Positions 1 to 64,000 of a stretch of DNA of 64,000 nucleotides are shown one piece after another. This DNA is from Humidesulfovibrio mexicanus (GTDB lineage: Bacteria; Desulfobacterota; Desulfovibrionia; Desulfovibrionales; Desulfovibrionaceae): the NCBI RefSeq assembly GCF_900188225.1, contig NZ_FZOC01000002.1:368310-432309 (forward strand), given 5' to 3'. The notes under the pieces were generated by a model. That model was not told the DNA's origin, made no database searches, and saw only the letters and a program-made list of their open reading frames with translations. Each line of letters opens with the position of its first letter. The first letter of the stretch is position 1. A program made the position numbers and the translations under genes.

Positions 1-1
1 G

Positions 2-637
2 GCCGCGCCGGAAAACCGCTTCGAGCAGGGGGTGGCCCTGCAGTACGGGGCCGACTTCAAGATTCGCTTCCGCAGGCAGGGCGAGCACAAGGACACGCTC
101 GGCCTGCTGCAGCTGATCTTCCCCCAGACACAAATTTTCCAGCACACCCAGCCCCACGCCTGGAACGTGGACAAGCAGGCCCTGGGCCAGGAGACGGTCA
201 CCATGGCCAAATGCCTCTATGGCAATGACGCCACCCTCATCGGCGCGCACTCCGCGCCCTACCAGGGGCAGCACATGCGCTCCCTTGGAACGGGGGAATG
301 CTGGCTCATCGACACCCCGCGCGAGATAAGCGGCGCGTTCGCCAATGGCGTGTTTACCGGCCAGACCTCCACCAAGTTCGCCAACTACGTGGTGGAACTC
401 TCCGGTGCCGATGGGCGGATCTTCAACCAGGGGGCCATCTGGGGCTACTCCGTGGTGCAGAACGGCCAGAACCTGGACGAGTTCGACTGGCTGGTCCAGC
501 CGCCGAGGGAAGTGCGGTTACGAGACACCAATGAGCATCTGGACGCCATTGCGCGCTTTCTTGGGCTGGACCAGACCACGGAAGAAGCGCGCAAGGCCGC
601 CAGGGCGCGCATCGCGGGCATGGTGGTCGGGGGGTGA
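2..637 (+). CDS. Unrecognised protein, 5'-truncated by window edge
   Basis: The reading frame is open from base 2, so the gene very likely begins outside the window; a GTG at 32 is only the first possible start inside it. About 211 residues of C-terminal sequence are visible, ending in GMVVGG just before the stop. I do not recognise the family. The visible part is soluble-looking, with no membrane segment, and mixes aromatic-rich beta-type stretches (for example FANYVVELSG and AIWGYSVVQNG) with an alanine- and arginine-rich C-terminal helix. A clear intrinsic terminator follows 52 bases after the stop, so this is the last gene of its transcript. Its neighbour on the right is a tRNA gene. I see no integrase or phage motif, but origin by transfer cannot be excluded from this fragment. 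Confidence 0.75.
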   Translation, partial: AAPENRFEQGVALQYGADFKIRFRRQGEHKDTLGLLQLIFPQTQIFQHTQPHAWNVDKQALGQETVTMAKCLYGNDATLIGAHSAPYQGQHMRSLGTGECWLIDTPREISGAFANGVFTGQTSTKFANYVVELSGADGRIFNQGAIWGYSVVQNGQNLDEFDWLVQPPREVRLRDTNEHLDAIARFLGLDQTTEEARKAARARIAGMVVGG

Positions 638-688
638 CGCCTGTCCCTGCGGCGTCCTGCCTCTGGCCCTAAGGAGCGAGCACACATG

Positions 689-713
689 GCCCCGGAGCAA
701 TCCGGGGCTTTTT
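689..713 (+). terminator. Rho-independent terminator
   Basis: An 8-bp perfect stem (GCCCCGGA / TCCGGGGC) with a GCAA tetraloop is followed directly by TTTTT. It ends the transcript of the truncated gene at the left edge. The 236 bases between it and the tRNA-Arg gene hold nothing I can support. Confidence 0.9.
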
Positions 714-949
714 GCGTCCGTCCCGAGCCTGTGCCAGGAAGGGGCGCGGCGCTTGCCGCTTGGCTCCGCGCCCGCTTTGGGCTACAGATGTTGGCCTGCC
801 TGGCGGGAAACACGGCGGGCTGCCGCCGATTTTTTCGGAATCAGGCCACGGAATGCACGGCCGGAAGCTTGGGCGGCAGGGGCGCTGGACAGGGCCGATT
901 GATGAAAGAGAGGATTTGGGCAGAGTCTACGCAACGCATGGGGATTCTG

Positions 950-1026
950 TGGCGCGCCAGGGAGGATTCGAACCCCCGGCCGACGGCTTAGAAGGCCGTT
1001 GCTCTATCCACCTGAGCTACTGGCGC
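950..1026 (-). tRNA. tRNA-Arg (anticodon TCT)
   Basis: Read on the minus strand this is a complete 77-nt cloverleaf. The acceptor stem GCGCCAG pairs fully with CTGGCGC, the T-loop is GGTTCGAATCC, and the anticodon loop CTTCTAA gives anticodon TCT, which reads AGA and AGG. The 3' CCA is encoded (950-952). It is transcribed divergently from folC. The AGA/AGG codons it serves should be rare in this GC-rich genome. Genes for such minor tRNAs are common phage integration sites, but no integrase is visible here. Confidence 0.96.
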
Positions 1027-1039
1027 GCACGGGTTTCCT

Positions 1040-1068
1040 TCACTAAACAAGCAACGCGGCGCGGTCAA
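1040..1068 (-). promoter_or_regulatory. Promoter of tRNA-Arg
   Basis: On the minus strand a TTGACC box (1063-1068) is separated by 17 bases from TAGTGA (1040-1045), placing transcription start about 7 bases before the mature tRNA 5' end. The -35 box is the same hexamer as the one before tRNA-His in this window; the -10 match is weak. Confidence 0.5.
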
Positions 1069-1091
1069 GGGGCCGCGCGGACAAGGCCGCC

Positions 1092-2411
1092 GTGACGCAC
1101 ACCTATGAAGACTTCCTGGCCAGGCTGGACGAGCTTGGCGTGTTCCATATGGATCTGTCCCTGGACCGCATGGCCGCTTTTGTGAAGCGCGCGGGGCAGC
1201 CTGGCTTTCCGGTGCTGCATGTGGTGGGCACCAACGGCAAGGGCTCCACTTCCACGGTGCTGGCGGAACTGCTTTCCACCCACGGGCTGCGCGTGGGCCT
1301 GTTCCTCAGCCCGCATTTTGTCTCCGTGCGCGAGCGCGTTCTGGTGGACGGGGCCATGCTGTCCGAGGAGACCTGGGCCAGGCTTGGCGCGCGCGCGTTC
1401 GAACTCGCAGAGGGTCTTGGCCTCACCTATTTTGAGGTGCTCACGGCTGTTGCCCTGCTGGCTTTCCAGGAGGCCGGCTGCGGTGTGGCGGTGATGGAGG
1501 CGGGCCTTGGCGGCCGGTTCGACGCCACCAATGTCCTTAATCCCGCGCTCACCGTGTTCACCCCCATCGCCATGGACCACATGAACGTGCTGGGTGACAC
1601 CCTGGAGAAGATCGCAGAGGACAAGGCCGGAGCCATGCGGCCGGACGCAGTGGCGGTCAGCGCTCCGCAGGAGCCTGCGGCCTGGGCCGTGCTGGAGGCC
1701 CGCGCCGCCGCCGTGGGCGCGGAGCTTGTGCCCGCCACGGAGGTGCTGCGCTATTCGCGGCGTTCCGGACGGGTGGAGCCGGGCGGCCATGCGCGCTACG
1801 TCCGCACCGTGCGCCACATCGACGAGGCTTGGCTGGCCCTTGCTGGCGCGCACCAGGAGCAGAACGCCCGCACGGCCCTTGCCGCGTTCCATGTGCTCGC
1901 GGCCCGCATGCGCCTGCCGGTGAGCGCCGATGCCTGCCGCGAGGCCCTCAGGCGCGCCTTTATTCCCGGCCGGATGCAGATTGTCGCCGATGCTCCCGGC
2001 TTGCCGTCCCTGCTCATTCTGGACGGCGGCCACAACGCCCACGGCCTCGCCGCCCTGAAGCGCTCATTGGAGGACGAGGGCATCCGCCCGGTCGCCGTTG
2101 TGGTGGGCTGCCTGCGCGACAAGCCGCTGGACCGGATGCTGCCGCTTGTGCGCGCCATCGCCGGGGAGGCCCCGGCCTATGCCGTGGGCATTCCCTCCTG
2201 CCCGCGCGCACTGGGGCCGGGAGAGCTGGCGGTGCAGCTGGGCAGCGGCTCCGCGCCGGACGTGCACTGGGCGCTCAAACGGTTACAGGACGCCAACGGC
2301 CCGGTGCTGGTCTGCGGTTCCTTGTATTTGCTGGGGGAGTTTTATACACAGCACCCTTGGCTGCTGGAACGCCGCCAAGCCGTAAGCGACCTCGGGAGGT
2401 TCCGTCAGTGA
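1092..2411 (+). CDS. folC: Bifunctional folylpolyglutamate synthase/dihydrofolate synthase
   Basis: This is a Mur-ligase-like enzyme of 439 residues, the usual length for FolC. It adds glutamate to dihydropteroate and to reduced folates using ATP in the cytoplasm. The ATP-binding loop GTNGKGST lies near residue 45, and the typical HFxSVRERV and GLGGRFDATN stretches follow at about residues 74 and 135. The GTG at 1092 begins MTHTYEDFLARLDELG, a normal FolC N-terminus. The stop overlaps the selA start by four bases (GTGA), so folC and selA are probably translationally coupled and folC heads the folC-selA-peptidase-selB operon. I cannot tell from sequence whether both FolC activities are retained. 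Confidence 0.95.
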   Translation: MTHTYEDFLARLDELGVFHMDLSLDRMAAFVKRAGQPGFPVLHVVGTNGKGSTSTVLAELLSTHGLRVGLFLSPHFVSVRERVLVDGAMLSEETWARLGARAFELAEGLGLTYFEVLTAVALLAFQEAGCGVAVMEAGLGGRFDATNVLNPALTVFTPIAMDHMNVLGDTLEKIAEDKAGAMRPDAVAVSAPQEPAAWAVLEARAAAVGAELVPATEVLRYSRRSGRVEPGGHARYVRTVRHIDEAWLALAGAHQEQNARTALAAFHVLAARMRLPVSADACREALRRAFIPGRMQIVADAPGLPSLLILDGGHNAHGLAALKRSLEDEGIRPVAVVVGCLRDKPLDRMLPLVRAIAGEAPAYAVGIPSCPRALGPGELAVQLGSGSAPDVHWALKRLQDANGPVLVCGSLYLLGEFYTQHPWLLERRQAVSDLGRFRQ

Positions 2412-3823
2412 GCACGCTTTTCCGTCACATCCCCCCCGTGGACCAGGCGCTTTCGGCCCTTTGCGCGGCTGATTCCGCCGGGGCCGAGGTCTTCAGCGCC
2501 GCGCCGCGCCCGCTGGTGAAGGACCTGGTGAACGGCTTTCTGGACTTGCTGCGCGAGGAGATCCGCGCCGGGGCCGTCACCGAGGCCGGACAGCTGGACC
2601 TCGCCACGCTGGCTCCGCGCATGGCCGCCTACGTGCGCCAGGGGCTGCGTCCGCGCTTCCGACGGGTGCTGAACGCCACGGGCGTGGTGGTGCACACCAA
2701 CATGGGCCGCTCTCTTCTGGCGCGCGAGGCCGTGGAAGCCGTGGCCTCGGCCGCCGCCCACTATTCGAATCTGGAGTTCGACCTCGCCACCGGCCTGCGC
2801 GGCAGCCGCTATTCCCATGTGGAGGAGCTGCTCTGCCGCCTCACTGGAGCCGAGGCCGCCCTTGTGGTGAACAACAACGCCGCGGCCGTGCTCATCGTGC
2901 TGGACACCCTGTGCAAGGGCCGGGAAGTGGTGGTCTCGCGCGGGCAGCTGGTGGAGATCGGCGGGAGCTTCCGCATCCCGGAGGTCATGGCCAGGAGCGG
3001 GGCCATCCTGCGCGAGGTGGGCGCAACCAACCGCACGCATTTGCGCGACTACGAAGCCGCCATCGGGCCGGACACCGCCGCCCTCATGAAGGTCCATACC
3101 AGCAATTACCGCATGACCGGTTTCGTGAAGGAGACGCCGCTCCCGGAGCTGGCCGCCCTGGCCGAGCGCCACGGCCTGCCCGTCATCGAGGATCTGGGCA
3201 GCGGCAGCCTGCTGCGCTTCGACGGTCACGGCCTGCCTGGCGAGCCCACGGCGGCCGAGGCCATCGCCCAGGGCGCGGACGTGGTCACCTTTTCCGGCGA
3301 CAAGGTCCTGGGCGGCCCGCAGGCGGGCATCATCGTTGGCCGCAGGGAGATCGTCGAGCGCATCAAGAAGAACCAGCTGAACCGCGCCCTGCGCATCGAC
3401 AAGCTGACCTTGGCCGCGTTGGAGGCCACCCTGCGCCTGTACCTGGACCCGGAGCAGGCGCGCAAGCGCGTGCCCACACTGGCCATGATGACCCGTCCGC
3501 TCGTCCCGCTGCGCGCTCAGGCCTCGCGCCTGGCCGGACTGCTGCGCAGGAGTCTTGCCGACTCTTTGGACATCGCCGTGCGCGCGGGCGCGTCCCGCGT
3601 GGGCGGTGGGGCTTTCCCGGAGGCCGACCTGCCCACGGCGCTTGTCTGCCTGAAGCCGCTGGACATGACCGTGGATGCCCTGCGCGAGGCTTTGCTCGCC
3701 ACCGATCCGCCGCTGGTCGGCCGCGTGGAGGACGACGCCTTCTGCCTGGACCCGCGCACCCTGGATTCTTCCGAACATCCCCTTGTGCTCGCCGCCCTGC
3801 GCCAGGCGCTGGGCCGGGCATGA
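2408..3823 (+). CDS. selA: L-seryl-tRNA(Sec) selenium transferase
   Basis: SelA is the PLP enzyme that turns Ser-tRNA(Sec) into Sec-tRNA(Sec) with selenophosphate. The product is 471 residues, the normal length. The N-terminal helical tRNA-binding region runs to about residue 90, followed by the fold-type I domain, with VVNNNAAAVLI near residue 158 and the PLP lysine K299 in FSGDKVLGGPQAG. The GTG at 2408 overlaps the folC stop and has a GGGAGG ribosome site; an open frame continues upstream into folC but is not the real start. With selB about 1.4 kb downstream this gives two of the four bacterial Sec factors. SelD and tRNA-Sec are not in the window. Confidence 0.97.
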   Translation: MSTLFRHIPPVDQALSALCAADSAGAEVFSAAPRPLVKDLVNGFLDLLREEIRAGAVTEAGQLDLATLAPRMAAYVRQGLRPRFRRVLNATGVVVHTNMGRSLLAREAVEAVASAAAHYSNLEFDLATGLRGSRYSHVEELLCRLTGAEAALVVNNNAAAVLIVLDTLCKGREVVVSRGQLVEIGGSFRIPEVMARSGAILREVGATNRTHLRDYEAAIGPDTAALMKVHTSNYRMTGFVKETPLPELAALAERHGLPVIEDLGSGSLLRFDGHGLPGEPTAAEAIAQGADVVTFSGDKVLGGPQAGIIVGRREIVERIKKNQLNRALRIDKLTLAALEATLRLYLDPEQARKRVPTLAMMTRPLVPLRAQASRLAGLLRRSLADSLDIAVRAGASRVGGGAFPEADLPTALVCLKPLDMTVDALREALLATDPPLVGRVEDDAFCLDPRTLDSSEHPLVLAALRQALGRA

Positions 3824-3855
3824 GCCACCCCCAATGAACCATATCGGAGCATCAC

Positions 3856-5250
3856 GTGAGCAAGAAGACGCCAGAGCTTGAGCATAGTCAGAAGAACTGC
3901 TGGGACGTGTATTCCGGCACTGCCGAAAAAAAGGCCGTGGAGGCCTGCGCCCAAGGCTACATCGACTTCATTTCCCGTTGCAAGACCGAGCGCGAGACCG
4001 TGGAGCACCTGCTGACCAGGGCAAAGGCCGCGGGCTTTCGCGAGGAACTCGGCCCCAAGGTCAAGGCCTACGCCCGCGCCCAGCGCGGCAAGACCCTGCT
4101 GCTGGCCCGGCGCGGCAGGAAGCCCCTGTCCGAGGGCTTTCGGCTCATCGGGGCCCACGCGGACACCCCGCGCATCGACCTGAAGCAGCACCCCCTGTAC
4201 GAGGACTCCGGCCTGGGCCTCATGAAGACCCACTACTATGGCGGCATCCGCAAGTACCAGTGGCTGGCGCGCGAGCTGGCGCTGCACGGCGTTGTGGTCA
4301 AGAAGGACGGCGCTGTGGTGCAGGTGACCGTGGGCGAGGATCCGGCCGATCCGGTGCTGACCATAACCGACTTGCTTCCCCACCTGGCGCAGAAGCAGGT
4401 GGAGCAGAAGGTGGCCGACGCCTTTGACGCCGAGAAGCTGAACGCCGTGGTGGGCCACGAACCGTCTGGCCGTGGCGAGGAGAAGAAGGCCAGGGACAAG
4501 GACCGCGTGAAGGGCCGCGTGCTGGAGCTTCTGCACGCCCGCTACGGCATTGCCGAGGCCGACCTGTTCAGCGCGGAGCTGCAGCTTGTGCCCGCCGGGC
4601 GCGCGCGCAGCGTGGGGCTCGACGCGTCCATGGTGGGCGGTTACGGGCACGACGACCGCTCCTGTGTGTTTGCCGCCTTCGAGGCCCTGCTGGCCGAAAA
4701 GACCCCGGAGCACACCCAGCTGGCGCTTTTCTGGGACAAGGAGGAGATCGGCTCCGAAGGGGCGACCGGCGCGCAGTCGCGCTTCTTCGAGTACGCCCTG
4801 GAGGAGCTTGTGGAGGTCTGGGAGCCCAAGGCCAGGCTCTCCCGCGTGTTCGAGCGCGGCATGGCCATCAGCGCGGACGTGAACGCCGCCGTGGACCCGG
4901 ACCACCTGGACGTGTTCGAGAAGCTGAATGCGGCCTACATGGGCCTTGGCCCCTGCTTCAACAAGTTCACCGGACACCGCGGCAAGGTGGGGGCCAACGA
5001 CGCGCACCCGGAGTTCGTGGCCTTCCTGCGCCGCATTCTGGACCAGGCGGGCGTGCCCTGGCAAATGGCCGAGCTGGGCAAGGTGGACCTGGGCGGCGGC
5101 GGCACCGTGGCCAAGTTCCTGGCCAAGTACGGCATGGACGTCATCGACATGGGACCGGCCGTGCTCTCCATGCACAGCCCCTTCGAGGTGCTGGGCAAGG
5201 CCGACCTTTACGCCACGGTCCAGGCCTGCCGCGCGTTCTACAAGAGTTAG
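3856..5250 (+). CDS. M18-family zinc aminopeptidase
   Basis: A 464-residue protein matching the M18 (aspartyl aminopeptidase/aminopeptidase I) family, which removes N-terminal residues using two metal ions. Metal-ligand regions are visible as [12 protein letters not shown] near residue 99, DDRSC near residue 265, DKEEIGSEG near residue 296, and the C-terminal [14 protein letters not shown], which carries the final histidine. The start is GTG at 3856, after a GGAGC ribosome site. The gene lies between selA (32-bp gap) and selB (11-bp gap), so it is presumably co-transcribed with them. Nothing in the sequence ties it to selenium metabolism. Exact substrate preference is unknown. Confidence 0.92.
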
Positions 5251-5261
5251 GAGGCCGACCT

Positions 5262-7187
5262 ATGCCGGTCATCATGGGCACAGCCGGACACATCGACCAC
5301 GGCAAGACCACGCTGGTCAAGGCGCTCACGGGCATCGACTGCGACCGCCTGGCCGAGGAGAAGAAGCGCGGCATCACCATCGAGCTTGGCTTCGCCTTCA
5401 TGGACCTGCCCGCCACGAAAACCGGCCCCGCACGCCTGGGCGTGGTGGATGTGCCGGGCCACGAACGCTTCGTCAAGAACATGGTGGCTGGCGCGGCCGG
5501 CATCGACTTCGTGCTCCTGGTCATTGCGGCGGACGAGGGGGTGATGCCGCAAACCCGCGAGCATCTCGAAATATGCTCGCTGCTTGGCATCGGCGCCGGC
5601 GTGGTGGCCCTCACCAAGACCGACATGGTGGAGCCCGATTGGCTGGACATGGTCAAGGAGGAGGTGGCCGAGTACCTCAAGGGCAGCTTCCTGGAGGGCG
5701 CGCCCATCGTGCCTGTTTCCGCCCACACCGGGGCCGGGCTGGAGGAACTCCGGGCCGAGCTGGCCAAACTGGCCGAGGGCTTCCAGCCGCACCGCCGCAG
5801 CGACCTGCTCCGCCTGCCCGTGGACCGCGTGTTCACCATGAAGGGGTACGGCACCGTGGTCACCGGCACGCTGGTCTCCGGAAAGGTCAAGGTGGGCGAG
5901 GACATCACCGTGTACCCCGGCGGGCTGTCCACCAAGGTGCGCACCCTGCAATCCCATGGCGCGCAGGTGGAGGAAGTCCCCGCTGGAAGCCGCACCGCCG
6001 TCAATCTCGCTGGCCTGGAGGTGGAGCAGCTTTCGCGCGGGGACGTGCTGGCCCGGCCCGGCTCGCTTTTCCCCAGCCCCTTCTGGGACGTGGAGCTTAC
6101 CTGCCTCAAAAGTTCGCCACGCTCCATCAAACACAGGAAGGAGGTCCACTTCCACCACGGCGCGCGCGAGGTCATGGCCCGCGTGTACCTGCTGGAAGGC
6201 GAGGCCCTGGAGCCGGGGCAGACGGCTGTGTGCCGCATCCGCTTTTCCGAGCCCCTGGCCGGGGTGTTCGGCGACCGCGTGGTGGCCCGCTCTTTCTCTC
6301 CCTTGCGCACCATCGCGGGCGGCAGGCTCCTGAATCCGTTGCCGCACCGGGTGAAGCGCTTTTCCTCCTCTGTGGAGACCCTGCGCGGCCTGGGGGAAGC
6401 GGAGCCTGAGGGCATCGTGCTGGGGCAGCTGGCCCTGGCCGGGAACGGGGGGCTTACCTTCGCCCAGTTGCTGGTGGCCACCAGCCTGGAATCCAAGGCG
6501 CTGGACAAGGCGCTCCAGCTCATGGGCGGCCGCCAGGAGGCCTTTCTCATCGACCGCGAGGCCCGGCTGTTCGTGTCCGGCCAGGTGGTGCGGCAGCTCT
6601 CGGACTCCCTTTTGGCGCACCTGGCGGATTTCCACGCCCGCGAGCCCATGAAGCCTGGCGTTGCGCGGGGCGGGCTCGCGTCCACCTGGGGGCGCAGGCT
6701 CGCGCCCAGGTTGTTCCACTTCGTGCTGGAAGGCTTGCTGCGCAAGGGGGCCATCGCCGCGGAGGCCGAACTGCTGCGTCTGCCGGAACATCGGGTGTCC
6801 CTGGCCTCCGACGCCTCCGCCCTGCGGGAGAAGATCTTGGCCGCCTACGTGGGCGGGGGCGAGACCCCGCCGAACCTCAAGGACGTGCTGGAGCCTCTTG
6901 GCGTGAGCTTCAAGGAGGCCGCGGCCGTGTTCAAGGTGCTGCAGGACGAGGGGCGGCTGGTGAAGATCAAGGAGGAGATGTACTACGCCCGCGAGGCGCT
7001 GGACGCGGTCATCGGCCGCACGCGGGACTTCTTCGCCAGCCATGAGGAAATGACGCCCCAGGATTTTCGCGAGGTGTCGCAGCTTTCGCGCAAATACGCC
7101 ATCCCCATCCTGGAGTACCTGGACAAGGAGAAGTGGACCGTGCGCGTTGGCGACAACCGCCGTTGGCGCAAGAAGCAGGAATCATAG
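5262..7187 (+). CDS. selB: Selenocysteine-specific elongation factor
   Basis: SelB replaces EF-Tu for Sec-tRNA and binds the SECIS hairpin in selenoprotein mRNAs. The 641-residue protein starts with the GTPase domain: G1 [10 protein letters not shown] at about residue 9, G3 [12 protein letters not shown], and TKTD as G4. EF-Tu-like beta-barrel domains follow, then about 270 residues that should form the four winged-helix domains used for RNA binding, ending in a basic RRWRKKQ tail. The start ATG has the ribosome site AGGAGG two to eight bases after the peptidase stop. It is the last gene of the folC-selA operon. Its presence implies UGA recoding elsewhere in this genome. Confidence 0.97.
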
Positions 7188-7278
7188 ATGATTATTGTTG
7201 TTGCAAAACGGGGGAGACTTGCGCACAGTGCCGCCCTGGCGCGTGCGGCAGGGAAGCCGGGCGCCGTGCCGGGCAAAG

Positions 7279-7306
7279 AAAAAGGCCCCGCGCGGAACGC
7301 GGAGCC
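7279..7306 (-). terminator. Terminator of tRNA-His
   Basis: On the minus strand a GC-rich hairpin with 9-base arms (GGCTCCGCG / CGCGGGGCC, one mismatch) is followed by TTTTT. It lies 15 bases past the 3' end of the tRNA-His gene. On the plus strand the same stem has no U-tract, so it probably does not end the selB transcript. Confidence 0.75.
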
Positions 7307-7320
7307 TCGTGCTTCTCAAG

Positions 7321-7397
7321 TGGGGTGAATGAAGGGGCTTGAACCCTCGGCCCCCAGGGCCACAACCTGGTGCTCTGCCAACTGAGCTACATTCACC
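7321..7397 (-). tRNA. tRNA-His (anticodon GTG)
   Basis: The minus strand gives a cloverleaf with acceptor GTGAATG/CATTCAC, T-loop GGTTCAAGCCC, and anticodon loop TTGTGGC, hence GTG for His. The extra G(-1) typical of tRNA-His is encoded at 7397 and faces discriminator C73, an arrangement that identifies this isoacceptor. The CCA end is encoded (7321-7323). The 7188-7278 stretch between selB and its terminator holds no gene I can support. Confidence 0.96.
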
Positions 7398-7413
7398 ACA
7401 AGAGGAAGAATTC

Positions 7414-7440
7414 TTTATACGAGGCCCGCGCGGCGGTCAA
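7414..7440 (-). promoter_or_regulatory. Promoter of tRNA-His
   Basis: On the minus strand TTGACC (7435-7440) is followed after 15 bases by TATAAA (7414-7419). The -10 box is close to consensus and sits 17 bases before the G(-1) of the tRNA. The spacer is short; TAAAGA with a 17-base spacer is the alternative. Confidence 0.6.
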
Positions 7441-7501
7441 GAACAAAATCCGATTATTCCGGGGCGGGAGCGCGATTCCGTCCCAGCACAAAGGAACATC
7501 C

Positions 7502-8755
7502 ATGGACAAGCTCATCATCGAAGGCGGCGTGCCCCTGAAGGGGACCATCACGGTCAGCGGCTCAAAGAACGCGGCCCTGCCCATCCTTACGGCCTGCCTG
7601 CTGGCCAAGGGGCCGGTGCGGCTCACCAACGTGCCGCGCCTGCGCGACATCAACACCACGCTCAAGCTCTTGAACATCCTGGGCTGCGAAACGACCTTCG
7701 AGGGCGATACCGTGACCGCCGAGGTCAAGGGTCTCAAGGCCGAGGCGCCCTACGACCTGGTGAAGACCATGCGCGCCAGCGTGCTTTGCCTGGGGCCGCT
7801 TCTGGGCCTTCTGGGCGAGGCCAAGGTGGCCCTGCCCGGCGGCTGCGCCATCGGCGCGCGGCCCGTGGACCTGCACCTGAAGGCCCTGGAGCGCATGGGC
7901 GCGCGCTTCATGCTCGACTCCGGCTACATCACGGGCATCTGCGGCTCCCTCATCGGCGCGCGCATCATGTTCGACTTCCCCACCGTGGGCGGCACCGAGA
8001 ACCTGCTCATGGCCGCCAGCGTGGCCAAGGGCTGCACCATCCTGGAAAACTGCGCCCGCGAGCCCGAGGTGGTGGACCTGGCCAACTTCCTGAACGCCAT
8101 GGGCGCGCGCATTCGCGGCGCGGGCAGCAGCGTCATCGAGGTTGAGGGCGTGCGCGAGCTGAAGGGCTGCGAGTACCGGGTCATGCCCGACCGCATCGAG
8201 GCCGGCACCTACCTGGTGGCAGGGGCCATCACGGACGGCGAGCTGCGGCTTCTGGACTGCCCTGTGGACGACCTGGACGCGCTGATCACCAAGCTGCGCG
8301 AGATGAACGTCTCCGTGGAGGCGCAGACCGACGGCAGCGTGCTGGTGCGCCGCAACGGCCCGCTGCTGGGCGTGGACGTGACCACCCAGCCGCATCCCGG
8401 CTTCCCCACGGACATGCAGGCCCAGCTCATGGCCCTCATGTGCGTGGCCGAGGGCTCGGGCTCCATCCAGGAGAAGATCTTCGAGAACCGCTTCATGCAC
8501 GTTTCCGAACTGGCCCGCATGGGCGCGCGCATCACGCTCAAGGACCGCACGGCCATGGTGCGCGGCGTGGACAGGCTGGTGGGCGCGCCGGTGATGGCCA
8601 GCGACCTGCGCGCCAGCGCCTCCCTGGTGCTGGCGGGCCTGGCCGCCCAGGGCGTCACCGAGGTGGCGCGCATCTACCACCTGGATCGCGGCTACGAGCG
8701 CATGGAAGAGAAGCTGTCCGCCGTGGGCGCGCGCATCCGGCGCGAGAAGGAATAG
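7502..8755 (+). CDS. murA: UDP-N-acetylglucosamine 1-carboxyvinyltransferase
   Basis: MurA performs the first committed step of peptidoglycan synthesis, adding enolpyruvate from PEP to UDP-GlcNAc in the cytoplasm. The product is 417 residues, the standard length, starting [14 protein letters not shown]. Conserved features are K22 in SGSKNA, the catalytic cysteine C115 in [14 protein letters not shown], and the C-terminal [17 protein letters not shown]. Because C115 is a Cys rather than Asp, the enzyme should be sensitive to fosfomycin by family knowledge. The start ATG is preceded by AAAGGA; a longer open frame upstream runs through the tRNA-His region and is not used. comEC follows after 22 bases. 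Confidence 0.97.
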
Positions 8756-8777
8756 GGCCGGAACCGGGCGGAAGCCT

Positions 8778-11282
8778 GTGGGCGCGGACCGGGACAGCGC
8801 GGGCATGGCCCGGCACGGACTGCTGGCCTGGCAGGCGTACCTGCTGTGTTTCGCAGCCGGGGTCTGGTCCCTGCGGCATCCGCAGGCGGCGTTGGCCTCG
8901 GCCGGGCTTGTGTGGCTGGGGCTGGTCCTGTTTCGCAGACCGGCCTTTGCCTCCGCACTGGCTTCCCTGGCCCTGGCCGGGGCCTGCCTGTTCGTTGGCC
9001 AGCAATACGCCAGCTTCCGGCTGCCGCAAGCCCCATCCCTGCCAGCGGCGCTGGGCGAGACCCGCTCCACGGCGCGGGTTTTCGCCCGCGTGGCCGAGGT
9101 GACGGACAAGCCCTTCGGTCGTCTGGAAATCCTGCTCAAGGACGCCAGGGCCGAATTGTTGCCTGAGCGGAGACGCGGCGGAGACGCTGCCGCCGTGTCC
9201 GCTGCCGCGCCAGAGTCGCAATGGCTGATGCTTCCCGGGCGCATCGCCTGGGACTGGGACGAGCCCGGAGCGCGCCCTGCGCCTGGGCAGAGCGTGGAGG
9301 TCGTGCTGCGTGTGCGGCCCGTGCACGGCTTCGCCAACTTTGGCGGCGCGGATTTCGAGTGGCGCGAGCGGTTGCGTGGCGTGTTCCTGCGCGCCTATAC
9401 GCGCGGGCCGGACATCGAGGCGGTCTGGGGCGAACGCCCGGCCCATGCGTTGTGGGATCTGCGCGAGTCCTTGCGCGGGCGGTTGCTCGCGCTTCTGCCG
9501 GAGACTCCGGGCGGCGCGGTGCTCCTGGGGCTGCTTCTGGGCGACCGGTCGCGCATCGGGCTGGAGGCCACGGAGGATATGCGGGCGGCCGGGCTTTCGC
9601 ACACGCTGGCGCTTTCCGGGCTCAACGTGGTCTATGTGGCCCTGCTGGGCCTGGGGTTGGCTTGGCTTGCCGGGATGGTCCGGCCGGGCGTGTACGTGCG
9701 TATTCCCCGCCAGAAGCTCGCGGTGCTGCTCTCGCTGCCGCTGGTGGCAGCCTATGTGTGGCTTGGCCAGGGCAGCCCCTCGCTGGTGCGTGCGGCGCTC
9801 ATGTACGGATCGTGGGGAATCCTGCTGCTGCTGGACCGGGGTCGCCCCCTGGTGGACGGGCTGTTCCTGGCCGTGGCGCTCATGCTGGTGTGGGATCCGC
9901 TGGCCGTGTACGACCTGGGCTTGCAGATGTCCGTGGCGGCGGTCGCCGGGCTGGCCTTCCTGTATCCCTGGCTCGACGCCCTGGTTCCCCAGGCGCGGGG
10001 GCGCGCTTTGCGCCTGGCGCGGCGGGTTTGGCAGGCCTTGGCCTTGACGCTTTCCGCCAACCTCGCCCTTTTGCCGATCTCCCTCTGGTGCTTCGGAACC
10101 TATCCGCCAAATTTCCTGCTCAACCTGGCCTGGGTGCCTGTCCAGGGTATGCTGGTGCAACTGCCGGGCATGGCCGGGCTTGCGTTGGCGGTTGCGCCAG
10201 GAGCGGAGACCGCGTCCGCCGCCGTCTTGTCCTTCGCCGCGCTGGTCCAGGGCTGGATGCTCGATTGCCTGCATCTGCTGGCCGCGCGGGGCTGGTTTCC
10301 CACCTGGGCCGTGCTGCGGCCCCTGTGGCCCGAGCTGCTCGGCGCGTCGGCTCTCCTTGCAGCGGCGTCGGCCAGCCTTCGGCCGGACAGACCGACGCCC
10401 CCGGCCGCGCTGGCCCTGTGCGGACTGCTTCTTGTCGTCTGGCCCCACGCCTTGCTGGCCCAAGACGAGATGCGCGATGCGGTGCGGCTGTCCGTGCTGG
10501 ATGTTGGGCAGTCCCAGGCCGTTGTGGTGGAGGCCCCTGGCGGCAGGCGAGTGCTCGTGGACGGCGGCGGGGCCATGAGCCCGACCTTTGACATCGGCCG
10601 GTCCGTTGTCGCTCCGGCGCTTGCCTGGGGCAGGCCGCCCAGACTCGACGCCGTGGTCATGACGCATCCGGACGCGGACCATGCCCAGGGTTTGGCCTGG
10701 ATTCTGCGCCATTTTCGCGTTGGGGCGTTCTACACCAATGGCCGCTGGCCGGAGGGACGGCTGGGCCTTGCACTGGACCAGGCCCTTGCCGAGGGCGTGA
10801 ACGCCGGGCGGCTGGCCCCGCGCGTTCTTACCGCCGGGGAGCGTTTGGATTTGGGGGAAGGTGTCGTGCTTGAGGTTCTGCACCCGGCGGACGGATACGC
10901 AGGGCGCAACGCCAACGACGAATCGGTTGTGTTGCGTCTTGTCTGGCGCGGGCAGGGGCTGGCGCTCTTGCCGGGCGACATCCAGCGCGACGGCATCGAG
11001 GCCATGCTGGACGCCGGGGTGGATGCGCGCGCCGCCGTGCTGCTGCTGCCGCACCATGGGTCCAAGTCGAGCCTGTCCGGAATGTTGTACGAAGCCGTTG
11101 CGCCGGACCTGGCGCTGGCGAGCTGCGGCTTTTTGAACCAGTACCGCTTTCCCAACGCGGACGTTGCGGCCGAACTGGCCGGGCGGGGAATTCCCCTCGC
11201 GGCGACGCCGTGGCGCGGAATGCTGCGTCTGGCCTGGGCGGGGCCGGGCCGGGAGTTCGGCCTTACTTCCGCCCGGCCTTGA
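8778..11282 (+). CDS. comEC: ComEC/Rec2-family DNA uptake channel protein
   Basis: An 834-residue polytopic membrane protein of the ComEC/Rec2 family, which in competent bacteria carries transforming single-stranded DNA across the inner membrane. Three parts are visible: an N-terminal pair of membrane helices plus the soluble DUF4131-type domain (to about residue 215), the multi-helix competence domain (about 230-540, including [10 protein letters not shown] and [14 protein letters not shown]), and a C-terminal metallo-beta-lactamase-like domain with [12 protein letters not shown]. The GTG at 8778 is used here; an ATG nine codons later is possible. The 3' end overlaps the converging PAS-GGDEF-EAL gene by 20 bp. 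No other competence gene is in the window, so actual transformation is unproven. Confidence 0.92.
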
Positions 11283-13863
11283 GGCCGTTTCCGTTGTTTC
11301 CGTCGTTTCCGCTCGTGGGGCGGTTCAGGCTGCGCCGCATGTATTCCCATGCCTCCTGGGTGGGCAGGGGGCGCGCGTACAGGTAGCCCTGGGCGTACTC
11401 GCAAGCCAGGCCGCGCAGCAGATCGCGCTGGACTTCGCGTTCCACCCCTTCGGCGATGACCTGCAGTTGGAGGGAGTGCGCCAGGCTGATGATCGCCTTG
11501 ACGATCTCCAGGCCCTCCGGGCCGGTTTCCATGCGCTGCACGAAGGACAGGTCGATTTTGAGGGTGTCCAGCGGGAATTGCTGCAGGCTGCTCATGGAGG
11601 AGTAACCGGTGCCGAAGTCGTCGATGGACAGGGCCATGCCCAGGCTTTTGAGCCTGCGCAGCTTGTCCACGGCGCTTGTTGCGTTGTCCATGATTGCGGT
11701 CTCGGTGATTTCCAGCTTGAGGGCCTGCGGAGGCAGACCGGTTTCCGCGAGCACCGTCTTTACGTCCTCCACAAGGGTTGGGTCGGAGAATTGCCGCGGG
11801 GAGAGGTTCACGCTCATGACCAGTTCGCGGGCATAGGGCGAGTCCGCGCGCCAGCTCATAAGCGTCTGGCAGGCCTCGCGCAGGACCATGAGCCCGATGT
11901 CCACGATGAGGCCGGACTCCTCGGCCACGGGGATGAACTCGCCAGGAGAGATGAGCCCGTTCTGAGGGTGCCGCCAGCGGATGAGGGCCTCGAATCCGTG
12001 CAGGGCGGCGGCGTTGTCCAGTCGCACGATGGGCTGGTAGACCAGGAAGAATTCGCCTCTGCTGATCGCTCCGCGCAGGTCGGTTTCCAGCACCAGCAAT
12101 CGGCTGGCGCGTTCCAGCATGGCCTGGGTAAAGGCCTTGAAGCGGTTGCGCCCGGCTTTTTTGGCTTGGTGCATGGCTACGTTGGCATTGCGGAGCAGGT
12201 CTTCCGGGGTTTCCGCCCCCTGTCCGCCCAGGGTTATGCCGAGGCTTGCGGTGAGCTGGATTTCGTGGCCGCCCAGGGAGAAGGGTTGGCGCAGGGCGTT
12301 TCTGATGCGCTGCACGGCCTGGATGGCCTCGCGCGGGGAAGCGAGTTCTTCAAGCAGGATGACGAATTCGTCGCCCCCGAAGCGCGACACCGTGTCGAAG
12401 GAGCGGATGCTCTTGCGCAGCATGTCGGCCACCGTCACCAGGACCTGGTCGCCGAAAGTGTGGCCCAGGCTGTCGTTCAATATCTTGAAGCGGTCCAGGT
12501 CGAGAAAGATGAGTGAGAAGGAGTGGGCCGTGCGCCTTCGGCTGCGCTCCATGGCTTGCCGGATGCGGTCCAGGCAGAGGGTGCGGTTGGCCAGGCCGGT
12601 AAGCGGATCGTGCAGGGCCAAGTGCCGGAGCTGTATCTCCATTTCCTTGCGGTCGGTTATGTCGCGCAGGCTGATGCGCGTGCCCATGGAGCCCCCGCCG
12701 GAGCCCATGACATCGCGCTTGACCTCGTTGACCCAGCGCAGTGAACCGTTGCGGTGGCGGATGCGGTAATCGAGCGACTCGTCGTCCTTCCCGTGGGCGT
12801 GGAATCGCCGCCAGGCGTCCAGGTCGGCCTGGTGCACCAGGTCCTCCAGCCCGCGAGGATTGTGCAGGAAGTGCTCGCGCTGATAGCCGGTGATGCGTTC
12901 GCAGGAGGGGCTTACGTAGAGCATTTCGCCCGCGGGGCCGATCCAGCATTCCATGCCATGCGTGTACTCCGCCACGATGCGGTGACGGTCCTCGCTTTGC
13001 TGCAAGGCCTGCTCGGTTTGCACCTGGCGGGTGATGTCCACGGCGATTGCCGCCACGCCTGTGATGGTGCGGTTTTGCATGAGCGGAAACTTGGAGACCT
13101 GCAAATGACGCGTTGGGCCGCCGGAGCGCAGGCGCACCTGCTCCTGCACCATGAGGGGCTTGCCCTCCCGTTGGACGTAGGCGTCGTACTCGCGCAGCAT
13201 TGCGGCCACGTCCTCGGGCCAGATGTCCGTGTCGAGCCGACCGATGATCTTCTGCGGGGGCAGTCCCAGGCATTCCCCGAAGGCGGGATTGCAGAAGACA
13301 TAGCGGCCGGACAGATTTTTTATGAAGGCCATGGCCGGAGAGTTTTCCATGAAGGAGGCGAAGAGCTGGCGGCTTTTGTCCAGTTCGGCCTCGATCATCT
13401 GCCGCACGGTGACGTCTCGGGCGATGAGCACGGCGTAGCCCGTGCCCGCGAAGCTGTGCAGGGTCACCGTGATTTCCACGGGCACGCTGTGGCCCTCGGC
13501 GCCGGAAAGGGAGGTGACGATATGCCCGTTGCGGAAGTGCAGATCGCCGGTGGCTTGCAGCGCCCCGGCGTAGCGGGCGGCGATTTCCTGAGGGAAAAAG
13601 CGCGAGATGTGCGCGCCTATGGCCTCGGCCCTGGACAGGCCGAGCATCAGGAGCGCGGTTTCATTCACATCGGCCACGCTCCAGTCGGCGGTGAGGAACA
13701 TGAATATGGCGTCGTTGGCGTGGTCCACAACGGAACGGAAGCGCTCCAGTTCGTCCAGCCTGCGCCGCAGTTCCGGATAATAGCTCTTGGCCATGGAGCG
13801 CTCGCCAAGCCCGATGAGCCTGTCGCGCAGCGAGTCCGGTGCGTTTTTCGGATCAGAGGGCAT
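11263..13863 (-). CDS. PAS-PAS-PAS-GGDEF-EAL cyclic-di-GMP signalling protein
   Basis: An 866-residue soluble protein with no membrane segment. About three PAS domains occupy residues 35-410 (for example [13 protein letters not shown] and [17 protein letters not shown]). A GGDEF domain follows with an intact RFGGDEF near residue 498, then an EAL domain with EALIRWRHP near residue 624 and DDFGTGYSS later. Both catalytic signatures look intact, so it could make and break c-di-GMP; the dominant activity cannot be told. The start ATG at 13863 lies inside the end of the alcohol dehydrogenase gene (11-bp overlap), indicating translational coupling. The 3' end overlaps comEC by 20 bp, tail to tail. 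Confidence 0.95.
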
Positions 13864-15022
13864 TCTGGTACACGGCTCGGATGTCCCCCGCCGTGGGGGC
13901 CTTGGGGTTGGTCACCATGCACGGGTCGTGCAGGGCGAAGTTCACCAGTCCGTCGATGTCCGCCTCGGTGACGCCGAGGGACCCCAGGCCGCCGGTGACC
14001 CCAACGGCGTGTTTGAGGGCGCGCACCCGGGACAGCACCGCGTCGCGTTTTTCCTCATGGTTTGCCGTTGGCGCCAGTTCGGCGCCCATGGCCCTGGCTA
14101 TGTCCGCATAGCGGTCCGGCGCGGCATCGAAATTGTAGGCGATGACGTGGTCCAGGAGCAGGGCGTTGCACTGGCCGTGCGGCAGGTCCATGAGCCCGCC
14201 CAAACTGTGGGCCATGGCGTGCACCGCTCCAAGGATGGCGTTGGAGAATGCCAGGCCGGCGTACATGCTGCCGAGCATCATGCCCGCGCGGGCTTCGGCG
14301 TCTTCCGGACAGTCTATGGCCTGGGGCAGGCACTGGGAGATGCGCCTGATGGCGTCCAGCGCGAAGAGGTCCGTGGTTGGGCCGTGGGCGTTGGAGACGT
14401 ACGCCTCGATGGCGTGGGTGAGGGCGTCCACGCCGGTGTTCGCGGTGAGTCCCGGCGGCATGGTCAAGGTCAAAAGCGGGTCGATGAGGGCCACATCGGG
14501 CACCATGGCCTTGCTGACAATGGCGATTTTGACCTTGCGCGAGGTGTCGTTGATGATGGCGAACTGGGACACGTCGGCCGAGCTGCCCGCCGTGGTGGGA
14601 ATGCAGATGAGCGGAGGGCCGGGATGCGCCACGTTGTCCACGCCTTCAAAATCCAGCACGTTGCGGTCGTTGGTCACCACGATGCCGATGCCCTTGGCGC
14701 AATCCATCGGGCTGCCGCCGCCAACGGCCACAATGGCGTCGCAGGCGTTTTCGCGGTAGCGCTCGGCGCCGAGCATGACCTCGTGGTCTCGCGGATTGGG
14801 GTGGATGTCGGAGAAGAGCACCGCTTCAACACCCGCATCGCAGATGCTTTGCATTATGCCTGGGAACCAGGAAAGGGCCAGCACGCCGGGGTCGGTGACG
14901 AGCAGCGCGCGACGCGCGCCGAGATTCTGTACGTAGCGCCCGGCAAGGGTGGCCGCGCCTCCTCCGAACACGGATTCCGGAGCGAGGAACTTGCGCAGAT
15001 CAAGCAGTGACGTGGTGGTCAT
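13853..15022 (-). CDS. Iron-containing (group III) alcohol dehydrogenase
   Basis: A 389-residue NAD(P)-dependent, metal-containing alcohol dehydrogenase. The dinucleotide-binding motif GGGSPMDCAKG lies near residue 95, and the Fe-ligand region includes DALTHAIEAYVSN and HAMAHSLGGLMDLPHGQCNA, with the conserved His residues. The ATG at 15022 is chosen because GGAGGA sits 6-11 bases before it; an in-frame ATG five codons upstream overlaps that ribosome site and is less likely. Related Desulfovibrio enzymes oxidise ethanol and other short primary alcohols, but the substrate here is inferred only. A 32-bp dyad lies 41 bp upstream, and the PAS-GGDEF-EAL gene overlaps its 3' end. Confidence 0.93.
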   Translation of the reverse strand: MTTTSLLDLRKFLAPESVFGGGAATLAGRYVQNLGARRALLVTDPGVLALSWFPGIMQSICDAGVEAVLFSDIHPNPRDHEVMLGAERYRENACDAIVAVGGGSPMDCAKGIGIVVTNDRNVLDFEGVDNVAHPGPPLICIPTTAGSSADVSQFAIINDTSRKVKIAIVSKAMVPDVALIDPLLTLTMPPGLTANTGVDALTHAIEAYVSNAHGPTTDLFALDAIRRISQCLPQAIDCPEDAEARAGMMLGSMYAGLAFSNAILGAVHAMAHSLGGLMDLPHGQCNALLLDHVIAYNFDAAPDRYADIARAMGAELAPTANHEEKRDAVLSRVRALKHAVGVTGGLGSLGVTEADIDGLVNFALHDPCMVTNPKAPTAGDIRAVYQNAL

Positions 15023-15062
15023 GTATTCCTCCTCCATCGACTGGCGTCGTGTATGACGCGAT

Positions 15063-15094
15063 AAACTTCTATGGTCTACGTACCGCAGAAGTTT
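15063..15094. promoter_or_regulatory. 32-bp dyad, candidate operator of the alcohol dehydrogenase gene
   Basis: Perfect 8-base outer arms AAACTTCT (15063-15070) and AGAAGTTT (15087-15094) enclose inner GGT...ACC arms around a central TACGTA. The dyad lies 41-72 bp before the dehydrogenase start codon. It has no U-tract and so looks like a protein-binding site rather than a terminator. It could alternatively serve the end of the MBL hydrolase gene at 15133. Confidence 0.55.
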
Positions 15095-15132
15095 GAAGAA
15101 TGGAAGAGGGGTGGGGGAAGAATGTCGGTCGG

Positions 15133-15954
15133 CTAAGCTCGGAAGGTATAGCGCCGACCAGCGGCCATGTACTCTGTTTTGCAGCCGCGCAAAAGACCTC
15201 GCAAGTCCTGGAAGCGGTCCGCACCGGTGCAGTGCCCGGCCACAAGCAGACAGACGCCATGCCGATGGAGCGCATCGGCGGTTTCCTCCAGCGCGTTCGT
15301 GTCGGCTTTGTAGAGATGCAATCCCCCCAGGACGGCATGGAAGGATGCGATGCCCAGGCGGTCGCGCGCGCAGTCCAGGGAATTAGCCAGTCCGCTGTGG
15401 CAGCAGCCCAGCACGGCCACCGGGCCTTGCGCCGTGTCGAGCACAAGGAAGGCGTCGTCGGGGACGTTGTCGGGCTGGCGGCCGTCGCGGTCGTAGGAGA
15501 AGCCCTGCACAGCCTGGAAACGGCCCTGCTCGCGGGGGATGTCGGTGATCATGGTCAGGCCGGGCGCGAGTTTGGTGATGGGGCCAGCCGGGACAAACGT
15601 CGGCAGCGGGGTTGGCGGCCCGATGTGGCGCGGCCCCTTGGGGTCAGCGGACCAGCGGTCACTGGCGCAGGTGGGGTGGGCGTGGATGGTGCCGGTGAAT
15701 CCTTCCGCAAGAAGCGCGGAAATCCCTCCGGTGTGGTCGTAGTGCCCGTGGCTCAGGGCCAGACCCTGGGCGCGCGCCACATCGATGCCCATCGCCACAG
15801 CGTTTTTGAGGAACAGGCCGGTTTTGCCCGTGTCCCACAGCCACAGCGCCCCATCGGCGAGGGTGAGGGCCATGGAAAGCCCCCACTCGCTGCCGAACTC
15901 GGGGGCGCAGGATTCGTTGTCGCACAGGATGGCTATTTCAAATTGCGTGGGCAT
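15133..15954 (-). CDS. MBL-fold metallo-hydrolase
   Basis: A 273-residue metallo-beta-lactamase-fold protein with the metal site SHGHYDHTGG near residue 68, a later GCCHSG histidine and a C-terminal GHCTG histidine. The pattern resembles the subfamily annotated as dihydropterin aminobenzene phosphate synthase-like hydrolases, but the substrate is not known. The ATG at 15954 shares a base with the cimA stop (TGATG), so it is coupled to cimA and is the last gene of the pdxJ-led run. A start 19 codons upstream is possible but lacks support. Confidence 0.88.
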   Translation of the reverse strand: MPTQFEIAILCDNESCAPEFGSEWGLSMALTLADGALWLWDTGKTGLFLKNAVAMGIDVARAQGLALSHGHYDHTGGISALLAEGFTGTIHAHPTCASDRWSADPKGPRHIGPPTPLPTFVPAGPITKLAPGLTMITDIPREQGRFQAVQGFSYDRDGRQPDNVPDDAFLVLDTAQGPVAVLGCCHSGLANSLDCARDRLGIASFHAVLGGLHLYKADTNALEETADALHRHGVCLLVAGHCTGADRFQDLRGLLRGCKTEYMAAGRRYTFRA

Positions 15955-17594
15955 CAGCGCCGGACCTCCCCTGGAGCGGTGGCGTCGTGCTTGCCGCCCG
16001 GTCTGGGCCACTTTTGCGGGTCGTCTTTGAAAAGCTTGTAGTTGATGGAGTCCACAAGCGCCTGCCAGCTGGCCTCGATGATGTTGTGCGACACGCCGAC
16101 GGTGCTCCAGCGGTTTTGCCGGTCGCCGGATTCGATGAGCACCCGGACATAGGAGGCCGTGCCCCCGCCGTTCTTGTCCGCCATGGACATGACGCGCACC
16201 TTGAAGTCGAGCAGGCGCATCTGCGCCAGGGTGGGGTAGGAGGGCTCCAGCGCGCGCCTGAGGGCCACGTCCAGGGCGTTCACCGGGCCGTGGCCCGTGG
16301 CCGCCGTGTGGGCCACCTCACCGCGCACCTGCAGCATCACCGTGGCCTCGCTGAAGGGCTCCTTCTCGTCGTTCACGGCGTCGAGCACGCGGTAGTTCAG
16401 CATCTGGAAGTAGCGCTTGCTCCAGCCCATCATGCGGAAGAAGAGGATCTCGTAGCTCGCCTCGGCCACGGAATAGTCGTAGCCCATGCTTTCGCGGCGC
16501 TTCAGCTCGGCCAGCAGGTCCAGCACCGCCGGGTCGTCCTTTTCCAGGTCGTAGCCGTACTGGCGCGCCTTGAACAGGATGTTGCTGCGTCCGGCCAGAT
16601 CCGAGAGCAGCACTCGGCTCACGTTGCCCACCTGGGCCGGGTCGATGTGTTCGTAGGTTTGGGGGTTCTTGACCACGGCGCTGACGTGCACGCCCCCTTT
16701 GTGGGCGAAGGCCGAACCGCCCACATAGGGCTGGCGCGGGAAGGGGCGCTGGTTGGCTGTCTCGGCCACGTAGTGGGATATCCCGGCAAGCTTTTTGAGG
16801 TTTTCCGGACCGATGGTGCGCACGCCCATCTTGAGTTCCAGGCTTGGGATGATGGAGCAGAGATTGGCGTTCCCGCAGCGCTCGCCATAGCCGTTCATGG
16901 TGCCCTGCACCTGCGCCGCACCCAGGCGTACGGCCTCCAGGCTGTTGGCCACGGCCAGCTCGGCGTCGTTGTGGGCGTGGATGCCCAAGGCGGCCCCTGG
17001 AAGCGTCGCCTGCACCTTGGCGATGATCTCGGCCACCTCCGCAGGCAATGCGCCGCCGTTGGTGTCGCACAAAACCAGCACGTCGGCCCCGGCGTCGCGC
17101 GCGGCCTTCAGGCAGGCGATGGCGTAGTCCGGGTTGGCCTTGAAGCCGTCGAAGAAGTGCTCGGCGTCGAAGAAGAGCTCCTTCAGGTGCGGGCGCAAAA
17201 AGGCCAGGCTGCCGGAGATGAGCTCGATGTTCCGCTGCAGGCTCACCTTGAGGGCGTGGGTGGCGTGGAAGTCCCAGGTCTTGCCGAAGATGCTGGCCGC
17301 CGCCACCTGGGCCTCAATGACGGCCTTGAGGTTGGGGTCGTTCTCGGCCGTTGTCTTGGCGTTGTGGGTGCTGCCAAAGGCCGCGACGCAGGCGTTCTTC
17401 AGGGCGTAGTTCTGAATTTCCTTGAAGAACGCCTTGTCCGTCGGGTTGGAGCCGGGCCAGCCGCCCTCGATGTAGTGCACACCGAGCTCGTCCAGCTTGC
17501 AGGCGATGCGGATCTTGTCCTCTGTGGTGAGGTGCATTTCTTCCGCTTGCGTGCCGTCCCGGAGGGTGGTGTCGTAGATGCTGGCCTGGCGCAT
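15954..17594 (-). CDS. cimA: (R)-citramalate synthase
   Basis: CimA condenses pyruvate with acetyl-CoA to citramalate, the first step of threonine-independent isoleucine synthesis. The 546-residue protein belongs to the HMGL/isopropylmalate-synthase family. It starts MRQASIYDTTLRDGTQAEEM, and its GIHAHNDAELAVANSLEA and MNGYGERCGNANL stretches, with the regulatory C-terminal domain from about residue 400, fit the long CimA type rather than LeuA (leuA is separate at 27993). The start ATG follows AGGA. It lies 22 bp after lysC and overlaps the MBL hydrolase gene. Downstream steps of the pathway use LeuCD and LeuB, encoded about 12 kb away. Confidence 0.93.
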   Translation of the reverse strand: MRQASIYDTTLRDGTQAEEMHLTTEDKIRIACKLDELGVHYIEGGWPGSNPTDKAFFKEIQNYALKNACVAAFGSTHNAKTTAENDPNLKAVIEAQVAAASIFGKTWDFHATHALKVSLQRNIELISGSLAFLRPHLKELFFDAEHFFDGFKANPDYAIACLKAARDAGADVLVLCDTNGGALPAEVAEIIAKVQATLPGAALGIHAHNDAELAVANSLEAVRLGAAQVQGTMNGYGERCGNANLCSIIPSLELKMGVRTIGPENLKKLAGISHYVAETANQRPFPRQPYVGGSAFAHKGGVHVSAVVKNPQTYEHIDPAQVGNVSRVLLSDLAGRSNILFKARQYGYDLEKDDPAVLDLLAELKRRESMGYDYSVAEASYEILFFRMMGWSKRYFQMLNYRVLDAVNDEKEPFSEATVMLQVRGEVAHTAATGHGPVNALDVALRRALEPSYPTLAQMRLLDFKVRVMSMADKNGGGTASYVRVLIESGDRQNRWSTVGVSHNIIEASWQALVDSINYKLFKDDPQKWPRPGGKHDATAPGEVRR

Positions 17595-17616
17595 GATGAT
17601 TCCTGTCCTTTTGTTC

Positions 17617-18824
<1,208 letters not shown>

Positions 18825-18828
<4 letters not shown>

Positions 18829-19334
18829 TGTGAGGATTCCTTCCGCCATTGGTTGAGCTTAGGGGCCAGGGCGTCCAGCAGGGCCTCGGCCGCCTTTCCC
18901 CATGCCCTGATTTCGAGCGCCCGTCCAGAGGGAACAGGGGTCCAGGCGAGGAGCAGCGCCTCGTCCGGACGTTCGCCAGGGGGCAGGTTCTCGGCCCACT
19001 CGGCCACCACCAGAACATCCTTCGCGTCCAGCGCGTCGAAGAATTCGTCCGGCGCGGCCCCGGCCACGCGGTACAGGTCGAAGTGCGCCACGGGCGGGGT
19101 GGTGGGGTACAGGTTTACGATGTTGAAGCTGGGGCTGGAGACCTCGGCGGCGTGTGCGCCAGGAAGGGTGGAGACCAGCCCCCGCACCAGGGTGGTCTTG
19201 CCCGAGCCGAGCGGGCCGGAAAGCAGCAGCGGCATGGAGCCTCCGCCCTCCCCGCGCGCGGCGGCCAGGGCGACCCCCAGCGCCGCGCCCAGGGCCAGGG
19301 TTGCCTGCGCGTCGGGAAGGAAAAGCCGCGTCAT
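18825..19334 (-). CDS. tsaE: tRNA threonylcarbamoyladenosine biosynthesis ATPase TsaE
   Basis: TsaE is the ATPase partner of TsaB and TsaD in making the t6A modification on ANN-decoding tRNAs. The 169-residue product has the P-loop GPLGSGKTTLVRGL near residue 40, SSPSFNIVNLY (switch region) near residue 67, HFDLYR, and VVAEWAENLP, all as in the family. Its ATG shares a base with the stop of the CBS gene (TGATG), and its stop overlaps the lysC start. A much longer open frame extends upstream in this frame but covers the CBS gene and is spurious. Confidence 0.93.
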
Positions 19335-19801
19335 CAGGCCTTGGCGTCGTGATGTTCCAGCAGGGTGCGCAGGATGTCCTCCTTGCCCACCACGCCCACA
19401 AGTTTGCCGCCGTCCACTACCGGCAGGGTGTAGAGCTTTTCGTTCACCATGACCGTGGCGATCTCGTCGATGGGCGTGTGCGGAGACACGGACTTGGCGT
19501 GCGGGGTCATGGCGTCGGCCACGGTGCTTGCGGCAATTTTGCGTATCTCCCGCTCGAAGTCCTCGCGGCTGGACAGGGCGATGAAGCCGTCGAGCATGGA
19601 AAACAGCGAGGGCATGGTGACCTGCTTGTGCTGGGCCACAAGGTCGCTTTGGCAAAGCACGCCCACGAGTTTGCCCTTGGCGTCCACAACGGGCGCGCCG
19701 TTGATCTTCTTCTCGATGAGCAGGGCCACAGCGCTTCTGATGTCGGTTTCGGGCGAAAGGGTCACCGGGTCCGGGGTCATGATGTCGATGGCCTTCAGCA
19801 T
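19334..19801 (-). CDS. CBS-domain pair protein
   Basis: A 155-residue protein made almost entirely of two CBS domains (about residues 1-60 and 90-150), beginning MLKAIDIMTPDPVTLSPETD and including VADAMTPHAKSVSPHTPIDE. Such pairs bind adenine nucleotides and act as regulatory modules, here with no attached catalytic domain, so the partner is unknown. It overlaps nnr by 7 bp at its 5' end and tsaE by 1 bp at its 3' end, firmly inside the pdxJ-led operon. Confidence 0.92.
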   Translation of the reverse strand: MLKAIDIMTPDPVTLSPETDIRSAVALLIEKKINGAPVVDAKGKLVGVLCQSDLVAQHKQVTMPSLFSMLDGFIALSSREDFEREIRKIAASTVADAMTPHAKSVSPHTPIDEIATVMVNEKLYTLPVVDGGKLVGVVGKEDILRTLLEHHDAKA

Positions 19802-21387
19802 GATGTGCGCTCCTTGAGGACAAGTGGCAGGGTATGGGCGATCTCCGTGGGCAGGTTGCCCCGGAGGGGGAAATCCTCTTCCAGGCGGCGACCGCACAGG
19901 GCGTGCCAGTGCACGGCCAGGCAGGCGGCGGAGAGCGGCTCGATGCCGCGCGCCAGGCAGGCGGCCATGACGCCGGCCAGCACGTCGCCGGAGCCGCCCA
20001 CCGCCAGGTTGGGCGCGGCGATGGGACACAGGCGCAGCACGCCGTTCTGGGCCACCAGGGTTCCGGCGCCCTTCAAGGCCAGCACCTGCGGGTGCGTTTG
20101 GCAGAAGCGTCGGGCCGCGCTTGGCCTGTCGGCCTGCAGTTCGCCCATGCCCATGCCCAGAATGCGCGCCATCTCGCCGGGGTGCGGCGTCAGCACGGCG
20201 TTTGCGGGCAGCTCGGCCATGAGCCCCGGCGACTGGGCCAAGTGGAACAGGGCATCGGCGTCGTAAACGCAGGGCGGCGCCCAGGCCTTGCCCATCTCCT
20301 GGCTGAAGTGCCGGGCGAAGGCGGTGGCGAAGGCGGCGAGAAATTCGCCGGAGCCTGCATCGCGCCCAAGGCCGGGGCCGATGACCACGGCTCCGAAGCG
20401 GCTCAAGTGCGGCAGCAACTCCTCCAGGCAATCGGGCATGAAACGGGCCTGGCCGGACTGCCCCAGGGGCAGGGCCATGAGGTCCGGCATGGCGGCCTTG
20501 GCTTCGGCCAGCACGCCGCGCGGACAGGCCAGGGTGACCAGCCCGGCCCCGGCGCGCAGGGCCCCGAGGCCGCAGAGCTGCGCCGCCCCGGTGAGCCCCT
20601 CGCCCCCGCCGATGACCAGCACGTGCCCGGCCTTACCCTTGTGCAGATCCGCCGCGGGAATCTTCAAAAGATCCAGCAGCGCGTCGGTCATGAGCATTTG
20701 GCGTGGCGATGTCGCGGCAGTGGCCGCGCGGGGAATGCCGATGCTCCGCACGTCCAGCGTTCCCACATGGGGTGCGGCGTGGGGCAGGGCGCAGCCCAGC
20801 TTGGCCGCGTGGAAGGTGACGGTGAGGTCGGCCCGGACGGCCACGGGCTTGGGAAGGCCGGAGGTGCCGCACAGGCCGGAAGGAATGTCCAGGGCCAGCA
20901 CGAAGGCGTTTTCCCCAAGGCGGTTCATGGCCTCGATGAGCGCCGCGTACTCGCTTGAGAGCGGTCCCTTGAGCCCGGCGCCGATCAAGCCGTCCACCAC
21001 GATGTCCGGGCGGGGCAGGGTTTCAAGCACGCGTGCGGCGCGGTCCAGAGGCAGCCTGCGCAGTTCCGCGCCGACCCGGCGGGCCAGATCCATGTGGTAG
21101 CGGGCTTCGGGGGAATGGCCGCTTCTGGGCTTTGTGTGCAGCACCAGCGGTTCGGCCCCGGCGTCCAGCAGCCTGCGTGCCAGCACGAAAGCGTCGCCGC
21201 CGTTGTTGCCCCCGCCCGCCATCAGCAGCACGCGCGCGCCCTCCAGCGGTCCGACGGCCTGCTCCAGGGCGTCCAGGGCGCGGGCTCCGGCGTTCTCCAT
21301 GAGCAGTTCGGCCTTGAGGCCGAAGTCCGTGATGGCGGCCTGGTCCCAGGCGGCCATTTCCGCTGGCGTGGGCAGTGGTTCGAACAT
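19795..21387 (-). CDS. nnr: Bifunctional NAD(P)H-hydrate epimerase/dehydratase
   Basis: This enzyme repairs hydrated NADH and NADPH. The 530-residue protein is the common fusion: an N-terminal epimerase domain (NnrE/YjeF-N, residues 1-215, with MAGGGNNGGDAFVLAR) and a C-terminal ribokinase-like dehydratase (NnrD, about 225-520, with GGGEGLTGAAQL, VIGPGLG and the nucleotide motif AVGGSGDVLAGV). The ATG at 21387 has a GGGAGG ribosome site; an upstream in-frame ATG is rejected. acpS precedes it by 16 bp, an order (acpS then nnr) common in bacteria. Confidence 0.94.
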   Translation of the reverse strand: MFEPLPTPAEMAAWDQAAITDFGLKAELLMENAGARALDALEQAVGPLEGARVLLMAGGGNNGGDAFVLARRLLDAGAEPLVLHTKPRSGHSPEARYHMDLARRVGAELRRLPLDRAARVLETLPRPDIVVDGLIGAGLKGPLSSEYAALIEAMNRLGENAFVLALDIPSGLCGTSGLPKPVAVRADLTVTFHAAKLGCALPHAAPHVGTLDVRSIGIPRAATAATSPRQMLMTDALLDLLKIPAADLHKGKAGHVLVIGGGEGLTGAAQLCGLGALRAGAGLVTLACPRGVLAEAKAAMPDLMALPLGQSGQARFMPDCLEELLPHLSRFGAVVIGPGLGRDAGSGEFLAAFATAFARHFSQEMGKAWAPPCVYDADALFHLAQSPGLMAELPANAVLTPHPGEMARILGMGMGELQADRPSAARRFCQTHPQVLALKGAGTLVAQNGVLRLCPIAAPNLAVGGSGDVLAGVMAACLARGIEPLSAACLAVHWHALCGRRLEEDFPLRGNLPTEIAHTLPLVLKERTSC

Positions 21388-21403
21388 GAAGCCTCCCATC
21401 GGG

Positions 21404-21808
21404 TCAGATCTCCGGCTGTCCACTGGTCGTGTCCGGGCCTTCCAGAATCACCACGGCTGCGGCGATTCCTCGCTCGTGCGTGAGCGAAACGTGGGCCGCG
21501 CGCACGCCCATCTCAAGGGCCAGCTCCCGTGCGCGGCCGGTGAGCACAAGCCTGGGCGCGCCGGAGGGAAGGGCGGCCACCCCGATGCTGTGCAGGGTGA
21601 CGCCTCGGGAGAAGCCGGTTCCCAACGCCTTGGCGCAGGCCTCCTTGGCGGCGAAGCGCGCGGCGACATAATATTCCGCGTTGGACTTGGGCATGGCCTC
21701 GGCCTCGGCCGCGGTGAGCACCCGGCCCACGAAGCGCGCTCCGAAGCGCGCCAGACTGTTGCGGATGCGCTCCACCTCGGCCACATCGAGTCCCAGGCCC
21801 AGAATCAT
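21404..21808 (-). CDS. acpS: Holo-[acyl-carrier-protein] synthase
   Basis: AcpS transfers 4'-phosphopantetheine from CoA to apo-ACP. The 134-residue product has the magnesium and CoA motifs GLDVAEVERI at residue 6 and FAAKEACAKALGTGF near residue 52, plus VSLTHERGIAAAVV near the C-terminus, and is a typical group I AcpS. It sits 10 bp after pdxJ and 16 bp before nnr. The pdxJ-acpS pairing is conserved in many proteobacteria. Confidence 0.95.
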   Translation of the reverse strand: MILGLGLDVAEVERIRNSLARFGARFVGRVLTAAEAEAMPKSNAEYYVAARFAAKEACAKALGTGFSRGVTLHSIGVAALPSGAPRLVLTGRARELALEMGVRAAHVSLTHERGIAAAVVILEGPDTTSGQPEI

Positions 21809-21818
21809 TGGCGGCGCC

Positions 21819-22544
21819 CTAGTCCACGAACCCGCGCAGGATGTCCACCATGTCGCGGGTGGCCCTGCGCAGGCCCGTGTAGACCGCGCGGGCCATGATG
21901 CTGTGCCCGATGGAGTATTCCACGATTCCCGGCACCTTGGCGAAGGGCAGCACGTTCACGTAGCCCAGCCCGTGGCCCAGGTTCACCTTGAGGCCAAGGG
22001 ACTGGGCGCGGCGCACGCCATCGACGATTTTACGGAATTCGGCCTGGCGGGCCTCTGGCGTGCGGGCGTTGGCGTAGTGGCCGGTGTGCAGCTCCACGAA
22101 CTGCGCGCCCGTCTGGCTGGCCGCTTCGATCTGCGCGGGGTCGGCGTCGATGAACAGACTGGCTGTGATGTCGCGCTCCAGCAGCGGGGCGAGAAAGGAC
22201 GAGAACTCGCCCTCGCGGCCCACGCAGTTGAGCCCTCCCTCGGTGGTGAGCTCCTGGCGCTTTTCCGGCACCAGGCACACGGTGTTGGGGCCTATGGTCA
22301 GCGCGATCTGCTGCATTTCGCGGGTGGCGGCCATCTCCAGGTTGAGCCGCGTGTTCACCGTGCGGCGCAGAAGCTCCACGTCGCGGTCCTGAATGTGGCG
22401 GCGGTCCTCGCGCAGGTGCACGATGATGCCCGTCGCCCCGCCAAGCTCGGCCTCGTGGGCGGCCAGTACGGGGTCCGGCTCGCGGCCCAGCCGGGCCTGG
22501 CGCAGGGTGGCGACATGGTCCACGTTGACGCAAAGAAGGGGCAT
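21819..22544 (-). CDS. pdxJ: Pyridoxine 5'-phosphate synthase
   Basis: PdxJ closes the pyridine ring of vitamin B6 from 1-deoxyxylulose 5-phosphate and aminoacetone phosphate. The 241-residue TIM-barrel protein starts [18 protein letters not shown] and carries [33 protein letters not shown] and the C-terminal [12 protein letters not shown], all family signatures. The ATG at 22544 follows GGAGGACCCCC; open sequence upstream is not used. It is the first gene of the eight-gene minus-strand run that ends at 15133, and is divergent from ugd. Confidence 0.96.
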
Positions 22545-22577
22545 GGGGGTCCTCCGGTGTGGGGATGCGTTTGTTTT

Positions 22578-22606
22578 TATGTACGCTTTCCCCGTAGCGA
22601 AGGCAA
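22578..22606 (-). promoter_or_regulatory. Candidate promoter of the pdxJ operon
   Basis: On the minus strand TTGCCT (22601-22606) and TACATA (22578-22583) are exactly 17 bases apart, about 35 bases before the pdxJ start. Matches to consensus are partial (4/6 and 3/6), but this is the AT-richest spot in the gap and fits the start of a long operon. Confidence 0.45.
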
Positions 22607-22673
22607 CAGCGCCGCACGCTCCCTCCTCTCGGCGCGGTCCGCAGGGCGGGGCGGCCCCTCCGCAGGCGCCGCG

Positions 22674-22702
22674 TTGACATCCGCACACGGGGAATGTACC
22701 CC
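22674..22702 (+). promoter_or_regulatory. Candidate promoter of ugd
   Basis: A perfect TTGACA (22674-22679) is followed after 17 bases by TACCCC (22697-22702), a poor -10, about 55 bases before the ugd start. The -35 box is convincing; the -10 is not. Confidence 0.35.
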
Positions 22703-22755
22703 AATGCGGCCGGAAGCGCCCGTCCGCTCGCCAATCTCATCCCAGGAGCCAGCTC

Positions 22756-24093
22756 ATGAACGTCTGCATCGTCGGAACCGGATACGTCGGCCTGGTCACT
22801 GCCGCCTGCCTCTCGGAGATGGGCAACCACGTGCGCTGCGTGGATGCCAATCCCAAAGTGGTGGAGACCTTGCGCGCCGGGCGCATCCATATTTTCGAGC
22901 CTGGCCTTGAGGACCTGGTGCGCCGCAATACGGCGGAAGGCCGCCTGACCTTCACCGACAGCCTGGCCGAGGGGTTGTCCTTTGACGGCGACGGGGCCGA
23001 GTTCGCCTTTGTCTGCGTGGGCACGCCGGAAGGCGCGGACGGCACCTGCGACCTTTGTTACGTGGACGCCGTGGCCGCGGAGATCGGACGAACGGTTTCG
23101 CGCCCGCTCATCGTGGTGAACAAGTCCACGGTGCCCGTGGGCACGGCGGACCGCGTCCGCGCGATCCTTGACCGCGAATTGTCCGCCCGCGGCATGGATG
23201 TGGACGTGGACGTGGTGTCCAACCCGGAGTTCTTGAAGGAAGGCGATGCGGTGAAGGACTTCATGAAGCCCGACCGCGTCATCGTGGGCACCGAGAACCC
23301 GCGCAGCGCGGAGATGCTCAAGGCGCTGTACGCCCCCTTCGCCCGCAGCCGCGAGAAGCTCATCATCATGGGCGTCAAAAGCGCGGAGATGACCAAGTAC
23401 GCAGCCAATTGCATGTTGGCCACCAAGATCAGCTTCATCAACGAGGTCGCCAACATCTGCGAGCGCGTGGGGGCCGATGTCTCCGAAGTGCGCCTTGGGA
23501 TTGGCAGCGACCACCGCATAGGCTATGACTTCATCTATCCTGGTGTCGGCTATGGCGGCTCCTGCTTCCCCAAGGACGTGAAGGCCTTTTTGGGCACCGC
23601 CCGCCAGGCCGGGTACGAGGCCGGGCTCATAGACGCCGTGGACCAGGTGAACGCCCGGCAGAAGCTGGTGCTGGCCCATAAGGTGTTGCGCCATTTCGAG
23701 CCGTTGGGCGGCGTGGCGGGCAAAACCCTGGCCTTGTGGGGCCTGGCCTTCAAGGCCAACACCGACGACATCCGCGAGGCTCCGGCCCTGGCCATCATCA
23801 GGGAGCTTACCGCCAGGGGGATGCGCGTGCGGGCCTTTGATCCCGTGGCTCGGGAACGCGCCCAGGCCGAGCTTGCCGCCGACCCGCTGGTGGAGCTGGT
23901 GGCAGAGCAGTACCAGGCCTTGGACGGTGCAGACGCCCTGGCCGTGGTGACGGACTGGAACCAGTTCCGCAACCCGGACTTTGCGGGCATGGCCAGGAAG
24001 CTGGCCCACAAGGTGGTCTTCGACGGCCGCAACCTGTACCAGCCGGAACTGCTGGCCCGCTTCGGACTCAAACATTACGGCATCGGACGCTGA
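22756..24093 (+). CDS. ugd: UDP-glucose 6-dehydrogenase
   Basis: Ugd oxidises UDP-glucose twice with NAD+ to UDP-glucuronate for cell-surface polysaccharides. The 445-residue enzyme starts MNVCIVGTGYVGLVTAACLSE (Rossmann motif), has the KSTVPVGTADRV and NPEFLKEGDAV stretches, and the catalytic Cys in GYGGSCFPKDVKAF near residue 262. Domain order is NAD-binding, central helical and UDP-binding, with normal length. No glycosyltransferase cluster is next to it, so its product may be used by genes elsewhere. nhaA follows 58 bp later with its own ribosome site. Confidence 0.96.
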   Translation: MNVCIVGTGYVGLVTAACLSEMGNHVRCVDANPKVVETLRAGRIHIFEPGLEDLVRRNTAEGRLTFTDSLAEGLSFDGDGAEFAFVCVGTPEGADGTCDLCYVDAVAAEIGRTVSRPLIVVNKSTVPVGTADRVRAILDRELSARGMDVDVDVVSNPEFLKEGDAVKDFMKPDRVIVGTENPRSAEMLKALYAPFARSREKLIIMGVKSAEMTKYAANCMLATKISFINEVANICERVGADVSEVRLGIGSDHRIGYDFIYPGVGYGGSCFPKDVKAFLGTARQAGYEAGLIDAVDQVNARQKLVLAHKVLRHFEPLGGVAGKTLALWGLAFKANTDDIREAPALAIIRELTARGMRVRAFDPVARERAQAELAADPLVELVAEQYQALDGADALAVVTDWNQFRNPDFAGMARKLAHKVVFDGRNLYQPELLARFGLKHYGIGR

Positions 24094-24151
24094 CGGGCGG
24101 CGGCGTCCAGGCCCAAACGGGCGGGGGAATCCTCCGCCATCGGGAGGACCC

Positions 24152-25486
24152 ATGCGCGCACGGAAAACGCCCCCCATCGAGATCATTCTCACGCCTTTCA
24201 ACCGCTTCTTCGCCATGTCCGCGGCGGGCGGACTGGTGCTGCTGGCCTGCACGGCCGCAGCCATGTTCTGGGCCAACTCGGCCTGGGGCGATTCCTACGA
24301 GCGCTTTCGCGAATTGCACCTGCGCGTGGGCCTGGACGGGCATGTCCTGGACCTTTCCCTGGCGCACTGGGTCAACGACGGCCTCATGGCCGTGTTCTTC
24401 TTCGTGGTGGGCCTTGAGATCAAGCGCGAACTGCTGGTGGGCGAGCTGTCCACCGCGCGCAAGGCCATATTGCCCATCCTGGCCGCGGCCGGGGGCATGG
24501 CCGCACCCGCCGCGTTTTACGTCTTTTTCAACCAGGGCGGACCGCACATGGCGGGCTGGGGCATCCCCATCGCCACGGACATCGCCTTCGCCCTGGGCAT
24601 CCTCTCCCTTCTGGGCGAGCGCGCCCCCGTCAGCCTCAAGGTCTTTCTTACCGCCGTGGCCATTGCCGACGACATGGGCGCGGTGCTGATCATTGCGCTG
24701 TTCTACACCTCGCAGCTTTCCCTGGCCGCTCTTGGCGCGGGGGTGGGATTTCTGGCGCTCATGGCCGCAGCGAACGCCTCGGGCATCCGCAAGCCGTTGC
24801 CCTTTCTGCTGCTGGGCATCGCCGCCTGGGCCTTCTTTTTGTCCTCCGGCGTGCACGCCACCGTGGCCGGGGTGCTGGCGGCCATGACCATCCCGGCCCG
24901 GCCGCGTGCAGGGGCGCAGGACTTTCTGGTGAGAAGCAGGAATATCCTGAATGAATTTGAGGGGGTCTGCAAGGAGGGGATGCGCTGTATGCTGGAGAGC
25001 AAACGCCAGCCCCAGTTGTTGTTGACCCTGCGCGAGGCCTGCCGCGATGCCGAGACGCCGTTGCAGCGCCTGGACGCCATGCTGCACCCCTGGGTGGCTT
25101 TCGCCATCATGCCCGTATTCGCCCTTGTGAACGCGGGCGTGTTGCTGCCTGCGGACATGGCGGCGGCCATCGCCCGGCCGGTGAACCTGGGCATCATGTT
25201 CGGGCTGGTGCTGGGCAAGCCGCTCGGGGTCACCCTAACGGCTTTGGGGCTCACCGCAAGCGGCATCGCCCCCAGGCTGGCCGGGGTGGGCTGGCGGCAT
25301 CTGCTCGGGGCCGGGTGCCTTGCGGGCATCGGGTTCACCATGAGCATCTTCATCACCGAACTGGCCTTCAGCGACCCGGCGGTGAAGGACAGCGCCAAGC
25401 TCGGCATTCTGACGGCCTCGCTGGTTTCGGCCCTTGCGGGCTGGGCCGTGCTGCGCCTGCTGACCCCGGCGCCCAGGCGGTCCTGA
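24152..25486 (+). CDS. nhaA: Na+/H+ antiporter NhaA
   Basis: A 444-residue inner-membrane antiporter that exports Na+ in exchange for protons. About 12 membrane helices are visible from residue 23, with family signatures FFFVVGLEIKRELLVGEL near residue 90, PIATDIAFALGIL near residue 146 and VAIADDMGAVLIIALFY near residue 175, containing the paired aspartates of the ion site. An approximately 50-residue hydrophilic loop, charged near its ends, sits at about 255-305. The ATG at 24152 follows CGGGAGG; the open frame upstream overlaps ugd and is spurious. The next gene converges with a 10-bp gap. Confidence 0.95.
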   Translation: MRARKTPPIEIILTPFNRFFAMSAAGGLVLLACTAAAMFWANSAWGDSYERFRELHLRVGLDGHVLDLSLAHWVNDGLMAVFFFVVGLEIKRELLVGELSTARKAILPILAAAGGMAAPAAFYVFFNQGGPHMAGWGIPIATDIAFALGILSLLGERAPVSLKVFLTAVAIADDMGAVLIIALFYTSQLSLAALGAGVGFLALMAAANASGIRKPLPFLLLGIAAWAFFLSSGVHATVAGVLAAMTIPARPRAGAQDFLVRSRNILNEFEGVCKEGMRCMLESKRQPQLLLTLREACRDAETPLQRLDAMLHPWVAFAIMPVFALVNAGVLLPADMAAAIARPVNLGIMFGLVLGKPLGVTLTALGLTASGIAPRLAGVGWRHLLGAGCLAGIGFTMSIFITELAFSDPAVKDSAKLGILTASLVSALAGWAVLRLLTPAPRRS

Positions 25487-25496
25487 TTGCGCCTCT

Positions 25497-26012
25497 TCAG
25501 GCCGGGAAGCGCTCCTGGTGTATGCGCTCCGGCCGGAAGCGGTCCTCGCTCCGCCGTTCTTCGGCTGGCCGCCCGATGGGGATGAAGGAATGTGGCACAA
25601 CCCCCGCCGGTGCGCCGAAGAGCTTGGCGAAGGCCTCGACCCGTTCCTGCACTGGATGGATGCCCGTCCACACGGCGCCCAGGCCAAGGCCGTGCGCGGC
25701 CAGCAGCAGGTTCTGCACGGCTGCGGCGCAGTCTATGACCCAGTAGCCAGGGTATTTTTCCACCCGCGTGTCGCCGCAGACGAGGATCCCCGCCGGGGCC
25801 TTGGCGGCCATGTGCACATGCGGGTGAATGCGGGACACTTCCGCCAACAGGGCGGGCTGGCGCACCACGACGAACTGCCAGGGCTGCTGGTTGCCTGCGC
25901 TGGGCGCGGCCATGGCGGCGGAGAGCAGCGTGCGCAGTTGCTCGTCGGTGACCGGCCCCTCGGCGTACTTGCGGATGCTGCGGCGGGTGAGAATGGCGTC
26001 CATGACGTCCAT
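25497..26012 (-). CDS. Nitroreductase-family FMN oxidoreductase
   Basis: A 171-residue nitroreductase-fold flavoprotein, probably FMN-dependent and dimeric. It starts MDVMDAILTRRSIRKYAEGPV, with the FMN phosphate-binding RRSIRKY, then AAPSAGNQQPWQFVVV and a C-terminal PIGRPAEERR. It lacks the longer C-terminal part of NfsA/B types, matching the short nitroreductases common in anaerobes. The ATG at 26012 has an AGGAGG ribosome site. The physiological substrate cannot be told. It is divergent from psd and converges on nhaA. Confidence 0.9.
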   Translation of the reverse strand: MDVMDAILTRRSIRKYAEGPVTDEQLRTLLSAAMAAPSAGNQQPWQFVVVRQPALLAEVSRIHPHVHMAAKAPAGILVCGDTRVEKYPGYWVIDCAAAVQNLLLAAHGLGLGAVWTGIHPVQERVEAFAKLFGAPAGVVPHSFIPIGRPAEERRSEDRFRPERIHQERFPA

Positions 26013-26177
26013 GAGGACCTCCTCGTGCTGTGTGGCGGCGTGAGGCAAACCACCTTCGGCACCCCTACGCCTTCGCGCGGCAGAAGGCAAAGGCCGGGCA
26101 GTTGACCTGCGCGGCAATGGCAGGTAGTGGCATCTTGTCCGGCCAAGCCGGTTGTTTTACCCTTTCAGGAGCAGCAG

Positions 26178-26816
26178 ATGCGCAAACCGTCCATAGGACT
26201 CAGCCTCGAAGGCCTGCCGGCCATCGGCCTTTTCGCCTTCGCCACCCTGGTATTCGCCGCCATGGGCTGGTGGCTTTTCGCCTTGGTCCTGCTTGTTGTC
26301 ACGTGTTTCGTGGTGAATTTCTTTCGCGATCCCGAGCGTGTTGCGCCCGAGGATCTGGACGCGGTTGTTTCCCCGGCGGACGGCCGCGTGGTCAAGGTGG
26401 ATTTCGCTCCGGACCCGATTTCCGGCCAGGTGCGGCAGGTGGTCTGCATCTTCATGAACATCTTCGACGTTCATGTGAACCGCGCCCCGGTGGAGGGCAG
26501 CGTAGAGGCCATCCGCTACATTCCGGGCAAGTTTTTTAACGCCAGCCTGGACAAGGCCAGCACCGACAACGAGCGCAACATTCTTGTCATGGGCCGCGGG
26601 GCCGACCGCTTCACCATCGTGCAGATCGCGGGGCTCATCGCCCGGCGCATCGTCTGCTGGACCGAGCACGGCGACATCCTGCGCCGGGGCGAGCGGTTCG
26701 GTCTCATCAAGTTCGGGTCCCGTGTTGACCTCTATCTGCCTGACGGCTATGCCGTGAAGGTCTATGTGGGCGAAACCGTCCGCGCGGGCGAGACGGCCAT
26801 CGCTGTCCGCAAGTAG
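26178..26816 (+). CDS. psd: Phosphatidylserine decarboxylase (short form)
   Basis: Psd converts phosphatidylserine to phosphatidylethanolamine. The 212-residue proenzyme has two N-terminal membrane helices (about residues 13-55), SPADGRVVKVD near residue 74, the HVNRAP stretch, and the self-cleavage site FGSRVDLYLP (G180-S181), where the serine becomes the pyruvoyl cofactor. The length marks the short Psd type found in many delta- and alphaproteobacteria. The start ATG follows CAGGAG. pssA follows 21 bp later, so the two consecutive steps are encoded together. Confidence 0.95.
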   Translation: MRKPSIGLSLEGLPAIGLFAFATLVFAAMGWWLFALVLLVVTCFVVNFFRDPERVAPEDLDAVVSPADGRVVKVDFAPDPISGQVRQVVCIFMNIFDVHVNRAPVEGSVEAIRYIPGKFFNASLDKASTDNERNILVMGRGADRFTIVQIAGLIARRIVCWTEHGDILRRGERFGLIKFGSRVDLYLPDGYAVKVYVGETVRAGETAIAVRK

Positions 26817-26837
26817 GGCCGCCGCCCGGGAGTTCGT

Positions 26838-27605
26838 ATGGCCAAGGAAAAGGCGTTGCCCCGCCACAAGGGCGTGTACATACTGCCCAATCTTTTCACT
26901 GCTGCAAGCCTGTTCCTGGGCTTTCTGGGCATGGTCCTGGTCATGGAGGGCCGCTTCGAGCACACGGCCCTGTGCATTTTGGGCTCGTGCCTCTTCGACG
27001 GCCTGGACGGCAAGGTGGCGCGGCTCACCAACACCACCAGCGAGTTCGGCGTGCAGTTCGACTCCCTTGCCGATCTGGTCGCCTTCGGCGCGGTGCCCGG
27101 CCTTATGATGTACCAGTGGCAGCTCTCCGGGTTCGGCACCCTTGGGCTCATGGCCTCCTTTCTCCTTGTGGCTTGCGGAGCGCTTCGCCTCGCCCGCTTC
27201 AACGTGCAGTCCGCCGTCACCAGCAAGAAGTTCTTCATCGGCCTGCCGATTCCCGCGCAGGCCAGCACCCTGGCCACACTGGTGCTTTTTGCCCCGCACC
27301 TGCCCGAGGCCTGGCTCGGCACCGTGCTGCCAACTGCCAGCCTTGTGCTCGTCTACATCCTGTCCTTCCTCATGGTCAGCACCATGCGCTACGCCTCGTT
27401 CAAGGAGTACGGCTTCATCAAGGCGCATCCCTTCAGCTCCATGGTGACGGTGATCCTGCTCTTCGTCATGGTGGCCTCGCAGCCCAAGATGCTCGGCTTC
27501 GTGTTTTTCCTCGGCTACATCCTGAGCGGCCCCATCTACACCCTGTTCATCCTTTCGCCGCGCGGCTCCAAGATGCTGGCCGCCAAGGAGCAGAAACAGG
27601 GCTAA
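26838..27605 (+). CDS. pssA: CDP-diacylglycerol-serine O-phosphatidyltransferase
   Basis: PssA makes phosphatidylserine, the substrate of Psd encoded just upstream. The 255-residue membrane protein of the CDP-alcohol phosphatidyltransferase family carries the active-site motif from DGLDGKVAR (about residue 54) to FGVQFDSLADL, with the conserved aspartates, followed by several membrane helices to the C-terminus. The start MAKEKALPRHKGVYILPN is usual for this subfamily. After its stop comes a 387-bp stretch with only the putative leu leader. Confidence 0.95.
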   Translation: MAKEKALPRHKGVYILPNLFTAASLFLGFLGMVLVMEGRFEHTALCILGSCLFDGLDGKVARLTNTTSEFGVQFDSLADLVAFGAVPGLMMYQWQLSGFGTLGLMASFLLVACGALRLARFNVQSAVTSKKFFIGLPIPAQASTLATLVLFAPHLPEAWLGTVLPTASLVLVYILSFLMVSTMRYASFKEYGFIKAHPFSSMVTVILLFVMVASQPKMLGFVFFLGYILSGPIYTLFILSPRGSKMLAAKEQKQG

Positions 27606-27713
27606 CCCTGCTTCTTGCCCCAACCAGGGACTGGACAAAACGCACCCGCGCATGGCATGGTGCTTGTGCGCGGCAAGCGGGTGCCACCGCGGATGCGCAC
27701 ACGAGAACACAAG

Positions 27714-27821
27714 ATGAATAGCCGCACCGTCCATGTCCACAGCATTGGCGCCACCAGCGCCCTCTTCGCCCTTGGCGCCGCCGCGCTTATCCTACGGTTG
27801 TCCCAGCGGGACCACTCGTAG
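27714..27821 (+). CDS. Putative leucine leader peptide before leuA
   Basis: A 35-codon open frame begins at ATG 27714 and ends TAG 171 bp before leuA. Its second half, LFALGAAALILRL, holds five leucines encoded by CTC, CTT, CTT, CTA and TTG, while neighbouring genes use CTG almost throughout. Clustered rare Leu codons just before a stop, upstream of a hairpin plus U-tract and then leuA, is the layout of a transcription attenuator. The ribosome site is weak (GAG at -10), and the peptide could instead be a small membrane protein or a chance frame. The rest of 27606-27992 shows only the hairpins described separately. Confidence 0.35.
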   Translation: MNSRTVHVHSIGATSALFALGAAALILRLSQRDHS

Positions 27822-27896
27822 GCCGGGCTTTCTGTCTCTTTTTCCCATTCATTGAAGTCTTCGGCCAAGGGTGATTCCCCCTGGGACGTTTTTCGC

Positions 27897-27922
27897 GCGG
27901 GCATATGCCCGCTTTTCGTTTT
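27897..27922 (+). terminator. Candidate attenuator terminator upstream of leuA
   Basis: GCGGGC-ATAT-GCCCGC (27897-27912) forms a perfect 6-bp stem followed by TTTTCGTTTTT. It lies 71 bp before the leuA start and after the leader frame, so it would stop transcription before leuACDB unless it is prevented from forming. The 3' arm could alternatively pair with GCGGG at 27806-27810, at the end of the leader frame. It could also simply end the pssA transcript, with a leuA promoter downstream. Confidence 0.6.
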
Positions 27923-27992
27923 TGCCCGATTTGTCAATCTTGCGTCCGGACCGTGAAGCGGATAGGCTTTCACCTTCAAGCGAGGAGGATTT

Positions 27993-29530
<1,538 letters not shown>

Positions 29531-29546
<16 letters not shown>

Positions 29547-30790
29547 CCGAAAAGATCCTGCAGGCGCACACCGACGAGGAGATCACCCGCGCCGGGCAGA
29601 TCGTCAACTGCCGCGTGTCGCTGGTCCTGGCCAACGACATCACCGCGCCGCTGGCCATCAAGAGTTTCAAAGCCATGGGCGCGGCCCAGGTCTTTGACAA
29701 GGACAAGGTCGCGCTTGTGTGCGACCACTTTACGCCCAACAAGGACATCGACTCCGCCGAGCAGGTGAAGGTGGTGCGCGACTTCGCCCGCAAGATGGGC
29801 ATCACCCACTATTACGAAGGCGGCGACGTGGGCGTGGAGCACGCGCTCCTGCCGGAGCTGGGCCTGGTCGGCCCTGGCGACATCGTGGTGGGCGCGGATT
29901 CCCATACCTGCACCTACGGCGGCCTGGGGGCCTTCGCCACGGGCATGGGCTCCACGGACATCGCCGGGGCCATGGCGCTGGGCGAGACCTGGTTCAAGGT
30001 TCCTCCCACCATCCGCGTGGCCTTCGAGGGCGAGCTTTCGCCCTTTGTGGGCGCAAAGGATCTGATCCTGCGCCTCATCGGCAGCATCGGCGTGTCCGGC
30101 GCGCTCTATCGCGCGCTGGAGTTCTGCGGGCCGGTCATCGACGCCTTGTCCATCGAGGGCCGCATGACCATGGCCAACATGGCCATTGAGGCCGGCGGCA
30201 AGGCCGGGCTCTTTCCGGCCGACCACAAGACCCTGGCCTACTGCGCTGTGGCCGGTCGCACGGGCGACAAGCCCCTCAAGGCCGATGCGGGCGCGTCCTA
30301 CGAGCAGGATCTGACCCTGTCCGTCACGGGAATGCCCCCGCAGGTGGCCTGCCCGCACCTGCCCGACAACGTGCGCGGCGTGGACGAGATCAAGGGGCTC
30401 GCCGTGGACCAGGTGGTCATCGGTTCCTGCACCAACGGCCGCATCGAGGACCTGCGCGAGGCGGCCAGCGTGCTCAAGGGCCGCAAGGCGCGCAAGGGCG
30501 TGCGGCTCATCGTGCTGCCCGCGACGCCCAAGATCTGGCGGCAGGCCATGGCCGAGGGGCTCTTCGACATCTTCATGGACGCCGGGGCCGTTGTGGGGCC
30601 GCCCACCTGCGGGCCCTGCCTGGGTGGGCACATGGGCATCCTGGCCGGGGGCGAACGCTGCATCGCCACCACCAACCGCAACTTCCGCGGCCGCATGGGC
30701 AGCCTGGAGAGCGAAGTGTACCTCGCCGGGCCGGCCGTGGCCGCAGCCAGCGCCGTGGCCGGCGAGATCATCAACCCCGCCAAGCTGTAA
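29531..30790 (+). CDS. leuC: 3-isopropylmalate dehydratase large subunit
   Basis: LeuC with LeuD isomerises 2- to 3-isopropylmalate through a [4Fe-4S] cluster. The 419-residue product is the short aconitase-like type common in anaerobes. Substrate and cluster motifs are visible as GADSHTCTYGGLGAFATGMG near residue 122, VIGSCTNGRIEDL near residue 298, and GPPTCGPCLGGHMG near residue 355, which together supply the three cluster cysteines. It overlaps leuA and is followed by leuD after 27 bp. Members of this short type can also act on citramalate, which fits the cimA gene in this window. Confidence 0.96.
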
Positions 30791-30817
30791 GCCGCCAGGC
30801 ATAAGGAGACCAAAGAC

Positions 30818-31318
30818 ATGCTCGTTACTGGCAATGCGCACAAGGTCGGCGCGCACATCGACACCGACGCCATCATCCCGGCCCGCTTCCTGGTCACCAC
30901 AGACGCAGCCGTGCTGGGGTCCAACTGCATGGAGGGCCTGGAGCCCGGCTGGGTCAAACGGGTCAAGAAGAACGACATCATGGTGGCCGATGAGAACTTC
31001 GGCTGCGGCTCCTCCCGCGAGCACGCGCCCATCGCCATTCTTGGCGCGGGCATTCCCGTGGTGGTGGCCAAGAGCTTCGCCCGCATTTTCTACCGCAACG
31101 GTTTCAACATGGGGCTGGTGCTGCTTGAGGTGGGCGACGACATCGCCAAGCTCAAGGACGGCGACCAGCTGGAAGTGGACACCGAGGCCGGGCGCATCAA
31201 GAACCTGAGCACCGGCGAGACCGTGGTCTGCGCCAAGGTGCCCGCCTCCATGCAGGAGCTGCTCGACGCGGGCGGCCTGGTTCCCTATGTCAAGAAACGC
31301 CTGGCTGAAAGGCAATAG
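30818..31318 (+). CDS. leuD: 3-isopropylmalate dehydratase small subunit
   Basis: LeuD forms the swivel domain that completes the LeuC active site. The 166-residue product shows [13 protein letters not shown] near residue 13 and [15 protein letters not shown] near residue 64, the family signatures, with the length of the archaeal/anaerobe short type that matches the short LeuC. The start is preceded by AAGGAG. leuB follows 13 bp later. Confidence 0.96.
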
Positions 31319-31331
31319 AGGATTGGAAACA

Positions 31332-32414
31332 ATGAAAATCTGCGTCATCCCCGGCGACGGCATCGGCAAGGAAATTGTCGCCCAGGCCTTGCGCGTGCTG
31401 GACAAGGTCACCGAGAAATTCGGCACCCGTTTCGAAATCGAGGAAGCGCTCATGGGCGGCGCGGCCATCGACGCCACAGGTTCCCCCCTGCCCGAACAGA
31501 CGGTCGCGCTCGCCCTGGCGGCCGATGCCGTGCTGCTGGGCGCTGTGGGCGGCCCCAAGTGGGACACCCTCGACCCTGCGATCCGGCCCGAGCGCGGGTT
31601 GCTCGGCATCCGCAAGGCTCTGGGGCTTTTCGCCAATCTCAGGCCAGCCAGCCTGTTCCAGGAGCTCAAGCACGCCTGCTACCTGCGGCCGGACATCGTG
31701 GCCAAGGGCATCGACCTCCTGGTGGTGCGCGAGCTCACCGGCGGGGCCTACTTCGGCACGCCCAAGGGGGTGGAAGTGCGTGATGGCGAACGCGTGGGCT
31801 TCAACAACATGATCTACGCCGAGCACGAGATCCGCCGCATCGCCAAGGTGGGCTTCGAGGCCGCCATGAAACGCAGCAAGAGGCTGTGCAGCGTGGACAA
31901 GGCCAACGTGCTGGACGTTTCGCGCCTGTGGCGGGAAGTGGTGCTGGAAGTCGCCCGCGACTACCCGGACGTGGAGCTTTCCCATATGTACGTGGACAAT
32001 GCGGCCATGCAGCTGGTGCGCGACCCCTCGCAGTTCGACGTCATCGTCACCGAGAACCTTTTCGGCGACATTCTGTCGGACGAGGCTTCCGTCATCACCG
32101 GGTCCATCGGCATGTTGCCCTCGGCCTCGCTGGGCGAGAAGAACCCAGGCCTGTTCGAGCCCATCCACGGGTCCGCCCCGGACATCGCCGGGCAGGACAA
32201 GGCCAACCCGCTGGCCACCATCCTGTCCGTGGCCATGCTGCTGCGCTATAGCTCCACGGAGAAGACCGGCGACATGGGGCCCCAGGCCGACGCCATCGAG
32301 CAGGCCGTGCGCAAGACGCTCCAGCAAGGCTATCGCACCGGCGACATCCGCGAAGACGGATGCAAGCTGGTGGGCTGCCAGGCCATGGGCGACGCCGTGC
32401 TGGCCAACCTGTAG
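31332..32414 (+). CDS. leuB: 3-isopropylmalate dehydrogenase
   Basis: LeuB oxidises and decarboxylates 3-isopropylmalate with NAD+. The 360-residue protein starts [16 protein letters not shown], has [11 protein letters not shown] near residue 133 with the substrate-binding Arg/Tyr region, and [19 protein letters not shown] near residue 240, the Mg-binding aspartate motif. The ATG at 32414-side reading frame begins at 31332; a start 15 codons upstream lies inside leuD. It is the last gene of leuACDB, closed by a strong terminator. Confidence 0.97.
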
Positions 32415-32442
32415 CCTTTCCAGACCGCATCGGGTGCATGGA

Positions 32443-32471
32443 GGGGGACCGGGAGACCGGCCCCCTTTTTT
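32443..32471 (+). terminator. Terminator of leuACDB
   Basis: GGGGG-A-CCGG, loop GAGA, CCGG-CCCCC form a 9-bp stem with one bulged A, followed by six T. It lies 28 bp after leuB. There is no T-run on the other strand, so it does not serve the converging permease-subunit gene. Confidence 0.92.
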
Positions 32472-32481
32472 GCGTCCGCGC

Positions 32482-33348
32482 CTACCAGGCGAAGGGCGGC
32501 TTTTCGCGGAACTCGAAGACGTAGGGGAAGGGCGGCGTGGAGACGAGGTCCACGCGGCGGGCCAGGATGCGGAAACCCGGATTGGTGATGGCCAGCCCTG
32601 GACCATCGCCGCCTTTGGGGGCCTTGTCCGCAAGGTGCTTGTCCGCGCCGTGGAGCGGTTCCAGGCTGCCGAACACCTCCACCCAGTCGCCGTCGCGCAG
32701 GCCGTCCAGTGACTCGCCGTCGGCTCCGCGCACCAGGAAGCGCAAGTCCAGGCTGTCGGCAAGGCAGCACACCACGGCCACACGCCGCAACAGCACATGC
32801 CCATGGGCGTCCAGGCCAGACGAGCGCAGCACCTGCGCGCGCAGGGCGAAGCGCGGCGGGTAGTCTTTGCGGCCCTTGTCCAGCATGATGTACAATTCCG
32901 CAAGGTTCAGGCGCGTGTAGCGCTCGCCGTCAAGCACGGGGCTGGGGTCGGCAGGGGCCTCCTCCTCGGGTGCGGGCATGGGCGCGGAGAGTGTCGCCGG
33001 GGCTTCGCCAGAATCGCCTGAGCCAAAGGGTTCCCTCGCGGCCTGCTCCCAGGCCATGGCGCCGAGGGACAGGAAGGCCAGCAGCACGGCTTGCCGCCAC
33101 AGCCGCGCCGGGGTGGAGGGGCCGGGCGTGGGCCGCAGCACAAGCGCCAATCCGCACAGGCACAGCAGCGCCCCCGCTCCAAAAGTAAGCCCGCTGAAGC
33201 GCGGGTTCAGGAAGTACCAGTACAGGCTTGAGCGCGAGAGCGCCGCGATGAACCCGCCCATGCACAGCAGGCACAGGCCGTCCACGCGGTCCTGAAGGCT
33301 TTGCCGGAAGGCGGAGCGGAATAGCGCCAGTTTTGATGCCTGGCTCAT
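32482..33348 (-). CDS. TIGR03943-family putative permease subunit
   Basis: A 288-residue protein with three or four N-terminal membrane helices (about residues 24-115), an acidic proline-rich linker (AEPS-type, about 125-155), and a C-terminal soluble domain of about 130 residues containing LDAHGHVLLRRVAVVCCLADS. This matches the family annotated as TIGR03943 permease subunit, almost always encoded beside a DUF318-type permease, as here: its ATG overlaps the permease stop (ATGA). Related pairs in Firmicutes are linked to zinc-responsive regulation. The paired cysteines in VVCCLADS are possible metal ligands. Transport direction and substrate are inferred only. Confidence 0.85.
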   Translation of the reverse strand: MSQASKLALFRSAFRQSLQDRVDGLCLLCMGGFIAALSRSSLYWYFLNPRFSGLTFGAGALLCLCGLALVLRPTPGPSTPARLWRQAVLLAFLSLGAMAWEQAAREPFGSGDSGEAPATLSAPMPAPEEEAPADPSPVLDGERYTRLNLAELYIMLDKGRKDYPPRFALRAQVLRSSGLDAHGHVLLRRVAVVCCLADSLDLRFLVRGADGESLDGLRDGDWVEVFGSLEPLHGADKHLADKAPKGGDGPGLAITNPGFRILARRVDLVSTPPFPYVFEFREKPPFAW

Positions 33349-34271
33349 GGCAGTGCTCCGGAAAGGCCAAGGCCCATGGCGAGGAGGTACACCGCCGTCG
33401 CAGGGGCAAGAATGAGCACAAGGGCGATCTTGCGGCGGAACACGGCCAGGAAGGCCGGAATGAGTTTCAAGTCCAGCATGGGGCCGATGGCCAGGAACGC
33501 CAGCAGCGCCGCAGGGGGGAACATGGACAAGCTGGCGGCCACGAAGGCGTCGGCCTCGGAACACACGCTCATGAGCACGGCGGCGAGCATCATGGCGGGC
33601 ACGGCCGTCCACACGCTGCCGGACACGGCCGCCAGCAGCTCCTGCGGCAGAAAGACCTTGAACAGTCCGGCCGCGCATGCGCCCAGGATCAGGAACATGC
33701 CCATGTCCAGGAATTCGCGCCCCGTGCCGCGCAGAACGTCCAGCAGACCCTGCCCGATGGAAGGCCGGGCCTGCTGGTCCGCGTGGGCATGGCAGCACCC
33801 GCAGCCTGCGTCGTGGGCCATGTCCAGGGCTGGCCGCAGGGGGGACTCTGCTCCGGCCGCGCCAAGCGCCCAGCCCAGCATGGCCGCCGGAACCAGCACC
33901 AGGGCCACGCGCCAGGCCACCATCTCCCAACTGCCCTGGAACGCCACCCAGGTGGAGGCCATGGACACCGGATTCACCACCGGGGCCGCCAGCATGAAGG
34001 GGAAGGCCGCGCCCGCTGGAACCCCTTTGCGGATGAGCCGACGCGTCACCGGAACCACGCCGCATTCGCAGGTGGGCAGCAGCAGCCCGGCGAACAGCCC
34101 CAGCGCAATCTGCACGGGCAGGCGCTTGCGCGCCAGACGGGAGAGGGCCTTGTCCCCCACATATACGGCGATGATGGAGGACAAAAGCGAGCCAAGCAGC
34201 AGAAACGGTGCGGCTTCGATGACGATGGAACTGACGATGGCAGCAAACACGGCGAAAGCGCTCTGATCCAT
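33345..34271 (-). CDS. DUF318-type permease (SO_0444/YraQ-like)
   Basis: A 308-residue membrane protein with about eight helices in two related halves. Each half has the acidic/Cys family motif: LLPTCECGVVPVTRRL near residue 65, and VCSEADAFVAASL near residue 246. The middle loop carries GCGCCHAHAD near residue 158, a likely metal-binding patch. The family is proposed to move metal ions or small anions. The ATG at 34271 is used because upstream frame would cross the operator region. It is divergent from znuA across a 106-bp gap holding two palindromes, so both transcripts are probably controlled together. Confidence 0.88.
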   Translation of the reverse strand: MDQSAFAVFAAIVSSIVIEAAPFLLLGSLLSSIIAVYVGDKALSRLARKRLPVQIALGLFAGLLLPTCECGVVPVTRRLIRKGVPAGAAFPFMLAAPVVNPVSMASTWVAFQGSWEMVAWRVALVLVPAAMLGWALGAAGAESPLRPALDMAHDAGCGCCHAHADQQARPSIGQGLLDVLRGTGREFLDMGMFLILGACAAGLFKVFLPQELLAAVSGSVWTAVPAMMLAAVLMSVCSEADAFVAASLSMFPPAALLAFLAIGPMLDLKLIPAFLAVFRRKIALVLILAPATAVYLLAMGLGLSGALP

Positions 34272-34294
34272 GGAAACCTGTTGGGCCTTATGGG

Positions 34295-34341
34295 TTGACA
34301 GGGGTGCAACTTTGTTGCATTTGCTGTGCAACTGAGTTGCA
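34295..34341. promoter_or_regulatory. Tandem palindromic operators between permease pair and znuA-zur
   Basis: Two near-identical 15-bp palindromes, TGCAAC-TTT-GTTGCA (34305-34319) and TGCAAC-TGA-GTTGCA (34327-34341), have centres 22 bp apart, two helical turns. A perfect TTGACA (34295-34300) precedes them, so a znuA promoter would be covered. The layout, between divergent metal genes and beside a Fur-family gene, points to Zur boxes. The regulator identity is inferred. Confidence 0.75.
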
Positions 34342-34377
34342 CCGCTTGGGGTGTAGCCGAAACATGGAGCGACCGCA

Positions 34378-35262
34378 ATGAGAAAGATGTTGGCCATGCT
34401 GGCTGTGTTGACGATGGTTTCCGCGGCGCCTGCCCTTGCCGCGAGTCTGGGGGTGGCCGTGGGCGTGGCCCCGGTGGCGCACTTCGCCAAGAAGGTCGGC
34501 GGCGATCTGGTGTCCGTCACCCTGCTTGTGCCGCCGGGAGCGGATGCGCATACCTATGAGCCCAAGCCTTCGCAGATGCGCGCCCTGTCCGCTTCGGCCG
34601 TGTATCTGTCCACCGGATTGGAGTTCGAAGCGGCCTGGGAGTCCCGGCTTCGGTCGGCGAATCCCAAGATGCTGGTGACGAAAATCGACGCGGGGTTGAA
34701 GAAGCTGCCCATGCCGGAGGGACATGGGCATCATGGGCACGAGGCCGAGGCCGGGCATCATCACCATGACGAGTTGGACCCGCATGTGTGGGTTTCTCCT
34801 GCCGAGGTGCGCCACATGGCCGCAGCCATCGCCCAGGCGTTCTCCAAGGCCGATCCGTCCAACGCCAAGGCGTATGCGGCCAATCTTGCCGCGTTCCAGA
34901 AGGAGATAGACGAGCTTGACGGCCAGCTCAAGGCGCTGTTCGCAGAAGTTCCGGCGAGCCAGCGCGGCTTTCTGGTGTTTCATCCCGCCTGGGGCTACTT
35001 CGCCCGTGACTATGGCTTGACCCAGATCGCCATTGAGTTCGAGGGCAAGGAGCCGACGCCCAAGCGTTTGGCCGCCATTGTGACCCAGGCCAAGGCCAAG
35101 GGCGCATCGGTCATCTTCGTGCAGCCGCAGATGAGCCAGCGCACGGCCGGTGCCATCGCCACGGCGGTGGGCGCGCGGCTTGTGACGGCCGATCCCCTGG
35201 CCGAGGATTGGGGAGCGAATCTGCTTGCCGTGGCCAAGAGGTTTCGGCAGGCCTTGAAGTAG
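34378..35262 (+). CDS. znuA: Zinc ABC transporter substrate-binding protein
   Basis: A 294-residue periplasmic metal-binding protein. Signal peptide residues 1-22 end in PALAA. Zinc-ligand histidines are expected at H58 (GADAHTYEP), H136 (DPHVW) and near 202 (VFHPAWGYF), with the last acidic ligand in the C-terminal domain. Between them lies a His-rich loop (about residues 116-130, GHGHHGHEAEAGHHHH), typical of zinc rather than manganese binders. The start follows GGAGCG. znuB and znuC are not next to it; the partner ABC permease must be elsewhere, or the divergent permease pair is functionally linked. zur follows 15 bp later. Confidence 0.93.
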   Translation: MRKMLAMLAVLTMVSAAPALAASLGVAVGVAPVAHFAKKVGGDLVSVTLLVPPGADAHTYEPKPSQMRALSASAVYLSTGLEFEAAWESRLRSANPKMLVTKIDAGLKKLPMPEGHGHHGHEAEAGHHHHDELDPHVWVSPAEVRHMAAAIAQAFSKADPSNAKAYAANLAAFQKEIDELDGQLKALFAEVPASQRGFLVFHPAWGYFARDYGLTQIAIEFEGKEPTPKRLAAIVTQAKAKGASVIFVQPQMSQRTAGAIATAVGARLVTADPLAEDWGANLLAVAKRFRQALK

Positions 35263-35277
35263 CGCTTGGGAAGGACG

Positions 35278-35685
35278 ATGGACGCTCAGGAACTGCTGTC
35301 GCGCGCAGGCCTTGCCGCAACGGACAAGCGGCTGCTGGTGGTACAGGCCATGGCCGAGGCGGGGCGGCCGGTGACTCCCCAGGAATTGTTGGCCGGGCTT
35401 GGCGCGGGGCTGAACCGTGTCACCCTCTACCGCATTCTGGATCTTCTGGTGGAGCATGAACTGGCCACACGTCACAACGCCGGCGAGCGGGCCTTCCGTT
35501 ATTGCCTGCGCACCGGGCCCGCGGGGCACGCGCACTTCACCTGCTCGGTTTGCGGGCAAACCCGGTGCATTGATTCCCGGTACCTTGCCGAGGGGCTGGA
35601 GGCGTTGCTTGCGCGGCTGCCCATGCGTGTCGATTCCGTGGATATCCGCTTACTTGGCGTGTGTGGCGACTGCCAACCGAACTGA
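35278..35685 (+). CDS. Fur-family regulator, probably Zur
   Basis: A 135-residue Fur-type winged-helix repressor. The DNA-binding domain occupies about residues 1-80 with VTLYRILDLLVEHELA, and the C-terminal dimer domain has HAHFTCSVCGQTRC and a closing CGDC, giving the two CxxC pairs of the structural zinc site. Position directly after znuA and downstream of the tandem palindromes argues for a zinc-responsive Zur that regulates its own operon. The ATG at 35278 follows GGAAGGAC; a TTG four codons upstream is less likely. Ferric or peroxide sensing cannot be ruled out by sequence alone. Confidence 0.85.
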   Translation: MDAQELLSRAGLAATDKRLLVVQAMAEAGRPVTPQELLAGLGAGLNRVTLYRILDLLVEHELATRHNAGERAFRYCLRTGPAGHAHFTCSVCGQTRCIDSRYLAEGLEALLARLPMRVDSVDIRLLGVCGDCQPN

Positions 35686-35716
35686 GCCCCGGTTTCAGTG
35701 GCTCCGGGGCGGTTTT
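35686..35716 (+). terminator. Terminator of znuA-zur
   Basis: GCCCCGG (35686-35692) pairs perfectly with CCGGGGC (35704-35710) across an 11-base loop, followed by GGTTTTG. It starts directly after the zur stop codon. The U-run is short. Confidence 0.7.
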
Positions 35717-35862
35717 GTCGGCGCAAAGGAGCCTGTGGGTTGTTGCCCCGCCTGGAACTATGTGCCATAGGAAAGGGCCTGTGCGTGGCGGCTGGCCGGT
35801 GTGCGTCATCCTGCCGCGCGGGACAAAGCCATGAGTGAACACACAGGATCGCCGGAGGGCAG

Positions 35863-36108
35863 ATGGACAACGAGAGATTCATTGACGGAGTGACGCGGAT
35901 CGGATTTGGAGCGGGCATGGTGCGTATTGATCTGGGCGCCCTTTCCGCTGACCAGGTGGACGAAAAGGGCGAGCCCATGCTCGAGACCCGTGAGCGTCTT
36001 GTGATGCGGCCCGAGGCCTTCTTGCAGATGATGACCGCCTTCGACCACATGGCCAAGCGCCTTGTGGAGGCCAAGGTCCTTCAGACTGCGCCGGAGCAGG
36101 CCAACTAG
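35863..36108 (+). CDS. Small conserved-looking protein of unknown function
   Basis: An 81-residue soluble protein starting MDNERFIDGVTRIGFGAGMVRIDLGAL. I recognise no named domain. The first half is beta-like and acidic, and the second half (from about residue 48, VMRPEAFLQMMTAFDHMAKRLVEAK) is a predicted amphipathic helix. A GGAGGG ribosome site 4-9 bases before the ATG and a very strong terminator 24 bases after the stop make it a real monocistronic gene. Codon use matches its neighbours. Confidence 0.8.
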   Translation: MDNERFIDGVTRIGFGAGMVRIDLGALSADQVDEKGEPMLETRERLVMRPEAFLQMMTAFDHMAKRLVEAKVLQTAPEQAN

Positions 36109-36132
36109 CAGGCGCAAGCGCGCCATGTCGAA

Positions 36133-36180
36133 GGGGCCGCCACCGCACGCGCTTTGTCGTGCGATGGCGGCCCCCTTTCG
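36133..36180. terminator. Strong hairpin terminator
   Basis: Two 17-base arms (36133-36149 and 36158-36174, one mismatch) form a very stable stem with an 8-base loop, followed by CTTTCGTTT on the plus strand. It ends the small gene at 35863-36108. It also lies just past the stop of the converging tautomerase gene and could block that transcript too. Confidence 0.8.
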
Positions 36181-36197
36181 TTTCGGTCATCCAGCGG

Positions 36198-36587
36198 CTA
36201 CACAACGACCTGATAGCCGAGCTGCACCAGGTCCGCTCGCTGGCCGCCCCGGATGCCGAAGTTCTCCCTTGGTTGTTCGACGATCCGGATGAACACGTCG
36301 CCCTTGTCCACGCCAAGGGCTCCCAGCGCGGCGACGATGGCCGCATACAGCGCTCCCTTGGTCTCCGGCGTCCGGCCCTCGAAGAGCGCGATTTCCACAA
36401 GCACGTAGCGTTCCGACCTGCCTTCCGGCAGCAGCCATTCGTCCGGGCCGTGTTCCGCCAGACGCAGGTTGCGGTCGTGGGCGGGCAGGGCCAGGGTGGC
36501 GGCGATGGCCCCCTGCACGGCCTCCATGAGGGCGTGCTTCTCGGCGCTTGTGCGGCCCTTGAGAACGCTGACGAGGGTGACGGGCAT
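36198..36587 (-). CDS. Tautomerase-superfamily protein
   Basis: A 129-residue protein of the tautomerase/MIF superfamily, long form with two beta-alpha-beta units. Pro2 (MPVTLVSVL), which becomes the N-terminal catalytic proline after Met removal, is present. The ending IVEQPRENFGIRGGQ matches the common tautomerase family whose natural substrate is not known. It is the last gene of the run lipoprotein-gatC-gatA-tautomerase, 15 bp after gatA. Confidence 0.85.
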   Translation of the reverse strand: MPVTLVSVLKGRTSAEKHALMEAVQGAIAATLALPAHDRNLRLAEHGPDEWLLPEGRSERYVLVEIALFEGRTPETKGALYAAIVAALGALGVDKGDVFIRIVEQPRENFGIRGGQRADLVQLGYQVVV

Positions 36588-36602
36588 GACTGCGGTTCCT
36601 GT

Positions 36603-38081
36603 TTACAGCGCGGGCATTGCCGCTGCGGGAAGCCCCGCTTCCAGAGCGTGCGCGGCCGCAAGCATTGGCGCCTCATCGAAGGCACGGCCCGTGAGCTGCA
36701 GGCCCACCGGCATTCCCGTGTCGCGTCCAAGGCCGACGGGCAGGCTCATCCCCGGCAGCCCGGCCAGGTTGGTGCTGATGGTGAAGATGTCCATCAGGTA
36801 CATCTGCAAGGGGTCGGAGGTCATTTCGCCCACCTTGAAGGCCGTGGTCGGGCACACAGGGCCGGCCAGCAGGTCGCACTGGGAAAGCGCGGCCTCGAAA
36901 TCCCGGCGGATGAGGCGGCGCACCTGGGCGGCTTTGCGGTAGTAGGCGTCGTAGTAGCCGGAGGAGAGCACATAGGTGCCCAGGATGATGCGGCGCTGCA
37001 CCTCGTCGCCAAAGCCTTCGGTGCGACTCCTTACGTACATGTCCATGAGGTCCGCAGGATTCTCGCAGCGGCGGCCGTAGCGCACGCCGTCGAAGCGCGC
37101 CAGGTTGGAGCTGGCCTCGGCCATGGCGATGACGTAGTAGGTCGCTATGGCGTACTGCGAGAGCCGCAGGTTCACGGGAACGGTCTTGGCGCCAAGCTCC
37201 TGGGCGACTTTCAGGGATGCGCCGCAGGCCTCGGCCACCTCTGGCGCAAGGCCCTTGTCCCAGTATTCGGCGGGCAGACCGATGGTCAGCCCCTTGAGGC
37301 TGCCGTTGCCGCCCAGTGCGGAGAGGTAGTCGGGCACGGGCCTGTCCACGCTGGTGGAGTCCTTGGGGTCGTGCCCGGCGATGACCTGCAGCAGGCGCGC
37401 CGCGTCCTCCACGCTGCGGGCCATGGGGCCGATCTGGTCCAGGGACGAGCCGTAGGCCACCATGCCGAAGCGCGACACCCGGCCATAGGTGGGCTTGAGG
37501 CCCACGATGCCACAGAAGCTGGCGGGCAGGCGGATGGAACCGCCGGTATCGGTGCCCAGCGCGCCGTAGCACTGGCCCGCCGCCACTGTGGCGGCGGAGC
37601 CGCCGCTGGAGCCGCCTGGAACCCGATTCGTGTCCCAGGGATTTTTGGTGGCGAAGAAGGCCGAGTTTTCCGTGGTGGAGCCCATGGCGAACTCGTCCAT
37701 GTTGGCCTTGCCCAGAAGCACGGCCCCGGCGTCCTTAAGGCGCGTCACAGCCGTGGCGTCGTACGCCGGGCGGAAGTTCTCCAAAATTTTTGAGCCGCAG
37801 GTGGTGGGCGCGTCCCTGGTGGCCAGCACGTCCTTGACCACAAGCGGCACGCCCCACAGAGGCTTGCTCGGATCAGGTCCGCTTTCGTCCATGCTTTTGG
37901 CCAGGGCGCGGGCTTCTTCGGCCTGCACGGAAATGAGGGCGCGCACCTTGGGTTCGGTGGCCTCGATGCGCGCGAGCGCGGCCTCCGTGACTTGGGTGGC
38001 GCTGACGGTCGTGTCCGCGAGGGCCTTGCGTACCTCGGAGAGGGTCATGTGCGTGAGTTCGGGCATTGTGTTCGGGTCCAT
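36603..38081 (-). CDS. gatA: Asp/Glu-tRNA amidotransferase subunit A
   Basis: GatA is the glutaminase/amidase subunit of GatCAB, which turns misacylated Glu-tRNA(Gln) or Asp-tRNA(Asn) into the correct aminoacyl-tRNA. The 492-residue protein has the amidase-signature triad K83 (VVKDV), S158 (PGGSSGGSA) and S182 (GTDTGGSIR), with normal spacing. The start ATG at 38081 is used; an ATG five codons inward is equally possible because neither has a strong ribosome site. gatC precedes it by 20 bp. gatB is not in the window. Confidence 0.96.
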
Positions 38082-38101
38082 TTGCTGGTGTCTTGCCGCC
38101 G

Positions 38102-38386
38102 CTAGACGATGCGCGGCACGATGAAGAACGCGCCGTCGGTCTCCGGGGCGTTTTTGAGGATGTCCTCGCGGGGGAGGTCCTTGCTGGCCACGTCGTCGCG
38201 CAGCACGCTGACGTGGTCCACCGGGGTGTACATGGGCTCCACGCCTGCCGTGTCCAACTCGGCGAGCTTGTCCATGTACGCCAGGATGTCGTCGAGCTGG
38301 GCGGCGTACTGGGCGGTTTTGTCCTGGCCGAGCGCAAGGCGGGACAGCTTGGCCACCTTGGCCACCTCTTCGGGGGTGATGCTCAT
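38102..38386 (-). CDS. gatC: Asp/Glu-tRNA amidotransferase subunit C
   Basis: A 94-residue GatC, the small subunit that wraps around GatA and stabilises the GatA-GatB contact. It starts [19 protein letters not shown] and ends [17 protein letters not shown], the family ending. The ATG at 38386 has AAGGAG nine bases before it. It begins 5 bp after the stop of the lipoprotein gene and is 20 bp before gatA. Confidence 0.95.
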
Positions 38387-38391
38387 CTGGG

Positions 38392-40461
38392 CTACTCCTT
38401 CACGTCCGGGGTAAGGCTGCCGGAGCTGGCCGCCCTTTTGCCCTTTTGGATGTCGCGGGCCATGTTCAGGCGCTTTTCGCGGCGGGTCTTGGATTTTTGG
38501 ATGTCCTCGCGCATGGACTGCGGGTCCACAAGGGCCTTGCCTTCCTTGCGCGGGGTGAAGAGATACAGGCTTTGGCGTGCGTGGCCTTGTTCGTCCCAGA
38601 CGATGGGGGCCATGCTGCATTCCTGGTTGGCGAGCGCGAAGAGCCGCGCGTTGACCATGGCCGGGGTCCAGTCCGCGCCCAAGCCCAGCCGTGCGGCGAG
38701 GCGGACAAAATCGTAGCCCAGCGCGGTCCAGAAGTCCGCCTGGCCCATGTGCTGCCCGTCCATGACGGCCTGGAGCGCCCGACCGCCCGTGGTCTCTGGC
38801 CACCATGCGCCGGGGCAGGCCGCATGCTGGAAATAGGTGTCGTCCACCTCATGCGCGTTGTCCAGACCTACGCTCCACAGGTCCGTGCCCAGGAAGAGCA
38901 GGTGCTGGCCTTCGAAAAAATGGAAGTTGGACGCGAGCAGCTCGGCTTGCCCCCAGTCCTCGGGCATGAACACCGCGCCGAAGTCCGGCATGGGCAGAGG
39001 GGTGTTCTTGTTGCCATGGAAACCGTCCGGCACCTTGAGCAGGTGGCTGACGCTGTGCAGCCAGCGCGGGTGTTCCTCGGGCGGGTAGGTCTCGCTGGCG
39101 GCGATGCGCACCCCTTTGGCCTTGGCCTCGGCCTGGAACACTTCGGCCATGCGCTGACCGTAGCGGTTTCGTGGCGCCAGTATGGCCACCGAGCGGATTC
39201 CCATGGACTCGGAGGTCAGCGTGAGCAGGGCGCGAGCCTGGTCCTGGAAGCTTGGGTAGAAGCGCCAGGCCTGGTCGCCTTCACGAATGGACCCCAGATC
39301 CGGCTGGAAGGCGAACACGGCGCGTCGGGCCAGAGCCCCCGATGCGCTCAGCGCCTTCAGTGCGTCCATGTTCAACAGCGGTCCGCCCACCGCGGCCACA
39401 TCCTTGGGCAGGGCCGCGAGCCGCTCCACCCAATCTGGCGCTTCGGTGTTGATGACCGTGATTTCAACCGCGCGCCCCTGTGTGGCCAGATGCTTTTGCG
39501 CCGCGCCGACCCCGCGCAGCACTTTTTGCCCAGTGCTAGCAAAGCGTCCGGTGAGGGGAAGGGCCAGGGCCATGCGCACGGGGGAAGCGCCGACTGCGGG
39601 CGCAACGCCCGGCTGGTCGCTCCGGGTGCTGGAGTCGGCCTGGGCCAGCAGGGGGGCCGGGGACGCAAGCGGGGCCGCCATGGCCAGCGAAGCGGGGCGA
39701 AGACCGGAACGCGCTCCGCGCCGGGCCGATTCGCGCAGGACCAGGGCTTGCGGGAATCCGGCAGGGGAAGATGCGGCGGTGCGCGCCAGCACGGAAAGCT
39801 GCTCTTCCGGCAGCTCGGGCAGGGCGGCCGCATACAGGCGTTCAAGGGACAGCCGCTGCGCGTCCTCCGTCGCCTGCCTGTGCAGTTGGGCCAGAATTCC
39901 CAAGGCCCGGACGCCGTCGCCCGTGCGGGCGAGATATTCGGAGAACAGGATCATGGCTCTGGCGCGCACTTCGAAAGGCAGCTCCGTGTGGGCCATGAGC
40001 CAGGCTTGATGCGTCTCCATGAGGTCCGGGCGGTGCAGGGCCGCCAGGGTGCGGATGTAGAGCTCGTGCCAGGGCCATGTGCCCAGCACCGCGTGGTCCT
40101 TGCTGGCCCGGAAGTCCAACGCCTCCTTGGCCTGGTGGAAGTGCCGCGCGCGGAAGGCGCTTTCTGCCAGCCGGTCCAGCGCCTGGGCGTGGTCCTTGGG
40201 CTCCAGGTCGGCGCGTTCCAGCAGACGGGAGTACAAAAGCTCGGCCAGGGGGTAGCTGCCTGCCTTCCAGAACTCTTCCGCTTCTGCGGCAAGTTCGGCC
40301 GTCGGCTGTTCGCTCAGAGTTTCGCGGGGGGGCTCGGAGGCTCTGGGCATGGGAAGGCTGGAGCAGCCCAGTGCGGCCAGCAGGCAGGCCAGCAGCAGCG
40401 CCGCAGCGCCCGTGGCGAAACGGCGGCCGCCCGAGGGGCGCAAGGTGGTGGGGGTGCTCAT
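38392..40461 (-). CDS. LpoA-like / periplasmic-binding-fold lipoprotein
   Basis: A 689-residue lipoprotein with lipobox LAALGC (Cys near residue 33). The N-terminal part (about 50-260) is helical with TPR-like character. From about residue 310 ([20 protein letters not shown]) there is a type I periplasmic-binding fold of the Leu/Ile/Val-binding kind. This order matches the family annotated as penicillin-binding protein activator, related to LpoA, which stimulates peptidoglycan synthases in the outer membrane. The C-terminus is basic (about 640-689). The start follows GGAGG. gatC follows after 5 bp. Ligand and partner are unknown. Confidence 0.82.
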
Positions 40462-40490
40462 GGGTCGCCTCCGGCTGCCTTTCCGGCAAA

Positions 40491-40526
40491 TGAAAATCCC
40501 GGTTCGCGGGGGCGCCGCGAACCGGG
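40491..40526 (-). terminator. Terminator of grpE-dnaK
   Basis: A perfect 12-bp inverted repeat, CCCGGTTCGCGG (40498-40509) with CCGCGAACCGGG (40515-40526), is followed on the minus strand by ATTTTCATTT. It lies 50 bp after the dnaK stop. It also overlaps the start of the next transcript, so it may have a second role as a 5' stem-loop. Confidence 0.75.
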
Positions 40527-40528
40527 AC

Positions 40529-40557
40529 ATGGTAAGCCCTCTTGCCCAGTAAGGCAA
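40529..40557 (-). promoter_or_regulatory. Candidate promoter of the lipoprotein-gatCA operon
   Basis: On the minus strand TTGCCT (40552-40557) and TACCAT (40529-40534) are 17 bases apart, each matching consensus at 4 of 6. Predicted start is near 40522, inside the dnaK terminator hairpin. Confidence 0.45.
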
Positions 40558-40575
40558 GACAGGACGCGTAAGCCC

Positions 40576-42477
<1,902 letters not shown>

Positions 42478-42559
42478 AAACTGAACCTCCGGGTGAGGAA
42501 TGATGTTTGTCGTTGCGTTGTGATGTAAGACCGCTTTCGCCGTTGTAAAGGCCGTGGGC

Positions 42560-43120
42560 CTACGCTTCCTGGCCCTTGTTCACCAGCACCTTGGCCGGGC
42601 GGATGACGCGCCCCTTGAGCACGTAGCCCGCCTGGGCCACCTGGGCCACGCAGCCTTCCTCCTTGTCCGGCTGGCACACGGTGCCGATGGCCTCGTGCAC
42701 TCCCGGATCGAAGGCTTCGCCGCAGGCGCCAACGCATTCGAGCCCGTGCTTTTTGAGGGTGTCGAGGAAAATTTTGCGGGTCATCTCCACGCCCATCACC
42801 AGATTCTTGCACGCGGGGTCGCTCCCGGCGTGCTCGATTGCCAGGGCCAGATTGTCCAGCACGGGCAGGAGATCGGCCAGCACGCTTTCCGTGGCGTAGC
42901 GGCGCACCTCGTCGGTCTCGCGCTGGATGCGGCGCTTGAAGTTTTCATTGTCGGCCAGGGCGCGCAGCTTCACGTCCTCGGCCTCGGCCATCACGGCGCA
43001 TTTTGCGCACACGTGGGCCTTGCACAGGGCCACAAGCTCCTCTTCCGAGAGGTCGATCTTGGGGGCCTGGGCCTCGGCTGCTTCCTGGGGCTCGTCGTCA
43101 GGTGTCCTGTTCTTCGACAT
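42560..43120 (-). CDS. grpE: Nucleotide exchange factor GrpE, cysteine-rich
   Basis: GrpE releases ADP from DnaK. The 186-residue product has the long N-terminal helix (about residues 24-85, with [18 protein letters not shown]), the [14 protein letters not shown] four-helix segment near residue 84, and the beta-wing with [10 protein letters not shown] and [16 protein letters not shown]. Unusually it has eight cysteines, including C33-x4-C38-x2-C41 at the start of the helix, and further pairs near 125/129 and 147/154. The ATG at 43120 is chosen from homology; upstream in-frame ATGs lie in the leader. It leads the grpE-dnaK operon; hrcA is not adjacent. Confidence 0.95.
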
Positions 43121-43167
43121 GGTCTCCGTCCTTGCTGGCCCTCGCGGGCGTTCTGTCCGACACAGGC

Positions 43168-43204
43168 GACGCCGGGCAGCTCTCGGTGAAGCGCGCCCGG
43201 CGTC
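43168..43204. repeat. Inverted repeat in the grpE leader
   Basis: GACGCCGGGC (43168-43177) and GCCCGGCGTC (43195-43204) are perfect 10-base arms around a 17-base loop, 48-84 bp before the grpE start. It has no T-run. It could be a leader hairpin or an operator. The CIRCE element of HrcA systems is absent. Confidence 0.6.
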
Positions 43205-43217
43205 GAGGTCATTTGAA

Positions 43218-43245
43218 TCAGTAAGCATACTTCCGGCCATGTCAA
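43218..43245 (-). promoter_or_regulatory. Candidate promoter of grpE-dnaK
   Basis: On the minus strand a perfect TTGACA (43240-43245) lies about 120 bp before grpE; TACTGA or TATGCT downstream are poor -10 candidates. Spacing and -10 sequence do not fit sigma-70 well, so a heat-shock sigma factor is possible. Confidence 0.35.
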
Positions 43246-43291
43246 CACTGGCCGGTGCGGGTTTGTGCCGCGCGGAAGGCAAAAAGAGCGG

Positions 43292-43762
43292 CTACTTCTT
43301 CAACTGGTACACGGAGGTCCGTTCCGGATTGGCGGTGTCCACTTGGTAGAGCATACCGCCGAAGTCCATCAGCCGACCTGTGGCGTCGAGCTTGTCGCCG
43401 TAGCGCCAAGTGACCGAGAGATGGAGCGTGCCGTCCTCGTCCACGCTCCAACTGCCGCGGCCGGCCATTGCCCCGTGCATGGCGTTTGCCGACTCGCCCT
43501 TGACGGTGCCGTCATCGTAGAGGTGCAGACTGTCGCGCAGGAAGCCGAAGCTTCCTACGAGGTGTCCCTTGCGCTCGGCGATGAAGTCCAGCACCTCGGT
43601 TTTGGAAAGGGTGCGCGCGCCGGATGCGGAGAGCTCTGCGGCGGATTTGCCGCCGGTGTTCATGGACGCGCCGCGGCCTCCGGCCTGGGCCGCTGTCGGC
43701 ACAAGGAGCGTCAGGGCCAGAACGGCCGGGATCAGTCGGCGTATGCCGCGGGCGAAGGTCAT
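43292..43762 (-). CDS. Secreted protein of unknown function
   Basis: A 156-residue protein with a clear signal peptide (MTFARGIRRLIPAVLALTLL, cleavage after AAQA near residue 27). The mature part has KTEVLDFIAERKGHLVGSFGFLRDSLHLYDDG and a run of beta strands including GRGSWSVDEDGTLHLSVTW, resembling small lipocalin-like or DUF995-type secreted domains, but I cannot name the family. The ATG at 43762 follows AAAGGAG. It is 45 bp after the M29 peptidase stop and may share that transcript. It faces the grpE promoter region. Confidence 0.82.
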   Translation of the reverse strand: MTFARGIRRLIPAVLALTLLVPTAAQAGGRGASMNTGGKSAAELSASGARTLSKTEVLDFIAERKGHLVGSFGFLRDSLHLYDDGTVKGESANAMHGAMAGRGSWSVDEDGTLHLSVTWRYGDKLDATGRLMDFGGMLYQVDTANPERTSVYQLKK

Positions 43763-43807
43763 GATGGGGCTCCTTTGCTTGTGGGGGTGGTGCGCGGCCA
43801 TTTGCCT

Positions 43808-45013
43808 TCAGAGCAGGAAGTGGCCGTCCTCGTAGATTGCGCGCGTTCCGCCGCCGGAAAGCTTGGCGGTGACGCGTTTTTGCTCGGTGTTCACCAGGTC
43901 CCAGTGCAGGGCCGAGGCGTTGAAGCCCAGCTCTTCCTGGCGTTCGGCCGAAAGCTCTTGCGGCGGGCCGGAGAAGCTGGCCGCGCTGGCCCCGCCAAGG
44001 GCGATGTGGCAGTTGCCGTGCTCTCCGCCGAGGTTTTCGTCCAGCAGGGTGTGGGCCATGAAGCGCTCCACCCGCGAGATGCGCCGGTCGGTGAGCGAGA
44101 ACTCGCCCACGCGCCTGGCTCCGCCATCCGAGGCCAGGCGGCCGGAAAGGAAGGTTTCGCCGCGCTCGGCCTGCACGGAAACGGCCACGCCTCCGTGGAA
44201 CTCGAGCCTGACCCCCGACACCAGCCTGCCCCAGCGGATGGATGGCTGGTCGGCGCAGTACACGCCCTCCACCGTGCGCCAGTCCGGCGCGAGATAGAGT
44301 TCGAAGCCGGGCACGTTGCGGCCGGTGAACCCCACGAAGCGCCGCTTGACGCCCGGCGAGAGGGTGAGGTCCGTGCTGGCGCTCTCCACGCGCAGACGCT
44401 CGATCTGTAGCGAATCGAGCCATTTGCCGATTTCGGAGAGTTCCTGCTTCACGCGCTTCCATTGGGCGAGCGGGTCCGGTGTGAACAGCAGGCAGGCGCG
44501 GGCCAGGCGTTCGGCGTATTCGGAAAGCTCCATGCCGCTGGCCAGCGCCAGGGCGCGGGTGGGGAACAGGCAGACGGTGGAGCCCAGAAGTCCGGCGCGG
44601 CGGCGGCGGTCCAGCAGGGCCATGGCCTGCTGTTCGCTTTTGTCGCCCTGGGCGATGCTGCGCGGGTCCACCCCGGCTAGTGCCCCCAAGTCGTCGGGCG
44701 CAAGGATGGTGATGACCCCGGCCGTGGCCTTGTGCAGTTCGTCCAGGCCGGGCTGGGCGAAGGTGAGCTGGCCGTAGCTGGAGTTGCCGAAGTGCTGCGC
44801 CTGCATGGCGCTTGAGGGCAGGGCCTGGGGCAGGGGGTGCAGGTGCGCGTCCATGAGGGCGGCGTAAATGGCCTCGGCCAGTGGCGCGGCCTCAAGGTCG
44901 AAACGCAGGAGCACCAGCTCGCCGTTCCTGAAGGGCACGGCGCGGCTTTGGCGCATGGCCCAGACCAGGACTTCGGCGTAGGCGGCGAGGTGGTCGGGGG
45001 AATATAGCGGCAC
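43808..45013 (-). CDS. M29-family metallo-aminopeptidase
   Basis: A 401-residue member of the thermophilic-aminopeptidase (M29) family, which uses two metal ions to remove N-terminal residues. Metal ligands fall in RVEFMAHTLLDENLGGEHGN-type sequence near residue 325-340 (acidic and His residues), followed by HWDLVNTE near residue 375. The GTG at 45013 is preferred because AAGGAAGG precedes it and gives MPLYSPDHLAAYAEVL; no ATG occurs until 29 codons later. It starts 28 bp after the diguanylate cyclase stop, so the two are probably co-transcribed. Confidence 0.88.
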   Translation of the reverse strand: MPLYSPDHLAAYAEVLVWAMRQSRAVPFRNGELVLLRFDLEAAPLAEAIYAALMDAHLHPLPQALPSSAMQAQHFGNSSYGQLTFAQPGLDELHKATAGVITILAPDDLGALAGVDPRSIAQGDKSEQQAMALLDRRRRAGLLGSTVCLFPTRALALASGMELSEYAERLARACLLFTPDPLAQWKRVKQELSEIGKWLDSLQIERLRVESASTDLTLSPGVKRRFVGFTGRNVPGFELYLAPDWRTVEGVYCADQPSIRWGRLVSGVRLEFHGGVAVSVQAERGETFLSGRLASDGGARRVGEFSLTDRRISRVERFMAHTLLDENLGGEHGNCHIALGGASAASFSGPPQELSAERQEELGFNASALHWDLVNTEQKRVTAKLSGGGTRAIYEDGHFLL

Positions 45014-45041
45014 GCAGTCCTTCCTTGGGCTGTCCACCCGT

Positions 45042-46064
45042 TCACCCCGCGTAGGTCTGAATCTGGTTGCGCCCCATCCGCTTGGCCAGGTACAGCGCCT
45101 GGTCGGCCTGGCGCAGCAGCTCCTCGGGGCAGCTCTGGCGCGAGGGGACGGTGCTGGCCACCCCAAGGCTCACGGTGACGATGCCCGTGTCGCTCTGCGC
45201 GTGGGGCAGCTCCATGGCCCACACGGCCAGCTGGATGCGTCGGGCGGTCTCCAGGGCTTCCACATCGTCGGCTCCCGGAAGCAACAGGACGAATTCCTCG
45301 CCGCCGTAGCGGGCCACCAGTCTGCCTGCGCGCCGTTCGGCCCGTGTCAGGGTCTTGCCCAGCGCCTTGAGGCATTCATCGCCAGCCTGATGGCCGTAGT
45401 GGTCATTGTAGTGCTTGAAGTGGTCCACGTCCAGCATGATGACCGACAGCATCGACCCCGTGCGTTGTCCTCGGTTCCATTCCTGCGCCAGCGTGCTGTC
45501 GAAGCTGCGGCGGTTGGCGATGCCCGTCAGCCCGTCGGTGTTGCTCAAGCGTTTAAGCTTGGCGTTGGCCTCCGCCAGAGCGCGGGTGCGCTCCTCTATG
45601 ATGGCCTCAAGCTCAAGGTTTCGCTCCCGCAGGTTCTTCAGGGGATACACCTCCCCGTCCTCCACCAGATGGTAGGGGATGGAGATTGTGCTGTTCACGA
45701 TTTTCCATTCGCCTTGCTCCTGCCTGAAGAGGAGCAGGAGCCGGGCCGTCTCCTGGGAGAGGATATGGTCCTTGATGGGCAAGTGGATGTGGAAGAAGCC
45801 CGTAACCGTGACGATGTCCTCGGCGAGATCCTGCATCGAGATGTCGAGCAGTTCGATGCGCAGCTGCTGCCGCACTTGGGCAAAATCCTGCCGGGTGATG
45901 TCCACCCAGGAGGCGCGATCCTTGACCAGAAAATCGCCGCCGCCGGTGAAGCCGTTGAAGCAATCGCTGAACTTCGCCGTCAAGCGGTCATCGCGACCGG
46001 CGTACAGGGCGATGTATTCGTCGAAAAGCGAGCGGATGAGTTGATGCCGAGTCGCGTTGGTCAA
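45042..46064 (-). CDS. Diguanylate cyclase with NTF2/SnoaL-like sensor domain
   Basis: A 340-residue soluble protein. Residues 1-145 look like a SnoaL/NTF2-type domain (FDEYIALYAGRDD, then WVDITRQDFAQV and GEWKIVNSTISIPYHLV). A short coiled coil follows (about 145-175, LRERNLELEAIIEERTRALAEANAKL), then a GGDEF domain with intact YGGEEF near residue 255. This is a ligand-sensing diguanylate cyclase of a type found in environmental bacteria. The start is a TTG at 46064 with a weak ribosome site, so the true start is uncertain. An RxxD inhibition site is not obvious. An M29 peptidase follows. Confidence 0.9.
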   Translation of the reverse strand: MTNATRHQLIRSLFDEYIALYAGRDDRLTAKFSDCFNGFTGGGDFLVKDRASWVDITRQDFAQVRQQLRIELLDISMQDLAEDIVTVTGFFHIHLPIKDHILSQETARLLLLFRQEQGEWKIVNSTISIPYHLVEDGEVYPLKNLRERNLELEAIIEERTRALAEANAKLKRLSNTDGLTGIANRRSFDSTLAQEWNRGQRTGSMLSVIMLDVDHFKHYNDHYGHQAGDECLKALGKTLTRAERRAGRLVARYGGEEFVLLLPGADDVEALETARRIQLAVWAMELPHAQSDTGIVTVSLGVASTVPSRQSCPEELLRQADQALYLAKRMGRNQIQTYAG

Positions 46065-46115
46065 GCGTGTATCCAGTGGTGTCTGCGCCAGGAGCAGGCC
46101 TTGCGGCAGGGCTGC

Positions 46116-46163
46116 ATTATGTACGGTTTCCGTGAGGGCATCAGACGATTACCGACTGATGCC
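46116..46163 (-). promoter_or_regulatory. Candidate promoter with overlapping inverted repeat, diguanylate cyclase gene
   Basis: On the minus strand CATAAT (46116-46121) is a 5/6 match to a -10 box, about 50 bases before the TTG start. Seventeen bases upstream the -35 region falls in an inverted repeat, GGCATCAG (46137-46144) and CTGATGCC (46156-46163). The repeat could be an operator. Confidence 0.45.
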
Positions 46164-46230
46164 AGGGACTGTCGTGCCGCATGAGAATGAGAGCCCGCCA
46201 AACTCGTCGTGTCCAGCCGCAACGCATCGC

Positions 46231-47865
46231 CTAGCCCAGATCCTCCGCCAGCGCCTTGAAGGTGAGCTTGGCCGAGGCCAGCGCGCCGCCGAAGCCGCCG
46301 CCGGGGTTGGCCCAGGCGCTGGAGAGGTACAGCCCCTTTACCGGGGTGCGGTTGCCCAGCCGGGTAAGGAAGGAGTTGCCCACGGTCTGGTCGTAGCCGT
46401 AGATGGCGCCTGCCGGGTTGCCTGTGAAACGCCGGTTGGTGAGCGGCGTCGACACCTCGCGCATGGCGATCATCCTGGACAGGCCGGGCGCCATGGTCGA
46501 CTCCACTGCCTTGACCATCATGTCCGCTATGGCGTCCTTGGCCTGGTTGTATTCATGCTTCTTGTCCGCCTCGTAGTCCTTTTCGAAGCGCTTCCAGGGC
46601 TCGTAGCCCGACAGGCACATGATGGCCATGGTGCTCATGCCCTTGGGGGAGAAGCCCGGCACCAGATGGTCGTAGATCATGCAGCCGAGCCCCACCTTGC
46701 CCCAGTCGCCGTTCAAGGCGGCCGCATAGCCGATCTCCGGGTCGTCCTGCATGTCGATGGAGAACTCGGCTCTGGGCTGGAGCCTCGTCACATCGCCCTT
46801 GAGGCCCAGCCACACGATGACGCTGCCGAGGCTGGGAGAGAAGCCGGACACGCGCTTCAGGTAGTTCGCCGGGAGCGCGCCGCCGGGCAGCATGGCGAAG
46901 GTGGTCGGGGCGGAGGCGTTGCTCACCACGGCGCGCGCGGAGAATACCTTGCCAGAGGCCGTGCGCACTCCGGCCGCACGGCCGTTCTCCACCATGACGG
47001 CGCTAACCTGCTCGCCCAGGAGCACCTGGCCCCCGCCCGCTTTGACCACGTCGGCCAGGGCATCGCTCAAGGATTGCGAGGTGCCGCGCAGATACTGGCC
47101 TCCGTTGGTCAGGTAGTCGGCCATGGGTTCCAGGTAATAGAAGGCCGCGAGCTTTGAAGGCGGCAGACCGTAGTAGCCCCAGGTCATGCCGATGAGGCCC
47201 TTGAGGGCGGGGCTGGCCGCGAAGCGGTCGATGACCTGGCCCAGGGTGCTGCCCGCCACGCCCCACAGGGTGGGGTAGGTCTTGGGCAGGGTGCTGTTTG
47301 CGGGCACGCCGTCGGTTTCCAGGGCGTCGAGTTCGCGCAGGAACTGCCGCCAGAAAGCCATGAAGCGGCCGATGGCGTCCTTTTCCGCCGGGCAGCGCCG
47401 GACAAGCTCGGCCTCGAAGCCGGGCAGGCCCGCGTTCGGCAGGTCGATGACGCCCTGCGAGTCCACGCGGCTCCAGGCCTGTTTGTGGTCCACCAGCTGG
47501 AGGCGGTCGAAGACGCCCATGTCGGTGAGCAGCTTTCTGGCCGAGGGGGACTTGGCCACTGTGGAGTGCAGGGACACCTCGCAGGTGAAGGTGTTGCCCG
47601 CGTCGTCGTCGCGCTGGAAGCTGGTGGCGTAGCCGCCGGGGATGTCGTGCTGCTCGATGACCAGGGGCTTCAAGCCGTTTCTGGCCATGAGGGCGGCGCA
47701 GCCCAGGCCGCCCAGCCCCGCGCCGATGACGACGGCGTCGTACTCGCCTGGTTTGCGGGCCTTGCCCGCGGCCTTTGCCAACGCCTGGGAGGGTGCCCAG
47801 CCGATGACGGCCGAACCGGCCAGGAAGGTCATGATCTCCAGGAACTTGCGGCGGGTGATGGACAT
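46231..47865 (-). CDS. Tat-exported FAD-dependent oxidoreductase (phytoene-dehydrogenase/carotenoid-isomerase-like)
   Basis: A 544-residue flavoprotein. The N-terminus MSITRRKFLEIMTFLAGSAV is a twin-arginine signal, with cleavage likely after QALA near residue 30. The FAD-binding motif VVIGAGLGGLGCAALMARNG follows near residue 45, and the C-terminal GLYLSSAWANPGGGFGGALA is the second FAD contact. Overall it belongs to the NAD(P)/FAD oxidoreductases related to phytoene desaturase and CrtISO, but the Tat signal makes a periplasmic role more likely than carotenoid synthesis; no carotenoid genes are near. Substrate unknown. The start follows AGGAGG. Confidence 0.9.
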   Translation of the reverse strand: MSITRRKFLEIMTFLAGSAVIGWAPSQALAKAAGKARKPGEYDAVVIGAGLGGLGCAALMARNGLKPLVIEQHDIPGGYATSFQRDDDAGNTFTCEVSLHSTVAKSPSARKLLTDMGVFDRLQLVDHKQAWSRVDSQGVIDLPNAGLPGFEAELVRRCPAEKDAIGRFMAFWRQFLRELDALETDGVPANSTLPKTYPTLWGVAGSTLGQVIDRFAASPALKGLIGMTWGYYGLPPSKLAAFYYLEPMADYLTNGGQYLRGTSQSLSDALADVVKAGGGQVLLGEQVSAVMVENGRAAGVRTASGKVFSARAVVSNASAPTTFAMLPGGALPANYLKRVSGFSPSLGSVIVWLGLKGDVTRLQPRAEFSIDMQDDPEIGYAAALNGDWGKVGLGCMIYDHLVPGFSPKGMSTMAIMCLSGYEPWKRFEKDYEADKKHEYNQAKDAIADMMVKAVESTMAPGLSRMIAMREVSTPLTNRRFTGNPAGAIYGYDQTVGNSFLTRLGNRTPVKGLYLSSAWANPGGGFGGALASAKLTFKALAEDLG

Positions 47866-47906
47866 GGCGCGCCTCCTGGCGGGAGTTGAGGAAGGAGTAC
47901 GCAGAA

Positions 47907-47935
47907 GGATTACGTTGAAAGCGCGCCGTTGTCAA
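47907..47935 (-). promoter_or_regulatory. Candidate promoter of the Tat flavoprotein gene
   Basis: On the minus strand a perfect TTGACA (47930-47935) lies 17 bases from TAATCC (47907-47912), about 42 bases before the start codon. CGTAAT at a 15-base spacing is an alternative -10. Confidence 0.5.
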
Positions 47936-48020
47936 AGAACTGCGCCCATGCGCCAGAAATAGCGTGAAAAAGAGTTCCGGACCTCTCCTTGGCAGGTTCA
48001 CGTCATCCGACCGCGACAAC

Positions 48021-48125
48021 GCGGTGCGGCCCGGTCCGCCTCTTTGGGAACGCAGGGCGTGGAATCTGTGCAAGGCTCAAACGAGAAGCAGCGGAGAGGT
48101 GACGGCGGCGGGGAGACACCCTGGC
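48021..48125 (+). other. Structured-looking intergenic segment, cobalamin-riboswitch-like
   Basis: The 355-bp gap 47866-48220 holds no gene. Within it the plus strand shows GGTGC (48023), a short GCGG/CCGC hairpin, TTTGGGAA (48043-48050), a CGCAG/CTGTG stem holding GTGGAATC, and GGAGACACC (48112-48120). This order loosely follows the conserved blocks of the cobalamin riboswitch, but the central CCACTG-type box is missing and no plus-strand gene follows. It may be a decayed element or coincidence. Confidence 0.2.
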
Positions 48126-48220
48126 AAATACGCCTCCTGCTGGGCGCGGACAGGCCTCAGGCGCACCCGCCGCAAGAAGGCGCGGACCGGTGCTTGGTGC
48201 ATCGTGTCCAGGTTCGCGTA

Positions 48221-48907
48221 TTACGCCGCGCAGTGGATGCGCAGCATGGCTTCCGCGCCGATTTGGAAGTCATAGGGCACGGGGACCACCTCGGCCTCAT
48301 GGCCACGCAGACGCAGGGCGTCCAACACGGCTGGCGCGTGCGGACTTGGGCTTCCGTCCAGTTTTGTCAGCGGAAAGACGCGCACCTCGCGCGCAACGCG
48401 GCACAGCTCCAGCATGGCGCGCACGTGGAAATCCGTGTCCAGGTGGTCGGAATAGAGGAAAAGGAAATGCGAGCCCAGCGCCAGGCTGAAGCGGCCGTCC
48501 GGCCAGGGCAGGGCGGGCAGGGCGGCATCGACGTAGCGCCCGTGGGCTTTGCCTGTGTCGTAGTCCTGAAGGAAACGCGCCATGGCGGACAGGCGCGCCC
48601 GTCCCACGTCCTCCGGCGTGGCGAACTCGTTCCAGCGGTAGGCGGAGGCGTTCTTGCGCAGTTCATCCAGCACGACATCCGCAGTCTCGTCGATGCGACG
48701 GGCGATATCGTCTTTGGCGTAGCGATAAAGGGGGTCGCAGGAGGTGACCCGGTGGCCTTTGGCTGTGGCCTCGGCGTTGAAGCTGGCCGGGCCGTCGCCG
48801 CAGCCGAGGATGTCTCCGGCCATGTCGGACGGGGCAAGAGCGAACATGCGGGCATATTCCGCGTACGTGCGGCCCCAGGGAACCACCTGGCCGAGCGAAA
48901 ACCCCAT
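48221..48907 (-). CDS. SAM-dependent methyltransferase-like protein
   Basis: A 228-residue protein with a class I methyltransferase outline: ILGCGDGPASFNAEATAKGHRVTSCDPLY near residues 35-65 (glycine motif I and the acidic end of beta-2), then ALPWPDGRFSLALGSHFLFLYSDHL near residue 135, a motif IV-like segment. It resembles proteins annotated only as class I SAM methyltransferases in Desulfovibrio-type genomes; the substrate is unknown. The ATG at 48907 follows GGGAGG. It lies 69 bp after clpB and could be the last gene of the cbpA-cbpM-clpB run. Confidence 0.82.
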   Translation of the reverse strand: MGFSLGQVVPWGRTYAEYARMFALAPSDMAGDILGCGDGPASFNAEATAKGHRVTSCDPLYRYAKDDIARRIDETADVVLDELRKNASAYRWNEFATPEDVGRARLSAMARFLQDYDTGKAHGRYVDAALPALPWPDGRFSLALGSHFLFLYSDHLDTDFHVRAMLELCRVAREVRVFPLTKLDGSPSPHAPAVLDALRLRGHEAEVVPVPYDFQIGAEAMLRIHCAA

Positions 48908-48976
48908 CAAGCCTCCCGCGCCTTGTCGCGCGGGCGGGCACGACCTTCTCAAGCCATGCCCGCCCGGGCTGCGCCT

Positions 48977-51643
48977 TTATTGAATCTTCCGGCCACCTTC
49001 GGCGGTTTCCGTCACCTCGGCGTCGAACTCCACCCCGCCGTCCTCGTCCTTGCGGCCGAAGGCCAGCTTGCCGTCCAGCAGGTCCACCACCACCTCGTCG
49101 CCCTCGCCCACGCGGCCGGAGATGATCTCCCGCGCCAGGCGCGTCTCCAGGTGGGTCTGCAGGTAACGGCGAAGGGGCCGCGCGCCGAACACGGGGTCGT
49201 AGGCCGCTGCGGCGATGAAGCGCTTGGCCTCGTCGGTGATGGACAGGCCCATCTTGCGTTCCTCCAGGCGCGCGCGCAAAGAGCCCGCCAAGAGCTCGAT
49301 GATGGCCATGAGCTGTTCCTGGGCCAGGGGCTTGAAGAGCACGGTCTCGTCCACGCGGTTCAGGAACTCGGGCCTGAAGTGGCCGCGCAGGCTTTCCAGC
49401 ACCTGCTCCTCCACGCCGGGGGCGAAGGCGCCGTCGGGTTGGATGCCCGCCAGCATGGCCTGCGAGCCGATGTTCGAGGTCATGATGAGGATGGTGTTCT
49501 TGAAGTCCACGGTGCGGCCGTGGCTGTCGGTCAGCCTGCCGTCGTCCAGAATCTGCAACAGCGCGTTGAACACGTCCGGATGCGCCTTCTCCACCTCGTC
49601 GAAGAGCACCACGGCGTAGGGCTTGCGGCGTACGGCCTCGGTGAGCTGGCCGCCCTCGTCGTAGCCCACGTAGCCCGGAGGCGCGCCGATGAGTCGCGCC
49701 ACGGAGTGCTTCTCCATATACTCGCTCATGTCCAGGCGCACCATGTTCTCCTCGGTGTCGAAGAGCGCCTCGGCCAGGGTCTTGCACAGCTCGGTCTTGC
49801 CCACGCCTGTGGGCCCCAGGAACAGGAAGCTGCCGATGGGGCGTTTCGGATCCTTGAGGCCGGCCCGGGCCCGCAGCACGGCGTCGGCAACGGCCTGCAC
49901 GGCCTGGTCCTGGCCCACCACGCGTTGGTGCAGCAGCTCCGGCAGGCGCAAGAGCTTCTCGCGCTCGCCCTCCAGCAGGCGGGTGACGGGAATGCCCGTC
50001 CAGCGGGAGATGATGGCCGCAATGTCGTCCGGCCCCACCTCCTCCTTCACCAGCCGCGGGCCTTCGTCCACGGTGTCGCCGCTCTCGGAGAGCTGGCGCT
50101 CCAGGGCGTTCAGCCTGCCGTAGCGCAGCTCGGCCGCGCGGTTGTAGTCCAGGGCCCGCTCGGCCTCCTCGATTTCGAGCCGGGTCTGCTCGATGTCGGC
50201 CTTGACGCGGCGCACGGCCTCGATGGCGCTCTTCTCGCGTTCCCACTGGGCCATGAATCCGGCCTGTTTTTCCTTCAGCTCCGCCAGTTCCTCTTCGAGC
50301 TTCTCCAGGCGCTCGCGGCTGGCTGCATCGGTTTCGCGCTTCAGGGCCTCGCGTTCGATCTCCAACTGGAGCACGCGGCGGTTGGTCTCGTCCAACTCCG
50401 TGGGCAGGCTGTCGATGTCCGTGCGGATCATGGCCGCGGCCTCGTCGATGAGGTCGATGGCCTTGTCCGGCAATTGCCTGTCGCTGATGTACCGGCTGGA
50501 CAGGGTGGCAGCCTCCACGATGGCGGAGTCGCTGATGCGCACGCCATGATGGACCTCGAAGCGCTCCTTCAGGCCGCGCAGGATGGAGATGGTGTCCTCA
50601 AGGGAGGGCTCGTCCACCATGACGGGCTGGAAGCGGCGCTCCAGAGCCGGATCCTTCTCGATGTACTTGCGGTACTCGTCGGTGGTGGTGGCGCCGATGC
50701 AGTGCAACTCGCCGCGCGCCAGAAGGGGCTTCAGCAGGTTGCCCGCGTCCATGGCGCCCTCGGCCTTGCCCGCGCCCACAATGGTGTGCAGCTCGTCGAT
50801 GAAGAGCACGATGCGGCCCTCGGATTTCTGCACGTCCTTCAAGACGGCCTTGAGGCGCTCCTCGAACTCGCCGCGGTATTTCGCCCCCGCGATGAGCGCG
50901 CCCATGTCGAGTGCGAAGATGGTCTTTTCCTTCAGGCCTTCGGGCACATCCTGCTTCACGATGCGCTGGGCCAGGCCCTCGGCGATGGCCGTCTTGCCCA
51001 CGCCCGCCTCGCCGATGAGCACGGGGTTGTTCTTGGTGCGGCGCGAGAGGATGCGGATCACTCGGCGTATTTCCTGGTCGCGGCCGATGACCGGGTCGAG
51101 CTTGCCGCTTCTGGCCTCCTCCACCAGGTCGCGCCCGTACTTTTTCAGGGAATCGTAGGTGGCCTCTGGGTTGTCGGAGGTGACGCGCTGGTTGCCGCGC
51201 ACCTCGGTGAGGGCGGCGAGGAACTTGTCGCGCGTGAGGCCGAACTGGCGGTTCACCCGGCCGGGGGCGGAGGAGGGCGGCTCGTCCAGCAGGGCCAGGA
51301 ACAGGTGCTCCACGCTCACGAATTCGTCCTGCATCCGCTTGGCGGTTTCCTCCGCGCGCACAAGAACCGCCCCCGCCGCCTGGGTGATGTGCACCTGGCC
51401 GGGCTGCGCGCCCGGTCCGGACACGGACGGCAGGCGGGAGAGCTCGGCCTCGGCCGCCTGGGCGTATGCCTTGGCGTCCAGGCCGCACTTGGTCAGGATC
51501 TGCGGGGTCAGGCCGCCGTCCTGCATCGCCAGCGCGCAGAGCAGATGCGCGGTGTCCACTTGCTGGTGGCCTCTGGCTATGGCGAGGTTCTGGGCCTCGG
51601 CAAGGGCGGCCTGGGATTTTTGCGTCAGTTTGTTGGGATCCAT
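48977..51643 (-). CDS. clpB: ATP-dependent disaggregase ClpB
   Basis: ClpB is the hexameric AAA+ disaggregase that works with DnaK. The 888-residue protein has the double Clp-N domain (1-150), AAA-1 with Walker [15 protein letters not shown] near residue 203, the long coiled-coil middle domain (about 400-520) that separates ClpB from ClpA and ClpC, AAA-2 with [14 protein letters not shown] near residue 600, and a C-terminal D2-small domain. The ATG at 51643 has GGGAGG before it. It is 42 bp after cbpM. An open antisense frame of over 1200 codons spans it and is judged spurious. Confidence 0.98.
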
Positions 51644-51685
51644 TGCATGACCTCCCATTGTTCGCGGGGCGCTTGGACCCGCTGT

Positions 51686-52003
51686 TTAGAGCAACCTCTT
51701 GAGTTCGTTGAGCTCCTGCTCCATGCGCTCCACGCGCTCCAGCAGGTCCACGATGATGCTTCCCGCGGCGTGGGGAATCTCCAGGTCGCGGCATAGACGC
51801 ATGAGCTTCTGGATGCGGTACACGTCGTGCGGGCGGAAGAGGTATTGATTCGCTCCCGTGCACACGGGGTCGAGCCAGCCCATTTCCATGAGCTCGGCCA
51901 CGGTGCCGGGCTCCACGCAGGCCAGCTCCACGAAGCGGCTCCAGGCGATGAGCTCCGAGCGGCTGGGCGGCTGGCCGGGGGTGTTGATCTTGAGCTCGGT
52001 CAT
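51686..52003 (-). CDS. cbpM: Chaperone modulator CbpM
   Basis: A 105-residue CbpM, a MerR-like small protein that binds the J-domain of CbpA and controls its co-chaperone and DNA-binding activity. Typical features are VELACVEPGTVAELMEMGWL near residue 27, YLFRPHDVYRIQKLMRLCRDLEI near residue 54, and a C-terminal coiled coil (about 80-105, LLERVERMEQELNELKRLL). It lies between cbpA (34 bp) and clpB (42 bp), the context expected for this regulator. Confidence 0.92.
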   Translation of the reverse strand: MTELKINTPGQPPSRSELIAWSRFVELACVEPGTVAELMEMGWLDPVCTGANQYLFRPHDVYRIQKLMRLCRDLEIPHAAGSIIVDLLERVERMEQELNELKRLL

Positions 52004-52037
52004 GGCGTCACTCCTTCAGGAATTCAATCGCGCCCGG

Positions 52038-52997
52038 TCATCCGCGCGGGGAAAAGTCCGAAACCTTGGCCAGCTGCTCCCAGAGCCGCTTCGCCTCGTC
52101 GCTTACGCTCTTGGGGCTTTGGATCATGACGCGCACGAGCTGGTCGCCGCGTTTGCCAGCGGCGCCCAGGCCCTTGCCGCGCACCCGCAGCCGCGCCCCG
52201 GAGCCCACGCCCGGCGGAATCTTCATTTCCACCGCGCCGTCCAGGGTGGGCACGCGCACCGTGGTTCCCAGCGCCGCCTCCCAGGGGGCCAGCGGCAGGT
52301 CGTAGACGATGTTGTCGTCCTTGACCTTGAAGTGCGGGTGTTCGCGCAGCCTGATGCGCAGGTACAGGTCGCCGGGCTCGCCGCCGGGCCCTCCGGGGCT
52401 GCCTTGTCCGGCCAGGCGGATCTTTTGCCCGTCCTTGACGCCGGGCGGGATGTTGACCTTCAGGGTGCGCGTCTGCATGACGGGATAGCCGTCCGCGCCG
52501 GGCACGTGCTCCTGCAGGTTCACGGACTGCGGTCCGCCCGCATAGGCTTGCTCCAGGCCGATTTCGTAGGAGACTTCCACGTCCTGGCCCCTGCGCGGCC
52601 GTTGCTGAAAACCGCCTCCGAAGCCGGAGAAGCCGCCCCGCGCCCCGCCTCCGCCGCCGAAAAGCGTCTCGAAGAAGTCGCTGAAATCTCCGGGACCGCC
52701 AGCCCCGCCCCCGGAGTACCGGAAGCGCGTGTTTTCGAAGCCCGGAGGCGGCTGGAAGTTCTGCCCCTGCTGCCAGTTCGGGCCAAGCTGGTCGTAGAGT
52801 TTGCGTTTTTCCGGGTCTTTGAGCACCTCATAGGCCTCTCCCGCCTCCTTGAACTTGGCCTCGGCCGTTTTGTCGCCAGGGTTCAAGTCCGGATGGTGTT
52901 TGCGGGCCAGTTTCTTGAAGGCCTTGGATATTTCTTCCTGGCTGGCCTTCCGGTCCACGCCGAGGATCTTGTAGTAGTCCTTGTATTCCACGCTCAT
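52038..52997 (-). CDS. cbpA: DnaJ-class co-chaperone CbpA
   Basis: A 319-residue J-protein. The J-domain (1-70, [15 protein letters not shown] and the HPD in [12 protein letters not shown]) activates DnaK. A Gly/Phe-rich linker (about 90-135, [17 protein letters not shown]) and two C-terminal peptide-binding domains follow. The DnaJ zinc-finger CxxCxGxG repeats are absent, making it CbpA-like rather than DnaJ, which fits the adjacent cbpM. The ATG at 52997 follows AAGGAG. It heads the cbpA-cbpM-clpB heat-shock run. Confidence 0.95.
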
Positions 52998-53042
52998 GGG
53001 CACGCAACTCCTTGGCGGCGGTTGCCGCGGTCTCGCTCCATC

Positions 53043-53087
53043 GTGGAAAATAGTGTGTGGTTGCGCCCTGTCAAGGGAGTTTTCCAC
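53043..53087 (-). promoter_or_regulatory. Promoter of cbpA-cbpM-clpB framed by an inverted repeat
   Basis: On the minus strand TTGACA (53069-53074) and TATTTT (53047-53052) are 16 bases apart, a good sigma-70-type promoter whose CTTGAC start also resembles heat-shock -35 boxes. Perfect 8-base arms GTGGAAAA (53043-53050) and TTTTCCAC (53080-53087) flank it, the inner arm covering the -10. Confidence 0.7.
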
Positions 53088-53114
53088 AGGCGTGTCGTCT
53101 TGGGCCGAACCGGG

Positions 53115-53843
53115 CTATTCGGAGAAGGTGAAGCCCTTGCCGAAGCCCTTGTATTCGCAATGGTAGCAGCGTTCGGGCTTCATGAACAGGCGCACCAGGA
53201 GCATTCCGGCCATGAAGCCGCCCACGTGCGCCCACCAGGCGATGCCTCCGGCCTCGAGGGCCAGGTGGTCCACCAGGCCGGAGACCACCTGGGAAGCGAA
53301 CCAGACGCCCAGGAACAGCCAGGCGGGAAGGTCCACGATGTAGGGGATGATGATGATGGGGATGAGGGTGACCACCTTGCCGCGCGGGTACAGGGTGACG
53401 TAACCGCCCATGACCCCGGCCACGGCTCCGCTGGCCCCGATGATGGGGGCGTGCCCCGCGAGGTTGAAGAGCATGTGCAGGGCCAGCGCGGCCAGGCCGC
53501 AGAGGAGGTAGAAGGCCAGGAAGCGCACCGGACCCATGACATCCTCGATGTTGTCGGCGAAGATCCAGAGCATCCACATGTTCAGGACAAGGTGCCACCA
53601 GCCCGAGTGCAGGAACATGTACGTGAAGAAGGGCAGGGCGCCCATGGCTGGGAATCCGGCGAAGGCGGCCCAGTCGGGGAAGGCGTAGCGCGCGGGCACC
53701 ACGCCGAAGAGCCGGTAGAGGGCCTCGCGCAGGTAGGGATCCTGGCTGCTCACCAGCACATGCGCCAGCACGTTGGCCGCAATGACGAGCACAACGGCCA
53801 CGGGTTTGTGCACGCGCGGAATGTCGTCGCGCAGGGGGATCAT
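53115..53843 (-). CDS. Rhomboid-family intramembrane serine protease
   Basis: A 242-residue rhomboid protease with six or more membrane helices. The catalytic dyad is S138 in IIGASGAVAGVMGGY and H206 in WWAHVGGFMAGML; the HLVLNMWMLW stretch (N88) is also conserved. A hydrophilic C-terminal tail carries CYHCEYKG, a possible zinc-ribbon half-site or redox pair. The ATG at 53843 overlaps the stop of the upstream RluD-CoaE gene (ATGA). Substrates of bacterial rhomboids are mostly unknown and context does not help here. Confidence 0.93.
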   Translation of the reverse strand: MIPLRDDIPRVHKPVAVVLVIAANVLAHVLVSSQDPYLREALYRLFGVVPARYAFPDWAAFAGFPAMGALPFFTYMFLHSGWWHLVLNMWMLWIFADNIEDVMGPVRFLAFYLLCGLAALALHMLFNLAGHAPIIGASGAVAGVMGGYVTLYPRGKVVTLIPIIIIPYIVDLPAWLFLGVWFASQVVSGLVDHLALEAGGIAWWAHVGGFMAGMLLVRLFMKPERCYHCEYKGFGKGFTFSE

Positions 53844-55633
53844 CCGTCCGCCTCGTCCCACCAGTCTTCGTCGTCCGCCTGCGTGGCGGGCAGGCCGGGG
53901 CAGGGCACGTCCGCGCCTTTCTCGGCCGTTTGGTCCAGCAGGGCGGCCATGCGCGCGGCAAAGGCCGCTTCGCGCTCCCCGCGCAGGGCGGCCAGGCGTT
54001 TGAGCAGCGGTCCCGCCTGGGCCTCAAGGGCGGCCAGCGTTCCGGCGTTTTCGACCACCATGTCGCAGGCGGCGAGCTTGCGTTCCTGTGGCCATTGCCA
54101 GGAGTCAAGGGCGTCCAGCGTCTCCGAAGGCAGGGCCCGGCCCTCGCGCAACGGCCCGCGGCGCAAGTCGTCCGGGCAGCGCACGCCCACCACCACATCG
54201 GCCATGCGGCGGGCTTCGCCCCCTTTGCGGCCCTGCCATCCAGCCTCGAAGTAGAGCGGAATTTCGGCCACGGCCAGGGGGGCATGGGCGTTGGCGGCCC
54301 AGAACCGGTCCAGGGCGTGGCGCACCAGCGGATGGACGATGTCCTCCACCTCGCGCCGGAGGCCGGGGGTCTTGCGCAACAGGGAAAGCAGCCCGGCCTT
54401 GTCCACGCCGCCATCGGCCCCAAGCACGCCGCGCCCCAGGCTGCGGGACAGGAGCGCCGCACCGTCGCCGCCGGGGGCGTACAGGCGCGCCACGCAGGCG
54501 TCGGCGCTGAATGTAGGCGGGCCTTCGGGCATGGCCTCAAGGGCGGCCAGCAGTGCGGACTTGCCGCAAAGGGGCGCTCCGGTAAGGACCACGCGCTGGC
54601 AGTCGGTTCCCAGTGCGCGCAAAAGGGCCATGAAGTCCTCCGGCGGATCCTGGCGGAAGACGAGCTCTTCGGCCCTGCCCGGATGCTCGAAGGCCAGGCG
54701 GAAGGCGTGCAGCATCTGCCGCGTGGCCAGTTGCGCCAGCGGTCCCTTTTCCGCCAGCCAGCGGGCGTGCTGCGAAGGGCCGTACACGGGATCGCCCAAA
54801 AGGGGGTGTCCCAGATGCGCCAAGTGCACGCGGATCTGGTGGGTGCGGCCGGTGTGCAGGTCCACGGCCAGCAGGCTGGCCCGGCCGAGCCGGTCGGTCC
54901 ACAGTCTGCGCCAGCCGGTGCGGGCCTCGCGTCCGCCCTTGCGCAGCACGGTCATCTTGGTGCGCAGGGTCGGGTGCCGTCCCATGGGCAGGTCGATGAA
55001 GCCCGCGTCTTCGCCGAGCGGCCCGGCCTCGTCGCCTTTGGGCCTGCCGTGGACCAGGGCCAGGTAGGTCTTGTGCACGCGGCGGTCGGCAAAGGCCTGC
55101 GAGAGCGCGAGCCGCGCCGCCTCGGTGAGGGCCACCAGCATGAGCCCGCTGGTGTCCTTGTCCAGCCGGTGTACGATGCCCGGCCGTTCGCCGTGCATTG
55201 CGGAAACCTCCGGCGCAAGCTCCGGAAAGTGGTGCAGCAGGCGGTTGACCAGCGTACCGGCTGGCTGGGTGGGCGCGGGGTGCGTGGTCAGTCCGGCGGG
55301 CTTGACCACTACGGCCAGGGTCTCGTCGCGGTGGAGCACGGTCAGTTCCCCAGGCTCCGGCGCGGGCGTGATCTCGGTGGAGAAGTCCGGGGCGTCCAGG
55401 GACACGCGTTCGAAGCCCTCCAGCCTGTAGCCGGGTTTTTTCACCACAACGCCGTCCACCCGCGCAAGCCCCGCTTGGAGCCATTCCTTCACGCGCTCGC
55501 GCGATGCGCCGCGTTCGGCCATTTCCCGGGCCCAGTACTGGTCCAGGCGCATCCCGGCCTCTGCGGGCACGGCCTTGCGTTCCAGCGTCCCGGTGGCATG
55601 GCTTGCCGCCTTGTTTCCCTTTGCGTGTTCCAT
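53840..55633 (-). CDS. Fusion of 23S rRNA pseudouridine synthase (RluD type) and dephospho-CoA kinase
   Basis: One 597-residue frame joins two enzymes. Residues 28-85 are an S4 RNA-binding domain (MRLDQYWAREMAERGASRER). About 95-310 is an RluA/RluD pseudouridine synthase with the catalytic Asp in GIVHRLDKDTSG. From about residue 345 the sequence changes to a P-loop kinase, VVLTGAPLCGKSALL, with SADACVARLYAPGG, EVEDIVHPLVRHAL and AEIPLYFEAGW, matching CoaE, the last step of CoA synthesis. No stop or frameshift separates them. The start is uncertain by seven codons (55633 or 55654) because neither ATG has a clear ribosome site. The rhomboid gene is coupled downstream. Confidence 0.92.
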   Translation of the reverse strand: MEHAKGNKAASHATGTLERKAVPAEAGMRLDQYWAREMAERGASRERVKEWLQAGLARVDGVVVKKPGYRLEGFERVSLDAPDFSTEITPAPEPGELTVLHRDETLAVVVKPAGLTTHPAPTQPAGTLVNRLLHHFPELAPEVSAMHGERPGIVHRLDKDTSGLMLVALTEAARLALSQAFADRRVHKTYLALVHGRPKGDEAGPLGEDAGFIDLPMGRHPTLRTKMTVLRKGGREARTGWRRLWTDRLGRASLLAVDLHTGRTHQIRVHLAHLGHPLLGDPVYGPSQHARWLAEKGPLAQLATRQMLHAFRLAFEHPGRAEELVFRQDPPEDFMALLRALGTDCQRVVLTGAPLCGKSALLAALEAMPEGPPTFSADACVARLYAPGGDGAALLSRSLGRGVLGADGGVDKAGLLSLLRKTPGLRREVEDIVHPLVRHALDRFWAANAHAPLAVAEIPLYFEAGWQGRKGGEARRMADVVVGVRCPDDLRRGPLREGRALPSETLDALDSWQWPQERKLAACDMVVENAGTLAALEAQAGPLLKRLAALRGEREAAFAARMAALLDQTAEKGADVPCPGLPATQADDEDWWDEADG

Positions 55634-55807
55634 GTCGTTCGCGTCGCGTCTCATATATGTTTCATAGCCTGCACGCGCGAAAAGCACAAACGCCATGGCT
55701 CCGGCCCCCCCTCTGGAGTCCCCGCGGGGGCTCCGCGCCTTGACCGGCGGGGAGGCCCGTCGTACAAGACGCGCACCTTCGCAACCCGCAGCACCCACAG
55801 AGGGCCA

Positions 55808-56305
55808 ATGGCTCCCCGCACTGCCGGACTGATTCTGACCTACAACGGCGAGCGTCTGCTTGAACGCTGCCTGGCTGCGCTGGACTTCTGCGACACGCTC
55901 GACGTGGTGGATTCCGTAAGCACCGACGCCACGGTGGACATCGCCCGCGCGGCCGGGGCGATGGTGTTCTTCCGCAAGTGGGAGGGGCCGGACCCGCAGT
56001 TCCGCTTCGCTCTGGAGCATCTCCGCGCCATGGCGCCTAAGGGGGATTGGGCGGTGAGCCTGGACCAGGACGAATGCCTCACGGATGCGCTTAACGCCTC
56101 CATCCGCGCGGCCATTGCCGCGCTCGGAAAGGCGGCGGGCTTCATGACCCTGCGCGGGCTGGCGCGCTTCCTCAACATCTGCGTGCTCAAGTCGGGCGTG
56201 CTGGATGGCCGCGCCGGGTTCGCCAACGCGGTGCACGGGGCGGTTTATGCCTTCATCAAGCATGTGCGCGTGGCCGAGCAGGGCGACTGGGGGGCGAAAG
56301 CGTGA
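55808..56305 (+). CDS. Shortened family 2 glycosyltransferase
   Basis: A 165-residue protein starting MAPRTAGLILTYNGERLLERCL. The N-terminal half is a GT2 nucleotide-sugar-binding core (DVVDSVSTDATVDIARAAGAMVFFRKWEG and SLDQDECLT, an altered DxD). It then jumps directly to the C-terminal helix region usual for LPS-core-type GT2 proteins (LARFLNICVLKSGVLDGRAGF). The normal middle section of roughly 80-90 residues that completes the acceptor site is missing, so it may be non-functional or differently specialised. Its stop overlaps the mnmA GTG start, coupling the two. Confidence 0.8.
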   Translation: MAPRTAGLILTYNGERLLERCLAALDFCDTLDVVDSVSTDATVDIARAAGAMVFFRKWEGPDPQFRFALEHLRAMAPKGDWAVSLDQDECLTDALNASIRAAIAALGKAAGFMTLRGLARFLNICVLKSGVLDGRAGFANAVHGAVYAFIKHVRVAEQGDWGAKA

Positions 56306-57348
56306 CAGAGGCGGAGAAGGGCGCGCTGGCCGTAGCCGTGAGCGGCGGCGGGGACAGCCTGGCCGCGCTTCTTGCCCTGCGAGACGCCGGGCGCGAGGTG
56401 TTGGCCCTGCATGGGCGCTTTCTGCCCGCTCCCGACGAGCGCTCCGAGGCTGAGCTCGCAGTGGCCTGCGCCGGGCTTGGCGTGCCCCTGCACGTCGTCG
56501 ACCTGCGCCGGGAGTTCGAGTCGTTGGTGGCGGCCCCCTTTGCAGCGGAGTATCTCTGCGGCCGCACGCCCAACCCCTGCGCGCGCTGCAACGCGGCCAT
56601 GAAGTTCGGCCTGCTGCTGGACCGGGCCCTGGCCTTGGGCGCCGGGGCCCTCGCTACGGGGCACTTCGCCGCGGCAGGGGCGCATCCTGCGTATGGCTGG
56701 GCGCTCTCTCGCGGGGCGGATCCGGTAAAGGACCAGAGCTATTTCCTGTCCCTTGTGCCGCGTGAGCGGCTTATGCTGGCGCGCTTCCCCCTTGCCGCGC
56801 GGACCAAGTCGGCCGCGCGGGCCGGGCTTGCCGCTCGCGGGGTGGTCCCCCCGCTGCCGGAGGAGAGCCAGGAGATCTGCTTCGTGCCCGGCGACGACTA
56901 CCGGGCCTTTCTCGCCGCTCGTGGCGAAGCCCTGCCCGGCCCTGGCGAGGCCCGCCTGCCTGACGGCACGCTTGTGGGACGGCATCAGGGCCTGTGGCGC
57001 AGCACCATCGGCCAGCGGCGCGGCCTTGGGCTCTCCTGGCGCGAGCCGCTCTACGTGTTGGACAAGGACATGGCGCGCAACATTCTCGTCGTTGCCCCGC
57101 GCGAGGCGCTCCTGGGGGGGGGCTTCGAGGCGGCCGAGGCCAATGTGCTGGTGGACCCGGCCCTGTGGCCGGATGAGCCGCTGGTGCAGACCCGGTATCG
57201 CGAGTCCGCCCGGCCCGCGCGGGCGGAACTTTCCGGCGGGGCGCTGCGCGTGCGCTTTGTGGAGCCGCACATCCGCCCCGCGCCGGGGCAGGTGGCCGCG
57301 CTTTACGATGCTGACGGCGTGGTGCTGGCCGGGGCGATCATCGCCTGA
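56302..57348 (+). CDS. mnmA: tRNA 2-thiouridylase MnmA
   Basis: MnmA puts sulfur on U34 of Lys, Glu and Gln tRNAs. The 348-residue enzyme has the PP-loop VAVSGGGDSLAALL near residue 11 (the usual form is SGGVDSS), C96 in NPCARCNAAMKFG, which acts as nucleophile, and C193 in ESQEICFVPGDDY, the second thiolation Cys, then a C-terminal beta-barrel. It is slightly short of the E. coli length. The GTG start overlaps the glycosyltransferase stop. The 3' end overlaps the converging lipoprotein gene by 11 bp. Confidence 0.95.
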   Translation: MTEAEKGALAVAVSGGGDSLAALLALRDAGREVLALHGRFLPAPDERSEAELAVACAGLGVPLHVVDLRREFESLVAAPFAAEYLCGRTPNPCARCNAAMKFGLLLDRALALGAGALATGHFAAAGAHPAYGWALSRGADPVKDQSYFLSLVPRERLMLARFPLAARTKSAARAGLAARGVVPPLPEESQEICFVPGDDYRAFLAARGEALPGPGEARLPDGTLVGRHQGLWRSTIGQRRGLGLSWREPLYVLDKDMARNILVVAPREALLGGGFEAAEANVLVDPALWPDEPLVQTRYRESARPARAELSGGALRVRFVEPHIRPAPGQVAALYDADGVVLAGAIIA

Positions 57349-57859
57349 GGCCCCAGGTCATCTCGCGCTCCGACTCCTCCTGCTTCTTGCGTCCTTCCTC
57401 AAGGGCGTCCTTGAGACAGGAGATGGTCTCGGCCGCGGGCATGTCCGGGTGGCGCAACAGACGCTCGGCCTCCTCGCGCACGAATTTTTGCTGGTAGTAT
57501 TTGTCCGGCCAGGAGAAGCCCTGCAATTCCTCAAGGGCTGGACCTCGTTCACCCTTGCCAATGCGGGACAGGCCCAGGTAGAAGGCTGCGTTGGGCTCGC
57601 CGGGCCGAAGCGAAAGGATCTCCCGGAAGCTGGTCTCGGCGTTGGCGTAGTCCTTTTTGGCGAAATGCGTCAGCCCGATGCGCTGGCGCAGGTAGATGGA
57701 GTCCGGGTCGCTGGCCAGCGCCTCGCCGTAGAGGCCCAGCGCCCGGTCATAGTCTCCGCTGGACAGGGCCATGCTGCCGCGCACGGACGGGGAGCAACCG
57801 GTGAGCAGGGGCGCGCACAGCGCGGCCAGGGCCAGCAGAGTCAGGAACGGGGTGCGCAT
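57338..57859 (-). CDS. TPR-repeat lipoprotein
   Basis: A 173-residue lipoprotein with signal MRTPFLTLLALAALCAPLLTGC (lipobox LLTGC, Cys22). The mature part has two or three tetratricopeptide repeats from about residue 28 (ALSSGDYDRALGLYGEALASDP, then AKKDYANAETSFREILSLRP), usually protein-protein docking units, and a charged C-terminus. The ATG follows AGGAGG. Its partner is unknown. It is transcribed divergently from mtaB and converges on mnmA. Confidence 0.88.
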   Translation of the reverse strand: MRTPFLTLLALAALCAPLLTGCSPSVRGSMALSSGDYDRALGLYGEALASDPDSIYLRQRIGLTHFAKKDYANAETSFREILSLRPGEPNAAFYLGLSRIGKGERGPALEELQGFSWPDKYYQQKFVREEAERLLRHPDMPAAETISCLKDALEEGRKKQEESEREMTWGLRR

Positions 57860-57927
57860 TGGAGCCTCCTGATGGTGGACAGCGTTGCTCCATTGTCGCC
57901 CAGACGCGTTGGATAATCCAGGAAAAA

Positions 57928-59256
57928 ATGACGCCACACATGCCGAACACGCCGGACGCCCAGAGCTTTTTCGTCGCCACCCTGGGCTGCAAGATCAACC
58001 AGTACGAATCCGAGTCCATCAGCGAGGCCTGGCGGGCCAGGGGCATGGTCGAGACAAACGACCCGGCCTGCGCCGGGGTGCTTTTGGTGAATTCCTGTGC
58101 CGTCACCGCCCGCGCGGTGAGCGATCTGCGCTCCGCAGTGCGCCGCCTGCGCCAGCAGAGCCCGGCAGCGCGCATCGTCGTCACCGGCTGCGCGGCCCAG
58201 GTGCTTGCGGAAGAGCTTGCCGCAATGCCCGAGGTGGACGCCGTGGTGCCGCAGTCGCGCAAGGGCGAGCTGCTGGCCGGACCTTTTGCGCCGTTGCCGG
58301 AACCGTCGGCCCTGTCGGCTCCCCCGCGCTTTCCCCCCTTCGAGATCGGCGCGTTCCGCCGCGCGCGGGCCGTGGTCAAGGTGCAGGACGGCTGCTCGCA
58401 CCACTGCACCTACTGCATTGTGCCGCTTACGCGGGGGGCTTCCGTCAGTCGCGACCCGTCCGCGACCGTGGCCGAGATGCGCACGCTGCTTTCCGCTGGC
58501 TATCGCGAACTGGTGGTCTCCGGCGTAAACCTGCGCCAGTACGGGGCCGATCTGCCGGAACCGCACGACTTCTGGGCGCTGCTTGCGCGCATCGAGGCCG
58601 AACTTGCGCCCGAGTGGGCTGGCCGCGCACGGTTGCGGTTGAGCTCCATGGAGCCGGGCCAGCTTGATTCCCGTGCCCTGGACGTGCTTGGTACCTCGTG
58701 TCTTGTCGCCCCGCATCTGCACATCTCGCTGCAAAGCGGCGACGAGGGCGTGCTCCGGCGCATGGGGCGCGGCCACTACCGCCCCGCCCAGGTGCTGGAC
58801 TTCCTGCGGCAGTTGGCGACCCATTGGCCCAGGCTGGGACTTGGCGCGGACCTGCTCACCGGGTTCCCCGGCGAAAGCGCGGAGCAGTTTGAGACCACGC
58901 TGGCCTTCTGCCGCGAGCTGCCGCTGACCTATGCCCATGTGTTTCCCTTTTCACCCCGGCCGGGAACGGCCGCCGCCCGGCTGCCGGACCCGCTGCCCAA
59001 GGCCGAGCGCACGGCGCGAGCCGCCCGGCTGCGCGGCCTGGCCGAGGGCAAGAAACGTAGCTTCTTGAAGGAACTGGCGATGCTGCAGAAGCTTACCGTA
59101 CTGGTGGAGAACACGCAAAACGGACACGGCGTGTGCGAGTTCTACGCGCCGTGCGCGGTGCAGGGCGGGAATCTGCGCGCAGGCGGGCTTGTGGCCCTGC
59201 GGCCGCAAGGAGTGGAGGATGGCCGTGTGGTCGGCCTTGCGGAGGTTGCGCCGTGA
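57928..59256 (+). CDS. mtaB: tRNA t6A37 methylthiotransferase MtaB
   Basis: MtaB is a radical-SAM enzyme that methylthiolates t6A37 to ms2t6A in tRNA. The 442-residue protein has the N-terminal MTTase domain (VATLGCKINQYES, NSCAVTARA, and VTGCAAQV with its cluster cysteines), the radical-SAM motif CSHHCTYC near residue 157, and a C-terminal TRAM-type region. TsaE at 18825 belongs to the pathway making its t6A substrate. The start is uncertain: ATG at 57928 is used, but a -10-like GATAAT at 57912 is only ten bases upstream, so the ATG at 57940 is possible. DUF4416 overlaps its stop. Confidence 0.93.
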   Translation: MTPHMPNTPDAQSFFVATLGCKINQYESESISEAWRARGMVETNDPACAGVLLVNSCAVTARAVSDLRSAVRRLRQQSPAARIVVTGCAAQVLAEELAAMPEVDAVVPQSRKGELLAGPFAPLPEPSALSAPPRFPPFEIGAFRRARAVVKVQDGCSHHCTYCIVPLTRGASVSRDPSATVAEMRTLLSAGYRELVVSGVNLRQYGADLPEPHDFWALLARIEAELAPEWAGRARLRLSSMEPGQLDSRALDVLGTSCLVAPHLHISLQSGDEGVLRRMGRGHYRPAQVLDFLRQLATHWPRLGLGADLLTGFPGESAEQFETTLAFCRELPLTYAHVFPFSPRPGTAAARLPDPLPKAERTARAARLRGLAEGKKRSFLKELAMLQKLTVLVENTQNGHGVCEFYAPCAVQGGNLRAGGLVALRPQGVEDGRVVGLAEVAP

Positions 59257-59822
59257 GCGTGCTGCGCGAGCCCCGGCCCGGCAAGGCGCTTGTCTCGCTT
59301 CTGGCCGAGGCCGCCTGGTGGGACGGAGGCGGCTGGCCGTCCCTGCACGCCGAGCTTGCGGAGCGCTTCGGCCCGGTGGACTACCGTTCCGGCCTCATGC
59401 CCTTCGACCACACGGACTATTACGGCGACGAACTGGGGCGTCCGCTGCTGCGGCGGCTTCTGGGCTTTGTCCGGCTTGCGCCGCTGGATGGCCTCAAGGC
59501 CATGAAGCTGGCCGCCGTGGCCATGGAGCAGGCCCGCCTGCGCGCTGACGGGACGCGCACGGTGAACGTGGACCCCGGCATCCTGACCTTGGAACGGCTG
59601 GTGCTGGCCTCGGGCAAGAATTTTACGCACCGGGTGTACCAGGGCGGCGGGGTCTGGGCCGACCTCACCCTGATTTACAACAAGCGGGAGGGCTGGGTGA
59701 CCCTGCCTTGGACCTTCCCGGACTACGCCACGGAAGACATGAAACGGCGCTTGACGGCGTTGCGCACTCTGTACAAAACAGCAGTCGAGGCTGGAGAGAC
59801 CCGGCCCGGCCAAGGAGAATGA
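59253..59822 (+). CDS. DUF4416-family protein
   Basis: A 189-residue protein matching DUF4416, a family of unknown function frequent in Desulfovibrio-type bacteria and other anaerobes. It begins MSVLREPRPGKALVSLL (GTG start overlapping the mtaB stop) and has GPVDYRSGLMPFDHTDYYGDELG near residue 40 and NVDPGILTLERLVLAS near residue 108, with KREGWVTLPWTFPDY. These conserved acidic and aromatic stretches look like a binding site but no reaction is known. yicC follows directly. Confidence 0.85.
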   Translation: MSVLREPRPGKALVSLLAEAAWWDGGGWPSLHAELAERFGPVDYRSGLMPFDHTDYYGDELGRPLLRRLLGFVRLAPLDGLKAMKLAAVAMEQARLRADGTRTVNVDPGILTLERLVLASGKNFTHRVYQGGGVWADLTLIYNKREGWVTLPWTFPDYATEDMKRRLTALRTLYKTAVEAGETRPGQGE

Positions 59823-59824
59823 CC

Positions 59825-60706
59825 ATGCCCATGAGCATGACCGGCTTCGGCCGCGTGGAGACCAACGAAGAGGATTTCAGCCACGTTTGGGAAATCCGCA
59901 GCGTAAACAACCGCTTCCTGGATGTGAAGTGGCGTATGCCCTCGGTGCTGCGCGGCCTGGAGCCCCGCTTTGACAAGATATTGCGCAAGAACGCCTCGCG
60001 CGGGCGTGTGGACGTGAACCTTTCCGTGGATACCCGCAGCGCCGCGCTTCTGGGCGTGAGCCTGAACGCCGCGCAGGCCGGGGCCATGCTGGATCAGCTG
60101 CGCGCGCTGGCCAAGGAACAGGGCGTGGCCTTCGCGCCGGACATGAACCGCCTGCTTTCCGCCCCGCACCTTTGGCGCGACGACGCCGCCGAGCCGGACC
60201 CGCGTTTGGCCAAGAGCCTGGAGCTGGGCTTCCAGAAGACGCTGGACGACTGGAACGCCTCGCGCCGCGTGGAGGGCGCGGAGCTTGCCCGCGATCTGTC
60301 CGCCCGTTTCGCCCGGCTGCGCGAGCTGGCCGCCGCCGTGACCCTGCGTGTGCCCGTGGTGCTGAAGGACAAGCAGGCCGCCACGGCCGAGCGCCTGAAC
60401 GCCCTGGTGGCCCAGGCGGGCATGAGCTTCGCCGAGGACCGCCTGGCCCAGGAGGTGGCGGTTCTGGCCGACCGCCTGGACGTTTCCGAGGAGCTGACCC
60501 GGCTGGCCGCGCACCTGGACCGCCTGGACGAGGCCGTGGCTGCCAAGGGCGAGGCGGGCAAGCGCCTTGATTTTCTCATCCAGGAGGCCTTCCGCGAGAT
60601 CAACACCTGCGGCAACAAGGCCCAGGACGTGGAAGTGAGCCGCCTTACCGTGGATTTCAAGGTCGAACTGGAAAAATGTCGCGAACAGGTGCAGAACATC
60701 GAGTAG
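59825..60706 (+). CDS. YicC-family endoribonuclease
   Basis: A 293-residue YicC/YloC protein; the E. coli member is an endoribonuclease involved in sRNA turnover. It starts [12 protein letters not shown], has the [17 protein letters not shown] segment near residue 25, a central coiled-coil-like region (170-250), and the C-terminal [23 protein letters not shown], diagnostic of the family, with the acidic metal ligands. The ATG at 59825 is chosen because AAGGAG lies at a good distance; the ATG two codons earlier is too close. DUF370 follows after 4 bp. Confidence 0.93.
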
Positions 60707-60710
60707 GCAT

Positions 60711-61007
60711 ATGGACAGAAGCGAACGCAAGAGCGCGGCGCGCCAGCGGCTGGTGAGCCTGGGCTTCGGCAACTTCGTGGTGGCCGGGCGCATCATCGCC
60801 ATCGTGGACCCGGCCAGCGCGCCCATGCGCCGCCTGCGCGAGGACGCGCGCCAGGAGGGGCGGCTCATCGACGCCACCCAGGGCCGCAAGACCCGCGCCA
60901 TCGTGGTCACCGACTCGAACCACGTGATCCTTTCGGCCATCCAGGCCGAGACCATCGGCCAGCGCTTCCTGGCTGAAGAAAGCGCAAGCAAGCGCGAGGA
61001 GGAATGA
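60711..61007 (+). CDS. DUF370/RemA-family protein
   Basis: A 98-residue member of DUF370. It shows [29 protein letters not shown] and [20 protein letters not shown], the family signatures. The Bacillus homologue RemA is a DNA-binding regulator of matrix genes; the role in proteobacteria is unclear. The gene is placed between yicC and gmk, an order conserved in many bacteria. The stop overlaps the gmk start region. Confidence 0.92.
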
Positions 61008-61663
61008 TGCGTCCAACCGACGCCCCGCTCGACAACCTGCACGGCGGCCGCAAGGGCCTGTGCCTGGTGCTCTCCGCCCCCTCCGGCGCGGGCAAGAGCA
61101 CGTTGGTGGCCCGGCTGCGGGCCGAGTTCCCGGCCTTCGCCTACTCCATTTCCTGCACCACGCGCGCTCCGCGCCAAGGCGAAGAGAACGGCGTGCACTA
61201 CCACTTCCTCTCGCGCGAGACTTTCATTTCCCGGCGCGACGCCGGGTTCTTCGCCGAATGGGCCGAGGTGCACGGCAACTTCTACGGCACGCCCAAGGGA
61301 CCGGTGGAGGACATGCTCGCCAAGGGGCAGGACGTGCTCTTCGACATCGACGTGCAAGGCGCGCTGCAGCTCAAGCAGGTGTTCACGCAGGCCCTGTACG
61401 TGTTCATCCTGCCGCCCTCGCGGGAGGTGTTGGAGCAGCGCCTGCGCGGTCGCGGCACAGAGTCGGAGGAGGTCATCGCCAAGCGTCTGACCAACGCTTT
61501 GGGCGAGTTGGAGGCGGCCGGACACTTCGACTACCATGTGGTCAACGATGACCTTGAAGAGGCGGCCGACGAACTGCGGGCCATCTACGTGGCCGGGCGC
61601 GCGCGGGCCGTCTGCCGTCCGGGGCTTTTGCCCGGCCTGCTGGCCCAGTGGGGGCGCGGCTGA
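61007..61663 (+). CDS. gmk: Guanylate kinase
   Basis: Gmk phosphorylates GMP to GDP with ATP. The 218-residue enzyme has the P-loop LSAPSGAGKSTLV near residue 22, the GMP-binding SISCTTRAPRQGE and GVHYHFLSRE, and DVLFDIDVQGALQL. Two overlapping ATGs are possible (61004 and 61007); the second is better spaced from GAGGAGG. Its stop and the pyrF start share a base (TGATG). Confidence 0.96.
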   Translation: MRPTDAPLDNLHGGRKGLCLVLSAPSGAGKSTLVARLRAEFPAFAYSISCTTRAPRQGEENGVHYHFLSRETFISRRDAGFFAEWAEVHGNFYGTPKGPVEDMLAKGQDVLFDIDVQGALQLKQVFTQALYVFILPPSREVLEQRLRGRGTESEEVIAKRLTNALGELEAAGHFDYHVVNDDLEEAADELRAIYVAGRARAVCRPGLLPGLLAQWGRG

Positions 61664-62439
61664 TGCCCAGGCCCGAACTCGTGGTTGCCCTGGACTTTCA
61701 GACCGGGGCCGAGGCCCTGGACATGGCCCGCGCCCTTTCGTCCCTGGCGGCACCGGGCCAGCCCGGCCTGTGGATGAAGGTGGGGCTGGAGCTTTTCGTG
61801 GCCGAGGGGCCGTCTGTGCTGCGCGAGCTGAAGCGCATGGGCTTCAAGGTCTTTCTCGACCTCAAATTTCTGGACATCCCCAACACCGTGCGCGGAGCCG
61901 TGCGTTCGGCCGTCAAGAGCGGGGCGGACATGCTGAACATTCATGCCGCTGGCGGTCTGGACATGGCAGGAATCGCCGCCGCGGCGCGGGACGAGGCCTT
62001 TGCCGAACTGGGCGGCGTTGGCGCGAGGCCGCTGCTTCTGGCCGTCACCGTGCTCACCAGTATGCAGGATGTGGACAATCCGATCCTGCGCGGCCGTCCT
62101 GCCTCGGAAGTGGCGCTGGAGCTTGCGCGCCAAAGCCGCGAGGCCGGGCTGGACGGGGTGGTGTGCTCCGGCCAGGAGGCCGCGCGCGTCAAGCAAGCCT
62201 GCGGGCCGGATTTCGTGTGCCTCACGCCGGGCATCCGCGTGCCAGACCCCGACGACGCGGTGCCGGGCGACGACCAGCGCCGCGTCATGACTCCGGAAGC
62301 CGCCGTTGCCGCCGGAGCGGACTTTTTGGTGGTGGGACGGCCCATTACCCGCGCGCCGAGGGACAAGGGCGGGCCAGCGGCCGCCGCGCGCGGCATCCTG
62401 GAGCGCATGGCCCGGGCAGCCGCATCGGCCGGGCGCTGA
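61663..62439 (+). CDS. pyrF: Orotidine 5'-phosphate decarboxylase
   Basis: PyrF makes UMP from OMP. The 258-residue TIM-barrel enzyme carries the catalytic DLKFLDIPNT (Asp-Lys-Asp array) near residue 66, LTSMQD near residue 132, and CLTPGIRVPDPDDAVPGDDQ near residue 190, with GRPITRAPRD as the phosphate site. It is the eubacterial type I form. The ATG overlaps the gmk stop. recJ starts 4 bp after its stop. Confidence 0.96.
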   Translation: MPRPELVVALDFQTGAEALDMARALSSLAAPGQPGLWMKVGLELFVAEGPSVLRELKRMGFKVFLDLKFLDIPNTVRGAVRSAVKSGADMLNIHAAGGLDMAGIAAAARDEAFAELGGVGARPLLLAVTVLTSMQDVDNPILRGRPASEVALELARQSREAGLDGVVCSGQEAARVKQACGPDFVCLTPGIRVPDPDDAVPGDDQRRVMTPEAAVAAGADFLVVGRPITRAPRDKGGPAAAARGILERMARAAASAGR

Positions 62440-62443
62440 CGCC

Positions 62444-64000
62444 ATGCCCTGCAACTGGAAACTGCTTTCCGGCGCGAAGGTGCCGGACACCATCGACGCC
62501 ATGGCCCAGGACCTGGGCATCACCCGTGTCATCGCCGAGCTGCTGTGGCGGCGCGGGTACGAGTCCGCCCAGGACATGGACCGCTTTCTTTCCCCCGGCC
62601 TGCGGCACCTGCCCCAGCCCGCCGCAATCCCCGGCCTTTCGGAATCCGCGGAGGTCCTGGCCCGCGAACTCATGGCCGGCGCGCGCTTCTGCGTCTGGGG
62701 CGACTATGACGTGGACGGCATCACCGCCACGGCTCTGGTGAAGGACTTCTTCGCCAAGCGGCTGGGGCCGGAGGTGGCCGCGCAGCAGATCGGCCACTAC
62801 CTGCCCAACCGCGTGAATGACGGCTACGGTTTGAACCTGGACGGCGTGGAGCGCTTGGCCGGACAAGGCGTGCGCCTGCTGCTCACCGTGGACTGCGGCA
62901 TAAGCGCCGTGGCCGAGGTGGCCCGCGCGCGCGAGCTGGGCATGACCGTTGTGGTGAGCGACCACCACCTGCCCCCGGACGAACTGCCCAAGGCCCATGG
63001 CATTTGCAATCCGCGCCTGTGCGGCGGGGCCTGCGCAGACGCCTGCACCGGCCTGTGCAACCTGGCGGGCGTGGGCGTGGCCTTCATGCTCATGGCCGCC
63101 CTGAACCGGCTTTTGCCCGGCCAGCCTGTGGACATGCGCCAGTTCCTGGACTTGGTGGCCCTGGGCACCGTGGCCGACGTGGTGGATTTGACCGGCCCCA
63201 ACCGCATCCTGGTCAAAAATGGGCTGCTGCTCATCAAGGAGGCCCGGCGGCCCGGCATCGCTTCTCTCAAGGTCTACAGCGGCTACGACAAGCTGGCCGA
63301 CCTGGGCGCCGGGCAGATCGGCTTCGGCCTCGCCCCGCGCATCAACGCCGCCGGGCGCATGGACGACCCGCAAACCGCCCTCTCCATGCTGCTGGCACCG
63401 GACATGGACACGGCCAATCCGCTGGCCTCCAAGCTCGACGGCCTGAACGCCCAGCGCCGCAGCGAGGAGCAGGCCATCCTTGAAGAGGCCCTGGCCCAGG
63501 CCGAGGAGCAGAAGGAGCGGCTGGGCCTTGTGCTCGCGGCCGAGCACTGGCACCCCGGCGTCATCGGCATCGTGGCCTCGCGCGTTGTTGAGCGGCATTA
63601 TAAGCCCGTGCTCATGCTCTGCCGCGAGGACGCGCCCGACGAACCCGGCGGCGGCCACTGGAAGGGCTCCGGCCGCAGTGTGGCCGAATTCGACCTGCAC
63701 GAAGGCCTCTCCGGCCTGGAACGCCTGTTCCTGGGTTTTGGCGGGCACAGGCAGGCGGCCGGGCTCTCCATGCGCCTTGAAAACCTCGACGCCCTGCGCG
63801 AAGGCTTCCACCTGGCCGTGGAAGCCGCCCTCGGTCCCACGCCCCTTAAGCCCTCGCTCAAGCTGGACCGCGAGCTGTCCTTCGGCGATATCTCCTTCAC
63901 TTTGCTCAAGGAATTGGAGATGTTGCAACCATTCGGCATGGGCAACCCGGAGCCGCTGTTCGTCTCGCCGCCGGTGCTGGTGAAGGACTACCGCGTGTTC
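62444..64000 (+). CDS. recJ: Single-stranded-DNA exonuclease RecJ, truncated by window end
   Basis: RecJ degrades single-stranded DNA 5' to 3' in recombination and mismatch repair. The 519 residues in the window show the DHH-family motifs WGDYDVDGITATALVK near residue 86, SDHHLPPDELP near residue 173, and a DHHA1 part with GFGGHRQAAGLSMR near residue 430. A small Cys cluster (CNPRLCGGACADACTGLC, about 187-204) is inserted after the DHH motif. The frame is open to the last base, so the C-terminus lies outside. It is the last visible gene of the mtaB-led run. Confidence 0.96.
   Translation, partial: MPCNWKLLSGAKVPDTIDAMAQDLGITRVIAELLWRRGYESAQDMDRFLSPGLRHLPQPAAIPGLSESAEVLARELMAGARFCVWGDYDVDGITATALVKDFFAKRLGPEVAAQQIGHYLPNRVNDGYGLNLDGVERLAGQGVRLLLTVDCGISAVAEVARARELGMTVVVSDHHLPPDELPKAHGICNPRLCGGACADACTGLCNLAGVGVAFMLMAALNRLLPGQPVDMRQFLDLVALGTVADVVDLTGPNRILVKNGLLLIKEARRPGIASLKVYSGYDKLADLGAGQIGFGLAPRINAAGRMDDPQTALSMLLAPDMDTANPLASKLDGLNAQRRSEEQAILEEALAQAEEQKERLGLVLAAEHWHPGVIGIVASRVVERHYKPVLMLCREDAPDEPGGGHWKGSGRSVAEFDLHEGLSGLERLFLGFGGHRQAAGLSMRLENLDALREGFHLAVEAALGPTPLKPSLKLDRELSFGDISFTLLKELEMLQPFGMGNPEPLFVSPPVLVKDYRVF

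Follow-up and report, generated by a model that had tools for sequence, protein, structure and literature searches.

The four-gene locus described here fairly probably belongs to a split zinc uptake system of the Desulfovibrio ZnuABC-Zur type, with a divergent permease pair that is controlled together with it and aids zinc acquisition or handling. znuA and a putative zur appear to have been kept together, with znuC and znuB on another contig, C8. In this sulfate reducer, a zinc-catching protein and a two-part transporter would share one predicted zinc switch, the remainder of the pump being encoded elsewhere. The computational observations behind this reading are the gene families, a pair of operators unique in the genome, a homologous znuCB unit split from znuA, and the recurrent linkage of the permease pair to zinc genes.

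Gene families of the locus

Open reading frames and Pfam matches placed four genes in the window (the whole 64,000-nucleotide stretch of DNA that was analysed; Table 1). They are real and lie where the preliminary description had put them, with a permease overlapping a TIGR03943-like subunit and divergent from znuA and a Fur-family gene. The GCGCCHAHAD loop of the permease and the His-rich loop of ZnuA are likewise present. The gene set is as described there; the end coordinate given for it, 35716, lies 31 bp beyond the fur stop. The locus is flanked by leuB (31287-32414) on one side and, on the other, by small ORFs and a tautomerase-like gene followed by gatA (36603-38081).

Table 1. Positions of the genes and of the intergenic elements in the window
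Feature	Position	Strand	Basis
DUF1980/TIGR03943-like membrane subunit (YcgQ/ScfB-like)	32482..33348	-	TIGR03943 match below cut-off
ArsP_1 permease (YcgR/ScfA-like)	33345..34271	-	PF03773
TTGACA, -35-like element	34295..34300	+	TTGAC conservation at same-genus znuA loci
Left ZUR_D-type palindrome TGCAACTTTGTTGCA	34305..34319	.	exact pattern match
Right ZUR_D-type palindrome TGCAACTGAGTTGCA	34327..34341	.	exact pattern match
TAGCCGAAAC element	34354..34363	.	conservation among same-genus pair loci
znuA, periplasmic metal-binding protein with His-rich loop	34378..35262	+	PF01297
Fur-family regulator, most likely zur (ZUR_D)	35278..35685	+	PF01475

The permease matched PF03773 (ArsP_1, presumably the former DUF318) at 170.6 bits (cut-off 32.3). 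Its stop codon overlaps the start of the partner gene, directly downstream, by 4 bp (ATGA). An hhalign comparison shows the protein to be built of two homologous halves (probability 93.7, E 1.9e-7). Each half has a break at the equivalent place, where Cys/Glu/Asp motifs lie; C68, C70, C237 and D241 are invariant in all 48 aligned rows, and most rows carry His/Cys in the central loop. A sequence-profile search of solved structures gave no relatives at E 0.1. With the predicted model (mean pLDDT 91.1), MleN and TRAP SiaQM took the first, second and fourth ranks among the structural matches, none of which had E <= 0.001.

The partner scored below the curated cut-offs of both TIGR03943 (41.2 of 88.8 bits, E 1.2e-10) and PF21537 (21.2 of 25.9 bits). 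Three helices are predicted for it, and its C-terminal domain, which is probably periplasmic, matches OB-type folds; OB-fold proteins were among the PDB matches of its model (mean pLDDT 89.0). C195 and D198 are found in 49/49 aligned rows. By sequence, solved structures gave chance-level matches only.

Judged by its Pfam and NCBIfam matches, the pair appears to be a divergent relative of YcgRQ/ScfAB. It shares the two-gene arrangement of permease and partner with YcgRQ (B. subtilis), ScfAB (S. pyogenes) and SMU.746-747 (S. mutans), which the accessible part of PMC5584981 describes as of unknown function. In such units the permease has eight helices and its partner only a few, and the family matters for the fitness of a pathogen in the host (PMC5584981, same part). 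Unlike in the present case, that part of the paper connects them with no zinc function, and the partner found here is below the model cut-offs.

ZnuA is a periplasmic PF01297 protein (246.6 bits, cut-off 29; E 3.8e-73), and the regulator belongs to the Fur family (PF01475, 36.9 bits, cut-off 23.1; E 4.5e-9). The regulator stayed below the NCBIfam Zur equivalog cut-off (19.4 of 167 bits), which counts against its reading as Zur; this model, PRK11639, we take to be of the E. coli type. Its homologue is the last gene of the znuA-znuC-znuB-zur operon of relatives, and two exact core palindromes of the ZUR_D type lie at its own operon.

Operators between the divergent units

We observed two TGCAAC-N3-GTTGCA palindromes between the divergent units, 22 bp apart start to start. 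They are the sole exact TGCAACNNNGTTGCA matches in the 3.52-Mb assembly, and the same pattern read backwards, used as a control, had no match in the genome. Both agree with the ZUR_D box published for Desulfovibrio, the 17-bp ATGCAACNNNGTTGCAT upstream of znuABC-zur (Rodionov 2004, PMC545781). There, as here, znuA adjoins a Fur-family gene, and relatives examined by us have the same operon. Differences from that system are that znuCB lies elsewhere, that a divergent permease pair is added, and that two palindromes are present instead of the one per operon given in Table 5 of the paper. These operators are the strongest feature of the locus and were absent from the preliminary description.

The exact palindrome occurs in 23 of 59 genomes (own included) and the reversed control pattern in 3. 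Around the palindrome matches in the other 22 genomes, 25 loci were fetched, and in 22 of them a ZnuA or ZnuC gene adjoins the palindrome; L061, L064 and L067 are without one.

These data suggest that Zur acts here as a bound repressor of both divergent units. With ample zinc it would sit on both palindromes, and both znuA-zur and the permease pair would be off; when zinc is scarce, both would be made. A comparable case is B. anthracis, where the promoter of an ArsP_1 permease operon (BAS1632) has two boxes bound by Zur and znuA is likewise apart from znuBC-zur (PMC6336718). That organism is of another phylum with another box sequence, and its permease box region is common to yciC, whereas here it is common to znuA.

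A second palindrome at 22-23 bp was seen at 14/14 same-genus loci, although several copies are degenerate and that of G003 is cut by N. By exact matches alone, pair genomes have two palindromes and most pair-less genomes one; with mismatches allowed, all 14 loci have the second copy with or without the pair, and it was rejected as a marker of the pair.

TTGACA, 4 bp before the left palindrome and pointing to znuA, is a candidate znuA-side promoter element, and TTGAC is found at the corresponding place in 14/14 same-genus znuA loci. The TAGCCGAAAC element sits 24 bp before the znuA start. Its pattern, TAGCYGAAAC, is present in 8/8 same-genus pair loci and in 0/6 pair-less loci (one of the six masked by N), and may belong to the znuA leader or to the permease promoter; on the permease side, we found no clear -10 element. 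G012 has TAGCYGAAAC, yet its ZnuA groups with those of pair-less genomes. Permeases from the genus fall into a single group; the pair was therefore either acquired by the genus a single time or passed on among its members.

The znuCB genes on another contig

No znuB or znuC was seen between leuB and gatA in the window, as the preliminary description had noted for the locus. Their absence does not extend to the genome: contig C8 carries znuC-znuB (PF00005; PF00950, 241 bits) without a binding protein. ZnuABC is hence not in one operon in this genome, znuA being on C2 and znuCB on C8. The C8 genes are homologous to znuCB of the intact znuA-znuC-znuB-zur operons, which run uninterrupted in nine relatives (G016, G023, G024, G027, G028, G029, G040, G045 and G058), and C8 ZnuB shares 58-66% identity with the operonic ZnuB of the loci around palindrome matches. 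ZnuA would most likely deliver zinc to C8 ZnuCB in trans.

ZnuA and ZnuB homologues are each found in 54/59 genomes, and six genomes of the genus that lack the pair at this locus retain znuA-zur. Together with the binding-protein-less C8 genes, these results lend no support to the earlier proposal of a route not based on ZnuBC. Two observations count against the split system. No palindrome was found near C8 znuCB at up to 3/14 mismatches, and the znuCB half therefore looks unregulated by Zur here; among the 13 same-genus znuCB loci mapped, only that of G004 has a palindrome. Furthermore, no ZnuB match was obtained for two genomes of the genus, G005 and G008, the second of which does have ZnuA and the pair. 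The genus forms one clade in both the ZnuA and ZnuB trees, which is weak evidence of partnership as plain vertical descent gives the same. The locus also illustrates how the parts of a zinc ABC importer can come to lie apart, with the binding protein alone apparently staying under zinc control.

Linkage of the permease pair to zinc genes and its possible role

We searched 80 permease loci with HMMs in six frames, since longest-ORF calling misses genes in GC-rich DNA; the HMMs were partly built from the same 80 loci, and agreement with Pfam was 10/10 for sampled proteins. A partner match was present with all 80 permease relatives (<=200 bp away in 76). A ZnuA, ZnuB or CobW-type gene lies within about 8 kb at 34 of these loci (24 within 500 bp), which span Bacillota, Desulfobacterota, Planctomycetota, Bacteroidota and Actinomycetota; the other 46 are without such a gene nearby, which counts against the zinc reading. 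In a separate phylum sample, the partner gene is <=2 kb from a ZnuA gene in 9/15 genomes. A TIGR-type gene is present in 15 of the 59 genomes, and in 12 of these a ZnuA-family gene lies no more than 6 kb away. A Bacillus-type Zur box precedes the permease at 11/51 Bacillota loci vs 52/4109 control windows; at 5 mismatches, the box is absent from 40/51, again counting against a zinc role.

The zinc link of the pair is strong. The pair recurs next to ZnuA, ZnuB, CobW-type and Fur-family genes in several phyla, and with the shared operators this gives the pair, ZnuA and the regulator the look of a single unit of zinc control, in line with the earlier suggestion that the pair and ZnuA act together in metal handling. 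Among CC-licensed PMC papers, we found none that ties TIGR03943 to zinc. YcgRQ/ScfAB is a widespread family. Its repeated adjacency to zinc genes in several phyla hints at its job, and the neighbouring ZnuA, ZnuB, CobW-type and Zur-type genes make it a testable question whether the family moves zinc, and in which direction.

The pair is probably a two-subunit secondary transporter, made of the two-half permease and the partner with its probably periplasmic OB-type domain, and its substrate is presumably zinc. We favour an importer or helper for zinc starvation over an exporter; the pair would provide a second inner-membrane route or assist ZnuABC. It is rather unlikely that the pair is instead a protective exporter, which would either let out zinc as a safety valve or expel wrong metals (Cd, Cu) that come in during zinc import, and which Zur would repress together with znuA or activate at high zinc. 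The nearest NCBIfam models are efflux models, and the permease shares with the SO_0444 Cu/Zn efflux permease (NF033936) the ArsP_1 type and a detectable similarity (E 3e-19). Its scores are far under the cut-offs (69.4 of 300 bits; SaoE efflux, 33.3 of 325 bits). Shewanella depends on SO_0444 under Zn or Cu stress (PMC3219624), zinc export is activated by Zur in P. aeruginosa (PMC9827704), and both B. anthracis boxes lie upstream of the predicted permease -35, for which positive control was proposed (PMC6336718). The recurrent neighbours, however, are genes of uptake and allocation (ZnuA, ZnuB, CobW-type), and in G091, G106, G226, G306 and G341 permease and partner directly follow znuA on one strand.

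In these five genomes znuB is elsewhere, and 14/21 permease loci with a ZnuA match have no ZnuB match in the fetched stretch. These arrangements, and the TRAP and MleN folds that rank highest among the permease's weak structural matches, suggest that the pair could use ZnuA as its own binding protein, in an ATP-free, TRAP-like metal importer; the partner's periplasmic domain would receive zinc from ZnuA, and the permease would carry it in. We consider this improbable; ZnuCB is kept in most pair-bearing genomes.

It is very doubtful that the pair is unconnected with metal transport and came to adjoin zinc genes through acid or envelope stress or the transport of another solute. The S. mutans relatives are linked to acid stress and biofilm, control by ECF sigma factors was reported for ycgRQ of B. 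subtilis (PMC5584981), and many permease loci are without a nearby zinc gene; zinc-gene linkage in five phyla, mostly within 500 bp, and the conserved Cys/Glu/Asp and His/Cys residues of the permease argue for metal.

Contig C4 carries a second ABC system, a complete set with its own PF01297 protein, which is part of what the preliminary description had named as evidence against its proposal. That C4 is the true zinc importer, leaving the window ZnuA as a stand-alone zinc buffer or a partner of the pair only, is highly improbable: its binding protein, ATPase and permease are adjacent, but the binding protein is far weaker on PF01297 than the window ZnuA (55.4 vs 246.5 bits), its ZnuB is 30% identical to C8 ZnuB, and homologues of the window ZnuA and C8 ZnuCB share one operon in relatives.

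Genes and palindromes of the locus

The permease, its partner, znuA and the Fur-family gene were found by ORFs and Pfam matches where the preliminary description had placed them (see table). The partner scores under the curated cut-offs of its models (Pfam, NCBIfam). Judged from its profile matches, its position after the permease and a conserved Cys-Ala-Asp motif, however, the assignment as a DUF1980/TIGR03943-like subunit is sound, and this gene was the sole match in a TIGR03943 search of the own genome. Two more ArsP_1 permeases are present in this genome (G000:C4:189432-190307 and G000:C1:216794-217663).

Genes of the locus (window coordinates)
Gene	Position	Strand	Basis
ArsP_1 permease	33345-34271	-	ORF + Pfam
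DUF1980/TIGR03943-like partner	32482-33348	-	ORF + profile matches
znuA	34378-35262	+	ORF + Pfam
Fur-family gene	35278-35685	+	ORF + Pfam

We consider the locus to represent a split ZnuABC-Zur system accompanied by an accessory transporter pair under zinc control. Permease and znuA are separated by 106 bp, and this interval contains TGCAACTTTGTTGCA and TGCAACTGAGTTGCA, spaced 22 bp. Nowhere else in the 3.52-Mb assembly is TGCAACNNNGTTGCA matched exactly; the next-best matches, with one mismatch, occur at 2 places. Across 59 genomes drawn from the same genus, family and order (own included), the exact palindrome is present in 23 and the reversed pattern in 3. At 22 of the 25 loci fetched round matches in the other 22 genomes, ZnuA or ZnuC adjoins the palindrome (3/25 are without). 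A 2004 paper describes the same consensus in two Desulfovibrio genomes under the name ZUR_D box (PMC545781). At all 14 same-genus znuA loci, the left palindrome has TTGAC immediately 5' of it and, 22-23 bp on, a further palindrome that is often degenerate. With this placement, both palindromes sit where the predicted bound repressor would block znuA transcription.

The box, this kind of regulation and the B. anthracis precedent (PMC6336718) were already known. In the literature searched, with subscription journals mostly outside it, we found no paper that connects zinc with the DUF1980 family across phyla.

In all 8 same-genus loci with the pair, a TAGCYGAAAC element (window 34354-34363) precedes znuA at a constant distance of 24 bp; it was found at 0 of the 6 loci that lack the pair (one masked). 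G012 has the element although its ZnuA groups with those of pair-less genomes.

Location of znuB and znuC

The earlier idea of a route without ZnuBC was not supported by a whole-genome search, which found znuC-znuB on contig C8. The PF00950 search of the own genome placed znuB on C8 (240.6 bits) and on C4 (183.9 bits), with a weak match on C3. The znuC and znuB reading frames overlap on C8, where no gene for a PF01297 protein was found. Nine relatives carry homologues of all four genes in one run, znuA-znuC-znuB-zur; G030 is intermediate, with the pair, palindrome and znuA-zur at one site and a palindrome with znuC-znuB at another. Homologues of ZnuB (E <= 1e-20; weak ones in G017, G019 and G020 counted) and of ZnuA (E <= 1e-15) each occur in 54/59 genomes. 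Among the 15 same-genus genomes, ZnuA is found in 14 and ZnuB in 13, those with a missing gene (G005, G008, G010) being 95, 86 and 81% complete.

No palindrome was found near znuCB of C8 with up to 3/14 mismatches allowed, and among 13 mapped same-genus znuCB loci only that of G004 has one at this threshold. As palindromes lie at znuA and almost none near same-genus znuCB, ZnuA may be the zinc-controlled part of the split pump.

Another metal ABC system, which has a PF01297 protein of its own and whose ABC parts were profile-checked, occupies 7194-12377 of L022 (G000:C4:40000-58000). Its neighbours are a methyltransferase-like ORF and a large one resembling a TonB-dependent receptor, and a very His-rich ORF faces its znuB end.

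The pair among relatives and across phyla

A partner homologue is present in 15/59 genomes. The partner lies <=6 kb from a ZnuA-family gene in 12/15 (8 same-genus genomes, G018, G019, G023 and G030) and not in G024, G028 (5.4-kb contig) and G029. At six same-genus znuA loci the pair is missing. L151 (G019:C70), at 8292-12680, has an apparent one-strand operon znuC-znuB-znuA-permease-partner, whose ATPase and ZnuB are C4-like.

A permease profile run against named genomes gave at least 590 relatives, and the analysis continued with the best 80. Among these 80, a DUF1980-type match lies on the same strand in all (<=200 bp in 76/80). A ZnuA, ZnuB or CobW-type gene occurs in the stretch at 34/80 loci (ZnuA or ZnuB 23, the L213 ZnuA match being a fragment; CobW-type 16; Fur-family gene 18), or 30/76 without the four same-genus loci. 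By chance, we estimate a few percent of ~17-kb stretches to have such a gene, assuming a few per genome. The 34 comprise Bacillota 18/51, Desulfobacterota and other delta 12/18, Planctomycetota 2/3, Bacteroidota 1/1, Actinomycetota 1/6 and other 0/1; the closest zinc gene is <=500 bp away in 24/34. Unbiased neighbour clustering ranked the same families highest.

In a separate phylum sample of 296 genomes, 17 had TIGR03943 matches; with G000 and G004 left out, a ZnuA gene lies <=2 kb from the match in 9/15 and does not in 6/15. Five of these nine (G091, G106, G226, G306, G341) have the permease between znuA and partner on one strand, with znuB elsewhere; no permease match was seen within the short loci of G184 and G238. 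A Bacillus-type Zur box lies 5' of the permease in 11/51 Bacillota among the best 80, against 52/4109 control windows, so Zur control is enriched, not general, among Bacillota permeases.

L230 and L232 (one Bacillus, one Rossellomorea genome) have two permease-partner pairs tail to tail, with a CobW-type gene close by. Seven Clostridium loci (L234, L238, L240, L244, L256, L272, L282) have two CobW-type GTPase genes directly followed by the pair, without ZnuA.

Structure and likely role of the pair

Our preferred function for the pair is zinc import, or aid to import, under zinc starvation; that it is an exporter seems unlikely, and TRAP-like use of ZnuA by the pair more so. In the permease model (pLDDT 91.1), the helices of the two halves follow the same order, and these halves show sequence homology. 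Its structure search gave MleN and TRAP transporters as top matches, all weak and none with E <= 0.001. In an alignment of 48 rows, 47 from the 80 loci and one from the window, C68, C70, C237 and D241 are present in 48/48, E69 in 47/48 and E239 in 45/48; these residues lie at the matching break in the two halves. The central loop has at least two His or Cys in 42/48 rows. Groups of this kind could bind a transition metal inside the membrane.

The partner model (pLDDT 89.0) consists of three helices and a domain that, from the loop charges, is probably periplasmic and whose matches include several OB-fold proteins. Partner C195 and D198 are present in 49/49 rows, and C194 in 41/49.
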